Source: Myxococcaceae bacterium (GTDB lineage: Bacteria > Myxococcota > Myxococcia > Myxococcales > Myxococcaceae). From it: a stretch of DNA of 64,000 nt. The position numbers were made by a program, and so were the translations under genes. Positions within the stretch are counted from its first letter, which is position 1; every line of letters begins with the position of its first letter. Shown piece after piece: positions 1-64,000 of this stretch. The stretch covers positions 1-64,000 of the forward strand of contig RPRB01000002.1 of the NCBI GenBank assembly GCA_003818285.1, given 5' to 3'. Below the pieces are notes generated by a model. It had not been told where the DNA came from and did no database searches. It worked only from the letters and a program-made list of their open reading frames with translations.

Positions 1-578
1 ACCTCGACGCGCATCGCACGCGGCCCGGCGGCGGAGACATGGAGCCGCAGCGTCCCGTCCGCGGGCGCCTCCGGAGGCGTGAGGAGCAGGAGCAGCCCCC
101 CGCTCCGGGTGGCCGCCTCGACCAGCCGGCGCGAATCGGGTGGCGACAGCCGGACGTCCGTCCGGGTCAGGTCCAGGCCCACCGCGGCGAAGGCGCCGCT
201 CCGGAGCAGCTGGAGCGCGCTCCAGGCCAGCTGCCCCGGCTCGGGCGGCTGGACGACGAGGAGTTGCTCCAGCCGGACGCCGAGCGGGGGCAGCGCGGGC
301 GCATAGAGCGCGCGCGGGCCGTCCACCCAGGCGGCGAGCCGCAGGGCCCGGTGGGCCTCGGCGATGGCGCGGAAGGCGAGCCGGGCGCGTCCCGAGGCGG
401 GCTCTCCCCCGAGCTCGACGACCTGGCCCAGCGGGAACCCTCCCCCGGGGAGGAGCCCATCCACCGGCGCGAGGCCGGTGCGCAGCACCGAGAGCAGCTG
501 GCGCGGCGCCGCCTGCAGCGTCCGGATCCGCTCCCGGAGCCGCTCGAGGACTGCAGGGTCTGCCCGGGCCGCCTCCAT
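1..578 (-). CDS. imuA: ImuA-like RecA-fold protein, 3' end outside window (partial)
   Basis: The minus strand is open from an ATG at 578 to the window edge, giving about 192 residues of an incomplete protein. The pattern of a glycine-rich turn (LLPGGGFPLGQVVEL) about residue 45, followed by an AWVDGP and YAPALPPLGV segment near residues 85-100 and LLVVQPP, is that of the ImuA/SulA-like RecA homologues. These partner with ImuB and DnaE2 in mutagenic translesion synthesis. A LexA-type box lies 16 bases upstream of the start. ImuB and DnaE2 would be expected downstream, beyond the window. Family assignment comes from pattern recognition and is fairly firm; the partners are inference. Confidence 0.75.
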   Translation of the reverse strand, partial: MEAARADPAVLERLRERIRTLQAAPRQLLSVLRTGLAPVDGLLPGGGFPLGQVVELGGEPASGRARLAFRAIAEAHRALRLAAWVDGPRALYAPALPPLGVRLEQLLVVQPPEPGQLAWSALQLLRSGAFAAVGLDLTRTDVRLSPPDSRRLVEAATRSGGLLLLLTPPEAPADGTLRLHVSAAGPRAMRVE

Positions 579-593
579 GCCTCTCCTGCCTGT

Positions 594-610
594 CTATACG
601 CCCGTTCAGT
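594..610 (-). promoter_or_regulatory. Putative LexA (SOS) box upstream of imuA
   Basis: On the plus strand positions 594-610 read CTATACGCCCGTTCAGT. This agrees at 16 of 17 positions with the motif I recall for Myxococcus xanthus LexA (CTRHAMRYBYGTTCAGS); only the last base differs. It sits 16 bases upstream of the imuA-like ATG at 578, where LexA would block transcription. SOS control is the usual regulation of imuA-imuB-dnaE2 cassettes. Confidence 0.7.
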
Positions 611-719
611 AGTATGTCACGAGGACTGACGGTGCATCGCCAAGCGTCGTCCGCCAGGCGCAGTCCGCGACTTTGCCCGGCCCTGCTCGGTCCGGGGGCG
701 AGCTAGACAGCCGGGCAGC

Positions 720-1745
720 ATGCCGCCGCTGCTCCTCCTGCTCCTCGCCGCGTCGGCGTCCGTGCACCGCACCGAGCTCCGGGTGACCACCGTCGACGGG
801 GTGCACGTCGCGGTCCGGGAGATCCGCCCGGGGGCCGCCCGTGCCGGTGCAGCGCCGATGGTCCTGGTCCACGGCGCGCGTGTCCCGGGCATCGGCTCGT
901 TCGATCTCCCGGTCCCCGGAGGCTCCCTGGCCGAGGACCTCGCGCTGCGGACCGGCGCGCGGGTCTACCTCCTCGACGCCCGGGGCTACGGCCGCTCCGA
1001 CCGGCCAGCGGCGATGTCCAGACCTGCCGAGGAGAGCCGGCCGCTGTCCCGTTCCTTCGAGGTGGTGCGCGACGTGGACGCGGTGGTGCGCAGGGTCCTC
1101 GCCCGCACCGGGGCCCGTCAGGTCACCCTCCTCGGCTGGGCGACCGGGGGTCTCTGGGCCGGGCAGTACGCGGCGCTCTGGCCGGAGCGCGTGGGGACGC
1201 TGATCCTGCTGAACGCGCTTTACGGTGGTTCCGCGGTCCACCCGATGGTGGGCCCGGGATCCGCCCTCGCGGATCCGGCGCGGCCGGACCGGCTGTCACC
1301 CGATCTCGGTGGCTACGCGCGGGCCGACGCCGCCTCGCTGCTGCGGCCCTGGGACCGCTCGCTCGGAGCGGACGCCGCCTCGCGGCGAGACCCGGCGATC
1401 GCCGAGGCCTACGTCCGGGCAGCGCTGGCGAGCGACCCGGACTCCGGCCGCACCAACCCGCCCGCCCTCCGCGCCCCGCTCGGCGCTCTCGAGGACAGCT
1501 TCACCCAGGCCGCGGGACGGCGCCTCTACGACGCGGGAGCGATCACCGCGGCCGTGGTGCTGGTCCGCGGGAGCGCAGACTTCTGGAGCCGACCCGAGGA
1601 CGTCCAGGCGTTCGCGCACGACGCCGTCCGCGCTCGCAGCGTGCGCACCGTCGAGATTCCGGAGGGCAGCCACTTCCTCCACCTGGAAACCGCCGACAGA
1701 GGCCGCGCCCAGCTTCTCGACGTGGTCAGCGAAGCCGTGCGCTGA
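720..1745 (+). CDS. Alpha/beta-hydrolase fold protein with Ala in place of the nucleophile Ser
   Basis: A 341-residue alpha/beta-hydrolase with a short hydrophobic N-terminus (PPLLLLLLAASAS) that may be an export signal. The oxyanion-hole HG lies near residue 51, a DARGYGRSD segment near 86, a likely acid in SADFW near 286 and the catalytic His in EGSHFLH near 325. The nucleophile elbow, normally G-x-S-x-G, reads G139-W-A-T-G-G; codon 1140-1142 is GCG, so the nucleophile is alanine. The gene may therefore encode a pseudoenzyme or use another mechanism. It stands alone, convergent with the VWA lipoprotein gene. The substrate is unknown. Confidence 0.8.
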   Translation: MPPLLLLLLAASASVHRTELRVTTVDGVHVAVREIRPGAARAGAAPMVLVHGARVPGIGSFDLPVPGGSLAEDLALRTGARVYLLDARGYGRSDRPAAMSRPAEESRPLSRSFEVVRDVDAVVRRVLARTGARQVTLLGWATGGLWAGQYAALWPERVGTLILLNALYGGSAVHPMVGPGSALADPARPDRLSPDLGGYARADAASLLRPWDRSLGADAASRRDPAIAEAYVRAALASDPDSGRTNPPALRAPLGALEDSFTQAAGRRLYDAGAITAAVVLVRGSADFWSRPEDVQAFAHDAVRARSVRTVEIPEGSHFLHLETADRGRAQLLDVVSEAVR

Positions 1746-1835
1746 GCTCCGACGCGCGGCGCGGCTGCGCCGGTGAGCATGGACGCGCGGCTGCCCGAGC
1801 GTCCCGCAAGACGGGAGCCAGGCGGACTCCCCGTG

Positions 1836-3119
1836 TCAGCCGGCGCAGAGCAGCTTCACCTCGACCCGGGTGTCGGTCGCCCGGCGGAGGCAACCCGCCT
1901 GGAATCTCACCGCCTGAGGCTGGGTATCCGTGGCCTCGACCACGGTGATTCCGCCGTTGGCGAGGGTGCACCGCTGCACGCTCCCGTCGCCGCGGGTGAT
2001 GTCCACGGCGAGGAGCCGGGGGTCGGGCACGTTGTCGGTGAGCGTGAGCGTCTGCGGAATGGACGCCACCTGGGCGATGGCCACGAGGCTGTTGTGGTAG
2101 TCGGGCACGCAGACCGAGTCGAGGTTGGTGAGCGTCGAGTCGAAGGCCAGCGCCATGGCGCGATGCCGGTACCCCGGACCGCCGCTGGTCGGGCAGTCCA
2201 CGTTCTGGATGATGGGTCCACCGTCTGCGAGCGTCCCCTGGATGCCCTGCGCCACCTTGTTCGAGCGGGCGACCGGCGCAATCGCTCCCCAGAGCACCTC
2301 CCGCGGGTGTCCCTCGCCGTCGTCGAGGCGCTGGAAGGCGGTCACGTAGTCGCCCACCGGGGTGAGCTGGTTCTCGTGGAGGGTGCAGAAGTCCTGCCCC
2401 TCCGCGTTGGTGTAGGCCACGGTCGGAGGGTCGTGATCGATCTCGCTGCAGTCGTCCTCGTCGCTCACCGCCACGACGAGGAGCCGAGCCCCCGGCCGGA
2501 GGAAGCCCGCGTTCGGGTTCCCGCCATCGGGCAGCGTCGTCCAGAAGCCGCTTCCGGTCAGCGCGATGCGGGCCGCCTCGAAGGGCGTCTCCTGGAAGGA
2601 GCCGTTGATCCCCAGGGCGAGGATGGCTGCGCTGAGGCGGGGCACGATCTCGGAGTCGGGGTTGGTCAACCACCGCTCGCCGCCGCCCACCCCGCCGTCC
2701 GCCGCGGGGAACTGACGCAGCCAGCCACCCTGCGGATATCTGGTGAGGAACAGCTGGTTGTTGAAGAAGGCCGAGTAGACCGAGGTGTTGACCAGACCGA
2801 CCCGAAGGTTCTGCTCGACGCCGGCTCCGGCCTGGAGCACCTGGACGAAGGTGGGGAGCTCGCGGGCGACGGCCTGCTGCTCCTCGCTCATCGAGTTGCT
2901 GTCGTCGACGACGAAGAGGATGTCCGTCTCCACCGGCGCGAAGAGCGGCGCGTCGTAGGCGCAGCTGGAGGGAACGTTGGACCCCGCCCGCTCCGGCGGC
3001 GCCTCGCACGTGCACCCGCCGAGCGTGCCCAGCAGTCCGGCCACCAGGAGCCACAGCCAGTGACCCCGTCGCTTGACGACGTCCGGTTCTGCTCTATCGG
3101 TAAACCTCAGACCCCGCAT
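1836..3119 (-). CDS. VWA-domain lipoprotein
   Basis: Predicted 427-residue outer-surface or periplasmic lipoprotein. A hydrophobic segment (WLWLLVAGLLGTLGG) ends in a lipobox with Cys36. A von Willebrand A domain starts near residue 65 with the MIDAS motif D72-x-S-x-S followed by M. The rest is Cys-rich (for example EDDCSE and DFCTLH), suggesting disulfides outside the cytoplasm. Similar single lipoproteins are common in myxobacteria; their roles are mostly unknown. The start at 3119 is the ATG nearest the signal sequence; an upstream in-frame ATG at 3206 would leave an unlikely long leader. Transcribed divergently from lon. Confidence 0.8.
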   Translation of the reverse strand: MRGLRFTDRAEPDVVKRRGHWLWLLVAGLLGTLGGCTCEAPPERAGSNVPSSCAYDAPLFAPVETDILFVVDDSNSMSEEQQAVARELPTFVQVLQAGAGVEQNLRVGLVNTSVYSAFFNNQLFLTRYPQGGWLRQFPAADGGVGGGERWLTNPDSEIVPRLSAAILALGINGSFQETPFEAARIALTGSGFWTTLPDGGNPNAGFLRPGARLLVVAVSDEDDCSEIDHDPPTVAYTNAEGQDFCTLHENQLTPVGDYVTAFQRLDDGEGHPREVLWGAIAPVARSNKVAQGIQGTLADGGPIIQNVDCPTSGGPGYRHRAMALAFDSTLTNLDSVCVPDYHNSLVAIAQVASIPQTLTLTDNVPDPRLLAVDITRGDGSVQRCTLANGGITVVEATDTQPQAVRFQAGCLRRATDTRVEVKLLCAG

Positions 3120-3150
3120 CCAGACCTGTTTCCCAATGAAGGACTTTTGA

Positions 3151-3179
3151 TTGCTAGCCTCTGTTCCAGACGGTACGGG
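3151..3179 (+). promoter_or_regulatory. Candidate sigma70-like promoter for lon
   Basis: TTGCTA (3151-3156) and TACGGG (3174-3179) are separated by 17 bases, about 50 bases upstream of the lon ATG at 3228. The -10 match is weak, so this is only a candidate. Confidence 0.3.
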
Positions 3180-3227
3180 ACCTGGCAGAGGCAGTTTCCG
3201 ACGCACCTGAACGGAGCGCGAATTTTC

Positions 3228-5720
3228 ATGTCGGACGAGAAGAAGAAGGGCGGCCAGTCCGCCACCGCGATGACCTCGGCCATGGGGCCCCCGGGCCTCA
3301 TCAACAAGGACGACATTCCCCAGGTCCTCCCCATCCTGCCACTTCGGAACTCCGTCTTCTTCCCGGGTGGTGTCCTACCCCTGGCTGTAGGACGTCAGAA
3401 GACCATTGCCCTCATCAAGGACGCGGTGCGTGATGACCAGCTGATCGGGGTCGTCACCCAGCGGCGGGCCGAGGAGGAGGACCCGGGGGCGAGTGACCTC
3501 TACGCGATGGGGACCGTGGCCCGCATCGTGAAGCTCCTCAAGATGGGCGAGGATAACTACTCGCTCGTCGTCCAGGGCCTGGCCCGCTTCCGGGTGCTGG
3601 ACCTGGTGCAGGAGACCCCCTACCTCAAGGCCCGGGTGGAGCCCGCGGACGACAAGACCTCGGCCGAGAACGTCGAGGTCGAGGCGCTGGGGATCAACCT
3701 CAAGAAGCTGGCCCGGGAAGTCATCGAGCTGATGCCGGAGCTTCCGGCCGCGGCCACCGAGCTGGTCGAGTCCATCACCCACCCCGGCCACCTGGCGGAC
3801 CTCATCGCCGCCAACGTGGACGTGCCCATCGAGGAGAAGCAGGCGGTCCTCGAGACGGTGGACCTCAAGGCCCGGATGAAGCTGGTCCTCGAGCTCCTCA
3901 ACCGGAAGCGGGAGATCCTCAAGCTCTCCAACAAGATCGACTCCGCCGTGAAGGGCGAGATGTCGAAGACCCAGCGCGAGTACTACCTGCGCCAGCAGCT
4001 CAAGGCGATCAAGGAAGAGCTGGGCGAGATGGGCGAGGAGGAGGAGGAGCTCGACGAGCTGCAGGAGCGCCTCAAGAAGGCAGGCCTGCCGCCGGACGTG
4101 GAGAAGGTCGCCACCAAGGAGCTGAACCGGCTCAAGACCATCCCCGCCGCCTCCAGCGAGTACACCGTCGCCCGGACGTACCTCGACTGGATCGCCGACC
4201 TCCCCTGGAGCAAGACCAGCGAGGACAACCTCGACATCGAGAACGCCCGGTCCACCCTCGACGCCGACCACTACGGCATCCAGAAGGTGAAGAAGCGCAT
4301 CCTCGAGTACCTCGCGGTCCGCAAGCTGAAGAACGACATGAAGGGCCCCATCCTCTGCCTGGTGGGCCCGCCCGGCGTGGGCAAGACCTCGCTCGGCCAG
4401 TCCATCGCCCGGAGCGTGGGGCGGAAGTTCGTCCGCCTCAGCCTCGGTGGCGTGCGCGACGAGGCGGAGATCCGAGGGCACCGCCGCACCTACGTGGGCG
4501 CGCTCCCCGGCCGCTTCATCCAGAGCATGAAGAAGGCCGGGACCAAGAACCCGGTCATGATGCTGGACGAGATCGACAAGCTCGGGGCGGACTTCCGCGG
4601 CGACCCCTCGGCCGCCCTGCTCGAGGTGCTGGACCCGGAGCAGAACAACAGCTTCAGCGACCACTACCTCGACGTGGCCTTCGACCTCTCGAAGGTGCTG
4701 TTCATCGCCACCGCCAACCAGCTCGATCCCATCCCCGGCCCGCTCCGGGACCGCATGGAGATCATCGAGCTGCCCGGATACACCTTCGAGGAGAAGCAGC
4801 AGATCGCCCGCATCCACCTGGTCCCGAAGCAGCTGCGGGAGCACGGGCTCTCCGCCGACCACATCGACATCGAGGACGGCGCCCTGCTCACCCTCATCAC
4901 CAGCTACACCCGCGAGGCCGGCGTGCGCGGCCTGGAGCGGCGCATCGCCGACGTGTGCCGCGCGGTGGCGGTGGAGGTGGCGGCCGGCAAGACCGACAAG
5001 CAGGTCATCACCCCGGACCGGGCGAAGGAGATCCTCGGCCCCGAGTCCTTCTACTCCGAGGTCGCCGAGCGGACCGAGGTGCCGGGCGTGGCCACCGGGC
5101 TGGCCTGGACGGCGGTGGGCGGAGACCTCCTCTTCATCGAGGCCACCAAGATGGCCGGCAAGGGCGGGATGACGCTCACCGGACAGCTGGGGGACGTGAT
5201 GAAGGAGTCCGCCCAGGCGGCGCTCAGCTACCTGCGGAGCAAGGCGGACCAGCTGGGCATCAACCCGAACTTCCTGGAGAAGACGGACATCCACCTGCAC
5301 TTCCCGGCGGGGAGCATCCCCAAGGACGGGCCCTCGGCGGGTGTGACCATCCTCACTGCGCTCACCTCGCTCATGACGGGCATCCGCGTCCGCGGCGACA
5401 CGGCGATGACCGGAGAGGCCACCCTCCGGGGCCTGGTGCTCCCGGTGGGCGGGATCAAGGAGAAGGTCCTCGCCGCGCACCGCGCGGGCATCAAGCGGGT
5501 CATCCTCCCCGAGCGCGTCCGCAAGGACCTGATCGACGTGCCCGAGCAGGCGAAGAAGGAGATCGAGTTCATCTTCGTCACCCAGATGGACGAGGTGCTC
5601 CACAACGCCCTCGAGTCCGACCCGTTCAAGGCCCGGGCCGGGACGCCGGACGGCGGCTCGAGCCCCGACCTGCCGAAGCCCGAGGTCGTCCCGCCCGCCG
5701 GGCCCGAAATCCGGGCGTAA
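3228..5720 (+). CDS. lon: ATP-dependent Lon protease
   Basis: An 830-residue LonA-type protease that unfolds and degrades regulatory and damaged cytoplasmic proteins. An N-terminal substrate-binding domain (LPILPLRNSVFFPGG) is followed by a Glu-rich coiled coil, an AAA+ module with Walker A GPPGVGKTS near residue 380 and Walker B MMLDEIDK, and a C-terminal protease domain with the Ser-Lys dyad S703 (KDGPSAG) and K744 (GGIKEK). The C-terminus adds a short Pro/Gly-rich tail. The ATG at 3228 was chosen because an upstream GGAG is present and the protein start matches Lon; the longer open frame upstream is antisense to the VWA gene. Myxobacteria often have two lon genes; which paralogue this is cannot be told here. 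Confidence 0.97.
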   Translation: MSDEKKKGGQSATAMTSAMGPPGLINKDDIPQVLPILPLRNSVFFPGGVLPLAVGRQKTIALIKDAVRDDQLIGVVTQRRAEEEDPGASDLYAMGTVARIVKLLKMGEDNYSLVVQGLARFRVLDLVQETPYLKARVEPADDKTSAENVEVEALGINLKKLAREVIELMPELPAAATELVESITHPGHLADLIAANVDVPIEEKQAVLETVDLKARMKLVLELLNRKREILKLSNKIDSAVKGEMSKTQREYYLRQQLKAIKEELGEMGEEEEELDELQERLKKAGLPPDVEKVATKELNRLKTIPAASSEYTVARTYLDWIADLPWSKTSEDNLDIENARSTLDADHYGIQKVKKRILEYLAVRKLKNDMKGPILCLVGPPGVGKTSLGQSIARSVGRKFVRLSLGGVRDEAEIRGHRRTYVGALPGRFIQSMKKAGTKNPVMMLDEIDKLGADFRGDPSAALLEVLDPEQNNSFSDHYLDVAFDLSKVLFIATANQLDPIPGPLRDRMEIIELPGYTFEEKQQIARIHLVPKQLREHGLSADHIDIEDGALLTLITSYTREAGVRGLERRIADVCRAVAVEVAAGKTDKQVITPDRAKEILGPESFYSEVAERTEVPGVATGLAWTAVGGDLLFIEATKMAGKGGMTLTGQLGDVMKESAQAALSYLRSKADQLGINPNFLEKTDIHLHFPAGSIPKDGPSAGVTILTALTSLMTGIRVRGDTAMTGEATLRGLVLPVGGIKEKVLAAHRAGIKRVILPERVRKDLIDVPEQAKKEIEFIFVTQMDEVLHNALESDPFKARAGTPDGGSSPDLPKPEVVPPAGPEIRA

Positions 5721-5745
5721 ACGTCGAGCGGCTGGCAGTTCCAGG

Positions 5746-5782
5746 TGCCGTCCGGAGCCCGCTCCGGGCGGCATCTCTCTTT
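5746..5782 (+). terminator. Intrinsic terminator after lon
   Basis: A 13-bp stem (5746-5758 with 5761-5773, one T-G wobble) with a very tight loop, followed by the T-rich run ATCTCTCTTTG. It lies 26 bases after the lon stop codon. Confidence 0.65.
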
Positions 5783-5976
5783 GTGGACTGTCAGGGCGTT
5801 GAACCCTGAGAAACCGCGCGTAAGATGCCGGAAACGCTCGGACCGGGAAGGGGCTGAATGGCCTCTTTCCCGGGGCCGTCCGAGACCCACATGCCAGCTC
5901 CCGTTGCCAGCCCGGAACTGTGCGGAACGTTCCGCGGCGCCCGGGCGTTGATGCCATCCGGAGGAGCGTCTCGCGG

Positions 5977-7848
5977 ATGAGCCTCGAGGGCCGGCATCTG
6001 GGGCGCTATCGGCTGCTCGAGCCGCTGGGCTCGGGGGGCATGTCGGTCGTCTACCGGGGGGTGGACACGTCGCTCCAGCGCGAAGTCGCGGTGAAGGTGC
6101 TCCACCCGCACCTGGCGCGGCAGCAGGACGCGCGCGCGCGACTCGCCCGGGAGGCGCGCGCCGTGGCCCGCCTCCAGCACCCGAACATCCTCGAGGTGTT
6201 CGACTTCGCCGACCCGTCCACCGAGGACGCCTTCCTGGTCACCGAGCTGGTCCGGGGGGAGACCCTCAAGTCCTTCGCCGAGCGGGAGCGGCTCTTCCCG
6301 CCCGAGCTGGCGGCGCTGATCATCCAGCAGCTGGCGCGGGCGCTGGGGCACGCGCACGAGGCGGGAGTCATCCACCGGGACCTCAAGCCCGAGAACGTGA
6401 TGGTGCGCGACGACGGAGTCCTGAAGCTCATGGACTTCGGGATCGCCCGTGTCCTCGACCCCGCCGAGCGGATGACGGTCACCGGCGCGCTGGTGGGCTC
6501 TCCGGCGTACATGGCTCCCGAGGTGATCGACGGCGAGCCGGCCACCGCGGAGTCCGACGTGTTCTCTCTGGGCACGCTCCTCTACTGGCTCTGGACCGGG
6601 ACGCTCCCCTTCGCCGCTCCGAGCACGCCGGCGACGCTCAAGCGAATCCTCGCCGGAACCTACGAGGATCCGCGCGGGGCGTGCCCGGCCATCTCCGACG
6701 CGCTGGTGAGCATCCTGAACACCTGCCTGGCCCACGATCCAGCGGACCGCTACGCGAGCGCGCGAGAGCTGGAGCAGGCGCTGTCCCAGGCGCTCGACGA
6801 CCTCGGCCTCACCGACGGGGAGCCCGTCCTCGCCGCGTTCTTCGCCGACCCGGCGCCGGCCCGGACCGCGCTGGTGCAGCGGCTGGTCGCGACCCTCCTC
6901 TCGAAGGGCGCGGAGGAGGCGGCCGCCGGCCGGCTGCCGAGGGCGCTGGCCCGGGTGGACCAGGCCCTGGCGCTCGAGCCCGATGCTCCCGCGGCCCGCG
7001 CGCTGCTCGACCGGCTGCAGCGGAGCCTCCGCCAGGGTCAGGCCCGTCGCCGGGCTGCGCTCGTCGCCGGCGGAGGGGTCGTGGCGGCCGCCTTGATCGG
7101 CGGCGCCGTGGCCCTGGTCCGGATGGAGGGCGACCCACCCGCGCCGTCGACCGCGCTCGCCACGCCGCCCTCCGCTCCCGCCGTGGTCGCCGCGGTGGGG
7201 GCACCGGTCTCCACTCCCGTGATGGACACGGCGATCCGGCCCGCCGCGGACGTCCCGGCGGGCGTCGGGGGCGCGCCGGAGCCCGGTGCCGGGAAGCCGA
7301 CCCCCGCCGCCGCGGTGGCCCCCCGCTCCGAGGACGGCCCCGAGCAGACCGAGCCCCCGTCCCGCTCGGCCCGCGGCGCTCCCCGGCCGGCCGCCGTCCG
7401 CTATCAGGTCCTGGTCCGCCCGTACGGAGCGCTCCAGGTGGACGACGAGCGGAAGAGCTCCGAGGCGCTCTCGGTCCACACGCTCTCGCTGGCCCCCGGC
7501 CGCCACGTCCTGCGCGTCAGCTGCCAGTGGTGCGAAGATCAGGTCGTGCCCATCGAGGTCGTCGCCGGCAAGCCGGAGACCCTGGCCATCCCCGCGCGCC
7601 TGAAGCCGGCCGAGCTGCGCTTCGCCTTCGAGCCTCCGTCGGCGCAGGTCCGCATCGGGGACGTCACCCGCCCGGCCGCCGAGTCCGTCTCCCGGCCCTT
7701 CGAGATTGCTTCCCCCCGAGCCCCCACCCGCTTCGTGCACCGCGTGGAGTACGAGGTGATGGCGCCCGGCTACCGGACCGTCCGCTCGAGCGTGGAGCTC
7801 CTCCCCGGCGCCACGCGGACCCTCACCGGAAGGCTGGTGCCCGAATGA
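5977..7848 (+). CDS. Membrane Ser/Thr protein kinase (eukaryote-like)
   Basis: A 623-residue Hanks-type kinase. The glycine loop GSGGMSVV (18-25), ATP lysine K40, catalytic loop HRDLKPEN (D135) and D153-F-G are all intact, so it should be active. After the kinase domain (about 10-265) comes an Arg-rich stretch and one membrane helix near 360-382, then a Pro/Ala-rich linker and a C-terminal beta domain resembling PEGA-type repeats, presumably periplasmic. The ATG at 5977 is preceded by GGAGGAG at 5960-5966; an earlier in-frame ATG at 5920 has no such site. First gene of a five-gene operon; its stop overlaps the next start (ATGA). Confidence 0.93.
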   Translation: MSLEGRHLGRYRLLEPLGSGGMSVVYRGVDTSLQREVAVKVLHPHLARQQDARARLAREARAVARLQHPNILEVFDFADPSTEDAFLVTELVRGETLKSFAERERLFPPELAALIIQQLARALGHAHEAGVIHRDLKPENVMVRDDGVLKLMDFGIARVLDPAERMTVTGALVGSPAYMAPEVIDGEPATAESDVFSLGTLLYWLWTGTLPFAAPSTPATLKRILAGTYEDPRGACPAISDALVSILNTCLAHDPADRYASARELEQALSQALDDLGLTDGEPVLAAFFADPAPARTALVQRLVATLLSKGAEEAAAGRLPRALARVDQALALEPDAPAARALLDRLQRSLRQGQARRRAALVAGGGVVAAALIGGAVALVRMEGDPPAPSTALATPPSAPAVVAAVGAPVSTPVMDTAIRPAADVPAGVGGAPEPGAGKPTPAAAVAPRSEDGPEQTEPPSRSARGAPRPAAVRYQVLVRPYGALQVDDERKSSEALSVHTLSLAPGRHVLRVSCQWCEDQVVPIEVVAGKPETLAIPARLKPAELRFAFEPPSAQVRIGDVTRPAAESVSRPFEIASPRAPTRFVHRVEYEVMAPGYRTVRSSVELLPGATRTLTGRLVPE

Positions 7849-8819
7849 GCCGGGGCGCGGGGTGGGCGGTCCTCGTCCTCTTGGCGTCGCTCACCGCGCA
7901 GGCGCAGGGAGCGCCGGGGGCGGGCGAGCAGGGGGACCTCGCCGCGGTCCAGTCGGAGTTCGAGTTCGGCCGCTACCGGGAGGTGCTGGAGCGCGCCGAG
8001 CGACGCATCGACCGCGGCGGGATGGACGAGGCCTCGCTGATCCAGTGGCACAAGCTGGCCGGGCTCGCCGCCTTCAACCTCAAGCGCACCGAGCCCGCCC
8101 AGCGGCACATCGCGGCGCTGCTCCGGCTCGACCCCGACTTCGCCCTCGACCCCTTCGTCTATCCGCCGCCGGCGGTCGCGTTCGTGGAGAAGCAGCGGCA
8201 GGCGCTCGCGCCCGAGCTGGATCGCATCCGCGCCGAGCGCCGAGCCCAGGCGGAGGCGGCCAGGCGCGCGGCCGAGGAGCGCGCCGCCCTGGCCCGTCAG
8301 GCGGAGGAGCAGCGGCGGCAGATCGAGGAGATGTCCCGCCAGGTCACGGTCCGGACCGTGGAGAAGCGGAGCTTCCTGGTGAACTTCGTCCCCTTCGGCG
8401 CCGGGCAGTTCCAGCAGGGCCGGGTCGCCGCGGGGACCGGCTTCGCCATCGCCGAGGCCCTCCTGGGCATCACCAGCGTCGTGGCCTACTTCGCTTACGG
8501 CTCGCTGATCGACACCCGGACCATCCCGGTCGAAAACCGCTTCCCCGGGGCGGCGCCCATCGTGGAGACCGGTATCCCCGCCAATCGCGAGGACGAGGCC
8601 AAGGTGTGGCGCGCGCTGAAGATCGGCGCGGGCCTCGGCTTCTACGGGGTGTGGGCCGCCGGGGTGGCCGACGCCATCATCCATCACCAGGACACCGTGG
8701 TGACCACCCGGGTGGAGACGCCGCCGCCACTGCCGCCTCCGCAGCCGTCGTCCCAGCAGGGGGCGCGGATCGGCCCGGGCCCCGGAACGGTGGGCGCATC
8801 GGTGACCGTCCGCTTCTGA
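7845..8819 (+). CDS. Exported TPR/coiled-coil membrane protein
   Basis: A 324-residue protein that starts inside the stop region of the kinase gene. A signal peptide (WAVLVLLASLTAQAQG) is followed by a TPR-like helical region (FEFGRYREVLERAERRI; LAGLAAFNLKRTEPAQRH), an Ala/Glu/Arg-rich coiled coil near 120-170, then FVPFGAGQFQQGR and a hydrophobic helix pair typical of DUF5683-like membrane modules. It ends in a Pro-rich tail. The overlap with the kinase gene suggests translational coupling and a shared envelope-signalling role; the function is unknown. Confidence 0.85.
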   Translation: MSRGAGWAVLVLLASLTAQAQGAPGAGEQGDLAAVQSEFEFGRYREVLERAERRIDRGGMDEASLIQWHKLAGLAAFNLKRTEPAQRHIAALLRLDPDFALDPFVYPPPAVAFVEKQRQALAPELDRIRAERRAQAEAARRAAEERAALARQAEEQRRQIEEMSRQVTVRTVEKRSFLVNFVPFGAGQFQQGRVAAGTGFAIAEALLGITSVVAYFAYGSLIDTRTIPVENRFPGAAPIVETGIPANREDEAKVWRALKIGAGLGFYGVWAAGVADAIIHHQDTVVTTRVETPPPLPPPQPSSQQGARIGPGPGTVGASVTVRF

Positions 8820-8822
8820 CCC

Positions 8823-10631
8823 ATGGCCCGGCTGGTCCTCACCTCTCCCGGCGGCGCCGTGCGAAGCGTCCCGCTGCTCAAGCGGATCACCAGCGTGGGC
8901 CGGGGCGCGGAGGTGGACGTGCGGCTCGAGGACGCCGGTGCTGCGGAGCTGGCGCTCACCCTGCTCTGGGACGGCCGGAGCTACCGGGCGGGCAGTGTGG
9001 GCGCTCCCTTCCTGGTGGACGGGAAGAAGCGCGAGGCCCACGTGCTGAGGGACGGCGACGTCATCCGCGTCGCGGACACGTGGATCGCCCTGTCGCTGAG
9101 CGACACCCCGGCCGATGCCGAGCCCCGGACGGACCCCGGCCGCGAGGCGCTCTCCACGTTGAAGCGGCTGACCGACTTCTCGGCCCGGCTCCTCCAGTCC
9201 GGTGACGTGCCGGCCCTCCTCGACGCGCTGCTCGACGAGGCCATCGACCTCACCCATGGAGACCGGGGATTCCTGGTGCTGGTGGAGGGCGACCAGCGCA
9301 GCGTCAAGGTGGCGCGCAACGTCAATCGGGAGAACGTCGCCCGCGACGTGGAGACGCTCTCGGACACGGTGGTGGACCGCGTGCTGCGCACCGGCGCGCC
9401 GCTGCTGGTCTCCGACGCCACGGCCGATCCCGAGTTCTCCGCCAGCACCTCGGTGGTCAATCTCAAGCTCTCCAGCGTGCTCTGCGTGCCGCTGATGCAC
9501 CGCGGACGGCCCTTCGGGGTGGTGTACGTGGGCACCGACCGAGTGGGGACTCACTTCGACCGTCACGGCCTGGACACGCTGACCATCTTCGCGGCGCAGG
9601 CCTCGCTCCTGGTGCAGAACGCGCTGCTCCTCGACGAGCTCCGGGCGGACAACCGCGGCCTCCGGGAGCGTCTGGAGCACCAGCGCTACGGTGATCTCCT
9701 CGGGAGCTGCCCCGGGATGCAGGAGGTGTACAGACAGATCGAGAAGGTGGCCCCGACCGACCTCTCGGTCCTGGTGGTGGGAGAGACCGGCACCGGCAAG
9801 GAGCTGGTCGCTCGCGAGCTCCACCGGCGGAGCCCCCGGGCGAGCGGCCCGTTCGTGGCCATCAACTGTGGAGCGCTCCCCGAGACGCTGCTCGAGTCGG
9901 AGCTCTTCGGACACGTGAAGGGTGCCTTCACCGGCGCGGTGGCCACCCGGCCGGGTCGGTTCCAGCTGGCCAGCGGCGGGACGCTGTTCCTCGATGAGGT
10001 GGGGGACATGCCCGCGGTCCTTCAAGTCAAGCTGCTGCGGGCGCTCCAGGACCGCACCGTGCAGAAGGTGGGCGATCACCGCGAAGAGGCGGTGGACATC
10101 CGGGTCATCGCCGCCACGCACCGGACGCTCGAGGAAGAGGTGAAGCGGGGCGCGTTCCGCGAGGATCTCTACTACCGGCTGGCCACCCTCACCCTCCGGG
10201 TGCCGCCGCTCCGCGAGCGGGGCGAGGACGTGGCGGTCCTGGCCCGGGGGTTCCTCCAGACCTTTGCCGAGAGCTACCGCGCCGCGGCCCGCGGCTTCAC
10301 CCCCGCCGCGCTTGCCGCGATCCGGCGTCATCCCTGGCCGGGGAACGTCCGGGAGCTCGAGAACCGGATCAAGAAGGCGGCGGTGCTCTCGGACGGACCG
10401 CTGGTCCGGGCCGAGGACCTGGACTTTCCACCCGAGGAGCTCCCCCCGCTCACTCCGCTCCAGGAGGCGAAGGACGACTTCGAGCTCCGGTACGTGCTCG
10501 AGGCCCTGAAGCGCCACGGAGGGAACCGCGCGCGGACGGCGCGGGCGCTGGGCGTGGACCCGCGCACCATCTTCCGGCTGCTGGAGAGGATGGATGGCGT
10601 CCCCCCGGACCGGGAGGAGGAGCCCGGGTGA
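8823..10631 (+). CDS. FHA-GAF-sigma54 (NtrC-family) transcription activator
   Basis: A 602-residue bacterial enhancer-binding protein. Domains in order: FHA-like (1-90), GAF sensor (about 125-275), AAA+ sigma54-interaction domain (about 290-530) with Walker A GETGTGKE near 320 and the sigma54-contact loop GAFTGA near 368, and a Fis-type helix-turn-helix at 555-590 ([19 protein letters not shown]). FHA domains normally read phosphothreonine, which fits the kinase two genes upstream, but the usual S-x-x-H of the binding loop is not visible here (GAAELAL). It begins three bases after the preceding stop. Confidence 0.93.
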
Positions 10632-11179
10632 GCGCCGGCCGTCTGCTGGGGTTCCGCCTCGTGGCCGCGGTGCTGCTCCCGGGGTGCCTCGTTTCCCAGG
10701 AGGATCACATCATCCAGCCGCTCCCGCCGCTGATGAACCAGCCGCCGCGGATCCTGGAGAATCTGCTCCAGCCGGCGAGCCGCTTCTTCACCGTGCGGAA
10801 CGGGACCGACTGCCCGAACCTCTCCTTCCTCGCCCCGGTGTCGGACCCAGACGTCGGCGACACGCTGATCTACAACTTCTACGTCGACCCGGACGTGTTC
10901 CCCGCCTTCGTCAAGCAGGCCACCATCCCCTTGAACGGCGAGGCGGATCGCTCGGACCCGGCGAACTACGAGGTGAGCTTCGCCACGCCCGGGCCGCTGC
11001 AGCAGCCGGGTGACCACGTCGTCGAGGTGCTGGTCTCCGACGGCGCCCTGGTGAACCGCGAGCCGCAGCCGAGGAAGGTCACCCTGCTCGATGGAGGGAC
11101 GGCGCTCGACCCGACCTACGCGGTGACCTACGCCTGGACGGTGACCGTGGTCGCCGGACCCTGTCCACCGCCACCGTGA
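10628..11179 (+). CDS. Hypothetical lipoprotein
   Basis: A 183-residue protein read from a GTG (10628) that overlaps the stop of the sigma54-activator gene. The N-terminus is a signal with lipobox (LLPGC, Cys about residue 20). The rest looks like a beta-rich domain (DPDVGDTLIYNFYVDPD; DHVVEVLVSDGAL) resembling cadherin- or Ig-like folds, with two further cysteines. It belongs to the kinase operon and may be its surface component or target; this is inference from position only. Confidence 0.8.
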   Translation: MSAGRLLGFRLVAAVLLPGCLVSQEDHIIQPLPPLMNQPPRILENLLQPASRFFTVRNGTDCPNLSFLAPVSDPDVGDTLIYNFYVDPDVFPAFVKQATIPLNGEADRSDPANYEVSFATPGPLQQPGDHVVEVLVSDGALVNREPQPRKVTLLDGGTALDPTYAVTYAWTVTVVAGPCPPPP

Positions 11180-12723
11180 TCCGCGCGACCCCACTCCTAG
11201 CCCTGTGGTTCTTGACCGGGTGCAACCTCTTCAACGACCCCGCCCCGCCGGAGGGGACCTGCTCCCGCGACCAGGACTGCCCGTCGCCGCAGCGCTGCTA
11301 CGTCGACGGCTGCGGCACCCTTCCGGCGGACCTCCTGGCCGAGGTCATCACCTCGGCGGCCAGCGGCGTGACCAGCGTCGACATGCCGCTCGGAGCGCCG
11401 GTGGCGAACATGCGCCTGGTGCTCCCGGACCAGCAGCTCCTCCAGCTCTCGGTCCGGCGCGGCAGCGGGCCGTACCCGGCGAGCGTTCAGCTGCTGGCGA
11501 CGGGCCAGAGCACACTCCTCCCCGGCGTGTACCGGACCGCGCAGACCGCGGGCGCGGCGGCGAACGGGCTCTTCCAGGTGGGGCTCTCCACCGGCCTCTA
11601 CACCCTCGTCGTGAGCCCGGTCGATCCGACCGTGCCGCCGGCGATGCAGTCGGGGATCGTGATGGACGCGGGCGTCCTGCCGCTGATCCTGGATCTTCAG
11701 CCCGCGGCGGAGGTGCAGACCGTCCGCGGGACCGTCCTCGCCGGTCCGGGCCAGCCCGAGCCCGTGCCACCGACGGTCCAGCTCCTCGGCGCCGACGGGC
11801 GCCCTCTCTCGAGCCGGACCGTGGCGGAGCCGGACGGGGGATTCCAGCTCTCCTTCGGCATCGGTGCGCTCGACGGGGGAGCCGTCCTCCAGGTCAGCCC
11901 CGGCCCGGGCGCCCTGGGCGCCGTCGCGGCCCTCCCCGTCTCCGACCTGGCGCAGTTCGGAACGCCGTTCATCGTGGGGGACGGCGCCGCCCCGGTCGAG
12001 GTGTCGGGGCAGGTCCTCGGTCCGGACGGCAGCCCCGTCGCCGGGGCGAGCATCTTCATCCAGGGCACGGTGGTGGGAGGCGGGTCGGGCAACGTGGGGC
12101 CGACCTTCTCCGGGGACGCGGGGACGTTCGTGCTCTCCACCCTGCCCCAGGCCCAACCGGGAGCGCTCCAGCTGTGGATCGTCCCACCGCCGGGGGCCAT
12201 CGCCGGGCTGGTCCGGACGCCGGTGGACGTCCCCGGGGGCGCTCCGGTGGCCGGGAGCTGGACCTGCCCTGCGCGCCCGGTGCTGAGCGGCGGAGTGCTG
12301 CTGCCCGACGCGGGTCCGCTCACCGGCGCGGTGGTGCGGTTGGATCCGGTGCTCCCGGTGGACGCGGTCACCCCCCTCCCGCCTTCGGGCGTCTCGGGCC
12401 AGACCGGCGAGGTGGGCACGTTCGCCCTGCGGCTCGACCCCGGCGTGTACCAGCTGGAGGTCCAGACCGGCCCGTTCTTCCCGGCGGTCCGGCGACTGGT
12501 TCGGGTGACCTCCTCGGGGACCCAGCTCCCGGTGGTGACCCTCGCGGTGGGAAGGACGCTCACCGCCCGTATCCTCCGGGACGCCGGCACGGTCGTCCCG
12601 CAGGCGCTGCTCCGGGTCTACCGCCGGGAGACGCTCGAGGACGGGACGCCCCGGGCACTGCTCCTCGGCGAGGACGTCTCGGACCAGAGCGGCGTCGTGC
12701 GGGTGCTCCTTCCGCAGCAGTAG
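11176..12723 (+). CDS. Lipoprotein with repeated carboxypeptidase-regulatory-like domains
   Basis: A 515-residue lipoprotein from a GTG (11176) overlapping the preceding stop. The signal ends in LTGC (Cys about 16), then a Cys-rich segment (CSRDQDCPSPQRCYVDGCG). The body has repeated beta-sandwich modules of the carboxypeptidase regulatory type, seen as VRGTVLAGPG, VSGQVLGPDGSPVAGA and VLSGGVLLPDAGPL. Last gene of the operon that starts with the kinase at 5977. Likely an outer-membrane or surface protein; partners unknown. Confidence 0.82.
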   Translation: MIRATPLLALWFLTGCNLFNDPAPPEGTCSRDQDCPSPQRCYVDGCGTLPADLLAEVITSAASGVTSVDMPLGAPVANMRLVLPDQQLLQLSVRRGSGPYPASVQLLATGQSTLLPGVYRTAQTAGAAANGLFQVGLSTGLYTLVVSPVDPTVPPAMQSGIVMDAGVLPLILDLQPAAEVQTVRGTVLAGPGQPEPVPPTVQLLGADGRPLSSRTVAEPDGGFQLSFGIGALDGGAVLQVSPGPGALGAVAALPVSDLAQFGTPFIVGDGAAPVEVSGQVLGPDGSPVAGASIFIQGTVVGGGSGNVGPTFSGDAGTFVLSTLPQAQPGALQLWIVPPPGAIAGLVRTPVDVPGGAPVAGSWTCPARPVLSGGVLLPDAGPLTGAVVRLDPVLPVDAVTPLPPSGVSGQTGEVGTFALRLDPGVYQLEVQTGPFFPAVRRLVRVTSSGTQLPVVTLAVGRTLTARILRDAGTVVPQALLRVYRRETLEDGTPRALLLGEDVSDQSGVVRVLLPQQ

Positions 12724-12859
12724 CCCGGGGCCGGTCACGTCGTGGTGGTAGGGACTCTCGGGAGCTCCGGATGCACGGGCTGGCGTCCTCTCGGCGCAGG
12801 ACGGCGACGTCGCGCCGCGGCCGGCCCCTCGAGTCACCGCCCCACGGCGGGGAAGACGA

Positions 12860-13354
12860 TCACCGCCCGCCGCGTGTCTGGGCGACCATCCGGTGAAATC
12901 GGTCCAGCGCGGGGCCGATCTCCCCCGCGTACTGCACGGCAGAGGTGGTGTAGAGGTCCTCGAGGTGCTCGAGCTGGTCGAAGAGCTCGGCGAGCTCCTT
13001 CCGTTCGGGAAGGTCGACCCCGCAGCTGCGCTCCGCCTGGCGCACACGCTCCAGCCATTCCACCCGGAACGACATCCAGCTCGTGTCGGCCCGCGAGGCG
13101 GGGGTGATGCCGGTGAGCGCCCGGCGCCGGCCCTCCAGCTCGTCGAGGAGCACCGAGGCGCGCTCGACACAGGCCTCCGGGGCGAGGGTGGCCGTCCGCA
13201 CCGGCTCGCGCCGTGGGCTCATCGTCCGGACGGAGCGGGCCACGCTCGCGGTCACCAGCAGGCAAAACGTCGACACCACCACCAGGTAGACCGCGATCAC
13301 CGCCACCCGGTACGGGCGGTAGCGCGGATCACGCACGGGCGGGGGCCGGGCCAC
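12860..13354 (-). CDS. Hypothetical membrane protein
   Basis: A 164-residue protein starting at the GTG 13354, thirteen bases after the stop of the upstream TPR gene, so the two are probably co-transcribed. One transmembrane helix (VAVIAVYLVVVSTFCLLVTASVA, written in parts: VAVIAVYLVVV then STFCLLVTASVA) follows a short basic start. The remaining part is helical with two cysteines (EACVER, ERSCGVD). No family recognised. A longer in-frame start would overlap the upstream gene and give an Arg/Pro-rich leader, so it was not used. Confidence 0.65.
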   Translation of the reverse strand: MARPPPVRDPRYRPYRVAVIAVYLVVVSTFCLLVTASVARSVRTMSPRREPVRTATLAPEACVERASVLLDELEGRRRALTGITPASRADTSWMSFRVEWLERVRQAERSCGVDLPERKELAELFDQLEHLEDLYTTSAVQYAGEIGPALDRFHRMVAQTRGGR

Positions 13355-13367
13355 GGACCGGGGTGCT

Positions 13368-14507
13368 TCAGGGCTGGCGCGCCGGCGCGCTGGGAGTGCC
13401 GGGCGGCAGCAGGCCGGCGGAGGATTCGGTTGCGGTCTTGAACGACGCCGGACGGGACCTCGGCGCGGCGGTCCCGCCATCAGGGCGAGCCTGCGGACCG
13501 ACGGCCGTGGCCGGAGCAGCGGCCGTGGGCTGTGCGGGGGCGGCGGCGGGGGTCACCGCTGCCGCCGTCGGAGGGGTCGCGTCGCCGCTGGGTCCGGTGG
13601 TGGTCACGCCCGCATCGGTGCCGTCGCCCCCGGACATGGCGCGCTTGGCGGTCGCCAGCCGGGCCTTCAGCATGGGGGTGAACTGCGAGACGGGGTACAT
13701 CCCGAGCGCTTCCCGGGCCACGGCCGCGGCCTGCTCCGGCTTCCCGGTCTGCTCGTAGGCCTGGGCGAGCAAGGTCATCGCCCACTCGCGGTTCTTGCTC
13801 CGCCGGTCCTTCTCCACGAAGGTCTTCAGCGGTCCGATGGCCGGCTCGTACTTGCGCTGCTGCACGAGCGCGTTGCCGAGCATGAACGACGCCTCGAGCT
13901 GCTGCTCGGGTTCCGTGGGCTGCATCGCCAGGAATCGTGAGAGATCCTCGGTGGCCGCGGCGAACTCGTTTCGGCGGAACGCGGCCTTTCCTCGGTCGAA
14001 CGCGGTCTGGCCCAGCTCGCGCCGGAGCGCAGCGGAGCGATCGGCGAGTGCCTGGCGCTCGAGCGGGTCGAGCTTGCTCTGGTCCACCTTGGCCAGTGCG
14101 GTGATGCCCTCCAGCCGGCGGTCTCCGGGGAGCTCGGTCATCATCCGGTAGGCCTCCGTTGCCGAGCGGCGGGCGGCGGCGACGGCGGCCTGGTCGCCCC
14201 GCTCCTTCTCGATGGCCTGGGTGAGCGTCTTCAGCTCCGCCATGGCCTTGTCGCGCTCGCCGTTGGCAGCGGAGGCACGAGCGCCCGAGAGCAGCACCGC
14301 CGCGGTGCCGGCGAGCAGCGCGAACAGCGCGTACGCCGCCGCCGAGGAGAGCTTCTGGCGGCGCTCGAAGTCCTTCTGCCTCGCGCCGAACGCCTTCACC
14401 TCGGAGTGCAGCGTCTTCAGGAGGTTGTCGTTACGGATGACGAGGTTGCGTCCCTCGATCACCTCGCGGCGGATGTCCGCCAGCTCTCGTTCCAGGTCCG
14501 TCCCCAA
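13368..14507 (-). CDS. TPR-containing membrane protein
   Basis: About 379 residues from a TTG at 14507 with GAGAGGA just upstream; a longer start at 14603 is possible. An N-terminal coiled coil (LERELADIRREVIEG) is followed by one transmembrane helix (AAAYALFALLAGTAAVLL), then tetratricopeptide-like helices (GKAAFRRNEFAAATEDLSRF; LAQAYEQTGKPEQAAAVARE) and a long Ala/Pro/Thr-rich tail. It likely presents a protein-interaction module in the periplasm. Followed by the small membrane protein at 12860-13354. Confidence 0.8.
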   Translation of the reverse strand: MGTDLERELADIRREVIEGRNLVIRNDNLLKTLHSEVKAFGARQKDFERRQKLSSAAAYALFALLAGTAAVLLSGARASAANGERDKAMAELKTLTQAIEKERGDQAAVAAARRSATEAYRMMTELPGDRRLEGITALAKVDQSKLDPLERQALADRSAALRRELGQTAFDRGKAAFRRNEFAAATEDLSRFLAMQPTEPEQQLEASFMLGNALVQQRKYEPAIGPLKTFVEKDRRSKNREWAMTLLAQAYEQTGKPEQAAAVAREALGMYPVSQFTPMLKARLATAKRAMSGGDGTDAGVTTTGPSGDATPPTAAAVTPAAAPAQPTAAAPATAVGPQARPDGGTAAPRSRPASFKTATESSAGLLPPGTPSAPARQP

Positions 14508-14620
14508 CGTGTCCTCTCGTCCAGCGGGTGAGCGGCTCCGAACAGACCACCTCGGAGGCCGTATTCCAAGCGCCGCTCGCTCGCCTCCCTGGTCACGCAA
14601 CACCGCGCTTCAGCCCTGCC

Positions 14621-16315
14621 TCACGGCAGCAGCGAGAGCACCGCACGCTCCTCGACGACCACCCGGCGATGTCGCACCCGCGCGCCGGGGTCTGTCGCGT
14701 CGAGCGCGGCCAGCAGCTGGCGGATCTCCTCCGCCGACGGCTCGCGCGCTTCTGTCGCGGCGGCGCACGCGAGGGCCGCTCGCACCTCCGGCGCTCTTTG
14801 CCCACCCTCCAGCGCGGCCACCGCGGCCTCGACCAGCGTCTCCGGCCGGTGGCCAACCAGCGCCGGCGAGACGCCCACCAGCCGGTACGCGTCGGGGCCG
14901 AAGGGTTCGACCACGAGCCCGGCGCCGACGAGCTGCTCGAGGCGTGCGGACACGCGGGATTCCATCGCCGGAGTGAGGGCGAGCGCCGCGCCGAGGAGAG
15001 GCGCCTCCGCGGGCGCGTCGGCCTCGCGCTCCAGGCGGTGGGCGAGCACCCGCTCGCGGACGGCGTGGAGGTCGAGCACCACCAGGGACCCTCCGGGACC
15101 CTCGCAGACCAGCGCGCGGCCGCGCAGCGTCCCCAGGGGACGGAGGGCGGCGAAGTACCCCGGCGCGGGCGCGGCGTCCCGGTCGGGCATCGCTTCGCCG
15201 TGCGCCGGCGGGCGGTCCTGGACCTCGGGCAGCGGCAGCGGGGCGCCCGAGGCACGGGAGAGGAAGCGCTCCACCGCCGCGGCGTAATCGGGCGAGGGCG
15301 GGGGCCTCCCCTGGCTGCTGGCCAGCGAGTCGCGGAGCACCGCCCGGGAGATGGCGGCCTGGACCGCGTCGGTCACCTCGGCCGCGTCGGCGAAGCGCAC
15401 CTCGAGCTTCTGGGGATGCACGTTCACGTCCACGCGCGAGGGCTCGATCTCCACGAAGAGCACCCCCACCGGCTGCCGGCCCGCGGGGAGCGACGGCGCG
15501 AGGCCGCGGTGCACGGCGAAGTGGAGCGTCCGGTCACGCACGTGCCGGCCGTTCACGAAGACGTAGAGCGACCGCGCCGACGAGAGGCTGAACTCGGGCG
15601 AGGCAATGACCCCGTGGACCCGCAGGCCGAGCCTCCGCTCCTCGAGGGGGAGGAGGAACGGCGCCACCTCGGGGCCGAGCGCAGCGGCGACGCGCTCGCG
15701 GATGTCGCCGGGGCTCGGAGGGAGAACCTGGACGGTGCGCCCCTCGTGCTCGAGCCGGAAGGCGACCTCGGGGTGAGCGAGCGCCAGGCGCAGCACGGCA
15801 TCCTCCACGTGCCTCAGCTCGGTCTCCGCGCGCCGGAGGAACTTCCGGCGGGCAGGCACCCCGCCGAACAGGTCCTCCACCCGGACCTGGGTGCCCGGGC
15901 GTGCTGCGGCCGCGGAGACCCGCGGCTCTCCGTCCTCGAGGCGGACCTCGGTGCCCTCGGGCGCCCCGTGCAGGGCGGTGCGCAGCATCAGCCGGGAGAC
16001 CGAGGCGATGGCCGCCAGCGCCTCGCCCCGGAACCCGAGGGTCCGGATGGCGAGGAGGTCCTCCGCGGCGCGGAGCTTGCTCGTCGCGTGGCGCCGTACA
16101 CTGAGCACCGCGTCCTCGCGGGACATCCCCGAGCCGTCGTCCGTCACCTCGATGAAGCGGGTCCCCCCACCCTCGATGACCACCCGGATGGAGCGGGCGC
16201 CGGAGTCGAGCGCGTTCTCGCCCAGCTCCTTGACCACAGAGGCGGGGCGCTCGACGACCTCGCCGGCGGCGATCTGGTCGATGAGCGCATCGCTGAGGAG
16301 GGCGATGGTCGGCAT
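14621..16315 (-). CDS. mutL: DNA mismatch repair protein MutL (endonuclease motifs degenerate)
   Basis: A 564-residue MutL. The N-terminal GHKL ATPase is intact: IDQIAAGEVVERP, ENALDSGA, DDGSGM, ATSK and TLGFRGEAL. The transducer domain shows VFVNGR and DVNVHPQK. The C-terminal dimerisation domain is present, but the endonuclease motif DQHAxxExxxxE reads D415-L-H-A-V-R-E-R-V-L-A-H and no CPHGRP-like motif is seen near the end (GARVRHRRVV). Endonuclease-free MutL is best known from MutH-containing Gammaproteobacteria. The start at 16315 gives the usual MPTI beginning; an upstream ATG at 16348 is unlikely. Confidence 0.93.
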   Translation of the reverse strand: MPTIALLSDALIDQIAAGEVVERPASVVKELGENALDSGARSIRVVIEGGGTRFIEVTDDGSGMSREDAVLSVRRHATSKLRAAEDLLAIRTLGFRGEALAAIASVSRLMLRTALHGAPEGTEVRLEDGEPRVSAAAARPGTQVRVEDLFGGVPARRKFLRRAETELRHVEDAVLRLALAHPEVAFRLEHEGRTVQVLPPSPGDIRERVAAALGPEVAPFLLPLEERRLGLRVHGVIASPEFSLSSARSLYVFVNGRHVRDRTLHFAVHRGLAPSLPAGRQPVGVLFVEIEPSRVDVNVHPQKLEVRFADAAEVTDAVQAAISRAVLRDSLASSQGRPPPSPDYAAAVERFLSRASGAPLPLPEVQDRPPAHGEAMPDRDAAPAPGYFAALRPLGTLRGRALVCEGPGGSLVVLDLHAVRERVLAHRLEREADAPAEAPLLGAALALTPAMESRVSARLEQLVGAGLVVEPFGPDAYRLVGVSPALVGHRPETLVEAAVAALEGGQRAPEVRAALACAAATEAREPSAEEIRQLLAALDATDPGARVRHRRVVVEERAVLSLLP

Positions 16316-16413
16316 GAGCCCGGCAGACCCTGCGCTACACGAGAGCAACCCCCGCGTGCAACCGCCGACCTCCGGCCAGCGATGGGTCCGGGCTGCCGGC
16401 CCCGCAGGAGAGA

Positions 16414-16845
16414 CTACTGCTGGAGCCCGTCAGCGCACTCGAGGTACTGACCGTTGAAGAACTGAACCCCGGCGATGAAGGCCCGCGCGTACTCCAGCGT
16501 GACCGCTCCGTGCACGGTGCATGTTCCGCGGGACGCCAGCACGCCGTTCTGGTTCTCGAGCGCGATCTCGACCAGCTCTCCCTCGTTCAGCAGGACGTCG
16601 AACCTCGCCCAGCTGCTCGGGTTCGGCCCGTCCTGGGAGGGCAGCAGCTTCCTCTGCGTGTCCCTCGGAGTGGTCACCCTGACCGTGTAGTGGTGGTTGA
16701 CCTCGTCGGCCACCAATCCGTAGCCCACCTGAAGCTCCACGTTATGGTCTCCGTCCCCACCGCCGCCGTCTCCACAAGCCGCCGTCGACAGACACGCCGC
16801 GATACCCCAGAGAAGCATCGCCCGGCCAGATCTGGGTGAGTGCAT
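16414..16845 (-). CDS. Small hypothetical lipoprotein
   Basis: A 143-residue predicted lipoprotein: signal MLLWGIAACLSTAAC with lipidated Cys about residue 24, followed by a Gly/Asp-rich spacer. The mature part looks beta-rich and carries two further cysteines (GTCTVHG, LECADG), which could pair. The ATG at 16845 is preceded by GAGGAG. No family recognised. Stands alone between mutL and the divergent SDR gene. Confidence 0.75.
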   Translation of the reverse strand: MHSPRSGRAMLLWGIAACLSTAACGDGGGGDGDHNVELQVGYGLVADEVNHHYTVRVTTPRDTQRKLLPSQDGPNPSSWARFDVLLNEGELVEIALENQNGVLASRGTCTVHGAVTLEYARAFIAGVQFFNGQYLECADGLQQ

Positions 16846-16964
16846 GAACCCTCCTCGGTGGTCTTCGCTGTCGCCACCGCGAGAGTGACGTGCACCCCGC
16901 GCGGATCTGCTCACCGGACTTCGCGGTGGCACCGGCCGACGCGACGCGCTAATCGTGCCGCGGG

Positions 16965-17918
16965 ATGGGGCAAGAGCGGAGCAGTTCCCTGCGGGTCGCG
17001 ATCACCGGCCCGACCAGCGAGTTCGGAGCGCTGCTGGTGCCGAGGCTCCTGGCCGAGCCCCGGATCGAGCAGCTCCTCACCTTCGGACCCCGCCCGGTGA
17101 CCGGCGCACGGCTGGTGCACCACCGGGTGGACCTGACCCGCTGGGACGTCGAGTCCGAGCTGGAGACCGCCCTGTCCGCCGCTCCGGTGGACGTCCTTTT
17201 CCACCTGGCGTTCCTGCAGGGCCGGACTCGCGGGGCGGCCTTCGCTCACGAGCTGGAGGTCATCGGCACGCTCCACACGCTTGCCGCCGCGGTGCGAGCG
17301 GGCGTGCGACACGTGGTCGTGCCGTCCACCACCGCGGTGTACGGCGCGCGCCCCGGCAACCCGATTCTCCTCGACGAGGACGCGCCGCTGCACGGGTGCC
17401 CGGGGAGCCGCTTCGTCACCGACCGGCTGGAGGTCGAGCGGCAGCTGATGGCCTTCCGCCGGGATCACCCGGGGGTGGGGCTCACCGTGTTCCGCTTCGC
17501 GCCGGTGCTCGGCCCGACCGTGGACAACCCGGCGACCCGCTATTTCCGGCGCCCGCTGGTCCCGACCCTCCTCGGGTTCGATCCGGTGTGGCAGGCCATC
17601 CACGAGGAGGACGCGCGCGAGCTCCTCCTCCGGGTGCTGGTCGCCCCGGTGAGCGGCACCTTCAACGCAGTCAGCGAGGACGTGCTCCCGCTCTCCTCCC
17701 TCATCCGCCTCGCGGGGACGCTGCCCCTGCCCCTTCCCCCGCCGCTCGCCCGGGCAGCCCTGCGCGGGCTCAACTCGGCCGGAATCACCGCCACGCCCGG
17801 TGCGCTCCTCGACTACCTTCACTACTCCTGGGTGGCAGACGGGACGCGGGCGCGGACCCTGCTCGGGTTTCGTCCGCGATTCGGGGCACGCGAGGCCGCG
17901 GCCTCGGTGAGGAGCTGA
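16965..17918 (+). CDS. Atypical NAD-dependent epimerase/dehydratase (extended SDR)
   Basis: A 317-residue Rossmann-fold protein of the extended SDR group. The nucleotide-binding start reads VAITGPTSEFG near residues 11-21, a loosened version of G-x-x-G-x-x-G. The active-site region is VVPSTTAVYG followed by SRFVTDRLEVE, where the usual Tyr-x3-Lys is Phe-x3-Arg, so catalysis of the normal kind is doubtful. It is followed five bases later by an acyltransferase gene, suggesting a role in lipid metabolism. Substrate unknown. Confidence 0.82.
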   Translation: MGQERSSSLRVAITGPTSEFGALLVPRLLAEPRIEQLLTFGPRPVTGARLVHHRVDLTRWDVESELETALSAAPVDVLFHLAFLQGRTRGAAFAHELEVIGTLHTLAAAVRAGVRHVVVPSTTAVYGARPGNPILLDEDAPLHGCPGSRFVTDRLEVERQLMAFRRDHPGVGLTVFRFAPVLGPTVDNPATRYFRRPLVPTLLGFDPVWQAIHEEDARELLLRVLVAPVSGTFNAVSEDVLPLSSLIRLAGTLPLPLPPPLARAALRGLNSAGITATPGALLDYLHYSWVADGTRARTLLGFRPRFGAREAAASVRS

Positions 17919-17923
17919 CGGCG

Positions 17924-19525
17924 ATGGGCAGCAGGCGCGTCCTGGGGAACGATCCCTTCCAGCGTGGCGCGGCGGAGCGACCGCCGGCGACGCCGCCCGT
18001 CTCGCGCTCGCCCGCGGCCCCGCCCGAGGAGGCTGCCGCGCCGGGAGCGGCTCCGGCCGTTCCCGGAGAGGCGGCAGAAAAAGGTGCGCGGCCGAAGCGG
18101 ACTGCCGGAGCTCGGGACACGGGCGGCACTTCCGGACCGCCGGATTCACGCTCCAGGACACGGACGGAGCCTGGCGGGGCCCCGCCTGCCGCGGAGGGAG
18201 GCTCGTCCTCGCGACCACCCGCCACGAAGAAGTCTCATGCCCCCGCGAGAAGCCCGGCGCACGCCGCGCCGTCCGAGCGCCCGGCCGCATCCGGTTCTCC
18301 GGGCGACCTCACCCCCGGGTCTCGACCAGAGGCTCGACCCGAACAGCCTGTCGCCACAACCGGTCCGACAACCCCGTCTGCGCTGCCCGCCCAGCAACCA
18401 CCCGCGGCGTCGCCACCCCCGCCCGTGCCTGCCGCTGCCTCCGTCGTCCCGGAGCGCGTGGCTCCTCCCCCTGGCGAGCCCGTCCCCGAGCGCGCCGAGG
18501 GGGCGACCGAGTCCCGCGGCGCCCCGCTGGCGGAGCCCGAGCCGCGAGGCCCCGCACCGGCGTCCCGCGATGGCTCTGCGCCGACGCTCACCTGGACACC
18601 GCTCCCCGAGGCTCCGTCCTCGCGGGCGCCAGAGCTGGACCGGCCGGGCGAGGCAGGCGCCGCCGGCGGCGGAGGCTCGCTGGTCGAGGCGCTCCGCGAG
18701 GCGCCCGGCCTCATCGCCGAGGCGTGGTCCGCCATCGAGGCCGCGCTGCGCGCCATTCGCGCCGGCCTGGGCACGGCGGGGGGCGAGCAGCTGGACGTGT
18801 ACGGGCGCGACGCCCGCCTCAGCGAGGCCGTCGCGCCGCTCCTCGACTTCCTCTACAGCCGCTGGTTCCGGGTGGAGGTGGAGGGCGCGGCCCACGTTCC
18901 CGCGGGGGGCGCGCTTCTCGTCGCGAACCACGCCGGGGCCCTGCCCCTGGACGGGCCGATGCTGCACGAGGCGTTGCGCCGCGAGCGCCCCGAATTGCCC
19001 GAGGCGCGCTGGCTCGCCGAGGACCAGGTCTTCTACGCCCCCCTTCTGGGAACCCTCTTCAATCGCCTCGGCGCGGTGCGGGCCTCGCCAGACAGTGCCA
19101 CCCGTCTGCTCGGCGAGGGGCGGCCGGTCCTCATCTTCCCCGAGGGCATCCAGGGCATCGGCAAGCCGTTCCGCGATCGCTACCGCCTGCAGCGCTTCGG
19201 GCGGGGAGGCTTCGTGAAGCTCGCCCTCCGGACGGGCCGGCCCATCCTGCCGGTGGCGATCATGGGCGCGGAGGAGACGCTGCCCCTGCTCGGCAAGCTC
19301 CCCGGGGGGCTCTTCGGGGTCCCCTACGTGCCGGTCACTCCCCTCGGACCCCTCCCGCTCCCGGCCAAGTGGCGCATCCGCATCGGGGAACCGATCCAGG
19401 TGCCGCCCGGGGCGAAGGAGACCGACCTCTCGGTGGTCGAGTCGCTGGTGGAGGCGACCCGGAGCACCATCGAGCACATGCTGCGCGATCTCCTCGGCGC
19501 GCGCGGCGGCGTGTTCCTCGGGTAG
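17924..19525 (+). CDS. Lysophospholipid acyltransferase-family protein with long disordered N-terminus
   Basis: A 533-residue protein. Residues 1-235 are extremely Pro/Ala/Ser/Arg-rich and look disordered. Residues about 300-525 form a PlsC-like acyltransferase of the LPLAT_MGAT type: NHAGALPLDG (His about 336, with H-x6-D instead of H-x4-D), then VLIFPEGIQGIGKPF and RPILPVAIMGAE. It would transfer acyl groups to a lipid at the membrane. GAGGAG lies just upstream of the ATG, inside the end of the SDR gene, so the two genes form an operon. The N-terminal extension may be a partner-binding or localisation segment (inference). Confidence 0.87.
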   Translation: MGSRRVLGNDPFQRGAAERPPATPPVSRSPAAPPEEAAAPGAAPAVPGEAAEKGARPKRTAGARDTGGTSGPPDSRSRTRTEPGGAPPAAEGGSSSRPPATKKSHAPARSPAHAAPSERPAASGSPGDLTPGSRPEARPEQPVATTGPTTPSALPAQQPPAASPPPPVPAAASVVPERVAPPPGEPVPERAEGATESRGAPLAEPEPRGPAPASRDGSAPTLTWTPLPEAPSSRAPELDRPGEAGAAGGGGSLVEALREAPGLIAEAWSAIEAALRAIRAGLGTAGGEQLDVYGRDARLSEAVAPLLDFLYSRWFRVEVEGAAHVPAGGALLVANHAGALPLDGPMLHEALRRERPELPEARWLAEDQVFYAPLLGTLFNRLGAVRASPDSATRLLGEGRPVLIFPEGIQGIGKPFRDRYRLQRFGRGGFVKLALRTGRPILPVAIMGAEETLPLLGKLPGGLFGVPYVPVTPLGPLPLPAKWRIRIGEPIQVPPGAKETDLSVVESLVEATRSTIEHMLRDLLGARGGVFLG

Positions 19526-19599
19526 GCAAGGTGATCTCTTCCTGGGCGTGCCGCACCGGGCGCTGAGGGTCGGGCCCGAACTCGGCTAATCTGCCGCGC

Positions 19600-19896
19600 G
19601 TGGCCTCCCGGGAACCCACTGCGCTCGCGGCGCTCCTCCCCGACGTCCTCGGCCGGCTCGTCCGCGACGGACGAGGCGGCGCGGCGCTCGGCGCGCTCTG
19701 GCCGCGGGTGCAGGGCGCGGTGATCGGAGCCCAGAGCCGGCCGGTGGAGCTCGTGGACGGCGTCCTCCGGGTCGACGTGCGGGGCGCCACGTGGCGCGCG
19801 ACGCTCCAGGCCCAGGAGACGGTTCTCCGCGAGCGCTGGAACGCCGCGGTGGCCAGCGCGCCCATCCGCCGCATCGAGTTCCGACTCGCTCCGTGA
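19600..19896 (+). CDS. DUF721 (DciA-like) protein
   Basis: A 98-residue protein from a GTG start. The pattern WPRVQGAVIGAQSRPVEL, then DGVLRVDVRGATWRATLQAQ and a closing RIEFRLAP strand, matches the DUF721 family that includes DciA, the helicase-loading partner of DnaB in most bacteria without DnaC. Whether this short form is the functional DciA is unproven. Its stop overlaps the GTG of the next gene. Confidence 0.75.
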   Translation: MASREPTALAALLPDVLGRLVRDGRGGAALGALWPRVQGAVIGAQSRPVELVDGVLRVDVRGATWRATLQAQETVLRERWNAAVASAPIRRIEFRLAP

Positions 19897-21410
19897 CCCT
19901 CTTTCTCTCCCTGCTTCTCCTCGCCGCGCCCGGCCCGGCCGCGACCGCGCCTCCCAGCGCCGAGGTGGCCGATGCCGAGGCAAGGGCGATGCTCCACGTG
20001 CGGCAGAGCTTCGAGCGGGTCGGCCGCTCGGCGCCGGTCAGCGACCCGGCGCTCAGCCAGGCGGCGCGGACCCTCGCCCGGGAGGCCCTCCTCGCCACCG
20101 CCGGAGCGGCCAGCGGGACGCGCATCGGCCTGGCACTCTCCGAGGCCGGCGGCTGGGACCCCAATCCGAGGCTGGTGCTCATCCGCAGCTGGCCCACCCA
20201 GACGACGGTCCAGGCCTTCCTCCAGCGGAAGGACTTCAGCTCCGAGCCGGCGACCCACGCCGGCCTGGCGGTGGCTGCCGATGACGACCACACGGTGCTC
20301 GCCCTGCTCCTCGCGGACCGCAAGGCGATGGTCCAGCCGTTCCCGCGGAAGGTGGAGAAGGCTCCCTCCCGCCAGCGGCTGTGCTTCGAGCTCCGCGCCC
20401 CGCTCACCCGGCCGTCGGTGTACGTCACCCGTCCCTCGGGCGCGGTGGACCGTCTGCAGGACATCTCCAGCCGCGGCGCGAGCCACTGTGTCCCGGTGAT
20501 GTTCCCCGTGAACGGCCGCCACGCGCTCGAGGTCCTGGGCGATGGGGCCGAGGGACCCGAGGTCGCGGCGATGTTCACGGTGGACGTGGGGCCGGTCGCT
20601 CCTTCCGTCGCGGCCGGGGCTGCGGGCGGTCCCGAGCCCGGCTCGCCGGCCGAGGCCCGGACCCGGCTGCTGGTGCGGGTGAATGCGCTCCGGGCGGCGG
20701 CGAGCGTGCCCGCCGTGCAGGCCGACCCGCGGCTGGACGCGGTGGCCCAGGCCTACGCCGACCGGATGGCCACCCAGAGGTTCTTCGCCCACGTCTCTCC
20801 GGACGGTGACGCACTCCCGGACCGTCTCGAGCAGGCCGGCTACGCTTACCAGGCGTCGGGCGAGAACCTGGGCATGGCCTCCGGTCCGCTCGCCGCCCAC
20901 GCCGCCATCGAGGAGAGCCCGGGGCACCGGAAGAACCTGCTCGACCCCGCCTTCGAGCGCGTGGGGTTCGGGCTGGCGCGCCAGACGCGCGACGGCGGCG
21001 CCGGTTCCGACGTGCTGCTGGTGGAGCTGCTGGCCACCCCCGCCAGGTCGGGTGTGGACCCCGTGGCCTCGGCCTACGCCCGGCTCACCGCCGAGCGCGC
21101 GGCGCTGAAGCTTCCGGCGCTGCAGCGGAGCGCGGCCCTGGAGGACATCGCCATCCGGCAGGCCCGCGCGGCGCTCGCCCGCGACGATCCCCGGGCGCCG
21201 GACATCGACAGCCAGGTGTTCGGCTCGCTCTCCGAGGCACGGACGGCGTCGGCAGACCTGTACGTCGCCCGCGACCTCGCGGCTCTGCCGCCCTCGCGAG
21301 GGCTCAAGGAAGCGCGCTACTCGCTGGTGGGCATCGGCGCGGTGCGCGGCGACTCGCCCACCTACGGGAAGGGGCGCTACTGGGTGGTCGTCATCTACGC
21401 CGGGTTGTGA
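19893..21410 (+). CDS. Exported CAP-domain (SCP/PR1-like) protein
   Basis: A 505-residue protein from a GTG overlapping the upstream stop. It has a signal peptide (LFLSLLLLAAPGPAAT). The centre (about 255-375) is a CAP/SCP domain: RVNALRAAASVP, FFAHVSPDG, GENLGMA and ESPGHRKNLLDP with the expected His and Glu residues. The flanking N-terminal part is beta-rich with a pair of cysteines, and the C-terminal part repeats an ARLTAERAALKLPALQ helix like a second degenerate CAP half. Bacterial CAP proteins are secreted; their activity is largely unknown. Confidence 0.85.
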   Translation: MTLFLSLLLLAAPGPAATAPPSAEVADAEARAMLHVRQSFERVGRSAPVSDPALSQAARTLAREALLATAGAASGTRIGLALSEAGGWDPNPRLVLIRSWPTQTTVQAFLQRKDFSSEPATHAGLAVAADDDHTVLALLLADRKAMVQPFPRKVEKAPSRQRLCFELRAPLTRPSVYVTRPSGAVDRLQDISSRGASHCVPVMFPVNGRHALEVLGDGAEGPEVAAMFTVDVGPVAPSVAAGAAGGPEPGSPAEARTRLLVRVNALRAAASVPAVQADPRLDAVAQAYADRMATQRFFAHVSPDGDALPDRLEQAGYAYQASGENLGMASGPLAAHAAIEESPGHRKNLLDPAFERVGFGLARQTRDGGAGSDVLLVELLATPARSGVDPVASAYARLTAERAALKLPALQRSAALEDIAIRQARAALARDDPRAPDIDSQVFGSLSEARTASADLYVARDLAALPPSRGLKEARYSLVGIGAVRGDSPTYGKGRYWVVVIYAGL

Positions 21411-21441
21411 GCCTGGACGGGCGAGTCGGCCCGGCGAGGCG

Positions 21442-21675
21442 TCAGATCGCCCGACGCTGCGTGGCGTACGCCTCGATGCCGAGGGCGGGCGCAGCCACCG
21501 TGGCATAGAGCGGACACTTCACGCAGGTGAAGCTCTGCCAGCCCCTGCGCACGGCCTCGTCGAGGCAGTGGTCATAGTGGGCGCAGTTCAGGTTCCGATG
21601 GACCTCGACCCCTGCACGCTTGGGTCCTGCCTCAGGGTTGATCGTCTGCGGCAGATCGGTCGGGCACGGTTTCAT
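21442..21675 (-). CDS. Small Cys-rich protein, possible zinc site
   Basis: A 77-residue protein from the ATG at 21675, with GGAG ten bases upstream. The C-terminal half has C-x5-C (NCAHYDHC) and C-x2-C (FTCVKCPLY), a spacing that suits a metal site or a small zinc ribbon. No membrane segment and no family recognised. It is convergent with the CAP-domain gene and divergent from the transglycosylase gene. Confidence 0.6.
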   Translation of the reverse strand: MKPCPTDLPQTINPEAGPKRAGVEVHRNLNCAHYDHCLDEAVRRGWQSFTCVKCPLYATVAAPALGIEAYATQRRAI

Positions 21676-21934
21676 CGGCTGTCTCCACGGAAGACGTCGA
21701 GAATGGGCCTCGAGGGGGCGTGCAGGACACGAACGAAGCTGACCGGTGATGGAGCTGCTCCCCTCGCCTCCCCGGGGCGTACCCGGAGTCCGCGGTGGTT
21801 TATGCGGTGCCACATTCCGATGTCAAACCAGGGTCGGCGCGGTGCGCGCACCTCAGCCGGCACGCCGGCACGCAATCCGGCCAACCCACGAGGAGGACAA
21901 GGGTCGGCGGGGCGTGCGACCATGCACCTCCCTC

Positions 21935-24130
21935 ATGGTGCCCGCTTCTCGTGGTCCCCGGACGCGCCCGCGTGGGCGTGCCCGCCGGCTCCTCCATGCC
22001 GGGCGGTGCCTCGTCCTCTGGGCCTCGCTGGCCGCTCCGGGCGCCTTGGGGCAGTCCGAGCGCCTGCTTGAGGCGACTCGCCTGCAGCAGGCCTCGGCGG
22101 TGGAGATGGCTCGGGCCGAGCTGGCGGCCTGTACCCGCAAGGGTTGCGCCCAGGCCCCCCAGCTCTCGCTCCTGGTGGGGTCTCTTCTCCTCTCCCGGGG
22201 GGATGCCCGGGAGGCGCTGACCCAGCTGCGAAAGCACCCCGCGCCGCCCTTGCTCGCGCCCTACCGGAGCTTCGCCATCGGCCAGGCGCTCTTCTACACC
22301 CGCGATTTCAGGGCAGCTGCCCAGGCCTTCCAGGAGGCCGCCACCGCCACGGGGGTGGTGGCGAATCGTGCGGTCGCAAGGGCCGGGGAGGCGCTGCTGC
22401 GCGCCGGGGAGGCGGGGCAGGCGCTCCCGCTGCTCGAGCGGGCCCTGGGGGCCCTGGGAGGCCCGGAGCTGCTCTCGGCGCGGTCCGAGGCCCGGGCAGC
22501 CCTGGGGGACCTGGCAGGGGCTCAGGCGGACCTCCACACGCTCATGGTGCGCTACCCCCGGTCGCAGGCAGCGATGGACGCCGACGCGGAGCTGCGAGGG
22601 AGCTCGGCCCCCGCGGTGGCGCTCACCCTGGACGAGCGGCTGCAGCGCACCCGGGTGTTCCTCGATTCCGGGGACCCGAAGCTGGCCCTCGCCGAGCTGG
22701 ACCGCAGCGAGACCAACGGTCTGGTCCCCGACGCCGGCTCGAGGGCGGAGGTGGCCCTGCTCCGGGCTCAGGCATTCTTCGCGCTCAACCGGGTTCCGGA
22801 CGCCGAGGAGGCTCTCCAGGTCGCCTCGTCCGGCCCGCCGGCGACGGCAGCCGAGGCGATGCTGGTCCGGGCCCGGCGGCTGCTGAAGCTGGACGAGCAC
22901 GACAAGGCGATCGAGCGGCTCCAGGAGATCTCGAAGAAGTTTGCCGGTGAGCCGGCGTCGGAGGAGGCGGACTACTTCCTCGGGTGGCTGGCGCTCCAGG
23001 AAGGAAAGCTCCAGGCGGCGGCGGAGGCGCTGGAGAACTTCGAGAGGAGGCACCCCGAATCACGGCGGCGCGACGAGGCGTGCTTCTTCCGGGCGCTGGC
23101 GCAGATCCGCAACGCGAACTGGTCGGAGGCGGACCGGGCGCTGCGCGAGCTTCAGGAACGCTATCCCCGGAGCGGGATGGTCCCCCAGGCGAAGTACTGG
23201 CGGGTGCGGGTGAAGCACCTCGCCGGGGGCAAGCCGGTCGACGACTACCAGGACATCCTGAAGCTCTATCCGCAGACGTTCTACGGACTGCTGGCGCAGG
23301 AGCGGCTGCGCGAGCTCGGGGCCAAGCCGGAGCCGATCTTCACCGAGCGGCCGCGCCTCTCGACCAAGGTCGCGGCGGCCCCGGAGCTGGCGCTCCCTCG
23401 GGCGCTGGCGAGCGCGGGGCTGTGGCGCGAGTCGGCGGAGGAGCTGCGGGCGCGTCTCGGGGCGGTGCACACCCCGGACGCGGCGCTCCGGGTGGGCACC
23501 TCGCTGGCGCGGGTGGGCGAGGCCTGGGCGGCGTATCACCTCGCCAACCGGCTCCTCTGGGGGAAGGCCTACGCCCAGAAGGATCCCGCGGCGCTCGCTC
23601 TCCTCTACCCGCGGCCCTACGGGAGCCACGTGGACGAGACGGCGCGGGCGCAGGGGGTCCACTCCTCGCTGCTCTACGCCATCATGCGCCGGGAGAGCGC
23701 GTTCCGGCCGGACCGGCTGAGCGCGGCCAGGGCGCGGGGGCTGATGCAGCTGATGGCCCGGACGGCGAGCGCCATCGCGCGGGAGCTGCAGCGCGATCCA
23801 CCCGAGCCCGACGAGCTCTACCGGCCGGAGCTGAACCTGGATCTGTCCGCCTGGTACGTCGGCCAGCTGGCGAAGCGCTTCGTGCACCCGGTGCTGATCG
23901 CGGCGGCGTACAACGCCGGGCCCAGCGTCACCCTCAAGTGGACCAGCGAGATCGGCTCGATGCCGGTGGACCTCTTCGTCGAGTCGATGCCCTTCAAGGA
24001 GACCCGGGCCTACGTGAAGCAGGTCGTCGCCGACGACTACCTCTACCAGTCGTTCTACGGCGGCGGCTCGGACGCGCGGCGGCTGGCGATGACCCTGCCG
24101 AAGCCGGCGTCGAGCGGGATCGAGTTCTAG
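21935..24130 (+). CDS. Soluble lytic murein transglycosylase with TPR domain
   Basis: About 731 residues. A basic N-terminus and hydrophobic stretch (LVLWASLAAPGALGQ) form a signal peptide. Residues about 60-520 are tetratricopeptide-like helices (for example LLVSGLAL-type repeats; AEALENFERRHPESRRRDEA). The C-terminal Slt domain (about 570-720) has catalytic Glu587 in MRRESAF, then ARGLMQLM and AAYNAGP. It cleaves peptidoglycan glycan strands in the periplasm with anhydro-sugar formation. The start is uncertain: ATG 21935 was chosen, but GTG 21914, with AGGAGG at 21891, is also possible. Confidence 0.92.
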   Translation: MVPASRGPRTRPRGRARRLLHAGRCLVLWASLAAPGALGQSERLLEATRLQQASAVEMARAELAACTRKGCAQAPQLSLLVGSLLLSRGDAREALTQLRKHPAPPLLAPYRSFAIGQALFYTRDFRAAAQAFQEAATATGVVANRAVARAGEALLRAGEAGQALPLLERALGALGGPELLSARSEARAALGDLAGAQADLHTLMVRYPRSQAAMDADAELRGSSAPAVALTLDERLQRTRVFLDSGDPKLALAELDRSETNGLVPDAGSRAEVALLRAQAFFALNRVPDAEEALQVASSGPPATAAEAMLVRARRLLKLDEHDKAIERLQEISKKFAGEPASEEADYFLGWLALQEGKLQAAAEALENFERRHPESRRRDEACFFRALAQIRNANWSEADRALRELQERYPRSGMVPQAKYWRVRVKHLAGGKPVDDYQDILKLYPQTFYGLLAQERLRELGAKPEPIFTERPRLSTKVAAAPELALPRALASAGLWRESAEELRARLGAVHTPDAALRVGTSLARVGEAWAAYHLANRLLWGKAYAQKDPAALALLYPRPYGSHVDETARAQGVHSSLLYAIMRRESAFRPDRLSAARARGLMQLMARTASAIARELQRDPPEPDELYRPELNLDLSAWYVGQLAKRFVHPVLIAAAYNAGPSVTLKWTSEIGSMPVDLFVESMPFKETRAYVKQVVADDYLYQSFYGGGSDARRLAMTLPKPASSGIEF

Positions 24131-24191
24131 GCGCGGCCGGTCCGGACGGCCAAGCCGGGGTCACCTTCCAGGCCGTTGCCGGCCGTGTCCC

Positions 24192-25106
24192 TCAGCCCGT
24201 CCGGATGCGCGCATACGCGACGGCGATGTCCGCCGCGACGCGGGCGTTCCTCGCCAGCAGCGCCACGTTCGCCTGGAGCGTCCGCCCGCCGGTCGCCTCC
24301 ACCAGCCTCGAGAGCAGGAACGGGGTCACCGCCTTTCCGGTGACACCCTGCCGCCTCGCCTCGGCCTCCGCGGCTAGGAGCGCGCGATCCAGCTCGTCCT
24401 TGTCGAGCGCCACCTCGGGCGGGGGCGGCACGGTCAGGACGATGGCCTGTGGGAGCCCGAGCCGGTCGCGCTGCGCGTGGAGCGCCTCGGCCGCGAGCTC
24501 CGGGGTGTCGGCGCGGTGCTCGAGCCGGAGCCCCGAGCGGTCCGCGTAGAACGCCGGGAACTCGCTCACCCCGAAGCCGAGCACCGGAACCCCGAGCGCC
24601 TCCAGCGCCTCGAGCGTCCGGGGCAGGTCGAGCACGCTCTTCGCCCCGGTGCACACCACCATCCCGGGGTACCGGGCCAGCGCGCAGAGATCGGCCGAGA
24701 CGTCCAGCGCCTCGCCGCGGTGAACCCCGCCGATGCCCCCGGTGGCGAAGACGGGGAGCCCGCACGCGGCGGCCACCGCGCAGGTCGCGCTCACCGTGGT
24801 CCCGCCGGTCGCCCGCTGCAGCGCCGCCGAGGCCAGCTCCCCCACCCCGACCTTCCACCGGCGCTCCGGGCCCACCGCCAGGCGCCGCACCTCGTCCGCC
24901 GAGAGCCCGCAGCGCACCATCCCGTCGACGACGGCCACGACCGCCGGCACCGCCCCGGCCCGTCGCACCGCCTCCTCGCAGGCCCGCGCGGCCTCGAGGC
25001 TGACCGGGAAAGGCAGCCCCTGGGCGATGACCGAGGACTCGAGCACCACGATGGGCCCACCGGCGGCCCGGGCCTGCTCCACTTCCTCGGAGAGCCGGAC
25101 CTCCAT
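24192..25106 (-). CDS. psuG: Pseudouridine-5'-phosphate glycosidase
   Basis: A 304-residue PsuG, which splits pseudouridine 5'-phosphate into uracil and ribose 5-phosphate in pseudouridine breakdown. Recognised from VLESSVIAQGLP (Glu about 23), ATGGIGGVHRG, DVSADL and CTGAKSVLDLP with the likely Schiff-base Lys, plus LGFGVSEFPAFY and TPFLL. No pseudouridine kinase gene (psuK) is adjacent. The ATG overlaps the stop of the upstream gene (TGATG), so expression is probably coupled. Confidence 0.92.
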   Translation of the reverse strand: MEVRLSEEVEQARAAGGPIVVLESSVIAQGLPFPVSLEAARACEEAVRRAGAVPAVVAVVDGMVRCGLSADEVRRLAVGPERRWKVGVGELASAALQRATGGTTVSATCAVAAACGLPVFATGGIGGVHRGEALDVSADLCALARYPGMVVCTGAKSVLDLPRTLEALEALGVPVLGFGVSEFPAFYADRSGLRLEHRADTPELAAEALHAQRDRLGLPQAIVLTVPPPPEVALDKDELDRALLAAEAEARRQGVTGKAVTPFLLSRLVEATGGRTLQANVALLARNARVAADIAVAYARIRTG

Positions 25107-26305
25107 CAGCTCGGGCGCTCCGCGAGGAGCACGCCCTGCATTTCCTCGTCGTCGAGCGGCCGCCCGTCGCGTCCCATGGCCACCGCGTTGACGCTGTCCT
25201 CGTCGATCTCCACTGCCGCGCCCTTCCGCCACTCGGTGGTCTGGGCGGCCCCGTCCACCAGCTTCCCGGTGATCCGGGTCTCCTCCCAGGTTAGAACCTC
25301 GAGCCAGAGATTCTCCTGGACCGCGTCTCCGTCGGGGTGAGTCTCGAAGGGCGCGCGGACCAGGAAGGTGAGCGGCTCCATGAGCCCCCGCCGATGGAAG
25401 CGCGCCTTGAACGCCGGCCGGAGCCGCGCCGCCTGGCTGGCCAGCGCCTCGGAGCGGCTGGGGTCCTCCTGCTCGAACCGGCTCCGGTAGGGCCGGAGCA
25501 GCTCGGAGGTGGTGTGGCGCCCCTCCGGAGAGACGACGGTCCAGTACTCGCCCTCGTGCCCCTCGAAGGTATCGGGCGACACCCGAAGGATGCCGTGCCG
25601 CGCCTCCTCCGACGAGACGAGCATGAACGCCTCGCCGTTGCTCGTCTCCATCGGAGTCCGCGCCGTGGGTCCCTCGCCGAACGCGAGGTCGGTGCACAGC
25701 TCGTGGAGGAAGCTTTCCGCCGGGAGCAGGTCCTCCTCCGAGAGCTGGAAGATCTCCACGTCGCGCTGTCCGAACTTCGCCATCCCGTGGGAGTGGACCC
25801 AGAGGGGGGCGTCACCGGGCGCGGCCGGGACCGGATGCAGGGTGACGTGGTCGCGGATGTCGAAGTCGAGCTCGGTGATCTCCCGGATGTCCTCCTCCTC
25901 GTGGACCTTGAAGGCGCTCGCGTCGACCAGGACACCTTCCCGGTGCTCGAGGAGCCCTCGGGCGCACCAGAGGGCCTCGAAGACCCCCACCGTCGGCTGG
26001 CTGCCGGGCGGCGTGTCGTACCCGAGCCGATAGAGGCCCCGGGCTCGCCGGAGTCGGGCGTGGGCCGCCTCGCTGCCGTTGAGGAGCTCGGGCGTCCAGC
26101 CCAGGGGCGTCTCCAGGGCCTCGAACCGGACCGCGATCTCCGCCTCGGCCGAGCGGAGCCGGAAGCTCCCCGGCGCCTCGTCCAGCTCCACGGTGACCTC
26201 GTCGGTCTCGAACGCCTCCCCGATCGCCTCCGGGCCGAGCGGCTCGGCCTCCTCGGTGGCGACGATGTAGACCTCCTTCACGGCGCGGGGACTCCCTTCA
26301 GCCAT
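25106..26305 (-). CDS. Hypothetical protein with DUF2314-like C-terminus
   Basis: A 399-residue acidic cytoplasmic protein. The middle has LWVHSHGMAKFGQRDVEIF, and the C-terminal 80 residues (ENLWLEVLTWEE, ITGKLVDGA, KGAAVEIDEDSVNAV) resemble DUF2314. The middle motif recalls DUF4026-type proteins, which combine with DUF2314; both labels are tentative. The ATG at 26305 has no clear ribosome site; a GTG at 26281 with GAAGGGAG upstream is an alternative. It shares a TGATG junction with psuG, so they form an operon, though a functional link is not obvious. Confidence 0.65.
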   Translation of the reverse strand: MAEGSPRAVKEVYIVATEEAEPLGPEAIGEAFETDEVTVELDEAPGSFRLRSAEAEIAVRFEALETPLGWTPELLNGSEAAHARLRRARGLYRLGYDTPPGSQPTVGVFEALWCARGLLEHREGVLVDASAFKVHEEEDIREITELDFDIRDHVTLHPVPAAPGDAPLWVHSHGMAKFGQRDVEIFQLSEEDLLPAESFLHELCTDLAFGEGPTARTPMETSNGEAFMLVSSEEARHGILRVSPDTFEGHEGEYWTVVSPEGRHTTSELLRPYRSRFEQEDPSRSEALASQAARLRPAFKARFHRRGLMEPLTFLVRAPFETHPDGDAVQENLWLEVLTWEETRITGKLVDGAAQTTEWRKGAAVEIDEDSVNAVAMGRDGRPLDDEEMQGVLLAERPS

Positions 26306-26405
26306 AGGGTGATTCGGACGCGCTGGAACCGACTACAGCACCGGGGGCCGCGGCCGGACAGGGCGGGCCGGTGGATTCGTCTCGTGTAGACTCACCTCCG
26401 GCCGC

Positions 26406-26999
26406 ATGCGACCACCCGGACGGAACTTGCCGCCCCACCAAGCCGCGCTGCTCGCCGGGCGCACGGTGAGCGCGACCCGTGGGGAGGAGGTCGAGCTGGA
26501 CGAGGACGGGCTCCCGCTCCAGACGCGGCTCCGCGCCGGCGCCGAGAGCACCGCCCTCAACGTGGTGGCCATCCTCCGGGAGACCTGGGAGGACTTCCGC
26601 AACGCCGACCGGTACTTCAAGGTGAAGGCGACAATCCTCGGGGCCTGGCTGGTGCTGAGCATGGCCGGCGCGTTCGTCGCCTGCCCCGGGACGCCCACCG
26701 TCCTCGGCCCGAGCCGCTCGCTGGGAGCGCGGCTGATCATGGGCGAGCAGCCCGAGCATCCCGCCTACGTTCTCTCCAACGAGAGTGACCGGGCCTGGGA
26801 GGAGGTGGTGGTCGTGGTGAACCACTCCTACCGCGCGGCGATCAGTCACGTGGAGCCCCGCGCCTTCGTCACCATCACCCCCAAGCAGCTCATGGGCGAC
26901 AACGGGAAGCTCGCCCCCTTCAACCTCAAGGCGACGGACATCGAGCTGCACACCCGCAAGGGCAGCGTCCTGCTCCTCAAGGACGGCCAGCCGCAGTGA
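26406..26999 (+). CDS. Hypothetical single-pass membrane protein
   Basis: A 197-residue protein. A cytoplasmic N-terminal part (about 75 residues, with LRETWEDFRNADRYFKVK just before the membrane) is followed by one helix (TILGAWLVLSMAGAFVA) and an extracytoplasmic beta-rich domain (AYVLSNESDRAWEEVVVVVN; ISHVEPRAFVTITPKQL). No family name recognised. Its stop overlaps the GTG of the decayed gene at 26996. Confidence 0.75.
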   Translation: MRPPGRNLPPHQAALLAGRTVSATRGEEVELDEDGLPLQTRLRAGAESTALNVVAILRETWEDFRNADRYFKVKATILGAWLVLSMAGAFVACPGTPTVLGPSRSLGARLIMGEQPEHPAYVLSNESDRAWEEVVVVVNHSYRAAISHVEPRAFVTITPKQLMGDNGKLAPFNLKATDIELHTRKGSVLLLKDGQPQ

Positions 27000-27404
27000 C
27001 CGTCGAGCCCATCGTGCACGTCCTCTCGCTCCGCTGCGATCCGGCGGCCGGCTTCGATGCCTACGGTGGCACCCCGACTACACCTCCGACGCGAGGACCC
27101 TGGCGACGGTGCTGATCGAGCCCCGCCTGGGAGGACGGGTGTTCGAGCGTCATCGGACGGACACGAGGTGGACCGGGGCCGGGTGACGGCGTGGGAGCCG
27201 CCACACCGGCTGGGCTACGCCACGTTCCTCGCCCAGCCCCGGGAGACTCCGTCGGAGACCCGGGTCACGTTCGAGCCGGCCGACGGCGGGTGCCGCGTGC
27301 GCTTCGAGCACGGCGGCTGGACCGCGGAGAACGCGGACCGGCGCGCGAAGTTCCGCGATTGGCCGCTCCTGCTCCGGCGGTTCGCGGCGCTGGCCGACCA
27401 CTGA
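26996..27404 (+). pseudogene. SRPBCC/AHSA1-domain gene broken by two frameshifts
   Basis: Three pieces of one Bet v1-like (SRPBCC/AHSA1) protein lie in three frames. Frame 1 from the GTG 26996 gives TVEPIVHVLSLRCDPAAGFDAY to about 27065. Frame 2 gives WHPDYTSDARTLATV, then EPRLGGRVFERHR to about 27158. Frame 3 gives [21 protein letters not shown] to the stop at 27404. The second break fits loss of one base near 27158; the first also lost several codons around the expected WW motif. This is a pseudogene unless the consensus sequence has errors. Confidence 0.8.
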
Positions 27405-27414
27405 CGACGCCGCC

Positions 27415-27810
27415 CTACTCCTTCTTCGTGGCCTTCTCCGGCTCTGCCTTGGCCGGCCGGTCCACCAGCTCGAGGAGCGCCATCTCCGCCGCGTCCCCGT
27501 GCCGGAAGCCCAGGCGCACGATGCGGGTGTAGCCACCGGGCCGGCTCGCGTAGCGGTCCTTCAGCTCGCCGAAGACCTTCTGCAACACCACGCGGCTCCG
27601 GACCCTCCGCTCCGCCAGCCGGACGTTGGCCAGACCGCCCCGCTTGCCGAGGGTGATGATCCGCTCGGCCAGCCGGCGAGCCTCCTTGGCCTTGGGCACG
27701 GTGGTCTGGATCGCCTCGTGCTCGAGCAGCGAGGTGACCATGTTGTCCAGCATCGCCAGCCGGTGGCTGGTGGTCTTCTGCAGCTTCCTCTGTCCGACGC
27801 GGTGGCGCAT
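27415..27810 (-). CDS. rplQ: 50S ribosomal protein L17
   Basis: A 131-residue L17, recognised from [17 protein letters not shown] at the start and [20 protein letters not shown]. It is a late-assembly protein near the peptide exit tunnel. Last gene of the alpha operon, 57 bases after rpoA, as in most bacteria. The C-terminus carries a short Lys/Glu tail. The neighbouring pseudogene on the other strand ends only 10 bases away. Confidence 0.98.
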
Positions 27811-27867
27811 CGTCTTGCCGTCCTTTCCCGGGCCGTGTCAGGTACCCGGGCCGAAACTTCGTGTTTG

Positions 27868-28896
<1,029 letters not shown>

Positions 28897-28999
28897 GACT
28901 GCTTCCTTCTTTCCTTCGGAACCGGCGCCACCAACGTACCCGTCCGGATGACGGGAGGACGCGTTCCGTCACTGCACCTTCGAAACGACTACCGTGCTG

Positions 29000-29626
29000 C
29001 TACTTGCTGTAAAGCTCGACGATGAGCTGCTCCTGGATCGGCATGGTGAGGTCCTCGCGGTTGGGGACGCTCTTCACCGTGCCCTTCATGCCCTTCTTGT
29101 CCAGCTCGATCCACTGAGGGACGCCGCGCCGGTCCACTGTCTCCAGCGCCTCGGCGATGCGGATCATCTTCCGGCTCTTCTCCGCCACCTCGATGACCGT
29201 TCCGGGCTTCACCTCGTAGGAGGGGATGTTCACCCGCTTGCCGTTGACCGTGAAGTGACCGTGCCGCACCAGCTGCCGGGCCTCGGCCCGGGTGTCGGCG
29301 AAGCCCATCCGGAACACCACGTTGTCCAGGCGCAGCTCGAGCAGCTGGAGCAGCGTCTCGCCGGTCTTGCCCTTGGCGTGGGCGGCGCGGTGGAACGAGC
29401 CGCGGAACTGGGACTCGAGCAGCCCGTACATGCGCTTGACCTTCTGCTTCTCGCGGAGCTGGGTGCCGTAGCCGCTGAACTTCACGCGGCCCTGGCCGTG
29501 CTGGCCCGGGGGATAGGGGCGGCGCTCGATCGCGCACTTGTCGGTGTAGCAGCGGTCCCCCTTCAGGTACATCTTGAGATTTTCGCGGCGGCAGATGCGG
29601 CAGGCGCTGGCGGTGTAACGGGCCAA
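29000..29626 (-). CDS. rpsD: 30S ribosomal protein S4 (zinc-binding type)
   Basis: A 208-residue S4. The N-terminus keeps C9-x2-C12 and C26-x4-C31, the zinc-binding (C+) form. The S4 RNA-binding domain is seen at [23 protein letters not shown]4 initiates 16S rRNA assembly and in many bacteria represses the alpha operon; no leader structure for that was identified here. Separated from rpoA by 103 bases, a larger gap than elsewhere in the operon. Confidence 0.98.
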
Positions 29627-29648
29627 GTGGTTCTCTCCTGGAGGTGGT

Positions 29649-30101
29649 CTAGACGCGGCGGCGCTTCGGCTGCCGGCATCCGTTGTGCGGAATGGGGGTC
29701 ACGTCGCGGATCAGCGAGATCTTCAGGCCGGCGGAGGCGAGCGCGCGCAGGGCCGACTCGCGGCCGGCGCCCGGGCCCTTCACCATCACCGTCACGTTCT
29801 TCAGCCCGTGCTCCATCGCCTTGGCCGCGGCGTCACCGGCCGCCACCTGGGCGGCGAAGGGGGTCGACTTCCGGCTGCCCTTGAAGCCACGAGCGCCGGC
29901 CGAGGACCAGGAGATGACGTTCCCCGAGACGTCGCAGATGGTGATGATGGTGTTGTTGAAGGTGCTCTGGATGTGCACCACGCCGTTGAGGATGTTCTTC
30001 TTGCCCTTGCGCTTGACGCGCTTCTCGGCGGCGACGGGCGCTGCCGCGGCGGTGGTCTCTGCAGCGGGGGCTGCGGCGGGGGGCGTGACTTCTTCGGCCA
30101 T
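29649..30101 (-). CDS. rpsK: 30S ribosomal protein S11
   Basis: A 150-residue S11, about 20 residues longer than usual because of an Ala/Pro/Thr-rich N-terminal extension before [22 protein letters not shown]. The core ([32 protein letters not shown]) is intact. S11 forms part of the 30S platform and binds mRNA near the Shine-Dalgarno helix. Lies 22 bases upstream of rpsD. Confidence 0.97.
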
Positions 30102-30132
30102 GCGCTTGGTCTCTCGTCAGTTCTGAAGCGGG

Positions 30133-30525
30133 TTACGCCCGGGTGGTGGTCGGGGCGGTGGCCTTGGGCCGGATGATCCCCCGCTTCGGGCCCTTCCGGG
30201 TCCGGGCGTTGGTGTGGGTGCGCTGGCCGCGGACGGGCAGGCCCTTCCGGTGGCGCAGGCCGCGGTAGCAGCCGAGGTCCATCAGCCGCTTGATGTTCAT
30301 GGTGACGTCGCGCCGGAGATCACCCTCGACCTTGTAGTCGGCCTCGATGATCTCCCGGATGGTGCGGGTCTGCTCCTCGGTGAGGTCCTTGGTGCGGGTG
30401 GCGAGGTCCACTCCCGCCTTGGTCACGATGTCGTGCGCGGCCTTGTTGCCGATGCCGTAGATGTACTGGAGGGAGATCACCACCCGCTTGGCGGGGGGAA
30501 GGTCGATGCCGGAGATGCGAGCCAT
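30133..30525 (-). CDS. rpsM: 30S ribosomal protein S13
   Basis: A 130-residue S13 of the 30S head, contacting the P-site tRNA and the B1 bridge. Recognised from [25 protein letters not shown] and the C-terminal [18 protein letters not shown]. The basic tail is slightly longer than average. Order rpmJ-rpsM-rpsK is conventional. Confidence 0.98.
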
Positions 30526-30561
30526 GCTGGTTGTGTTTCCTCGTTCCCTGGACCCGGGCGA

Positions 30562-30678
30562 CTAGCCCTGGCGCTGCTTGTGACGCGGGTTCGCGGCGCA
30601 GATCACCCGCACGACCCGCTTGCGGCGGATCACCTTGCACTTGTCACAGATTTTCTTGACCGACGCGCGAACCTTCAT
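30562..30678 (-). CDS. rpmJ: 50S ribosomal protein L36
   Basis: A 38-residue L36, starting [15 protein letters not shown] and ending RHKQRQG. It keeps the zinc ligands C11, C14, C27 and H32 (C-x2-C-x12-C-x4-H), the zinc-dependent form. Located between infA and rpsM as usual. Confidence 0.97.
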
Positions 30679-30756
30679 GGTGACACCGAACTCCCCGGCG
30701 GGGCTTTCCCCCGCTGTTCCAAACCTCGCTCCTGCGCCCGTTGGGGTCTGCCGACG

Positions 30757-30978
30757 CTACTTGGCGCGGTAGGTGATGCGACCGCGGGTCAGGTCGTAGG
30801 GCGACAGCTCCAGCTTCACCTTGTCGCCCGGAAGGATGCGGATGAAATGCATGCGCATTTTCCCGGAGATGTGGGCGAGCACCTTGTGCCCCCCGTTGTC
30901 CAGGACCACCCGGAACATGGCGTTGGGAAGCGGTTCGATGACCGTTCCTTCCACCTCAATGGCATCGTCCTTCGGCAC
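30757..30978 (-). CDS. infA: Translation initiation factor IF-1
   Basis: A 73-residue OB-fold factor ([42 protein letters not shown] in parts) that binds the 30S A site during initiation. The GTG at 30978 was chosen because it gives the normal IF-1 length and has GAGAGGG just upstream; an ATG at 31032 would add 18 residues not found in the family. It is the first gene after the map-infA hairpin and candidate promoter. Confidence 0.95.
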
Positions 30979-31051
30979 AACGACCCTCTCGGATCTTCGA
31001 AATCTCGGCAGACTGACCCCTTCGACAGACAAAACCTTCGTTACACGGGAA

Positions 31052-31081
31052 AGCGCGCCGCCATACCAGCCGGGGCGCGCT
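31052..31081 (-). terminator. Hairpin between map and infA
   Basis: A perfect 8-bp inverted repeat (AGCGCGCC / GGCGCGCT) with a 14-base loop. Downstream on the minus strand there is only TTTCCC, so termination would be partial at best. It overlaps a candidate promoter for infA, and may be an attenuation or processing site. Confidence 0.4.
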
Positions 31082-31088
31082 GAAGCAA
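31060..31088 (-). promoter_or_regulatory. Candidate internal promoter for infA and the alpha operon
   Basis: On the minus strand, TTGCTT (31083-31088) and TATGGC (31060-31065) are 17 bases apart, about 80 bases upstream of the infA GTG. This would uncouple infA-rpmJ-alpha genes from map-adk-secY. Confidence 0.4.
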
Positions 31089-31116
31089 GCTCTTCTACCG
31101 GCCACCCCTCGACATT

Positions 31117-31887
31117 TCAAGCCGTTGTCCGGGCCGGGGACCGGGTGAGCACCTCGTGGCCGCCGTCGACCACCAGGATCGTGTGCTCCCAGTGGGCCGA
31201 GAGCCGCCCGTCGAGGGTCACCGCCGTCCAGCCATCGTCCAAGACGTCCACCGCCGCCGTGCCCGCATTCACCATGGGTTCCACGGCCAGGACCATGCCT
31301 GGACGCAAGGATTCCAGTGTTCCTGGACGCCCGTAGTTGGGGACCTGGGGTGCCTCGTGGAGCTTCCGGCCGATGCCGTGGCCCACGAAGTCCCGGACGA
31401 CGCTGAAGCCCAGGCGCTCCACGTGCGACTGGACGGCGTACCCGATGTCCCCGATGCGTTTCCCCGGCTGGATGACGGCAATGGCGGCCTCCAGCGACTC
31501 GCGGGTCGCCTCGGAGAGCCGTCGCGCCTCCTCGGAGACTTTTCCCACCGGCACGGTCCGGGCCGCGTCCCCGTAGAAGCCTTCCACCGAGACGCCGAAG
31601 TCCAGCTTCATGAGGTCGCCCTCGACGAGCTTCCGGCTCCTGCTCGGGATGCCGTGCACCACCTCGTGGTTGACGGACGCGCAGAGCACCGCCGGGAAGC
31701 CGCGGTAGCCCTTGAAGGCGCTCTTCGCGCCCTTCTCCTTGATGAGGCGCTCGGCGAGCTGGTCCAGGTCCCAGGTGCTGACCCCGGGTGCGACCGCGGC
31801 CTCGAGCGCGTCGAGGATCTCCGCCACCACCCGTCCGGCGCGCCGCATCCGATCGATCTCCGGCGCGCTCTTGAGCTCCACGCTCAT
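31117..31887 (-). CDS. map: Methionine aminopeptidase, type I
   Basis: A 256-residue enzyme removing the initiator Met from new proteins. The metal ligands fall in KLDFGV and FYGDAART (two Asp), GHGIGRKLHE (His), AVEPMV (Glu) and HWEHT (Glu); substrate His is in VNHEVVHGIP. Length is typical of the short type Ia form. Its ATG overlaps the adk stop by four bases, so the two are coupled. Confidence 0.97.
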   Translation of the reverse strand: MSVELKSAPEIDRMRRAGRVVAEILDALEAAVAPGVSTWDLDQLAERLIKEKGAKSAFKGYRGFPAVLCASVNHEVVHGIPSRSRKLVEGDLMKLDFGVSVEGFYGDAARTVPVGKVSEEARRLSEATRESLEAAIAVIQPGKRIGDIGYAVQSHVERLGFSVVRDFVGHGIGRKLHEAPQVPNYGRPGTLESLRPGMVLAVEPMVNAGTAAVDVLDDGWTAVTLDGRLSAHWEHTILVVDGGHEVLTRSPARTTA

Positions 31888-32549
31888 GCGCCAGACGTTG
31901 CCTCACGAGGCTTCAGGGCGCCCACCACCGCGGCCTCGATGGCCTCGGGCGCGCCCACGCCGTCCACCGGACGGAGCAGACCCTTCCGGGTGTAGAACTC
32001 CTTGAGCGGTGAGGTGGAGGCCTCGTAGGCCTGCATCCGGGTGCGTACGCTCTCCGGCTTGTCGTCCTCGCGCTGCACCAGCGAGGCGCCGCACAGGTCG
32101 CAGAAGCCCTCGCGCCGCGGCGGATTCTGAACGATGTGGTACACGCTGCCGTCCCGTGGGCAGCTCCGCCGGCCCGAGATGCGCTCCACCAGCGTCTCGA
32201 TCGGCACCTCGAGCGAGACGACCGCATCCAGCTTCTTCTTGTGGGTGGCCAGCGCGTGGTCGAGCTTCTCCGCCTGGGGGATGGTCCGGGGAAAGCCATC
32301 CAGGATGAAGCCCTTCGCGGCGTCCGGCTGGAGCAGCCGGTCCCTGACGATGCTCATCACCAGGTCGTCGGGGACCAGCTTGCCCGAGGCCATGATCGGC
32401 CCCGCCTGCTTGCCGAGCTCCGTCCCGTCCTTCACCGCCTGCCGGAGGATGTCGCCGGTCGAGACCTGGGGGATGCCGAAGCGCGACGCGAGCCGCTTCG
32501 CCTGCGTCCCCTTCCCCGCGCCTGGTGGTCCGAGCAGGACCAGGTTCAT
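31884..32549 (-). CDS. adk: Adenylate kinase (long form with zinc-type lid)
   Basis: A 221-residue enzyme balancing AMP, ADP and ATP. P-loop GPPGAGKGT is at residues 7-15, with VSTGDILR, GFPRT and the lid near 125-160. The lid keeps three of four zinc Cys: the first pair reads C-P-R-D instead of C-x2-C, the second is C-D-L-C, so a Cys3Asp site is likely. Lies between secY and map, as in many spc operons. Confidence 0.97.
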   Translation of the reverse strand: MNLVLLGPPGAGKGTQAKRLASRFGIPQVSTGDILRQAVKDGTELGKQAGPIMASGKLVPDDLVMSIVRDRLLQPDAAKGFILDGFPRTIPQAEKLDHALATHKKKLDAVVSLEVPIETLVERISGRRSCPRDGSVYHIVQNPPRREGFCDLCGASLVQREDDKPESVRTRMQAYEASTSPLKEFYTRKGLLRPVDGVGAPEAIEAAVVGALKPREATSGA

Positions 32550-32578
32550 GGACTCCCCTCCGAGGACTGGCTAGCCCC

Positions 32579-33928
32579 TCATGCGGCCGGCCGAAGTCGA
32601 CCGCGGATCCGGGGCCCGCGCGCCCCGGCGAAGCCCTCGTAGTTGCGGCTGATGAGGTGTCCCTCGATCTGCTGGACCGTGTCCAGCGCGACGCCCACCA
32701 CGATGAGCAGCGCGGTTCCGCCGAACTGGAACGGCAGCCCTCCGAAGGCCGGGTTGGAGAGGATGGAGGGGATGACGCAGATGACCGCGAGGTAGATGGC
32801 GCCCCCAAAAGTAATTCGGTACAGGACGCTGCGGATGTACTCCGCCGTCTGCCGGCCCGGCCGGATGCCCGGGATGTACCCACCCTGCTTCTTGATGTTG
32901 TCTGCGACGTCGTCCGCCCGGAAGGTCAGCGTCGTGTAGAAGTAGGTGAAGAAGACGATCAGCAGGACGAACACCCCGTCGTAGAGCCAGGCGTTGCCCT
33001 CCAGGGCCCGCTGCACCGCCGCCAGCCCGGGCAGCCAGTTTCCCAGCGTGGCCGGGAAGCTGAGGATCGCACCGGCGAAGATGGGGGGAATCACTCCCGA
33101 GGTGTTCACCTTCATCGGGAAGTACGTGGCCTGTCCGGCGAACATGGTCCGCCCGGCCATGCGCTTGGCGTACTGCACGGGGATCCGCCGCATCCCGCGC
33201 TCGATGTAGACGACCACTCCCACCACCACCAGCATGAACACCACCAGCACCGGGATGAGCCAGGCCTTGTCCTTGGACAGCTCGACGAGCCGGGTGGTGG
33301 CGCTCGGCAGCTGGGCCACGATGCCGGCGAAGATGATGAGCGAGATTCCGTTGCCGATGCCGCGCTCGGTGATGCGCTCCCCGAGCCACATGATGAACGC
33401 GGTGCCCGCTGTGAGGGTGATCACCGTCATGACGGTGAACCACACCGTGTCGTTGGGGACGACCACGTGCTCGATCCCGACGCCGGTGGGGTCGGGTCCG
33501 GTTTGCCGCCCGAGCGAGGCGAGCCACCGGGCGATCCCGATGCCCTGGACGACGGAGAGGACGATGCTCCCGTAGCGGGTGTACTGATTCAGCTTCTGCC
33601 GGCCCGCGGCGCCTTCCTTCTGCAGCCGCTCGAGCGTCGGGACCACCACCGTCAGGAGCTGCATGATGATCGATGCCGAGACGTACGGCATGATCCCCAG
33701 CCCGAAGATGGACATCTGGTCCAGCGCGCCGCCGGAGAACAGGTTGAACAGGTTCACCAGCCCGCCGCGCGCCTTCTGCTCCTGCATGAACTGGTTCATC
33801 GCCAACCGGTCGACGCCCGGGGTGTTGATGAACACGCCCAGCCGGTAGACGGCGAGGAGGGCGAGGGTATAGGCGAGGCGCGCTCGTAGCTCGGCGACGC
33901 GGAAGACGTTGGCGATGGCTCGGAACAT
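32579..33928 (-). CDS. secY: Protein translocase subunit SecY
   Basis: A 449-residue, ten-helix channel protein of the Sec translocon. Recognised from LAVYRLGVFINTPGVD near the start, SASIIMQLL, GERITERGIGNGISLIIF and the C-terminal GTALLIVVGVALDTVQQIE followed by a cytoplasmic tail. Placed after rplO in the standard spc order. Confidence 0.98.
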   Translation of the reverse strand: MFRAIANVFRVAELRARLAYTLALLAVYRLGVFINTPGVDRLAMNQFMQEQKARGGLVNLFNLFSGGALDQMSIFGLGIMPYVSASIIMQLLTVVVPTLERLQKEGAAGRQKLNQYTRYGSIVLSVVQGIGIARWLASLGRQTGPDPTGVGIEHVVVPNDTVWFTVMTVITLTAGTAFIMWLGERITERGIGNGISLIIFAGIVAQLPSATTRLVELSKDKAWLIPVLVVFMLVVVGVVVYIERGMRRIPVQYAKRMAGRTMFAGQATYFPMKVNTSGVIPPIFAGAILSFPATLGNWLPGLAAVQRALEGNAWLYDGVFVLLIVFFTYFYTTLTFRADDVADNIKKQGGYIPGIRPGRQTAEYIRSVLYRITFGGAIYLAVICVIPSILSNPAFGGLPFQFGGTALLIVVGVALDTVQQIEGHLISRNYEGFAGARGPRIRGRLRPAA

Positions 33929-33960
33929 GGATGAAGGCCGTCGAGACTACACCAAAGGCT

Positions 33961-34467
33961 TCAGGCCTTGGCTCCCTTGCCGGCGTGCGCCTTCGCCGCG
34001 GCCTCGGGCTTGTGGGCCATGAGCGGGACGAGGGTGACCGATCCGCCGGCTGCCTCGACCGCCGCCTTCGCCTTCTCGCTCACGCGGTGCACGTGGATGA
34101 CGACCTTCCGGCTGAGCTTGCCCTGGCCGAGCAGCTTCACGCCGGTCCAGCGGCCCTTCACCAGGCCGGCCTTCCGGAGCGCGGGCTCGTCCACGGTGGC
34201 GCCGGCGTCGAATTTCTCGAGGTCGCCCACGTTCACCACCGCGAACTCCTTCCGGTTCGGCGAGTTGAAGCCGAACTTGGGGAGGCGCCGCTGCAGCGGG
34301 CTCTGGCCGCCCTCGAAGCCCTCGAAGCGCATGTTCCCGGTGCGCGCCTTCTGGCCCTTGCCGCCGCGACCGGCGGTCTTGCCCAGTCCGGAGCCCTGAC
34401 CGCGGCCCACGCGCTTCTTCCGGTGCCAGCTGGCCTTCGGTCTCTTCAGATTGGAGAGGGAATCCAT
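33961..34467 (-). CDS. rplO: 50S ribosomal protein L15
   Basis: A 168-residue L15 (KRVGRGQGSGLGKTAGRGGKG is split over its Gly-rich N-terminus). It is about 20 residues longer than usual through an Ala/Lys-rich C-terminal tail. L15 is a late-assembly 50S protein. One base separates its start from the rpmD stop. Confidence 0.97.
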   Translation of the reverse strand: MDSLSNLKRPKASWHRKKRVGRGQGSGLGKTAGRGGKGQKARTGNMRFEGFEGGQSPLQRRLPKFGFNSPNRKEFAVVNVGDLEKFDAGATVDEPALRKAGLVKGRWTGVKLLGQGKLSRKVVIHVHRVSEKAKAAVEAAGGSVTLVPLMAHKPEAAAKAHAGKGAKA

Positions 34468-34468
34468 G

Positions 34469-34735
34469 TCACTGCTCCTTGGAGGTGCGCCGCGACCGGG
34501 CCGCCTCGCGGGCCTTCACGAACCGCGGCTTCTTCCGCGGTGCCTTGGCCGGAGTGTCCTTCACCACCTCGTGGCTCACGAGATGGCGCACCTTGGAGAT
34601 CATCCCCCGGATGGCCGGGGTGTCCTGGAGGAGCCGCTCCTGGCCGAACTTCTTCAGCCCCAGGCCGGCGATGGTCCGGAGCTGGGTGTCGCTGGCCCCG
34701 GCGAAGCTCCTGGTCAGCGTGATGCGCAGTCCCAT
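34469..34735 (-). CDS. rpmD: 50S ribosomal protein L30 with C-terminal extension
   Basis: An 88-residue protein whose first 60 residues (LRITLTRSFAG, LRTIAGLGLKKFGQ, IRGMISKVRHLV) are L30. A further 28 residues, rich in Lys and Arg, extend the C-terminus beyond the usual length. It sits between rpsE and rplO. Similar extensions may be a lineage trait; this cannot be checked here. Confidence 0.95.
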   Translation of the reverse strand: MGLRITLTRSFAGASDTQLRTIAGLGLKKFGQERLLQDTPAIRGMISKVRHLVSHEVVKDTPAKAPRKKPRFVKAREAARSRRTSKEQ

Positions 34736-34743
34736 GGCGTCCC

Positions 34744-35247
34744 TCAGGCCTTGCCGTACTCGAGGTCCCGGCCACGCAGGCGCGACACCTGGTCCGGGGA
34801 ACGCAGCGACTTCAGGCCCGCCACGGTGGCCTTGAGAACGTTGTGCGGGTTCCGGCTGCCCTGGCTCTTGGTCAGGATGTTCCGGATGCCGGCCGCCTCG
34901 AGCACCGCGCGCACCGATCCGCCGGCGATGACGCCCGTTCCTTCCGCGGCCGGCTTGAGCAGCACCCGTCCGGCGCCGAAGTGCCCCAGCACCTCGTGGG
35001 GGATGGTGTGCCCCTGGAGCGGTACCCGGAAGATGTTCTTCTTCGCGTTCTCGCCGCCCTTGCGGATGGCCTCGGGGACCTCGTTGGCCTTGCCCAGGCC
35101 GACGCCGACATGACCGGCGCCGTCACCGACGACCACCAGCGCCGAGAAGCTGAACCGCCGGCCGCCCTTCACCACCTTGGCCACGCGGTTGATGTTGACC
35201 ACGCGATCGCTGAGATCGAGGTCGTTGGGATTGATCGGAGTCGCCAC
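34744..35247 (-). CDS. rpsE: 30S ribosomal protein S5
   Basis: A 167-residue S5, part of the mRNA entry site and of decoding accuracy. Recognised from [33 protein letters not shown] and [17 protein letters not shown]. Length is normal. In the usual spc place between rplR and rpmD. Confidence 0.98.
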
Positions 35248-35263
35248 TCTCGCCTGGCCTTTC

Positions 35264-35617
35264 CTAGAACTCGAGGCCGGCCTCGCGGGCCGCCTCCGCC
35301 ACGGCCGCGATGCGGCCCTGGAACGGGAAACCGTTTCGATCGAACACCACCCGGGTCACGTTGGCGGCCTTCGCCTTCTCGGCCACCAGCCGCCCCACCC
35401 GCTTGGCGTCCTCCTTCTTGTCGCCCTCGTCCTTGCCCTTCAGCTCCTTGGAGAGGCTCGAGGCGAACGCCAGGGTGCGCCCGGTCGTGTCGTCCACCAC
35501 CTGGGCGTAGATGTGCTTCAGGCTCTTGTAGACCGTGAGCCGGGGCCGCTCGGTGGTGCCGGAGAGCTTCCGCCGGATGCGGGCCTTCCTCTTCAGTCGT
35601 GGCTCGATGCTGGACAT
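35264..35617 (-). CDS. rplR: 50S ribosomal protein L18
   Basis: A 117-residue L18 that binds 5S rRNA. The family pattern is seen in [30 protein letters not shown] and the C-terminal [26 protein letters not shown] (read in parts). Length typical. Sixty-nine bases separate it from rplF. Confidence 0.98.
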
Positions 35618-35686
35618 GTCTTCCTCGATCCGTCCGGCAGGGATGGGGACCTCCCCCGCTGGATGATTGGGTGTTTGCCGAAACCG

Positions 35687-36253
35687 CTACGCGGTGCCGG
35701 TCTTCCCTTCCTTCCGCCGCACGCGCTCGTCGGCGTACTTGATGCCCTTGCCCTTGTACGGTTCGGGCGGACGCAGCGCGCGGATCTTCACCGCGGTCTC
35801 TCCCAGCGCCTCGCGGTCCACGCTGCGCAGCGTGAGGCCGATGGTAGGGAGGCTGTCCTCGGTGCGGGGCACCTTGTCCACCTCGGCGGTGACCCCCTCC
35901 GGGAGGTTGAAGACGATGGGGTGGCTGTAGCCGAGCGAGAAGTGGATCTGCTTGCCCTTCACCTCGGCGCGGAAGCCCACGCCACGGATGTCGAGCTTGC
36001 GCTCCCAGCCGCTGGCCACGCCCCTGGCCGCGTTGGCCAGCAGGCTCCGGGCCAGGCCGTGGAGTGCGCGGGCCTCGCGGGTGTCGTCCGGCCGGTTGAC
36101 GTGGATCTGCCCGTCCTTGACGTCGGCGGTGATCTGCTGGGGCAGCGCCACCTTCATCTTGCCCTTGGGGCCCTCGAAGGCCACCGCCCCGCTCGCCACC
36201 GAGGCCTTGACCTTGGGCTCCAGCTTGATCGCCAGCTTTCCGATTCGGCTCAT
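35687..36253 (-). CDS. rplF: 50S ribosomal protein L6
   Basis: A 188-residue L6 (MSRIGKLAI start; GVASGWERKLDIRGVGFRA; PEPYKGKGIKYADERVRRKEGK). It lies near the sarcin-ricin loop and factor-binding site. Its start is one base after the rpsH stop region, so translation is likely coupled. Confidence 0.98.
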   Translation of the reverse strand: MSRIGKLAIKLEPKVKASVASGAVAFEGPKGKMKVALPQQITADVKDGQIHVNRPDDTREARALHGLARSLLANAARGVASGWERKLDIRGVGFRAEVKGKQIHFSLGYSHPIVFNLPEGVTAEVDKVPRTEDSLPTIGLTLRSVDREALGETAVKIRALRPPEPYKGKGIKYADERVRRKEGKTGTA

Positions 36254-36254
36254 G

Positions 36255-36653
36255 TCAGTACACCGTGCAGATCAGCTCGCCGCCGATATTCTGCTTGCGG
36301 GCCTCGACATCGCTGAGGATGCCCTGGCTGGTGGAGAGGATGCTGATGCCCAGTCCGCTCAGGACTGGGCGGATGTCGCGCACCGGCACGTAGCGGCGCA
36401 GCCCCGGCTTGCTGATCCGGCGGATGCCGGTGATGACCGGGCTCTTGTCCGGGCCGTACTTCAGCTGCAGGGTGATCTCCCCCTGCGGCTTGGTGTCGTG
36501 CTCGGTGTAATCGGCGATGTAGCCCGCTTCCCGGAGGACGCGGGCGATCGCGACCTTCTGCTTCGAGGTGGGGATGACCACCTTGTCGTGGCGCGCCCGC
36601 GAGGCGTTGCGGATGCGGGTCAGCATGTCGCCGACCGGATCGTTCACTGGCAT
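36255..36653 (-). CDS. rpsH: 30S ribosomal protein S8
   Basis: A 132-residue S8 binding the 16S central domain. Recognised from [34 protein letters not shown] and [16 protein letters not shown]. In E. coli S8 represses the spc operon. A 136-base gap without a gene separates it from rpsN upstream, unusual in this tight cluster. Confidence 0.98.
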
Positions 36654-36789
36654 GTCGTGACTTCCTCTCGCTCGTCCTTCGTCCGGCTGCCCTCTCCCTC
36701 GAGGGCGCTGCCGGGCTCGTCGTTGGTTCGCCCGCGGCCGCCTGGCCGTGCCGACACGGGGGTCCGTGCCGCGGACGTGCTGTACTTCC
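36654..36789 (-). other. Unusually long rpsN-rpsH intergenic gap
   Basis: This 136-base stretch holds no credible gene. It contains small inverted repeats, including GCCCTC/GAGGGC around a 6-base loop, and a GC-rich run. It could be an RNA leader for rpsH, but no known regulatory fold was recognised. Confidence 0.35.
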
Positions 36790-36975
36790 CTACCAGGAGC
36801 TCTTGATGAGCCCCGTCACCTCTCCCTGGAGCGCCCGCTTGCGCAGGCAGATCCGGCACATCTGGAACTTGCGCAGGAACGCGCGGGGGCGCCCGCACAG
36901 CGGGCACCGGTTGTACTTGCGCACCGCGAACTTCGGCTTGCGCTTCGCCTGGGCGATCTTGGAAAGCTTGGCCAT
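36790..36975 (-). CDS. rpsN: 30S ribosomal protein S14, zinc type
   Basis: A 61-residue S14 of the short zinc-binding (type Z) form: CPLCGRPR and [12 protein letters not shown] supply the C-x2-C...C-x2-C ligands, ending LIKSSW. It lies between rplE and rpsH. Fourteen bases separate it from the rplE stop. Confidence 0.98.
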
Positions 36976-36989
36976 TCGTCTCGTTCTCT

Positions 36990-37646
36990 CTACTGGCGGA
37001 ACGGCAAGCCGAAGTGGCGCAGCAGCGCCAGCCCCTGCTCATCGTTCCTGGCGGTGGTGACGAAGCTGATGTTCAGCCCCTTCACCTTCTCGATCTGGTC
37101 GTAGTTGATCTCCGGGAAGATGATCTGCTCGCGAACACCGAGCGTGTAGTTGCCCTTCCCGTCGAACGCCTTGCTGGACACGCCCTTGAAGTCGCGAACC
37201 CGGGGGAGCGCGACGTTGACGAGCCGGTCCATGAACTCGTACATCCGGTCGTTGCGCAGCGTGACCGCCGCGCCGATGGCCTGCCCCTGGCGGAGCTTGA
37301 AGTTGGCGATGCTCTTGCGGGCCCGGGTGACCACCGGCTTCTGGCCGGTGATGGCCCCCAGCTGGTCCACCGCCGACTCGAGGATCTTGTTGTTCGCCAG
37401 GGCCTCGCCGAGACCCATGTTGATGACGATCTTTTCCAGCCGGGGGACCTGGTTCGGGTTCTTGAACCCGAACTCCTTCATCAGCGCCGGTACCCCCTCC
37501 TTCCGGTAGCGCATCTTCAGGCGGGCGGGCTTGGTCTCCAGGCCCTCCTCGATGTTGGCGGAGAAGCCGGCCTTCTTGACCTCGTCCTTGCCCTTCCGCT
37601 TCGCCTTCTTTTCCGTCTTCGGCTTGTCTGCCTTCTCGTCAGCCAT
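36990..37646 (-). CDS. rplE: 50S ribosomal protein L5 with N-terminal extension
   Basis: A 218-residue L5 binding 5S rRNA and contacting P-site tRNA. The core begins near residue 42 ([18 protein letters not shown]) and shows [23 protein letters not shown] and [17 protein letters not shown]. The first 40 residues are a Lys/Glu-rich extension absent from most L5 proteins, whose usual length is about 180. The extension start is supported only by the open frame, so a shorter form is possible. Confidence 0.95.
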
Positions 37647-37709
37647 CTTGCTTCGTCCTCGCTCTCGCTTCGACGGGGCGTCGGGCCTCCTCCACCGTCG
37701 ATCTCGTGC

Positions 37710-38045
37710 TTAGTCGATGTTCGCGTCGCACTTCTTGCAGAAGCGGACCTTCTTGTCCCCGTTGACCCGCACGCCCACCCGGGTCGACTGGTCGCACTTC
37801 TTGCAGACCACCCGAACGTCGGCGAGGGCGATGCTCCCCGGCCGCTCGAGGATGCCTCCCTCGGGGTTCGCCCGGTCGCGGCCCTTCCGGATGTGGCGCT
37901 TGACCGTGCGGAGGCCCTCGACGCGGACGCGGAGCGCGTCGCGGTCGATGGAGAGGATCTTCCCCCGCTTGGTGGCCTTGTCCTTGTTGGACCGCTCGGC
38001 GCCCTTCGTCACCTCGACCAGGTCGCCCACCTTCAGCTTCTGCAT
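37710..38045 (-). CDS. rplX: 50S ribosomal protein L24 with Cys4 tail
   Basis: A 111-residue L24. The KOW motif is at the start (KLKVGDLVEVTKGAE, KRGKILSID). The C-terminal part has C-K-K-C and C-K-K-C separated by 17 residues, forming a possible zinc ribbon. L24 starts 50S assembly. It is between rplN and rplE as expected. Confidence 0.97.
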   Translation of the reverse strand: MQKLKVGDLVEVTKGAERSNKDKATKRGKILSIDRDALRVRVEGLRTVKRHIRKGRDRANPEGGILERPGSIALADVRVVCKKCDQSTRVGVRVNGDKKVRFCKKCDANID

Positions 38046-38073
38046 GGCTTGCTCGTCTCGTCCTTCCCTAGCC

Positions 38074-38442
38074 TCAGAGCACTTCCGGGGCGAGGGAGAT
38101 GATCTTCATGAACTTCCGGGCGCGGAGCTCGCGGGCCACCGGGCCGAAGATGCGGGTCCCGATGGGCTCCAGGTCCTTGTTGATCAGCACCGCCGAGTTC
38201 CCGTCGAACTTGATGAAGCTGCCGTCCGGCCGCCCCACCTCGCGCTTGGTCCGGACGATGACCGCCTTGGCCACGTCGCCCTTCTTCACCTTGCTGTTGG
38301 GGAGCGCCTCGCGGACCGAGACCACGATGATGTCCCCGATGCTGGCGTACTTGCGCTTCGAGCCGCCGAGGACCTTGATGCAGAACACCTTCTTGGCGCC
38401 GGAGTTGTCGGCGACGTCCAGCACGCTGGTCATCTGGATCAT
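38074..38442 (-). CDS. rplN: 50S ribosomal protein L14
   Basis: A 122-residue L14 ([19 protein letters not shown] start; [33 protein letters not shown]). It sits at the 50S-30S interface. Length and position are standard. Confidence 0.98.
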
Positions 38443-38457
38443 GGTCGCTCTCCGTCC

Positions 38458-38778
38458 TTACTCGCGCGTCCCGCGCTCGAGCACCTCGACCACCCTCCAG
38501 CGCTTGTCCTTGCTGGTGGGCCGGGTCTCGGCGATGCGCACCCGGTCGCCCTCGTGGAGGGTCGGGTTCTTCGGGTAGTCGTGATCCTCGGCGTGCGCCT
38601 TGTACTTCTCGCGGAGCGTCAGGATCTTCCCGTACTTCCGGTGAGCGGCGCGGCGCCGCACGGTCACCACCACCGTCTTCTGCATCTTGTTGCTGGTGAC
38701 GATGCCGGTGCGGGTCTTGGGGCGCCCGCGGTGGCTCGCGCTCTCGGACGCGCCGGTCTGTTCCGTGGTCTCGGCCAT
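38458..38778 (-). CDS. rpsQ: 30S ribosomal protein S17
   Basis: A 106-residue S17, longer than the usual 80-90 because of an N-terminal Glu/Ser/Arg-rich leader. The core [39 protein letters not shown] and [10 protein letters not shown] is complete. Early-assembly 30S protein. Between rpmC and rplN. Confidence 0.97.
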
Positions 38779-38792
38779 GTTCGTTCCTCGCC

Positions 38793-39002
38793 TCAGGCCT
38801 TCGCCGCGGCGGCCTTCTCCTTCTGGGTGATGACGGTGAGGATCCGCGCCAGGTCCCGGCGGGCCTCGGTCCGCTTCGCCGGAGACTCCAGCGCCCCGGT
38901 CCGCAGCTTCAGCCGGTCCTTGAACAGCGACTCGCGGAGATCGGCCGCGCGCCGGTTCAGATCCTCGAGGGTCAGATCGTGCAATTCCTTGGCGGTGGCC
39001 AT
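38793..39002 (-). CDS. rpmC: 50S ribosomal protein L29
   Basis: A 69-residue, all-helical L29 ([36 protein letters not shown]) at the exit tunnel where trigger factor and SRP dock. Typical length and position between rplP and rpsQ. Confidence 0.97.
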
Positions 39003-39033
39003 GACTCGTTTCCTGACAGCTCCTGAAAGCTCC

Positions 39034-39453
39034 TTAGAGAGACAGATCCGCCCGGTGGACGATCCTGGTGAGCACCGGGAGCTTGGCCTGGGCGAGCTTC
39101 AGCGCCTCGTGGGCCAGCTGCTCGTTCATTCCGCCCATCTCGTAGAGGATGCGGCCGGGCTTCACGACGGCGACGTAGTACTCCACGCCGCCCTTCCCCG
39201 TTCCCATCCGGGTCTCGGCGGGCTTCTTGGTGATGGGCTTGTCCGGGAAGATGCGGATCCAGATCTTCCCGCCGCGCTTCACGTGGCGGGTCATGGCGAC
39301 ACGGGCCGCCTCGATCTGCCGCGAGGTGATCCACCCGGGCTGGGTGGTCATCAGCCCGAACTCACCGTAGGTGAGGTTCGAGCCGCGGTATGCCTTCCCC
39401 GGCATCCGGCCCTTCTGCATCTTGCGGTACTTGGTGCGTGCAGGCTGAAGCAT
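39034..39453 (-). CDS. rplP: 50S ribosomal protein L16
   Basis: A 139-residue L16 ([19 protein letters not shown] start; [40 protein letters not shown]). It helps place A-site tRNA. Standard length; ten bases after rpsC. Confidence 0.98.
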
Positions 39454-39462
39454 GGCTCTCTC

Positions 39463-40131
39463 TCAACGTCCTCCGACCACCGGCATGCCGGGACCGCCGC
39501 CCTTGGTGGGAAGCACCTCGCCGCGGCACACCCACACCTTGCAGCCGATCTTCCCGTAGGTGGTCTTGGCCTCGGCGAAGCCGTAGTCGATGTCCGCCCG
39601 CAGGGTGTGCAGGGGAACCCGGCCCTCGCGGTACCACTCGTAGCGCGCCATCTCGCTGCCCCCGAGGCGTCCGGAGCAGGCGACGCGGATGCCCTTGGCG
39701 CCGAACTTCATCGCGGTCTGGATGGCCTTCTTCATCGCCCGGCGGAACGCGATGCGGCGCTCGAGCTGGGTGGCGATGTTCTCCGCGACCAGCTGGGCGT
39801 CGGTCTCGGCCTTCCGCACCTCGACGATGTTCAGGAAGACCTCGTTCTTGGTGAACTTCTGGAGGTCCTTCTTCACCGTCTCGATGCCCGCTCCGCGCTT
39901 GCCGATGACGATGCCCGGCCGTGCGGTGTGCACGTTGACCTTCACCTTGTTCGCCGCCCGCTCGATCTCCACCTTGGAGACCCCGGCGTGGCCAAGCGAC
40001 TTCTTCACGAACTCACGGATCCGGATGTCCTCGTGGAGCCACTGGGCGTAGTTCTTGTGCTCGAACCACTTGCTGTCCCAGGTCTTGATGACCCCGAGCC
40101 GGAAACCGATGGGATGGACCTTCTGACCCAA
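39463..40131 (-). CDS. rpsC: 30S ribosomal protein S3
   Basis: A 222-residue S3 at the mRNA entry channel, with a KH domain ([20 protein letters not shown] region) and the C-terminal [20 protein letters not shown]. Start [14 protein letters not shown] is canonical. Five bases downstream of rplV. Confidence 0.98.
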
Positions 40132-40135
40132 TGTC

Positions 40136-40501
40136 TCAGCTCCTCGCCTTCCGCGAACGGATGGGCGTGTCGGCGAGCACCACGTGGACGTGGCTGCTCT
40201 TCTTGTGGATGGGGGTGGCCCGGCCCATCGCCCGCGGCATGAACCGCTTCAGCGTCGGACCCTGGTCCACGGAGATGGTCTTCACGTACAGCGCGTCCAC
40301 GTCCACCTGACCCTTGGAGAGGTCGGTGGCGTTGGCCACCGCGGACTGGATGAGCTTGGCGACCGGCTTGGCCGCCGCGCGCTTGGTGAACCGGAGGATG
40401 TTGAGGGCCGCGCCCACGGGCTTGCCGCGGATCAGGTCCACCACCACCGCGATCTTGCGGGGCGACATCCGGAAGTTCCTGAGGTGGGCAGTCGATTCCA
40501 T
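40136..40501 (-). CDS. rplV: 50S ribosomal protein L22
   Basis: A 121-residue L22 lining the exit tunnel; recognised from [29 protein letters not shown] and the tunnel-hairpin region [15 protein letters not shown]. Standard length. Between rpsS and rpsC. Confidence 0.97.
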
Positions 40502-40510
40502 GTCAGACGC

Positions 40511-40813
40511 TCACTTCGGTCCGCCGGAGCCCGCGGCCGGCTTGGCGACCTTCTTCTCCGCGGAGTGGCCGGTGAAGGATCGGGTGGGCGCGAACTCGCC
40601 CAGCTTGTGGCCCACCATGTTCTCGGTGACGAACACCGGGATGAACTTCCGCCCGTTGTGCACCGCGAAGGTGTGACCCACGAACTCGGGAAGGATGGTG
40701 GACCGGCGGGACCAGGTCTTCACCACCTTCTTCTGGTTCCCCTTGATGAGGTCCTCGACCTTCTTGAGGAGGTGGGCGTCCACGAAGGGGCCCTTCTTGA
40801 TCGAACGTGCCAC
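40511..40813 (-). CDS. rpsS: 30S ribosomal protein S19
   Basis: A 100-residue S19 ([53 protein letters not shown]). It is in the 30S head near the A site. The GTG at 40813 was chosen because it gives the family start and has AGGAGAGG upstream; longer open frame is Arg/Ala-rich and not S19-like. Confidence 0.96.
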
Positions 40814-40826
40814 TGGCTCGCCTCTC

Positions 40827-41672
40827 CTACTGGCTCCGGACGCCGCTCCGGCGCCCGCTGACGATGAACTTGTCGGTCCGCTTGTTCTTCCGCGTGCTGA
40901 GGCCCTTGGTCTTCTTGCCCCACGGCGAGACCGGGTGCGGGTTGCCCTGGCCGCTCTTGCCCTCGCCACCGCCGTGCGGATGGTCGACGGGGTTCATGGC
41001 CAGACCGCGGACGGTGGGCCGGATGCCCAGCCAGCGGCTCTTGCCCGCCTTCCCGATGCGGATGATGTCGTGCTCGACGTTGCCCAGCTGGCCGATGGTG
41101 GCCCGGCATTCGAGCAGCACCTTGCGCACGACCCCCGAGGGCAGCCGGACCTGGGCGTAGCCGCCCTCCTTCGCCATCAGCTGCCCGGAGCTGCCGGCCG
41201 AGCGGATCATCTGGGCGCCACGGCCTGGCTTGAGCTCCACGTTGTGGATGGTGGTGCCCACCGGGATGCTCCCCAGGGGGAGCGCGTTGCCGGGCCGGAT
41301 GTCGGCCTCGGCGCCGGCGAACAGGGTGTCACCGACGGTGAGGCCCAGGGGCGCGAGGATGTAGCGCTTCTCGCCGTCCGCGTAGTGCAGGAGCGCGATG
41401 TTGGCCGACCGGTTCGGGTCGTACTCCACGCTCGCGACCTTGGCCGGGATGCCGTCCTTGTCGCGGCGCTTGAAGTCGATGGTCCGGTAACGGCGCTTGT
41501 GGCCGCCGCCCTGGTGCCGCCGGGTGATGTGGCCGTGGACGTTGCGCCCGCCCGAGCGCTTCATCGCCTCGGTGAGGGACTTCTCCGGCCGGTCCCGGGT
41601 GATGTCCGCGAAGTCAGAGACCGTCGTCAGGCGACGGGCGGCCGAGGTCGGCTTGTACTTCTTGATGCCCAT
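40827..41672 (-). CDS. rplB: 50S ribosomal protein L2
   Basis: A 281-residue L2, needed for subunit association and the peptidyl-transferase centre. Start [18 protein letters not shown]; the conserved [16 protein letters not shown] with the key His is present, as is [19 protein letters not shown]. Standard length. One base after rplW's stop side. Confidence 0.98.
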
Positions 41673-41673
41673 G

Positions 41674-41967
41674 TCAGACCACGCCTCCCTCGAACAGGTC
41701 GATCTTGTCGCCTTCCTTCAGGGTGACGATCGCCTTCTTGTAGTTGGGGCGCTTGCCCATGCTCCGTCCCACCCGCTTCACCTTGCCGCGGATGATGGTG
41801 GTCCGGACCGCCTCGACGTGGACGTTGAAGAGCGTCTGGACCGCCCGGGCCACGTCGTGCTTCGTGGCGTCCCGGTCGACGAGGAAGCTGTAGTGCCGGA
41901 ACTTCTCGCGGGCCTTGTCCAGCTTCTCGGTGATGAGCGGGCCCTTGATGACGTCGGTGACCAGCAT
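41674..41967 (-). CDS. rplW: 50S ribosomal protein L23
   Basis: A 97-residue L23 at the exit tunnel, dock for trigger factor. Pattern [37 protein letters not shown] and VNTLFNV-type region, ending [16 protein letters not shown] 41967 gives normal length and lies two bases after the rplD stop. Confidence 0.97.
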
Positions 41968-41969
41968 GA

Positions 41970-42599
41970 TCAGCGGGCCTCCAGCGACGTGTTGAGGGCC
42001 TGGGCCGCCGCCGACGAGAGGACCACCGCCTTGTGCTTGAGGAGCGACTCGAGGTTCAGGCCCTCGGGCGGGAGCACGTCGAAGTCGGCCAGGTTCCGCA
42101 CCGTGCGGTGGAGCAGCGTGTTCTTCCGCTCGTCCACCACCAGGGCGTTCTGGAGCTTGAGCCGCTTGGTGAGCAGCTCCAGGGTGGCCTTGGTCTTGGT
42201 CGACTCGAGGTTGAAGGTGTCGACGATGACCAGGGCCTTCTCCCGGGCCCGGAGCGACAGCGCGGCGCACAGCGCGCCCTTCCGGACCTTCTTGGGCGGG
42301 CGGTAGCTGTAGTCGCGGGCCTTGGGGGCCATGGCCTTGCCGCCGCCGACCCACTGGCTGGCGCGGATGGAGCCCTGGCGGGCGCGGCCGGTGCCTTTCT
42401 GCTTGTAGGGCTTCTTGCCGCCGCCCCTGACCAGGGAGGTGTTCTTCACCCCCACGGTGCCGCGGCGGCGGTTGATCTGCTGGAACTTGGAGACCTCGTA
42501 GAAGAGGTTCGGATTCGGCTCGGCGCCGAACACCGCGTCGGAGAGCTCGATCTCGCGGACCTTCTTCCTATCCAGATCGACGACGTCGAACTTGGCCAT
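41970..42599 (-). CDS. rplD: 50S ribosomal protein L4
   Basis: A 209-residue L4, which reaches into the exit tunnel with its loop ([19 protein letters not shown]). In E. coli it also represses the S10 operon. Its ATG is three bases after the rpsJ stop; the rplC gene normally between rpsJ and rplD is not there. Confidence 0.98.
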
Positions 42600-42602
42600 G
42601 GC

Positions 42603-42911
42603 TTAGCTCTTGATCTCGACGTCGACGCCGGCCGACAGATCGAGCTTCATGAGTGCGTCCAGCGTCTGCTGGGTGGGCTCGAGGATGTCGAGGAGCCGCT
42701 TGTGGGTGCGGATCTCGAACTGCTCCCGGCTCTTCTTGTCCACGTGCGGGCTGCGGAGCACGGTGAACTTGTTGATGCGGGTCGGCAGAGGGATCGGTCC
42801 CGCGACCCGGGCGCCTGTGCGCCGGGCGGTCTCGACGATCTCTCCTGCAGACTGATCCAGGAGCTTCGAGTCGTACGCCTTGAGCCGGATGCGAATCTTC
42901 TGAGTCGCCAT
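42603..42911 (-). CDS. rpsJ: 30S ribosomal protein S10
   Basis: A 102-residue S10 ([40 protein letters not shown]). It is a 30S head protein that also works in antitermination as NusE. First gene of the S10 cluster here, with a promoter at 43024-43052. Directly followed by rplD. Confidence 0.98.
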
Positions 42912-43349
42912 TCTTCTGTCGTCCTCGACTGCCGTGACGGCCGAGAGGTCCCCAGCCAGGGGGCCGCCCGGTGTCCCTCGATGCTCCTGGTTGTCACAGA
43001 ACTGCTGCGACGAAGGGGCGCGCTACCTAGCACCCCCACGGTGCCGGCGCAAGCAGTTGCCGACCGGTCGATCGGTCAACACCGCACCAGCATCTCTCCA
43101 GTGAAACGAGCGGCCCTAGTTGCAGCCGCCCCGGGAGAGTGGCGAAAGGACGAGCAGGGTCAGCGCCACCCGGTGGAGTGCTGGTGACTGCGTCACTCGC
43201 TTCAGAGCCGCAATGAAACGTGCCATGGCTGCCCCCTCTGCGTACGGGTCCGTGAGAACCCTCTCGAAAGAGGCGACATAGCAACACAAGGTCCGAAAGT
43301 AGGCAAGGGTGTAGGCGCACCGGTCCTCCGCCGGAAGGGAAGGAGGGCT
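42912..43349. other. Gene-free S10 leader and promoter region
   Basis: These 438 bases between rpsJ and the diguanylate cyclase hold no convincing gene. The part next to rpsJ (to 43052) contains the likely S10 promoter and an untranslated leader of about 100 bases. The rest looks locally less GC-rich than the flanks. Confidence 0.6.
43024..43052 (-). promoter_or_regulatory. Sigma70-like promoter of the S10 cluster
   Basis: On the minus strand, TTGCGC (43047-43052) and TAGGTA (43024-43029) are 17 bases apart, roughly 113 bases upstream of the rpsJ ATG. An extra TTGACC lies further upstream. Confidence 0.6.
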
Positions 43350-44492
43350 TCAGGCGTCCTGCACGGAGCGGAGAGCAGCCTCCGGGCCGACGATGCGATT
43401 ACGGCCGGTCCGCTTGGCCTCGTAGAGGCGCTCGTCCACCCTGCCGAGAACCTCATCGAACGTCTGACCGTCCTCCGGCCAGCTTCCCACGCCAGCACTG
43501 ACAGTGAGATGTTGTACTCCCTCAGTCGTTGGCAGGGAGACCTGCGCGAGGTCGGCGCGCAGCTCATTCACCCGGCGGGCAGCCCGGGCAACATCCATCC
43601 GGGGAAAGGCGACGACGAATTCTTCCCCTCCGAAGCGGGCCACGAGGTCCGTCGTGCGGACGAGCTTCCGTAGCCGCTGGGCGAGCAGCTGGAGGGCGCG
43701 GTCCCCCGCGAGGTGCCCGAAGCGATCGTTGAAGCGCTTGAACTCGTCGACATCGAATAACGCGATGCTCAGCGTGGAGCGCTCGCCCGAGCGTGCGAGC
43801 TCTTCCTCGATCCGCTCCAGGAAGGGACGCCGCTGAGACAGACCAGTCAGGTGGTCGGTACCGACCATGAGTCTGAGATGGCGAGCCCACTTCGCGGCAG
43901 CGACCGTCGTGGCACCTACTCCGATCAGAACGATGATCCGGAAGACGTGCGACCGGGGAGCAAAGTTCCCAAACTCCTCGCTGGTCAGGCTCAGGAGATC
44001 CCAGTGCGCTGCGACGTAGTAGCTTAGGCCGACGTACTGGAGAACGGCGAGCGCGCTGGTGAAGGCGCACAGCCGCCAGTCGAACCGGAGCGTGGAGTTG
44101 ATCGCCACGAAAGCGTAGGTCTCGAAGAGGAAGCGATTGTTGATCGCTCCCATGGGCTTTCCGTTGACCACGAACAGGCTGAGCGTGAGGGTGATCAGTG
44201 TCACGTCGACAGCGCAGCTTGCCCATGAGATCCACGACCCCTGCACGCGGTAAGCGAGGAAGAGCATCGCCAGCGCATAGAGCGGCGCGGCGAAGGTCAG
44301 CGTGACCCCCAACGGGTGTGTCACGACACTCGGATCGAAGATCGTGTTCGTGACCACGATCGTCATGATCAGTCCGAGGCGCATCGCTCCGACCAGCACC
44401 TCGCCGGAGCTGCGCGCGCGAACCAGTGCCTGGTCGGTGTCCGCCGACAGCAGCGCGCGCAAGCGCGCTGCGACTTTCTGCAGAAGGGTCAA
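43350..44492 (-). CDS. Membrane-bound diguanylate cyclase (GGDEF)
   Basis: A 380-residue protein making cyclic di-GMP. About five or six hydrophobic helices fill residues 35-200 (for example LIMTIVVTNTIF, YALAMLFLAY, IIVLIGVGATTVAAA), forming an unassigned membrane sensor. The GGDEF domain follows (about 210-370), with the active motif G288-G-E-E-F and the allosteric I-site R279-x-x-D282 five residues before it, so product inhibition is expected. Divergent from the aminotransferase gene. Its codon usage seems slightly less GC-rich than its neighbours. Confidence 0.92.
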   Translation of the reverse strand: MTLLQKVAARLRALLSADTDQALVRARSSGEVLVGAMRLGLIMTIVVTNTIFDPSVVTHPLGVTLTFAAPLYALAMLFLAYRVQGSWISWASCAVDVTLITLTLSLFVVNGKPMGAINNRFLFETYAFVAINSTLRFDWRLCAFTSALAVLQYVGLSYYVAAHWDLLSLTSEEFGNFAPRSHVFRIIVLIGVGATTVAAAKWARHLRLMVGTDHLTGLSQRRPFLERIEEELARSGERSTLSIALFDVDEFKRFNDRFGHLAGDRALQLLAQRLRKLVRTTDLVARFGGEEFVVAFPRMDVARAARRVNELRADLAQVSLPTTEGVQHLTVSAGVGSWPEDGQTFDEVLGRVDERLYEAKRTGRNRIVGPEAALRSVQDA

Positions 44493-44663
44493 CTGCCGAT
44501 AGTTTGCCAGCCCTCCTGTGGCCCTGCTCGATCGAGGGCCTGTCGGCCGCGGGGGCCCCTGTGTGCGGTCCGCAGGCGCAGACCTCGGGCGAACCCCACA
44601 GGTGAGGCAAGGTGGGGGGAACCGGCGTAGAGTCGCCCGCCCTACCCCGCTGCGGAGGTCCCG

Positions 44664-45995
44664 ATGGCCCTCTCACGCCGTGCGTTCCTTGCCTCCCAGG
44701 GAGTCGCGGCCGGTGTCCTGCTCGCCCCGGGACGACTCCTCGCCGCGCTCGAGGCCGCCACCCCGGCCACCCCCAAGCTGGACGACTGGAAGACCGTCCG
44801 CAGCCAGTTCCGCCTCGACCCGAGGTACCTCCACTTCGCAGGGTTCTACATCTCCACACACCCCGCGCCGGTCCGCGACGCGATCGACGCCTGGCGGACG
44901 ACCCTCGACGAGAACCCCTTCCTCACCACCGAGCAGGGGCTGTTCGAGGCCGAGTCGGACAACGTCCAGAGCCGGGTCCGCGAGGCCGCCGCGGCGTACC
45001 TCGGGGGAAAGCCCGACGAGGTCTGCCTCACCCCCAACACCACCACCGGCCTCGCGCTGATCTACCACGGCCTCCCGCTCAAGCCCGGGCAGGAGGTCCT
45101 CTGCACCGAGCACGACCACGTGGTCCACCACGAGTCGATCCGGTTCGCCACCGAGCGCTCCGGCGCGACCTACCGGAAGATTCCCCTCTTCACCCAGGCC
45201 TCGAAGGCCAGCGTGGACGAGATCGTCAGCCGGATCCGCAGCGCGGTCCGTCCGGCGACGCGAGTCGTCGGCATCACCTGGGTGCATTCGCAGACCGGCA
45301 TCCGGCTCCCGGTCCGTGCCATCTCCAGGGCGCTCGCCGAGCTCAACCAGAAACGAGACGCCCAGGACCGGATCCTCCTCGTCGTGGACGGCGTCCACGG
45401 CCTCGGCTGTGTCGACGAGACCGTCGCCGAGATGGGCGCGGATTACTTCTCCGCCGGAACCCACAAGTGGATCTACGGCCCGCGCGGCACCGGGCTCGTC
45501 TGGGCGCGGCCGGACGCCTGGGCACGTCTCCGTCCGGTGATCCCGAGCTTCTCGGACCTGGAGCAGTACGAGGCCTGGATCGAGAACCGCCCCGAGCGCA
45601 CGCCCACCAGCGCCCGGCGGATGACCCCCGGTGGCTTCCAGGCCTACGAGCACCAGTGGGCGACGGTCGCCGCGTTCAAGATGGCGCAGTCCATGGGGCG
45701 CAGCCGCGTCGCCGCGCGGGTCGCCGAGCTCAACGGCCGCATCAAGGACGGGCTCGCGAGCATGAAGGGCGTGACCCTCCACACGCCGCGCGATCCGGCC
45801 CTCTCGGCTGGCATCTGCTGCTTCGAGGTCGCGGGGAAGAAGCCCGAGGACGTGGTGAAGGCACTCCTCTCGAAGAAGATCGTCGCCAGCACCAGCCCCT
45901 ACGCCAACGTCTACGCCCGGCTCTCGGCGGCCATCTTCAACACCGAGGCGGAAGTCGATCAGGCCCTGGGAGCGCTCCGCACCAGTATTGCTTGA
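44664..45995 (+). CDS. Tat-exported class V aminotransferase-like PLP protein
   Basis: A 443-residue fold-type I PLP protein of the class V / isopenicillin N epimerase-like group. The N-terminus SRRAFLASQGVAAGVLLAPG is a twin-arginine signal, so it should act in the periplasm. PLP features: TPNTTTGLAL, HDHVVHHES, VVDGVHGLG (Asp) and SAGTHKWIYGPRG with the Schiff-base Lys. A Tat-exported homologue, PvdN, modifies pyoverdine in Pseudomonas; no siderophore genes are seen here, so its substrate is unknown. It precedes the iorAB-like genes by 94 bases. Confidence 0.88.
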   Translation: MALSRRAFLASQGVAAGVLLAPGRLLAALEAATPATPKLDDWKTVRSQFRLDPRYLHFAGFYISTHPAPVRDAIDAWRTTLDENPFLTTEQGLFEAESDNVQSRVREAAAAYLGGKPDEVCLTPNTTTGLALIYHGLPLKPGQEVLCTEHDHVVHHESIRFATERSGATYRKIPLFTQASKASVDEIVSRIRSAVRPATRVVGITWVHSQTGIRLPVRAISRALAELNQKRDAQDRILLVVDGVHGLGCVDETVAEMGADYFSAGTHKWIYGPRGTGLVWARPDAWARLRPVIPSFSDLEQYEAWIENRPERTPTSARRMTPGGFQAYEHQWATVAAFKMAQSMGRSRVAARVAELNGRIKDGLASMKGVTLHTPRDPALSAGICCFEVAGKKPEDVVKALLSKKIVASTSPYANVYARLSAAIFNTEAEVDQALGALRTSIA

Positions 45996-46089
45996 TGGGC
46001 TGTTTCGGCCATCTTCACAATTCCCAGCTGGCGAGACGCCGGCCCTCCGTTAAAGGCTCGCCGCTCACCACGGGCAGGAGGGCTCGGAG

Positions 46090-46548
46090 ATGAAGCTCCT
46101 CGTCAACGGCCGGGAACGAGAGGTCGACGCACCGTCGGACATGCCTCTCCTGTGGGTGCTTCGCGACGTGCTGGGCTACACCGGGACGAAGTTCGGCTGC
46201 GGGATGGCCCAGTGCGGAGCCTGCACGGTTCACCTCGACGGGAAGGCCGTCCGGGCATGTTCCACCCCGGTGGCAGCGGTCGGAAGCCGTGCGGTCACCA
46301 CCATCGAGGGGCTCTCGTCCGACGGCTCGCACCCGGTCCAGCGCGCGTGGGCGGAGGTCGACGTCGTCCAGTGCGGCTACTGCCAGCCGGGGCAGATCAT
46401 GACCGCCGCCGCACTCCTCACCACCAACCCCAAGCCGACCGACGCGGACATCGACGCCGCCCTGTCGGGCAACATCTGCCGCTGCGGCGCCTATCAGCGC
46501 ATCCGGGCCGCCGTTCACCGCGCAGCCGAGCTCAAGGGAGGGGCGTAG
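46090..46548 (+). CDS. iorA: 2Fe-2S subunit of isoquinoline 1-oxidoreductase-type dehydrogenase
   Basis: A 152-residue electron-transfer subunit with two [2Fe-2S] clusters: the plant-type set C37, C42, C45 and C57 ([10 protein letters not shown]), and the C-terminal set C95-G-Y-C98 and C130-R-C132. It has no signal peptide of its own; partner proteins are usually co-exported with the Tat-bearing large subunit. Followed two bases later by that subunit. Confidence 0.92.
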
Positions 46549-46550
46549 CC

Positions 46551-48692
46551 ATGCGCGCCATCTCCCGCCGCGAGCTGCTGGCCGCCTCCGGCACCGGCCT
46601 GATCATCGCCTTCGTCATTCCCGGACGGGCCGAGGCGCTCCTCGCGGGCCCGGCCAGGAAGCCGAAGCCGCTGCCCTCGCCCAACGCCTTCCTCCGCATC
46701 GGGACCGACGACACGGTGACCGTCCTCCTCTCGCACTCCGAGATGGGCCAGGGCATCTGGACCACCCTCCCCCTCCTGGTCGCCGAGGAGCTGGGCTGCG
46801 ACTGGTCGAAGATCCGCGTCGAGCACGCCCCGGCTCATCCGGCCTACGCCCACACCGGGTTCGGGATGCAGATGACCGGCGGGTCGACCAGCACCTGGTC
46901 GGAGTACGACCGGTACCGGACCGTGGGCGCGCTGGCCCGGGAGCTCCTCGTCCGTGCCGCCGCCGAGGAGTGGAAGACCGACGCGGCCAAGCTCCGGGTG
47001 GAGAACGGATACGTCATCGGGGGGAGCCGCCGGGCCTCGTTCGGACAGCTCGCCGAGCACGCCCGCGCCCTCCCCGCCCCGACCAAGGTCAACCTCAAGC
47101 CCCCGGAGAAGTGGACCTCGATCGGCAAGCCGGTGCGCCGGCTCGACTCCCCGGAGAAGATCACCGGACGGGCGGTGTTCGGCATCGACGTCCAGTTCCC
47201 CGGGCTCCGGACGGCGCTGGTGTCGCGGTCCCCGGTGTTCGGAGGGACGCTCCGGTCCTTCGATGCCACCGAGGCCCGGAAGGTCCCCGGGGTGGAGCAG
47301 GTGGTCCAGGTTCCGAGCGGCGTGGCGGTGATTGCCACCAACGCCTGGTCGGCGCGCCTTGGTCGCGCTGCCCTCAAGACCGACTGGGACCTTGGATCTT
47401 TCGCCGGGATGGACACGGAGAAGATGCGGGCCGAGGCTCTGGCCCTGTCCCGTACCGACGGCGCGGTCGCCGTGTCGAAGGGCAACGTGGAGGCGAGCCT
47501 GGGAAAGGGCGCGAAGCGCCTCGAGGCGGACTACGAGGTCCCGTACCTCGCCCATGCCCCGATGGAGCCGCTCAACTGCACCGTCAAGCGCGAGGGCGAC
47601 CGCTGCGACGTGTGGATCGGCACCCAGTTCCAGACGATGGACCAGCAGGTCGTCGCGCAGGTCCTGGGGCTGAAGCCGGAGCAGGTGAACATCCACACCA
47701 CCTTCCTCGGCGGTGGGTTCGGCCGCCGGGCCACGCCCGTCTCGGACTTCGCCCGCGAGGCGGCCGAGGTGACCAAGGCCGCCGGCGTGCCGGTCAAGGT
47801 GATGTGGACGCGCGATGACGACATCCGGGGCGGCTACTACCGGCCCGCGTACCACCACCGCGTCGAGGCAGCACTCGACGGCAAGGGACGCCCCGTCGCC
47901 TGGAAGCACACCGTCGTCGGCCAGTCGATCCTCGCCGGCACCCCGTTCGAGGCGATGATGGTCAAGAACGGCATCGACGAGACCTCGATCGAGGGGATCA
48001 ACGACTCGGCCTACCTGGCCGGGGTGGCCGCGCGGAGGGTGACGCTCCACTCCCCGCGCCGGCCGATCCCGGTCCTCTGGTGGCGCTCGGTCGGCAACAG
48101 CCACACCGCCTTCGTCGTCGAGTCCATGCTGGACGAGCTGGCGCACGCCGCGGGGAAGGACCCGCTCGCCTTCCGGCTGGAGATGCTCAAGCGCTCCCCC
48201 CGCCACGCCAAGGTCCTGAAGACCGCCGCGGAGAACGCCGGCTGGGGTCGGGCCCCGGCCCCGGGCCGTGCGAGGGGGCTCGCGCTCCACGAGTCGTTCG
48301 GGAGCATCGTCGCCCAGGTCGCCGAGGTCTCGATCGAGCCGGAGCGCGACATCCGGGTCCACCGGGTGGTGTGCGCGGTCGACTGCGGTCAGCCGATCAA
48401 TCCTCTGGGGATCGAGGCGCAGATCCAGGGCGGCATCGCCTTCGGGCTGGCCGCGGCGCTGCACAGCCAGCTCACCTTCCGCGAGGGGCGTGTCGAGCAG
48501 AGCAACTTTCACGACTACCAGGTGCTCCGGATCGACGAGATGCCCACCGTGGAGGTCCACATCATCAAGAGCGGCGCGAAGATGGGTGGCATCGGCGAGC
48601 CGGGGACGCCGCCCATCGCACCCGCCGTGGGCAATGCGGTGTTCGCCCTCACCGGGAAGCGGCTCCGCACCCTTCCCTTCCGTCTGGCCTGA
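46551..48692 (+). CDS. iorB: Molybdopterin subunit of isoquinoline 1-oxidoreductase-type dehydrogenase
   Basis: A 713-residue subunit of the xanthine-oxidase family that hydroxylates N-heterocycles or oxidises aldehydes. A twin-arginine signal (SRRELLAASGTG) is at the start. Molybdopterin-binding patterns include SEMGQGIWT, GGGFGRR, and the C-terminal GGIGEPGTPPIAPAV with the catalytic Glu. FAD domain is absent, as usual for IorB, so electrons must go to the 2Fe-2S subunit and then to a cytochrome. The true substrate is not deducible. Confidence 0.92.
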   Translation: MRAISRRELLAASGTGLIIAFVIPGRAEALLAGPARKPKPLPSPNAFLRIGTDDTVTVLLSHSEMGQGIWTTLPLLVAEELGCDWSKIRVEHAPAHPAYAHTGFGMQMTGGSTSTWSEYDRYRTVGALARELLVRAAAEEWKTDAAKLRVENGYVIGGSRRASFGQLAEHARALPAPTKVNLKPPEKWTSIGKPVRRLDSPEKITGRAVFGIDVQFPGLRTALVSRSPVFGGTLRSFDATEARKVPGVEQVVQVPSGVAVIATNAWSARLGRAALKTDWDLGSFAGMDTEKMRAEALALSRTDGAVAVSKGNVEASLGKGAKRLEADYEVPYLAHAPMEPLNCTVKREGDRCDVWIGTQFQTMDQQVVAQVLGLKPEQVNIHTTFLGGGFGRRATPVSDFAREAAEVTKAAGVPVKVMWTRDDDIRGGYYRPAYHHRVEAALDGKGRPVAWKHTVVGQSILAGTPFEAMMVKNGIDETSIEGINDSAYLAGVAARRVTLHSPRRPIPVLWWRSVGNSHTAFVVESMLDELAHAAGKDPLAFRLEMLKRSPRHAKVLKTAAENAGWGRAPAPGRARGLALHESFGSIVAQVAEVSIEPERDIRVHRVVCAVDCGQPINPLGIEAQIQGGIAFGLAAALHSQLTFREGRVEQSNFHDYQVLRIDEMPTVEVHIIKSGAKMGGIGEPGTPPIAPAVGNAVFALTGKRLRTLPFRLA

Positions 48693-48699
48693 ACCCCTC

Positions 48700-49305
48700 A
48701 TGCGCCTGATCCTGATCTCCAGCCTCGTCCTCGCCGGCTGCTCACACTCGGAGGGCCCCGCGCCGGCGACGCCGGTCCCCATGGCAGCCGCGGCCGCGCC
48801 GGCCAGTGCGCAGGCCCCCCTTGCCGCGTTCGAGACCGTCCGTGCGGTGCTCCAGGATCCGCGGTGCCAGAACTGCCATCCGGCCATCGACCAGCCGCTC
48901 CAGACCGACCAGGGCTTCGTGCACGCGATGAACGTGCAGCGCGGCCCCACGGGCCACGGACTGCCCGGCGCCGAGTGCAGCGCCTGCCACGGCAAGGCCA
49001 ACGCTCCCGACAGCTACGGTCCCCACCAGCCGCCCGGCGTCGCCACCGACTGGCACCTCCCTCCTCCGGAGATGAAGATGGTCTTCGTCGGACGGAGCTC
49101 GAGGGAGCTCTGCGAGCAGCTCAAGGACCCGCAGCGGAACGGTCACAAGGACATGGCCGGCCTGCTCCAGCACGTGAGCAGCGATCCCCTCGTCCTCTGG
49201 GGCTGGTCGCCCGGGTTCGGACGGCGACCGGTGAGCGTCCCGCACGCCGAGTTCGTCGCGGCGTTCAAGCGCTGGTCTGACGCGGGCGCGCCCTGCCCCC
49301 AGTGA
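48700..49305 (+). CDS. Dihaem c-type cytochrome lipoprotein
   Basis: A 201-residue lipoprotein (LVLAGC, Cys14) with two haem-binding motifs, C56-Q-N-C-H60 and C93-S-A-C-H97. It begins seven bases after iorB. The likely role is to accept electrons from the IorAB-type dehydrogenase on the periplasmic side and pass them to the respiratory chain. A third pair of Cys (ELCEQL, APCPQ) may form a disulfide. Confidence 0.88.
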   Translation: MRLILISSLVLAGCSHSEGPAPATPVPMAAAAAPASAQAPLAAFETVRAVLQDPRCQNCHPAIDQPLQTDQGFVHAMNVQRGPTGHGLPGAECSACHGKANAPDSYGPHQPPGVATDWHLPPPEMKMVFVGRSSRELCEQLKDPQRNGHKDMAGLLQHVSSDPLVLWGWSPGFGRRPVSVPHAEFVAAFKRWSDAGAPCPQ

Positions 49306-49317
49306 GGCGGCTGGACG

Positions 49318-49872
49318 TTGATCCATCGACGGACATGGAGGCGGCTCGACGTTCCTGGGGTCGAGGACTTCCGCGAGGACGGTCGTAGCTTCGAGGGGCA
49401 GGTGAGGGTCGACGGTCTTCCGGCGTGGGAGGCCAGCTACCGCGTCGTCTTCGACGGCTCCTGGGCCACCGTTCGCGCGGAGGCCTCGGTCCGTGAGGCC
49501 GGCGGCACCCGGTCTCTCGCCCTGCGCCGCGAACCGTCGGGCCGCTGGTTCGACGGCGACCGCGAGATCGAGAACTGCCGCGGGGCGCTCGACGTCGACC
49601 TCGGGCTGACCCCGTCGACCAACACCTCCGCCATCCGCCGGGTGGCGCTCGGGGTGGGAGCGCAGGCCGAGCTCACCGCTGCCTGGGTCCGCTTTCCCGA
49701 GCTCACGGTGGAACCGCTCCGGCAGCGCTACACCCGTCTCTCGCCGCGGGAGTACCTCTACGAAAGCCTGCACGGAGAGGACGTGGCGTTCCGGGCACGC
49801 CTCGAGCTGGACGGCTCCGATCTCGTGGTCCGGTACGAGGGGATCTTCGAGCGCATCGAGCTGCCGGACTGA
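49318..49872 (+). CDS. DUF1089 putative glycolipid-binding protein
   Basis: A 184-residue protein from a TTG at 49318. The patterns ALDVDLGLTPSTNTSAIRR, AAWVRFPELTVEPLRQRYTR and YLYES match DUF1089, an uncharacterised family annotated as putative glycolipid-binding. Twelve bases separate it from the cytochrome gene, so it could share its transcript, although a functional link is not evident. Confidence 0.78.
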   Translation: MIHRRTWRRLDVPGVEDFREDGRSFEGQVRVDGLPAWEASYRVVFDGSWATVRAEASVREAGGTRSLALRREPSGRWFDGDREIENCRGALDVDLGLTPSTNTSAIRRVALGVGAQAELTAAWVRFPELTVEPLRQRYTRLSPREYLYESLHGEDVAFRARLELDGSDLVVRYEGIFERIELPD

Positions 49873-49921
49873 CGACCTTTCCACCGCGCCAGAGCGGTGA
49901 GGCGCTAGGCTCCGCGGCCCC

Positions 49922-51430
49922 ATGAACGTCTACGCGCTGGTCCTCGCGCTCATCGTCCTCGCGCTGCTGTCGGTGAGCCTGAGCCAGGTCCGGAAGACGC
50001 GAACCAAGGCCGATTACCTGGTCGCCGGACGCACCCTCCCCTGGTACGTCCTGGTGTTCACCCTCCTCGCCTCGTGGATCGGCTCGGGCTCGCTCTTCGC
50101 CGGAGCGGAGAACGCGTTCCGGAACGGCTTCGCCGCCCTCTGGCAGGGCGCGGGCGGCTGGTGCGGGCTCCTGGTCATCTTCTTCATCGCGCCGCGGGCG
50201 AGGAAGTTCGCCCGGTTCACCATCCCCGACCTGCTCGAGACCCGCTACGACGTCTGGGCTCGGATCCTCGGAGCGACGGCGATCCTCTTCGCCTTCACCG
50301 CCATCGCCTCGTACCAGTTCAAGGGTGGCGGCGACATCCTGCACATCATCTTCCCCGGCCTCGACGTCGTCGCGCGCGAGACCTTCGGCCTCTCCGCGGG
50401 AAAGGAGCATGCGCTGGGGATGGTCATCATCGCGGTCTTCGTCGTCCTCTTCACCGCGCTCGCCGGCATGGCCTCGGTGGCCTACATGGACGTGGTCATC
50501 GGCAGCCTCACCACCGTCGCGGCACTGCTCTCTGTCCCGTTCCTGCTGGCCCGTGTGGGGGGCTGGAGCGGGTTCCACGCCGCGCTCCCTCCCGAGTACT
50601 TCCAGCCCTTCGGGAAGTTCGGCGGCGCGGGCGGCGGGTTCGTCCGCGCGATGGAGCTCCTCGTCCCAACCATGCTGCTCCTGATGGGCAACCAGAGCAT
50701 CTACCAGAAGTTCTTCAGCGCCCGGAGCGAGCGCGACGCGCGGCTCTCGGTGGTCTTCTGGCTCGGGGGGACGGTGCTCCTCGAGATCCTCATCGTCGCC
50801 ATCGCCGTGCTCGGGGCGGCGCTGTTCCTCCACGACCCGGCGGTGAAGCCGCGGGAGATCATCCCCTACACGGCCCGGAACGGCGTCCCGTCGCTGGTGG
50901 GAGCCATCCTCGTGGGAGCCGTCTTCGCCAAGGTCATCTCGACCGCGAACAACTACCTCTTCTCCCCGGCCACCAACCTGGTCAACGACGTGTACACCCG
51001 GTTCGTGAACCCCGGGGCCTCGGACCGGGCGGTGCTCCGAATGTCGCGGGTGCTGATCGGCGTGCTGGGCCTCTTCGCGCTGCTGCAGGGCACGGTGAGC
51101 GAGTCCATCCTCGCGATGTCCCTCTACGCCTACACGGTGTACGCGGCGGCCATCACCCCGGTGGTGCTCGCCGCGTTCTTCTGGCGGCGCGCCACCGCCG
51201 CCGGGGCGGTGGTGTGCATCCTGGCGGGCACCGCGATCACCATCGTCTGGAACCTCCAGCAGATCGCGCTGGAGGCCCACCGCTCGACGTTTCTGCCCGC
51301 GAGCTGGCTCGCCCGGGACGCGATCTTCCCCGCGCTGCTGGTCTCGGTGGTCTCGCTGGTGGTGGTGAGCCTGCTCACCCCGGCGCCCGCGCGGGAGAAG
51401 TGGCTCCCCTTCGCCGCAGTCGAACGCTGA
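49922..51430 (+). CDS. Sodium:solute symporter family protein
   Basis: A 502-residue, about 13-helix transporter of the SSS family, recognised from the N-terminal TKADYLVAGRTLPWYVLV, then ASWIGSGSLFAGAE and ISTANNYLFSPATNLVNDVY. It should co-transport Na+ and an organic solute into the cell. Substrate cannot be told. A six-base inverted repeat lies just upstream of the ATG. Confidence 0.93.
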   Translation: MNVYALVLALIVLALLSVSLSQVRKTRTKADYLVAGRTLPWYVLVFTLLASWIGSGSLFAGAENAFRNGFAALWQGAGGWCGLLVIFFIAPRARKFARFTIPDLLETRYDVWARILGATAILFAFTAIASYQFKGGGDILHIIFPGLDVVARETFGLSAGKEHALGMVIIAVFVVLFTALAGMASVAYMDVVIGSLTTVAALLSVPFLLARVGGWSGFHAALPPEYFQPFGKFGGAGGGFVRAMELLVPTMLLLMGNQSIYQKFFSARSERDARLSVVFWLGGTVLLEILIVAIAVLGAALFLHDPAVKPREIIPYTARNGVPSLVGAILVGAVFAKVISTANNYLFSPATNLVNDVYTRFVNPGASDRAVLRMSRVLIGVLGLFALLQGTVSESILAMSLYAYTVYAAAITPVVLAAFFWRRATAAGAVVCILAGTAITIVWNLQQIALEAHRSTFLPASWLARDAIFPALLVSVVSLVVVSLLTPAPAREKWLPFAAVER

Positions 51431-51432
51431 GC

Positions 51433-51506
51433 GCGGCCGCCCTGACGGCGCCGACGATAGCCCGCCTGACGACTTTGACCTGGACCTCGACGGCGGCCGC
51501 CCTGAC
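51433..51506. repeat. Two 14-bp direct repeats, 60 bp apart
   Basis: GCGGCCGCCCTGAC occurs at 51433-51446 and again at 51493-51506, between convergent genes. It may be chance in GC-rich DNA or a small duplication. Confidence 0.5.
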
Positions 51507-52379
51507 CTAGAGCTTGGCCAGCATCGCCTGGAGCGTCTGCTCCAGGGTGTCCTTCCCCCGGACGACCGATTCCGGGTGCTCGAACGAGAGGCGCTTCGAG
51601 GCGATGCCCTGGTAGAGCCCCTGGTACATCTGCGCGAGCTCGGGCGAGAAGCCCATCCCGGTGAAGGCCTCCGCCACCTGGTCGAGTGGCTCCTCCAGCG
51701 GCTCGACCTCGGTCTCCAGGAGTTTCGAGAGCACCCGGGCGACGTCCGCCGGACCCACCTCCTCGGGACCGGAGAGCTCCACCACCCGGTGCGCCTTGGG
51801 GTGCTCGAGCACCAGACGGGCGGCGGTCTGCCCCACGTCGTGGGTGGAGATGTGGTTCCACTTCAGCTCCGCCGGGAGGAAGGTATTGAGCAGCCCTTCC
51901 TTGGCGTCGGGGAGCGCCGGACCCCAGTTCTCCATGAAGTAGCAAGCCCGGAGGAAGGTCACCGGCGTCTTGAGGGTCCGCAGCTCCTGCTCGGCGTCGT
52001 GCAGCAGAACCACGGGCCCGGTCCCGTCCGCGTGCTGCGCGCCGACGGAGGAGAGGAAGACGACGTGCTTCACGTCCGTCCCGGAGATCGCGTGCACCAG
52101 GGCGTCGATGATCTTCTTCGCCTTTCCCCGGACGCCGGTGGTGTTCGGCGGGAAGGACGGGAGCAGGAGGAACGCAGCCTCGGTCCCCCGGAGTCCATTG
52201 AGCAGATCGTGGACGTTGGACAGATCCACCTGGCCCACGTGCGCCCCGCGCTTCTTCCAGCGCTCGGCCTTGTGGGGGTCACGGGCGATCACCCGGACCT
52301 TCCGCCCGCTGTCCAGCAACGCCTGGGCGACCACTGATCCAACGTGCCCGGTCGCACCGGCGACGACGTACTCGGCCAT
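51507..52379 (-). CDS. NmrA-like NAD(P)-binding protein
   Basis: A 290-residue Rossmann protein of the atypical SDR NmrA/HSCARG type. The dinucleotide motif GATGHVG starts near residue 8; RACYFMENWGPAL and SGPEEVGPADVARVLSKLL are family-like. It lacks a Tyr-x3-Lys active pair, so may sense NADP(H) redox state or reduce quinones. Convergent with the symporter gene. Confidence 0.88.
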   Translation of the reverse strand: MAEYVVAGATGHVGSVVAQALLDSGRKVRVIARDPHKAERWKKRGAHVGQVDLSNVHDLLNGLRGTEAAFLLLPSFPPNTTGVRGKAKKIIDALVHAISGTDVKHVVFLSSVGAQHADGTGPVVLLHDAEQELRTLKTPVTFLRACYFMENWGPALPDAKEGLLNTFLPAELKWNHISTHDVGQTAARLVLEHPKAHRVVELSGPEEVGPADVARVLSKLLETEVEPLEEPLDQVAEAFTGMGFSPELAQMYQGLYQGIASKRLSFEHPESVVRGKDTLEQTLQAMLAKL

Positions 52380-52479
52380 GGGACCCTCCTCCGCGTGGCT
52401 CCCCTATACCTCCCCCGCGGGCCTCCCGGGGCAGTTGCAGCGGCGCGCGCCGTCGATGACGCGGGCTGCTGGGTGGTCC

Positions 52480-53478
52480 TCAACGCCCGGAGGCAGGCCG
52501 GGGAACGAGGACCACCTTGCTCGCCGAGCCTCCGGCGACCAGCGCGTACGCGCGCGCAGCCTCCGAGAGTGGATGAGAGTCGATCGATGGATGGGGCCGG
52601 ACTCGACCGCCGTCGAAGAGAGGCCTGAGCTGGTCGAGGATGCGTGCACTGTCGGCCACGGTGAAGATGGCGGTATTGATACCGAGCAGGGCGAGTCGCC
52701 GGCGATAGAAATCGAAGAGATTGAGCGTCACCTCGGGTCCGGCGGCGGCCGAGTACACGCAGAGCCGGCCGCCCGGCCCCAGGCTCTCCAGTAGCGCCGC
52801 GAAGATCGGGCTGCCCACTCCGCTCAGGGCGACCTGAGCGCCCGCGCCGCCGGTCGCTTCGCGGACCACCGCCGGGAGATTGGCGAGATCCGACCGAGCC
52901 ACCCCGGCCACCCGGGCGGGATCGACGCGCGCCGCCTGCGTCGCATCCTTCACCAGGGCGATGACCCGGGCCCCGAGCGCGGAGGCCAGCTCGACGGCGG
53001 CCCAGCCCACCGCCCCCACCGCGCCGGAGACCACCACCGTCTCACCGGCCTGGACGTGCGCGGCGTCCACCAGGCAGGTCCAGGCGGTGGTGAACGGCAC
53101 CCCCGCGCTCGCGGCCTGCTCGGGGGTGAGGTTCGAGGGTCGCCGCGACACCGCAGCGGCCGGGAGAACCAGCTGCTCGGCGTGGGTTCCGTCCCGGGTG
53201 ATGCCCAGGTCGCCGCCCGTGCCCCACACGGCGGCGCCCACGAGCTCGGCCGGCCCCTCCACCACCCGCCCGGCGAAGTCGCGGCCGAGGATGCGAGGCA
53301 GGACCGCGTGGGGGAAGCGGCCCTCGAGGCTGAGGACGTCACTGGGATTGATGCCGGCGGCCTCGACCGCGATGCGGACCTGGTCCGGCGCTCGCGCGGG
53401 CTCCGGGACGTCCGTGGCCCGGAGCGAAACCGGAGGCCCGTGGGAGGTGATGTGGAGCGCTTGCATGACCGCGGTCAT
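52480..53478 (-). CDS. Quinone oxidoreductase (medium-chain dehydrogenase/reductase)
   Basis: A 332-residue NADPH-dependent MDR protein of the quinone-oxidoreductase type. N-terminal GroES-like region (AAGINPSDVLSLEG, LGRDFAGRVVEG) and Rossmann motif VVSGAVGAVGWAA near residue 145. No zinc-binding Cys set, typical of quinone reductases. Start at ATG 53478 is tentative; ATG 53466 is an alternative. Divergent from the trihaem cytochrome gene. Confidence 0.88.
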   Translation of the reverse strand: MTAVMQALHITSHGPPVSLRATDVPEPARAPDQVRIAVEAAGINPSDVLSLEGRFPHAVLPRILGRDFAGRVVEGPAELVGAAVWGTGGDLGITRDGTHAEQLVLPAAAVSRRPSNLTPEQAASAGVPFTTAWTCLVDAAHVQAGETVVVSGAVGAVGWAAVELASALGARVIALVKDATQAARVDPARVAGVARSDLANLPAVVREATGGAGAQVALSGVGSPIFAALLESLGPGGRLCVYSAAAGPEVTLNLFDFYRRRLALLGINTAIFTVADSARILDQLRPLFDGGRVRPHPSIDSHPLSEAARAYALVAGGSASKVVLVPRPASGR

Positions 53479-53570
53479 CGCACGAGGCAGGCCGTCGAGG
53501 GGGAAGGCGGGGCGAGGCAGTGTCCGGTGACTTGGATCGACGACCCGGGCGGTTGTTTCACTGGAGTGAG

Positions 53571-53589
53571 CCAGGAGTCGGCCTCCTGG
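53571..53589. promoter_or_regulatory. Inverted repeat in front of the trihaem cytochrome gene
   Basis: CCAGGA and TCCTGG flank a 7-base spacer, 19 bases upstream of the ATG, next to TCTATA that could serve as a -10. It may be an operator or part of the leader. Confidence 0.3.
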
Positions 53590-53608
53590 TCTATACCGCG
53601 CCTCCCGG

Positions 53609-54838
53609 ATGCGCCGCGCCCTCAAGATCCTCGGTCTCGTCCTCGCCGCCGTGGTGGTGCTCGTCGGCGGCTTCCTCCTCTACGTCCAGATCGACGGCAT
53701 TCCCAGGTACCCCGTCGAGAAGGTCGCCTTCCGCGCCGATCCCACGCCCGAGCGCATCGCCCGGGGGAAGAAGCTGGCCAGCGCTCTCTGCGCCAACTGT
53801 CACCTGGACCCGACCACGCGCCAGCTCACCGGCAAGCTGATGATCGACGCGCCGGCCGAGTTCGGCGTCATCTATTCGCCCAACATCACCCGTCACCCCA
53901 CCAAGGGAATCGGCAGCTGGACCGACGCCGAGCTGGCCTACCTGATCCGTACCGGAGTGAAGCGCGACGGCCGGTACACGCCGCCGTACATGGCCAAGCT
54001 GCCCCACATCTCCGACGAGGACCTGGCGTCGATCATCGCCTTCATGCGCTCGGATGATCCGATGGTCGAGGCGTCGGACCGGGACCCACCCGGGGTCGCG
54101 CAGCCGTCGTTCCTCACCAAGCTCCTCTGCCACACCGTGTTCAAGAAGCTCCCCTACCCCGAGCGCCCCATCGTCGCGCCGCCGGTCACCGATCGCGTCG
54201 CTCACGGGCGCTACCTGGTGTTCGCGCTCGAGTGCTACGGCTGCCACTCGGCGGACTTCAAGACGATGAACGTCGCCGAGCCCGAGAAGTCGGCCGGCTA
54301 CCTGGGGGGAGGAAACCCGATGCTCGACCTGCACCGGCACACCGTCCCCACCACGAACATCACCCCGGACCAGGAGACCGGGATCGGCCGCTGGTCCGAG
54401 CGCGATCTCGTGACCGCGCTCCGGACCGGTTTCCGGCCCGACCGAACCCTCATCCGCTACCCGATGGGCCTGTTTCCCGACCTGACGGACGAGGAGGGCG
54501 CGGCGATCCACGCGTACCTGCGAACCGTCCCGCCCCTCCGGCACGCCGTCCCGAGGCCCCCGCCGCCCTCTCCCTCCGCGGCGGCGAAGACGGACGGCAA
54601 GGCGCTCTACGAGCGTTACGGCTGCGTCTCCTGTCACGGCGACGATGGAATCGGGATCGCCGATCTGCGCCAGGCCGCGGAGCACTACCCCACGCGGGAG
54701 ACGCTCAAGCTCTGGATCCAGGACGCGCAGAGCATCCGGCCCGGGACCCGGATGCCCTCGTGGAGGAACGTCATCCGCGAGGAGGATTACGACCCGCTCG
54801 TCGATCACGTGCTGAAGCTCGGAAAGACCCGGAGCTGA
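53609..54838 (+). CDS. Trihaem c-type cytochrome, membrane-anchored
   Basis: A 409-residue protein with an N-terminal anchor (ALKILGLVLAAVVVLVGG) and three CxxCH haem sites: CANCH (61-65), CYGCH (209-213) and CVSCH (339-343). The architecture resembles cytochrome subunits of periplasmic alcohol, aldehyde or isoquinoline-type dehydrogenases. It could serve the IorAB-type enzyme 7 kb upstream or a different donor; nothing adjacent encodes a partner. Confidence 0.9.
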   Translation: MRRALKILGLVLAAVVVLVGGFLLYVQIDGIPRYPVEKVAFRADPTPERIARGKKLASALCANCHLDPTTRQLTGKLMIDAPAEFGVIYSPNITRHPTKGIGSWTDAELAYLIRTGVKRDGRYTPPYMAKLPHISDEDLASIIAFMRSDDPMVEASDRDPPGVAQPSFLTKLLCHTVFKKLPYPERPIVAPPVTDRVAHGRYLVFALECYGCHSADFKTMNVAEPEKSAGYLGGGNPMLDLHRHTVPTTNITPDQETGIGRWSERDLVTALRTGFRPDRTLIRYPMGLFPDLTDEEGAAIHAYLRTVPPLRHAVPRPPPPSPSAAAKTDGKALYERYGCVSCHGDDGIGIADLRQAAEHYPTRETLKLWIQDAQSIRPGTRMPSWRNVIREEDYDPLVDHVLKLGKTRS

Positions 54839-54844
54839 CCGGGG

Positions 54845-57355
54845 TCACTGGCAGACGTATTTCCCCGGCTGGACCCGCTGGCACATGTCCGGCGGACCGT
54901 GCTGCTCCCAGAACTCCACCAGACCGATCCGACGGGCAGCGTCGGGGAACTCGGCCAGGGTCCGCACCGCGCGCCCGTACGGGGTCCAGAACAACGGGAG
55001 GACGAGGGCGTCATTCCCGGTGAGACCCCGGGCGAGGACCTCGAGCCCTTCTCGCGGGCGACCCAGTCGGATCAGCCCGTAAGGCGCCACTCCGCTCACC
55101 GCGGAGGAGTGCGTGGCGAGATGGCGCTCGATCTTGCTCAGCGCCTGATCGCGTGCGCGGACGTCGCCCAGGGCGCCGCGGGCAATGTCCTCGGCCGTGC
55201 CTGCCGGAAGGTCCTGCCCCAGCGCGGTCAGCGCCGAGGTCAGCTGCGCGAGGGCCTCCTCGCGCTGACCTCGCGCCTCGGCGACGTAGGAGAGGCCGAG
55301 TCCCACGTGCGCCAGTCCGACGTCCCGGGCGCGGCGGGCCAACCGCTCCGCGAGGTCGAGGTCTCCGGCGGAGAACGCGCTGATCGCACGCCAGTGCAGG
55401 CCGTTGGGATACATCGGGTCGATGCTCAGCATCCGATCCAGGAGCGCACTCCCCTCCCGGACGTGGCCCTTGCAGATCAGGCTCGTCGCGAACCAGAAAT
55501 TGGCCGTGACATCGTCCGGATCCAGCTCCAGCGCGCGCAGGAAGGCGGCCTTGGCCTTCACGTATTGCCGGCGCTCCTCGAACGCGAGGGCGAGCACGGC
55601 CTGAGGCTCGGCGAGGGATGGATCCAGCTCGATGGCGCGATGCGCTGCCTTCTCGGCTCCATCCAGCGCGGAGTTGAGGTCAGCGGGCCGGTAGACCGGC
55701 ATGAGCACCCACATCGCGCCGAGCCGACCCGCTGCCCGGGCGTAGCTGGGGTCGAGTCGCAGCGCCTGCTCGAGCTGGGCGATCCCATCCGGGAACCGCG
55801 CGCCGTCCCGCCGCGTGAAGATCGCGCTGGCCTGGAGATAGAGCGCATGGGCCTCGGGGTTCCTCGTGGCGACGGGGACCAGCCGCTGACGCTGATCTCC
55901 CTGGAGCACGACCCGGAGCTCGTCCGTGATGGCGCGCGCGATCCGCTCCTGGAGGTCGAAGACGTTCGTTAGGTCGCCCTCGAAGGTGTGGGACCAGAGG
56001 TGGAACCCATCCTCGGCCTGGATGAGCTGAGCAGTGATCCGAACCCGGTTTCCCTGCTTCCGGACCGAGCCCTCGACGAGGTTTGCGACGCCGAGCGCCT
56101 CTCCGATCGTACGGGCGTCCTGGTTCTTTCCCTTGAACTGGAACGACGAGGTTCGGCCCGCCACCTTCAGCCCCCTCACCCGGGCCAGCGCATCGAGGAG
56201 CTCCTCGGTGACTCCGTCGGAGAAGTACTCCTGCTCCTTGTCCGAGCTGAGGTTCACGAAGGGCAGCACGGCGATCGACGGCGTGACACCGGCTCGCTGG
56301 GCGCCCGACCGGTCCGTCTCGGCGCGCTTTCCGAGCGCCGGCGCGAGCTTCCACCCAGAGTCGACGGCCCGGATCACCGCGGCGAGCGTGACCAGACCGA
56401 CCGCCGTGGCCACCCAGATCCACCAGCGGCGCCCACGCAGCTCGGGGCTCGCGATCGCCGGCGTCGTGCTCGACGTGGGCGCACGGAGCGCCTCGAGGTG
56501 GAAGGCCAGGTCCCGCGCCGACTGGAACCGGCGGCCCGGATCCTTCTCCAGACACCGACCGACGACCTGAGCCACGTTCGGGGGAATGGTGGCCGGAAGC
56601 GGCTCGGGGTCGTGATGGAGGATGGCGTATCCGCTCTCCACGGCCGAAGCGCCGGGGAAGGCCCGCCGGCCCGCCAGGAGCTCGTACAGCACCGCGCCGA
56701 GGCTGAAGAGGTCAGTCCGGGCGTCGACCGGGTCGCCCCGCACCTGCTCTGGTGACATGTAGCCGGGCGTGCCGATCACGATTCCGGTTCCGGTCTTCAC
56801 GCCCCCCGAGGCCACGGTCTCGCTCAGGAGGTCGCGCGGACTGGTGTCGCTCGGGACGGCTGGCTCGTGTGCCGCGGCAATCACCTTGGCGATGCCGAAG
56901 TCGAGCAGCTTCACGTGCCCGTCGCGGGTCACCAGCACGTTCTCCGGTTTGAGATCTCGGTGGACGATGCCTCGCTCGTGCGCCGCCGCCAGACCCTCGG
57001 CCATCTGCGTCGCCCAGGCGAGGGCGGTGGGAAGCGGCACGGCGCCCTTCCCCAGTCGGGTCCGGAGCGTCTCTCCCTGGAGCAGCTCGGTGACGAAGTA
57101 TGGCTTGCCGTCGTGGACGCCCACGTCATGGAGGGCGACCACGTTGGGATGATTGACCGAGCTGACCAGCCTGGCTTCCCGCTCGAAGCGCTCGACGAAT
57201 GCTCCGTCCGCGCCGAGCTCCTCGGAGACCACCTTGACCGCCACCTCCCGCCCGAGGCGGATGTCCCTGGCCCGGTAGACCTCGGCCATCCCGCCAGCCC
57301 CGAGGAGAGCGACGACCTCGTAGGGTCCCAGTCGGGCGCCGGGCTCCAAGCGCAT
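54845..57355 (-). CDS. Ser/Thr protein kinase with TolB-like and TPR domains
   Basis: An 836-residue protein. The N-terminal Hanks kinase is complete (GAGGMAEV, K41, HRDLKPEN with D134, D152-F-G). One membrane helix follows near 311-333 (WWIWVATAVGLVTLAAV). Next comes a TolB-like domain found with adenylate cyclases and kinases (IAVLPFVNLSSDKEQEYFSD, VEGSVRKQGNRVRITAQLI), then TPR repeats to about residue 800. The start at ATG 57355 gives the usual kinase N-terminus; a longer open frame upstream is not conserved-looking. Its target is unknown. Confidence 0.92.
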   Translation of the reverse strand: MRLEPGARLGPYEVVALLGAGGMAEVYRARDIRLGREVAVKVVSEELGADGAFVERFEREARLVSSVNHPNVVALHDVGVHDGKPYFVTELLQGETLRTRLGKGAVPLPTALAWATQMAEGLAAAHERGIVHRDLKPENVLVTRDGHVKLLDFGIAKVIAAAHEPAVPSDTSPRDLLSETVASGGVKTGTGIVIGTPGYMSPEQVRGDPVDARTDLFSLGAVLYELLAGRRAFPGASAVESGYAILHHDPEPLPATIPPNVAQVVGRCLEKDPGRRFQSARDLAFHLEALRAPTSSTTPAIASPELRGRRWWIWVATAVGLVTLAAVIRAVDSGWKLAPALGKRAETDRSGAQRAGVTPSIAVLPFVNLSSDKEQEYFSDGVTEELLDALARVRGLKVAGRTSSFQFKGKNQDARTIGEALGVANLVEGSVRKQGNRVRITAQLIQAEDGFHLWSHTFEGDLTNVFDLQERIARAITDELRVVLQGDQRQRLVPVATRNPEAHALYLQASAIFTRRDGARFPDGIAQLEQALRLDPSYARAAGRLGAMWVLMPVYRPADLNSALDGAEKAAHRAIELDPSLAEPQAVLALAFEERRQYVKAKAAFLRALELDPDDVTANFWFATSLICKGHVREGSALLDRMLSIDPMYPNGLHWRAISAFSAGDLDLAERLARRARDVGLAHVGLGLSYVAEARGQREEALAQLTSALTALGQDLPAGTAEDIARGALGDVRARDQALSKIERHLATHSSAVSGVAPYGLIRLGRPREGLEVLARGLTGNDALVLPLFWTPYGRAVRTLAEFPDAARRIGLVEFWEQHGPPDMCQRVQPGKYVCQ

Positions 57356-57389
57356 GGCCGCGACCTTACACCGCCATCCCGGACGCGGC

Positions 57390-58040
57390 TCAGGCACGTG
57401 GTTGGCGTGGTCTTCGCCCGCGCCGCCGGTTCTTCGCGGTCGTCCCGCAGGTCTCCATCTCGCACCACCGGCGGAGCCCGTTCCGGCTCCGGTCGACATA
57501 CACCCAGCCGCAATTCTCGCCGCCGCAGACGCGCAGGCGCTCGGACTCCGGAGAGAGAAGAAGCTGGACCGCGTCCCACACCACGGGCCACATCGGCCCG
57601 TCGAGCGATTCCTCGAACCCTGACCACCCGGCGCGGACCTCGGTGGTCTTCGGTCCGGCCGGCTCGAGCACCAGGTGCGCCAGCGCGAGGTGCAGATAAG
57701 GGTTCAGCCGCTCGAGCGCAGCGGGGACCCCTCGCCCGGAGACCAGCGCCACGACGCAGCGGTGGAGCACCCGCCGGAGCTCGCGGCAGCGCTCCAGGGC
57801 CCGCTGGGCCGCGGCGGGATCGGCCCCGGCCAGCTTCCGCAGCCTCCCCGCGGACGTGGCGCTGAACAGCCCCGCCTCGGTTCCCCACGTGAGCACCCGT
57901 TCGTAGTCGGAGAGACGATCCAGCAGCGGCCCGGCGGAGGTCCAGTCGACCGTGTTCAGGAGGTCCAGCGCCGGCTGCCCTCCGACGAACTTGAAGGGGA
58001 GCGTCGGGGCGAGTGGCGGGAGCGATTCCAGAGCTTCCAT
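57390..58040 (-). CDS. CGNR zinc-finger/ABATE-domain transcription regulator
   Basis: A 216-residue protein. The N-terminal ABATE-like region (FVGGQPALDLLNTVDW) is followed by the C-terminal CGNR zinc finger: CGGENCGWVYVDRSRN and WCEMETCGTTAKNRRRG. Members are putative stress-responsive regulators. It is divergent from the monooxygenase gene, with shared operator repeats between them, so autoregulation and control of the neighbour are likely but inferred. Confidence 0.85.
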   Translation of the reverse strand: MEALESLPPLAPTLPFKFVGGQPALDLLNTVDWTSAGPLLDRLSDYERVLTWGTEAGLFSATSAGRLRKLAGADPAAAQRALERCRELRRVLHRCVVALVSGRGVPAALERLNPYLHLALAHLVLEPAGPKTTEVRAGWSGFEESLDGPMWPVVWDAVQLLLSPESERLRVCGGENCGWVYVDRSRNGLRRWCEMETCGTTAKNRRRGRRPRQPRA

Positions 58041-58053
58041 GGTCCGACAGTGT

Positions 58054-58132
58054 ACACCTGTTTCATGGCCTTGACAGGTGTCAGTGGTCCCGAATAGTCT
58101 GACACCATAAAGAGAGCCTTAGAAGGTGTCAG
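58054..58132. promoter_or_regulatory. Repeated operator half-sites in the CGNR-ABM divergent region
   Basis: Three copies of an 8-base motif lie in 105 bases: GGTGTCAG at 58077-58084, its complement CTGACACC at 58099-58106, and GGTGTCAG at 58125-58132. A related ACACCTGT/ACAGGTGT pair is at 58054-58061 and 58074-58081. The arrangement suggests binding sites for the CGNR regulator. Confidence 0.65.
58071..58100 (+). promoter_or_regulatory. Sigma70-like promoter for the ABM-domain gene
   Basis: TTGACA (58071-58076) is a perfect -35, with TAGTCT (58095-58100) as -10 after 18 bases. It overlaps two operator half-sites, so a bound protein would block or alter its use. Confidence 0.55.
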
Positions 58133-58145
58133 CGAGGAGGAGTGA

Positions 58146-58475
58146 ATGGAACCCCTGATCACACGACTCTGGGAAGGCAGCACCCGCGCCGCGGACGCCG
58201 ACCGGTACCTCGAGTACCTGCATTCCACGGGGCTGCGCGACTACCAGCGAGCCCCTGGGAACCAGGGCGTCCTTGCCCTGCGAGGCGTCGCCGGGGACCG
58301 CGCCGATTTCCTGCTCCTCACCTTCTGGGACTCCGAGGCGGCGATTCGCGGCTTCGCCGGGGAGCCCATCGAGCGGGCCCGCTTCTACCCCGAGGACGAG
58401 GCGTTCCTGATCCGCCGTCAGGAGACGGTCCGGCACCTCGACCTGGTCCACCACGCGGCGCTCCGGCTGCGCTGA
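58146..58475 (+). CDS. Antibiotic-biosynthesis-monooxygenase (ABM)-like protein
   Basis: A 109-residue ferredoxin-like alpha/beta-barrel protein of the ABM type (RLWEGSTRAADADRYLEYL; FLLLTFWDSEAAIRGFAG). Members are small oxygenases or stress proteins. It has GAGGAGG at 58134-58140 and is controlled from the repeated-operator region shared with the CGNR gene. Followed 18 bases later by an EamA transporter gene. Confidence 0.82.
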   Translation: MEPLITRLWEGSTRAADADRYLEYLHSTGLRDYQRAPGNQGVLALRGVAGDRADFLLLTFWDSEAAIRGFAGEPIERARFYPEDEAFLIRRQETVRHLDLVHHAALRLR

Positions 58476-58493
58476 GTCCCGGGAAGCCCGCTC

Positions 58494-59462
58494 ATGGGTC
58501 GGCCAGCCACCTCCTCGGTCGCCGCCGCGTTCGCCGCGATCTACGTCTTCTGGGGCACGACCTTCCTCGCCATCCGGTGGGCGGTGGCAGACGTGCCGCC
58601 GCTGCTGACCATCGCCATTCGCTGCATGGCCGGCGGCGCGCTCCTGCTCCTCTGGCTCCGTGTTCGGGGTGGATGGGTTCCGTCCTCGCCGAGAGCCTGG
58701 GCCAGGGCCACCGTCGCCGGGACCCTGCTCTTCCTCGGGTGTCACTCGGTGATGGCCAGCGTCGAGCAGCGCGTGAGCTCGGGCGAGACGGCGCTGCTGA
58801 TGACCGCCATCCCGCTCTGGCTGGTGCTCCTCGATTCCCTTCGCCGGCGCGTCGCTCCCCCGCCCCTGGTCGTCGTCGGCCTGCTCGTCGGGGCCGGTGG
58901 GGTGGCGCTCCTGACCGGGTCGGCCGCCCTCTCCGGGGGCCGCGCCGGCGATCGGATCGCCCTGGTGCTCTGCGCGCTGGCCTGGGCGGTCGGTTCACTC
59001 GTCGCTCGCGACGGAGAGCGCCCGGCCTCGGCCGTCCAGGCCACCGCGATGCAGCTGCTGAGCGGCGGGGCCGTCGTGACGGCGGTCGGGGCGCTCTCCT
59101 CGGAGGGGGCGCGATGGGCGACGGTTCACCTCACTGCACGGGCGGGCTGGTCGCTGGTCTTTCTGGTCGTGTGCGGGACCGTCCTCGGGATGGCCTCGTA
59201 CACCTGGCTCCTCCGGGTCACGAGCCCGGCCGCGGTCGGAACGTACGCCTTCGTCAACCCGGTGATCGCCCTCCTCCTCGGCCGCGCGGTCGGTGACGAC
59301 CAGCTCGGCCCCCGAACCGTAGCGGCCGCCGCCCTCGTCGTGGCGGGGGTGGTCCTCATCCAGCGCGCCGGCGCGGGCTCTCGAACGCGGATCGCGCGGG
59401 ACGCCTCGCTGCCGAACAGCGGACCGGACCGCCCCGCGCTGGGTATCCGCGGTTTGAACTGA
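58494..59462 (+). CDS. EamA/DMT-family transporter
   Basis: A 322-residue, about 10-helix drug/metabolite transporter. The two EamA halves show AIYVFWGTTFLAIRWAV near the start and GMASYTWLLRVTSPAAVGTYAFVNPVIALLLGR (in parts) near the end. Probably in one transcript with the ABM gene, giving a small export/detoxification unit under the CGNR regulator. Confidence 0.92.
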   Translation: MGRPATSSVAAAFAAIYVFWGTTFLAIRWAVADVPPLLTIAIRCMAGGALLLLWLRVRGGWVPSSPRAWARATVAGTLLFLGCHSVMASVEQRVSSGETALLMTAIPLWLVLLDSLRRRVAPPPLVVVGLLVGAGGVALLTGSAALSGGRAGDRIALVLCALAWAVGSLVARDGERPASAVQATAMQLLSGGAVVTAVGALSSEGARWATVHLTARAGWSLVFLVVCGTVLGMASYTWLLRVTSPAAVGTYAFVNPVIALLLGRAVGDDQLGPRTVAAAALVVAGVVLIQRAGAGSRTRIARDASLPNSGPDRPALGIRGLN

Positions 59463-59497
59463 GCGAAGCGCTGGACGTCGACTGCCCGGCGGCGTGT

Positions 59498-59553
59498 GCC
59501 TCCTCCGCGATCCTTTTGGTATGTGGAGTGTCATTCCACGTGCAGAAAGGATC
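59498..59553. repeat. 56-bp hairpin repeat, copy 1
   Basis: Begins GCCTCCTCCGCGATCCTTTT and ends GCAGAAAGGATC. The ends GATCCTTT (59509-59516) and AAAGGATC (59546-59553) form a perfect 8-bp stem, with an inner GTGGA/TCCAC pair. It looks like a REP/MITE-type element. Confidence 0.75.
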
Positions 59554-59609
59554 GGCCGCTCGCCGGGGACTCCGGCGCGCGTCGCCGCGGGCTGAGGCCG
59601 GCAGCGTGC

Positions 59610-59665
59610 GCCTCCTCCGCGATCCTTTTGGTATGTGGAGTGCCATTCCACGTGCAGAAAGGATC
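59610..59665. repeat. 56-bp hairpin repeat, copy 2
   Basis: Nearly identical to the copy at 59498 with one substitution in the loop (GTGTCATT to GTGCCATT), repeated 112 bases downstream in the same orientation. The rest of the 340-base gap 59463-59802 holds no gene. Confidence 0.75.
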
Positions 59666-59802
59666 ACCCGGCTCGGGGGTCTCCGGGCGAGCGGAGCCGT
59701 CCGGCACCCCGGACGGGTCTCGTCCATGCCCGGGTAACCATCTCCGTGTCCCGTTCTTGCAATCGAGCCTCCCGATGAACCCTGGGACTTCGCGAGCCAC
59801 CG

Positions 59803-60738
59803 GTGGACATACTGAGTGAGCTGCTCCGTCGGGCGGACTTCCGCGTCGAGGAGCCGCGTGTTCACTCCTTCGAGGGCCCCTGGGCTATCGAGCTCCCAAA
59901 GGAGCCGGTCGTGGTTCTCGTCCGGCGGGGTCGATGCAGCCTCTGGCCCGAAGGACCGCGGCATTCGCGTGGGCTCTCGAACGGTTCCGTTTTGCTCACG
60001 TCGGGAGCGAAAAGCTGCGTGCTTCAGGCTCTCGGGCCGAGGCTCGTCGAGACCGCAATCTTCAGCCCGAGAACCGGGGGACCTCTGGACGAGCCGGTCC
60101 TCCCTCCACGATCGAAGGAGCACGTTCAGATTCTCGCGGCGGAGGCGAGGTGGAGCACGAGAGAGGGCCCTGAGCTCGTGCTTCCGCCCTGGCTTCTCGC
60201 CGGTCCGGAGGCCGTTTCGCTGACCCACGGACGGAAACCGCTGCACGAGGCGCTCGCCGAGGAGCTCCTCATCCCTCGGCACGGGAGAAAGGCCGTGCTC
60301 CAGAGATTGCTCGAGGCGATCGTGATCCGCGCCCTCCGAGTCGAGCTGGTCGCCGGCTTCTGGAGCGTCCCGGGATGGCTCGGCGCGTTGACCGATCCCG
60401 TTCTCCGCGGGGCTCTTGGAGAGGCTTCGGACCTGTCGGCCGTCCGCTCGGTCCAAGCTCTGGCGGAGCACTCTCAGCGTTCCATCCGTCGGCTCAGCGC
60501 TCGGGTGAAGCAGATCTCCGGAGCTCGACCAGGAAAGCTCCTCCGGCAGCTTCGTCTGGCGGACGTGCTCCGGTCACTCGAGCATCCGGCGCCCTGCCTG
60601 AGCGACATCGCGCGTGCGGCGGGCTACGCCGACGTGTCGAGCTTCTGTCGGGCGTTCCGCCGAGAGATCGGTTGCACCCCCGCGGCGTACTGGCGCCGCC
60701 GTCATGGCCGTCGGCTTCCCCGCGTGATCCACTCCTGA
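59803..60738 (+). CDS. AraC-family transcription regulator
   Basis: A 311-residue regulator from a GTG. The N-terminal about 200 residues look like a cupin-type sensor (VVVLVRRGRCSLWPEG). The C-terminal AraC helix-turn-helix pair lies near 215-300 (LAEHSQRSIRRLSARVKQISG; LSDIARAAGYADVSSFCRAF). Its target and ligand are unknown. It is convergent with fusA and follows the hairpin repeats; its codon usage seems less GC-rich than the flanking genes. Confidence 0.85.
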   Translation: MDILSELLRRADFRVEEPRVHSFEGPWAIELPKEPVVVLVRRGRCSLWPEGPRHSRGLSNGSVLLTSGAKSCVLQALGPRLVETAIFSPRTGGPLDEPVLPPRSKEHVQILAAEARWSTREGPELVLPPWLLAGPEAVSLTHGRKPLHEALAEELLIPRHGRKAVLQRLLEAIVIRALRVELVAGFWSVPGWLGALTDPVLRGALGEASDLSAVRSVQALAEHSQRSIRRLSARVKQISGARPGKLLRQLRLADVLRSLEHPAPCLSDIARAAGYADVSSFCRAFRREIGCTPAAYWRRRHGRRLPRVIHS

Positions 60739-60810
60739 GGAGTGCCGCGCGTGCGGTCCCCACGCCAAGGGATGCCCGCAAAACGCGCGACGGGACGCCA
60801 GCTTCGCGGC

Positions 60811-62904
60811 TCAGTGCCCGCGGATCCGGGCGACGATCTCGTCGGCCACCGGCTTCGGCACCGCGGCGTAGTGGCTGAACTGCATCGTGTACGTCGCGCG
60901 GCCCTGGGTCCTCGACCGGAGGTCCGTCGCATAGCCGAACATCGTCGCCAGCGGCACCTGGCCCTGGATGTGCTGCGCCCCGCCTTTCGGCTCCATCCCC
61001 ACGACCTTCCCCCGCCGGGCGTTCAGGTCGCCGATCACGTCGCCCATGAACTCCTCGGGGGTCACCACCTCGATCGACATGATCGGCTCGAGCAGAACCG
61101 GCCCGGCCTGCGGCGCGCCCTCGCGCACCGCCATCGATCCCGCGATGCGGAATGCCACCTCGTTCGAGTCCACGTCGTGGAAGCTCCCGTCGATGGCCTC
61201 CACCGCGACGTCCACCATCGGGTAGCCCGCGAGCGGCCCGCTGCTCATCGCCTCCTGGGCCCCCTGGAACGCAGCCTCCACGAACTCCTTCGGCACCTTC
61301 CCGCCCACGATGGAGCTCTTGCTTCTGAACCCCTTCCCCGCCTCGTTGGGAGACAGCAGGAGCACGATGTCTCCGTACTGCCCCCGGCCGCCCGACTGAC
61401 GGATGTAGCGCCCGCGCGCCTCCACCGGCTGGGTGATGGTCTCCCGGTAAGCCACCTGTGGCTTGCCGACGTTGGCCTCGACCTTGAACTCGCGCAGGAG
61501 CCGGTCGACGATGATCTCCAGATGCAGCTCGCCCATCCCGGCGATCAGCGTCTGCCCGCTCTCGGGATCGGTCCGCACCCGGAACGACGGATCCTCCGAC
61601 GCCAGCTTCTGAAGTGACGTCCCGAGCTTGTCCTGGTCGGCCTTGGTCTTCGGCTCGATGGCGATGTCGATCACCGGCTCGGGGAACTCCATCCGCTCGA
61701 GCACGATGGCGTGGTGCTCGTCGCACAGCGTGTCACCGGTGGTGGTGAGCTTGAGACTCACCGCCGCCGCGATGTCCCCGGCCAGCACCTCGTCGATCTC
61801 GTCGCGCTTGTCGGCGCGCATCTGCACCAGCCGACCGATGCGCTCCCGCTTCCTCTTGGCCGGATTCCAGGCCGCCATCCCGGTCTCCAGCCGTCCGGAG
61901 TAGACCCGGATGAAGGTCAGCGTCCCCACGAAGGGGTCGGTCATGATCTTGAAGGCCAGCGCGCTGAAGGGCGCCGTGTCGCTGGTCTCGCGGGTGATGT
62001 CTGCGCCGGTCCTGGGGTCCTTGCCGTGCACCGGCGGGATGTCCAGCGGCGAGGGCAGCAAGTCCACCACGGCGTCCAGCAGCGGCTGCACGCCCTTGTG
62101 CTTGAAGGCCGAGCCGCAGAGCACCGGGAACAGCTTCCGGGCGATGCAGCCCTTCCGGAGGGCAGCGAGCAGCTCGGCGTCGGACGGCTCCTTCCCGTCC
62201 AGGTAGAGCTGCATCACGTGATCGTCCTGCTCGGCGCACGCCTCGATCAGGTGGGCCCGCGCCGCCTTCGCGGCGTCCATCAGCGCCGGCGGGACGTCCA
62301 CCACCTCGAAGCGGCTTCCGAGCTCCGACTCGTCGAAGGTGATGCCCTTCATCCGCACCAGGTCGATGACCCCCTGGTGCTGCTCCTCGCCGCCCCAGGG
62401 AATCTGGATCGGCACCGCGTTGGCCCTCAGCTTCTCCTTGATGCTCCGGACCGACATGTCGAAGTCGGCCCCCAGGCGGTCCATCTTGTTGATGAAGCAG
62501 ATGCGGGGCACCCCGTAGCGGTCCGCCTGGCGCCACACCGTCTCGCTCTGGGGCTCGACCCCGTTGGCCGCATCGAACACCGCGATGGCGCCGTCCAGGA
62601 CGCGAAGGGAGCGCTCCACCTCGATGGTGAAGTCCACGTGCCCCGGGGTGTCGATGATGTTGATCCGGTAACGCTGATCGTTGCGGGCCCAGAAGGCGGT
62701 GATCGCCGCCGAGGTGATGGTGATCCCGCGCTCGCGCTCCTGCACCATCCAGTCGGTGGTGGTGTTCGCGTCGTCGACGTCCCCCATCTTGTGGATGGTG
62801 CCGGTGTAGAAGAGGATCCGCTCGGTGGTGGTCGTCTTCCCGGCGTCGATGTGCGCCATGATGCCGATGTTGCGGTAGCGCTCGAGCGGGAAGTCGCGGG
62901 CCAT
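60811..62904 (-). CDS. fusA: Elongation factor G
   Basis: A 697-residue translocation GTPase. G1 [16 protein letters not shown]2 with ERGITI, G3 DTPGHVDFT and G4 [10 protein letters not shown] are all intact, followed by the domain IV-V region ending [10 protein letters not shown]. Last gene of the str operon here. A tuf gene usually follows fusA but an AraC-type gene on the other strand lies there instead. Confidence 0.98.
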
Positions 62905-62971
62905 GATCGGTCTCTACAAATGACAACGGCCGGGAAGCCCGGCCGTCGGAACATCGCACGAGCGGGGCTCG

Positions 62972-63442
62972 TTACCAGCGGTAGTGCGCGAAGGCCTTGT
63001 TGGCCTCGGCCATCTTGTGTGTGTCCTCGCGCTTCTTCACCGCGTTCCCGCGGTTGTTCGCCGCGTCCATGATCTCCCCGGCGAGCTTCTCCTCCATCGT
63101 CTTCTCACCACGGGCCTTGGCGTAGATGATCAGCCAGCGCATTCCCAGCGCCACCCGGCGGTCCTGCCGGACCTCCACCGGGACCTGGTAGGTCGCGCCA
63201 CCGACCCGGCGGCTCTTGACCTCGAGAACCGGCTTCACGTTGTCCAGCGCCTTCTTGAAGGTGCGGAGCGGCTCCTCTTTCGCCCGCTCCTCGATCAGGG
63301 CGAAGGCGCCGTAGCAGACGCGCTCGGCAATGGACTTCTTGCCCTTGCGCATCAGGTCGTTGACGAACTTGGTGACCAGCCGGTCCTGGAACTTCGGGTC
63401 GGGGAGAATCTTCCGCTTGGCGACGACGCGACGACGAGGCAT
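62972..63442 (-). CDS. rpsG: 30S ribosomal protein S7
   Basis: A 156-residue S7 ([20 protein letters not shown] start; [33 protein letters not shown] end). It starts 30S head assembly and sits at the exit site. Between rpsL and fusA as usual, with 15 bases to rpsL. Confidence 0.98.
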
Positions 63443-63457
63443 CTGAATCCGGTTCCT

Positions 63458-63829
63458 TTAGCTCGGGCGCTTCGCGCCGTACTTGCTTCGGCCCTGCTTC
63501 CGACCCTGCACGCCGACCGAGTCCAGGGTGCCGCGGATGATGTGGTACCGCACGCCGGGGAGGTCCTTCACCCGGCCTCCGCGAATCATCACCACCGAGT
63601 GCTCCTGGAGATTGTGACCCACGCCAGGGATGTAGGACGTCACCTCGATGCCGTTGGTCAGCCGGACGCGGGCCACCTTCCGCAGCGCCGAGTTCGGCTT
63701 CTTCGGAGTGGTGGTGTAGACGCGGGTGCACACCCCACGCTTCTGGGGAGACTCCTTGAGCGCGGGGCTCTTCCCCTTCACCACGAGCTTCTCGCGCCCC
63801 TTGCGCACCAGCTGACTGATGGTCGGCAT
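63458..63829 (-). CDS. rpsL: 30S ribosomal protein S12
   Basis: A 123-residue S12, controlling decoding accuracy. Start [15 protein letters not shown]; the loops [11 protein letters not shown] and [10 protein letters not shown] carry the streptomycin-site lysines in the wild-type form. ATG 63829 gives the normal length. First gene of the str operon. Confidence 0.98.
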
Positions 63830-63908
63830 CCGTCCCTTGTCCGTCGTACGGCGGAGGCCGCCGTGCGGGTACACGCCCGCCGCGAAAGCCCCCGAAAAGA
63901 GGGCGCGG

Positions 63909-63937
63909 TCTATCACGCTGAACGGCCTGGAAGTCAA
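63909..63937 (-). promoter_or_regulatory. Sigma70-like promoter of the str operon
   Basis: On the minus strand, TTGACT (63932-63937) and GATAGA (63909-63914) are 17 bases apart, about 80 bases upstream of the rpsL ATG. Confidence 0.5.
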
Positions 63938-63978
63938 GCGTCAGGCGTCATGGCCACGCCGGGCGCCCCCCCGGGCGA

Positions 63979-63995
63979 GGGGGGCTCAGCCCCCC
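63979..63995. other. GC-rich hairpin at the window end
   Basis: A 7-bp stem GGGGGGC/GCCCCCC with loop TCA, close to another C/G run at 63964-63975. No T-run follows on either strand within the window, so it cannot be called a terminator. Confidence 0.3.
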
Positions 63996-64000
63996 GCACC

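Follow-up and report, generated by a model that had tools for sequence, protein, structure and literature searches.

Decay of the MutL endonuclease site in Myxococcaceae genomes with no detected MutH

How is mismatch repair initiated when MutL carries a damaged nicking site and MutH is not found? The question is raised by a mutL gene in the window, i.e., the whole 64,000-nucleotide stretch of DNA analyzed here, which comes from a 5.77-Mb draft genome in 502 contigs. This genome belongs to a family represented by 96 genomes (f1), which we take to be the Myxococcaceae and to include Myxococcus xanthus. The main result, well supported by sequence comparison, is that the nickase site of MutL, along with the proposed clamp-binding motif, has decayed across the family, with no MutH found in any of its genomes. 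If mismatch repair works in these bacteria, either its nicking enzyme awaits discovery or repair can do without a dedicated nickase; the initiation of mismatch repair in Myxococcaceae is a testable question.

The mutL gene of the window and its endonuclease motifs

The interval from 14621 to 15080 belongs to a MutL gene on the minus strand and encodes the C-terminal portion of the protein, as seen from the translation of the open reading frame and from profile searches. The gene product is similar to the NCBIfam/Pfam models TIGR00585 (E value of 6.8e-133) and MutL_C (9.7e-11) and combines a GHKL ATPase half carrying the MutL motifs with a MutL C-terminal domain, which assigns it to the MutL proteins, whatever their type. 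The open frame extends from 14621 to 16348 and would encode 575 residues from a TTG codon at 16348; the aligned relatives start at the Met encoded at 16315, which is the start given in Table 1. The C-terminal half is predicted to retain the MutL fold: the structural model of the segment 14624-15217 has a pLDDT of 88.7 and matches the MutL C-terminal domains of Bacillus subtilis, Neisseria gonorrhoeae, and Escherichia coli in the PDB.

Table 1. Location of mutL and of its domains and motifs in the window
Feature	Positions	Strand	Sequence or state	Evidence
mutL	14621..16315	-	564 aa from ATG at 16315	ORF, translation, profiles
N-terminal ATPase half	15386..16315	-	IAAGEVVERPASVVKELGENALD, GFRGEAL, KLEVRFAD; conserved	profile, alignment
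C-terminal dimerization domain	14624..15160	-	MutL fold predicted	MutL_C; model; PDB matches
Motif I region	15098..15133	-	GTLRGRALVCEG; reads GT, with Thr for Gln of (A/G)Q	alignment
Motif II	15038..15073	-	DLHAVRERVLAH; D, H, A, and E kept, Gln of DQHA replaced by Leu	alignment
Motif III region (proposed clamp-binding stretch)	14990..15007	-	EAPLLG versus QxLLxP; motif absent	alignment
Motif IV	14747..14770	-	ACAAATEA versus ACHAAVRA; C kept, H and basic residue lost	alignment
Motif V	14660..14677	-	VRHRRV versus CPHGRP; C, G, and P replaced, H and R unchanged	alignment

Six motifs are described for the MutL C-terminal domain, namely, (A/G)Q (motif I), DQHAxxExxxxE (motif II), and QxLLxP (motif III), followed by motifs IV, V, and VI (PMC2965676); the metal-site motifs are named DQHAX2EX4E, ACR, and CPHGRP (PMC10366529). 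Motifs I to V were scored here. At its C terminus, the window protein reads LSLLP, whereas nearly all sequences in the alignment of the named loci (A2) end in F-x-R. The sequence-only reading, which had described this protein as a MutL without endonuclease motifs in a nongammaproteobacterial lineage, correctly noted that CPHGRP is missing and that DQHA has become DLHA, and neither the translation nor the alignments reveal an active motif at another position. The lineage and the degraded state of the site both stand, but the description as a whole is too strong, as the window copy retains six of the seven core residues (D, H, E, C, H, and R), the exception being the motif V Cys, which is replaced by Val.

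The alignment of 78 MutL C-terminal domains (the window and 77 of the 80 named loci; L061, L090, and L095 were omitted for length or truncation) contains six invariant columns, four in motif II (D, H, E, and R) and two in motif V (H and R). All six are retained in the window, so the site is damaged rather than erased. The window's own MutL may not be dead, and it is the least certain case of loss in the family. Motif II does lack its final Glu, as the same reading had stated, but the use of this residue as an argument for loss is unsound. This position is occupied by Glu in only 4 of the 23 sister-family MutLs (His in 10, Gln in 7, and Asp and Ser in 1 each), and because most of these relatives lack it in an otherwise complete site, the residue is not diagnostic and was rejected as a marker of decay.

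Extent of the decay and descent of the gene

The protein search finds MutL in 94 of the 96 family genomes, including that of the window. No MutL match is found in G019 and G076, two nearly complete genomes, the former of which has MutS1. Seven core residues (D, H, E, C, C, H, and R, the first six being the metal residues) were scored in 88 comparable sequences, obtained from 95 rows representing the 94 genomes (MutL of G118 is on two contigs) by leaving out 5 rows without C-terminal columns at contig ends as well as G006 and G018, which have a gap in motif IV. In the alignment, all seven residues are present in none of the 88 family MutLs versus 22 of 23 in the sister families. The second position of motif II never holds Gln or Met, the Pro of motif V is likewise absent from all 88, and motif III keeps its Gln in 7 and its Pro in a single sequence. 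Specifically, 67 of the 88 retain the six metal residues without the motif V Arg, which is replaced by Thr in 62 and by other residues in 5, and the remaining 21 lack at least one metal residue. The window and G001 differ from this majority in having the motif V Arg and a Val at the place of the motif V Cys.

The motif V Arg is described as catalytic in PMC10366529, in which the R406A and R406T variants of Aquifex MutL are severely impaired in nicking, with DNA binding uninfluenced, and the R500T variant of Thermus MutL does not complement a mutL strain. Therefore, much of the family naturally has a MutL equivalent to an engineered impaired mutant. Since every comparable family member (88 of 88) shows related decay, it goes beyond chance, and an error of sequencing or of reading frame in the window's mutL was rejected on the same grounds. 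A second intact MutL was also rejected, except in a very divergent form: the matches listed, at most three per genome, correspond to halves of a single gene, to fragments of split genes, or, in G009, to a 32-residue stretch. A search of open-license PMC papers returned none that deals with the MutL site in Myxococcaceae.

In the tree of the N-terminal half, all 42 family terminals form one clade with a support of 100, and the window's lineage (G000, G001, and G021) splits from the rest of the family, which has a support of 80. A second, wider tree also groups the sampled family members without outsiders (support of 54) but places the window's lineage inside the family, so its early branching is unsure. 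The mutL neighborhood shares at least the TPR, epimerase, acyltransferase, and sigma-54 activator genes with a genome of family f6, and fewer, at least the acyltransferase and sigma-54 activator genes, with one of family f5. Horizontal replacement of mutL was rejected, given the grouping of the family in the N-half tree and the partial synteny of the locus with sister families.

When pairs with matching N-terminal identity are compared, the family shows the stronger divergence of the C-terminal domain: for example, at 55 to 60% identity of the N-terminal halves, C-terminal likeness is 0.316 in the family (314 pairs) versus 0.507 in the sister families (90 pairs). The median dN/dS is 0.21 in both halves of MutL over 1,004 family pairs, the sister-family values of 0.13 and 0.17 come from 4 pairs only, and the comparison of the window with G001 gives about 0.10 for the N-terminal and 0.22 for the C-terminal half. 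These values show that the C-terminal domain is still under purifying selection.

Several single positions and loci are worth listing. In a set of 90 family rows with a column set slightly different from that of the 88, R411 (in the 15098-15133 region of the window) and V563 (in the 14660-14677 region) are each conserved in 88 of 90 MutLs; the f5 reference has Thr at the former position, and the 23 sister-family MutLs have Pro at the latter. In G023, a single-contig 9.0-Mb family genome, mutL (L055, G023:C1:4895700-4898100) lies in two reading frames encoding pieces of 228 and 533 residues, which represents either a real mutation or a sequencing error.

MutH, MutS, and other candidate enzymes

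A search with the MutH profile (PF02976, E value of ≤1), in which the E. coli control was positive, finds MutH in none of the 96 family genomes; the presence of MutH, which the sequence-only reading had named as an outcome that would speak against it, was thus not observed. A profile built from 11 Myxococcota MutHs gives weak partial matches in 32 of the 96 genomes (E values from 0.0037 to 0.99). Six of these loci were read, and none encodes MutH: one and the same protein, resembling an AMP-forming ligase, recurs in four of them, and the other two contain a frame without the MutH core. By profile search, MutH is present in 3 of the 24 sister-family genomes and in 16 of the 37 genomes from elsewhere in the phylum, so the earlier premise that MutH is a gammaproteobacterial matter is not supported. 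The MutH genes of Myxococcota outside the window's family include L139 to L141 and L290 to L301. In the 11 of 15 MutH loci that were aligned (A3), the core residues D71, E78, and K80, which correspond to the catalytic residues of MutH, are invariant.

Among 35 MutLs from the wider phylum, 11 are degraded and 23 are intact, and one, from G143, ends before the C-terminal domain and is not counted. The sister-family exception, G040 (f6), has Lys for the motif V Arg and has lost the motif II Gln and the motif IV basic residue; with one of the seven core residues missing, it was counted as degraded by judgment. MutH is found in all 12 genomes with a degraded MutL outside the family (the 11 above and G040), whereas an intact MutL occurs together with MutH in 6 of 45 (G036, G041, and four f27 genomes). 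The Fisher value for this association is 2.6e-8, with shared ancestry ignored. Degraded MutLs are spread over several branches of the wider tree, the deep support of which is weak, and the MutL motifs are kept in all 5 genomes examined out of 15 further ones of the same order. Family f1 breaks this pattern, as it has neither a complete MutL site nor MutH. In the f27 genomes (L258, L270, L273, and L281), the MutL endonuclease motifs are kept and the MutH matches are weaker, with E values from 6e-11 to 9e-20.

MutS1 (TIGR01070) scores over the cutoff in 34 of 36 family genomes, with partial matches in G004 and G012, and in 55 of the 60 genomes of the family and the sister families combined. All 31 MutS proteins that were read, 24 of them from the family, contain the FYE or FFE mismatch motif and the Walker motifs. 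PMC6754418 describes M. xanthus clones bearing 96 to 109 mutations that have mutS and recN changes in common, as well as two clones, with totals of 43 and 45 mutations, in which mutS is mutated. The mutS-mutated clones look like mutators, which suggests that MutS-dependent repair is functional in M. xanthus.

Vsr, NucS, and Dam were considered as substitutes, but none of them is general in the family. For Vsr, 12 of the 36 family genomes and 1 of the 24 others exceed the cutoff, and for NucS (PF01939), 1 of 36 and 1 of 24, respectively; in the window genome, Vsr is not over the cutoff and there is no PF01939 match. For Dam (PF02086), 14 of the 24 sister-family genomes show a match at E values of ≤1e-34, and 1 of the 36 family genomes comes close to this level with the best match of the family (G025, 3.5e-34); at E values of ≤0.001, 14 of the 36 have some match, and the window genome has no PF02086 match. 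The neighbors of mutL do not supply a candidate either: the 8 window ORFs scanned include no nuclease and match TPR, epimerase, acyltransferase, sigma-54 activator, SLT, and indigoidine-synthase-like proteins, with two ORFs showing no match.

Possible routes to the nick

The family MutL resembles the endonuclease-type MutLs of B. subtilis, N. gonorrhoeae, Aquifex aeolicus, and Thermus thermophilus in its domain order, ATPase motifs, and predicted C-terminal fold, and the motif II residues D, H, and E are common to them and the window. In contrast to these proteins, motifs I to V are altered in the family, and the full set of core residues is met with in none of its comparable members. The E. 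coli system of MutL, MutH, and Dam likewise combines MutS with a MutL that lacks a complete endonuclease site. However, MutH is missing from the results for all 96 family genomes, and Dam-like matches are absent from the window genome and weaker in some others of the family; motif III, lost in the family, is kept in E. coli (PMC2965676). The NucS/EndoMS systems of Actinobacteria and Archaea also perform mismatch repair without MutH, but the family keeps MutS and MutL, and NucS reaches the cutoff in a single genome of the 36.

In our preferred reading, to which we give about an even chance, MutL acts as an ATP-driven matchmaker and the nick is supplied in trans. Part of the built-in nicking site and the clamp-binding motif would have been lost in the family ancestor, and the catalytic Arg (most often replaced by Thr) or metal ligands in later lineages. 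Like its E. coli counterpart, although in the absence of MutH, MutL would have been retained as an ATP-driven dimer that connects MutS with the enzymes acting after it, and incision would come from another nuclease. The residue losses and their extent, the conserved N-terminal half, the predicted fold, purifying selection, the presence of MutS, and the failure to find MutH are direct results of the comparisons, and from them we infer a loss of nicking, a working repair pathway, and a nick made in trans. Against it, no candidate nuclease emerges from the scanned mutL neighbors or from Vsr, NucS, and Dam, and the six metal residues kept in 67 of 88 sequences are not obviously required by a purely structural role. 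The faster divergence of the C-terminal domain also fits plain relaxation, and the window copy retains six of the seven core residues. That MutS/MutL repair in Myxococcaceae relies on an undescribed MutL-activated nicking enzyme, which would be a third type of incision besides the MutL nuclease and MutH, is a tentative and somewhat doubtful extension of the preferred reading.

The six metal residues retained in 67 of 88 family members might instead belong to an endonuclease that has drifted, with motif V relaxed, and is altered yet active, most plausibly in the window's lineage, where all six invariant columns persist; Thermus MutL with the motif V Cys changed to Ala remained active in vitro (PMC2965676). 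We regard this as rather unlikely for the family, as most of its members carry the Arg-to-Thr replacement that impaired nicking by the Aquifex protein and repair in Thermus (PMC10366529), 21 of 88 have lost at least one metal residue, and motifs I and III have decayed as well. The retention of MutS and MutL with neither MutH nor a general substitute would also be expected if the two proteins used existing strand ends, such as Okazaki ends or those left by ribonucleotide excision, with no dedicated nickase at all. This is an unlikely explanation, to judge from Thermus, in which mutL with a dead Arg position failed to restore repair (PMC10366529). Existing ends therefore were insufficient in that organism. 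Results for E. coli mutH and for other endonuclease-dead MutLs are similar. Finally, MutL might be leaving repair in the family and survive as a relic or in another role, which would agree with the two genomes without a MutL match, one of them (G019) having MutS, with the two-frame mutL of G023, and with the fast divergence of the C-terminal domain. With MutL found in 94 of 96 genomes and a dN/dS of about 0.2, this appears quite improbable; the literature search in open-license PMC papers returned no mutL mutant of Myxococcus.

Related variation is seen in other groups. In two f3 genomes, a Dam-like methylase match is located immediately next to mutS on the same strand (G037:C90:9221-12631 and G056:C196:3528-4975); both keep the MutL endonuclease motifs, and no MutH was found in them. 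The Gemmatimonadota MutLs L075, L127, and L138 have DVHGRS or DVHGRA at the place of CPHGRP, with Asp for the metal-binding Cys and with H, G, and R kept.
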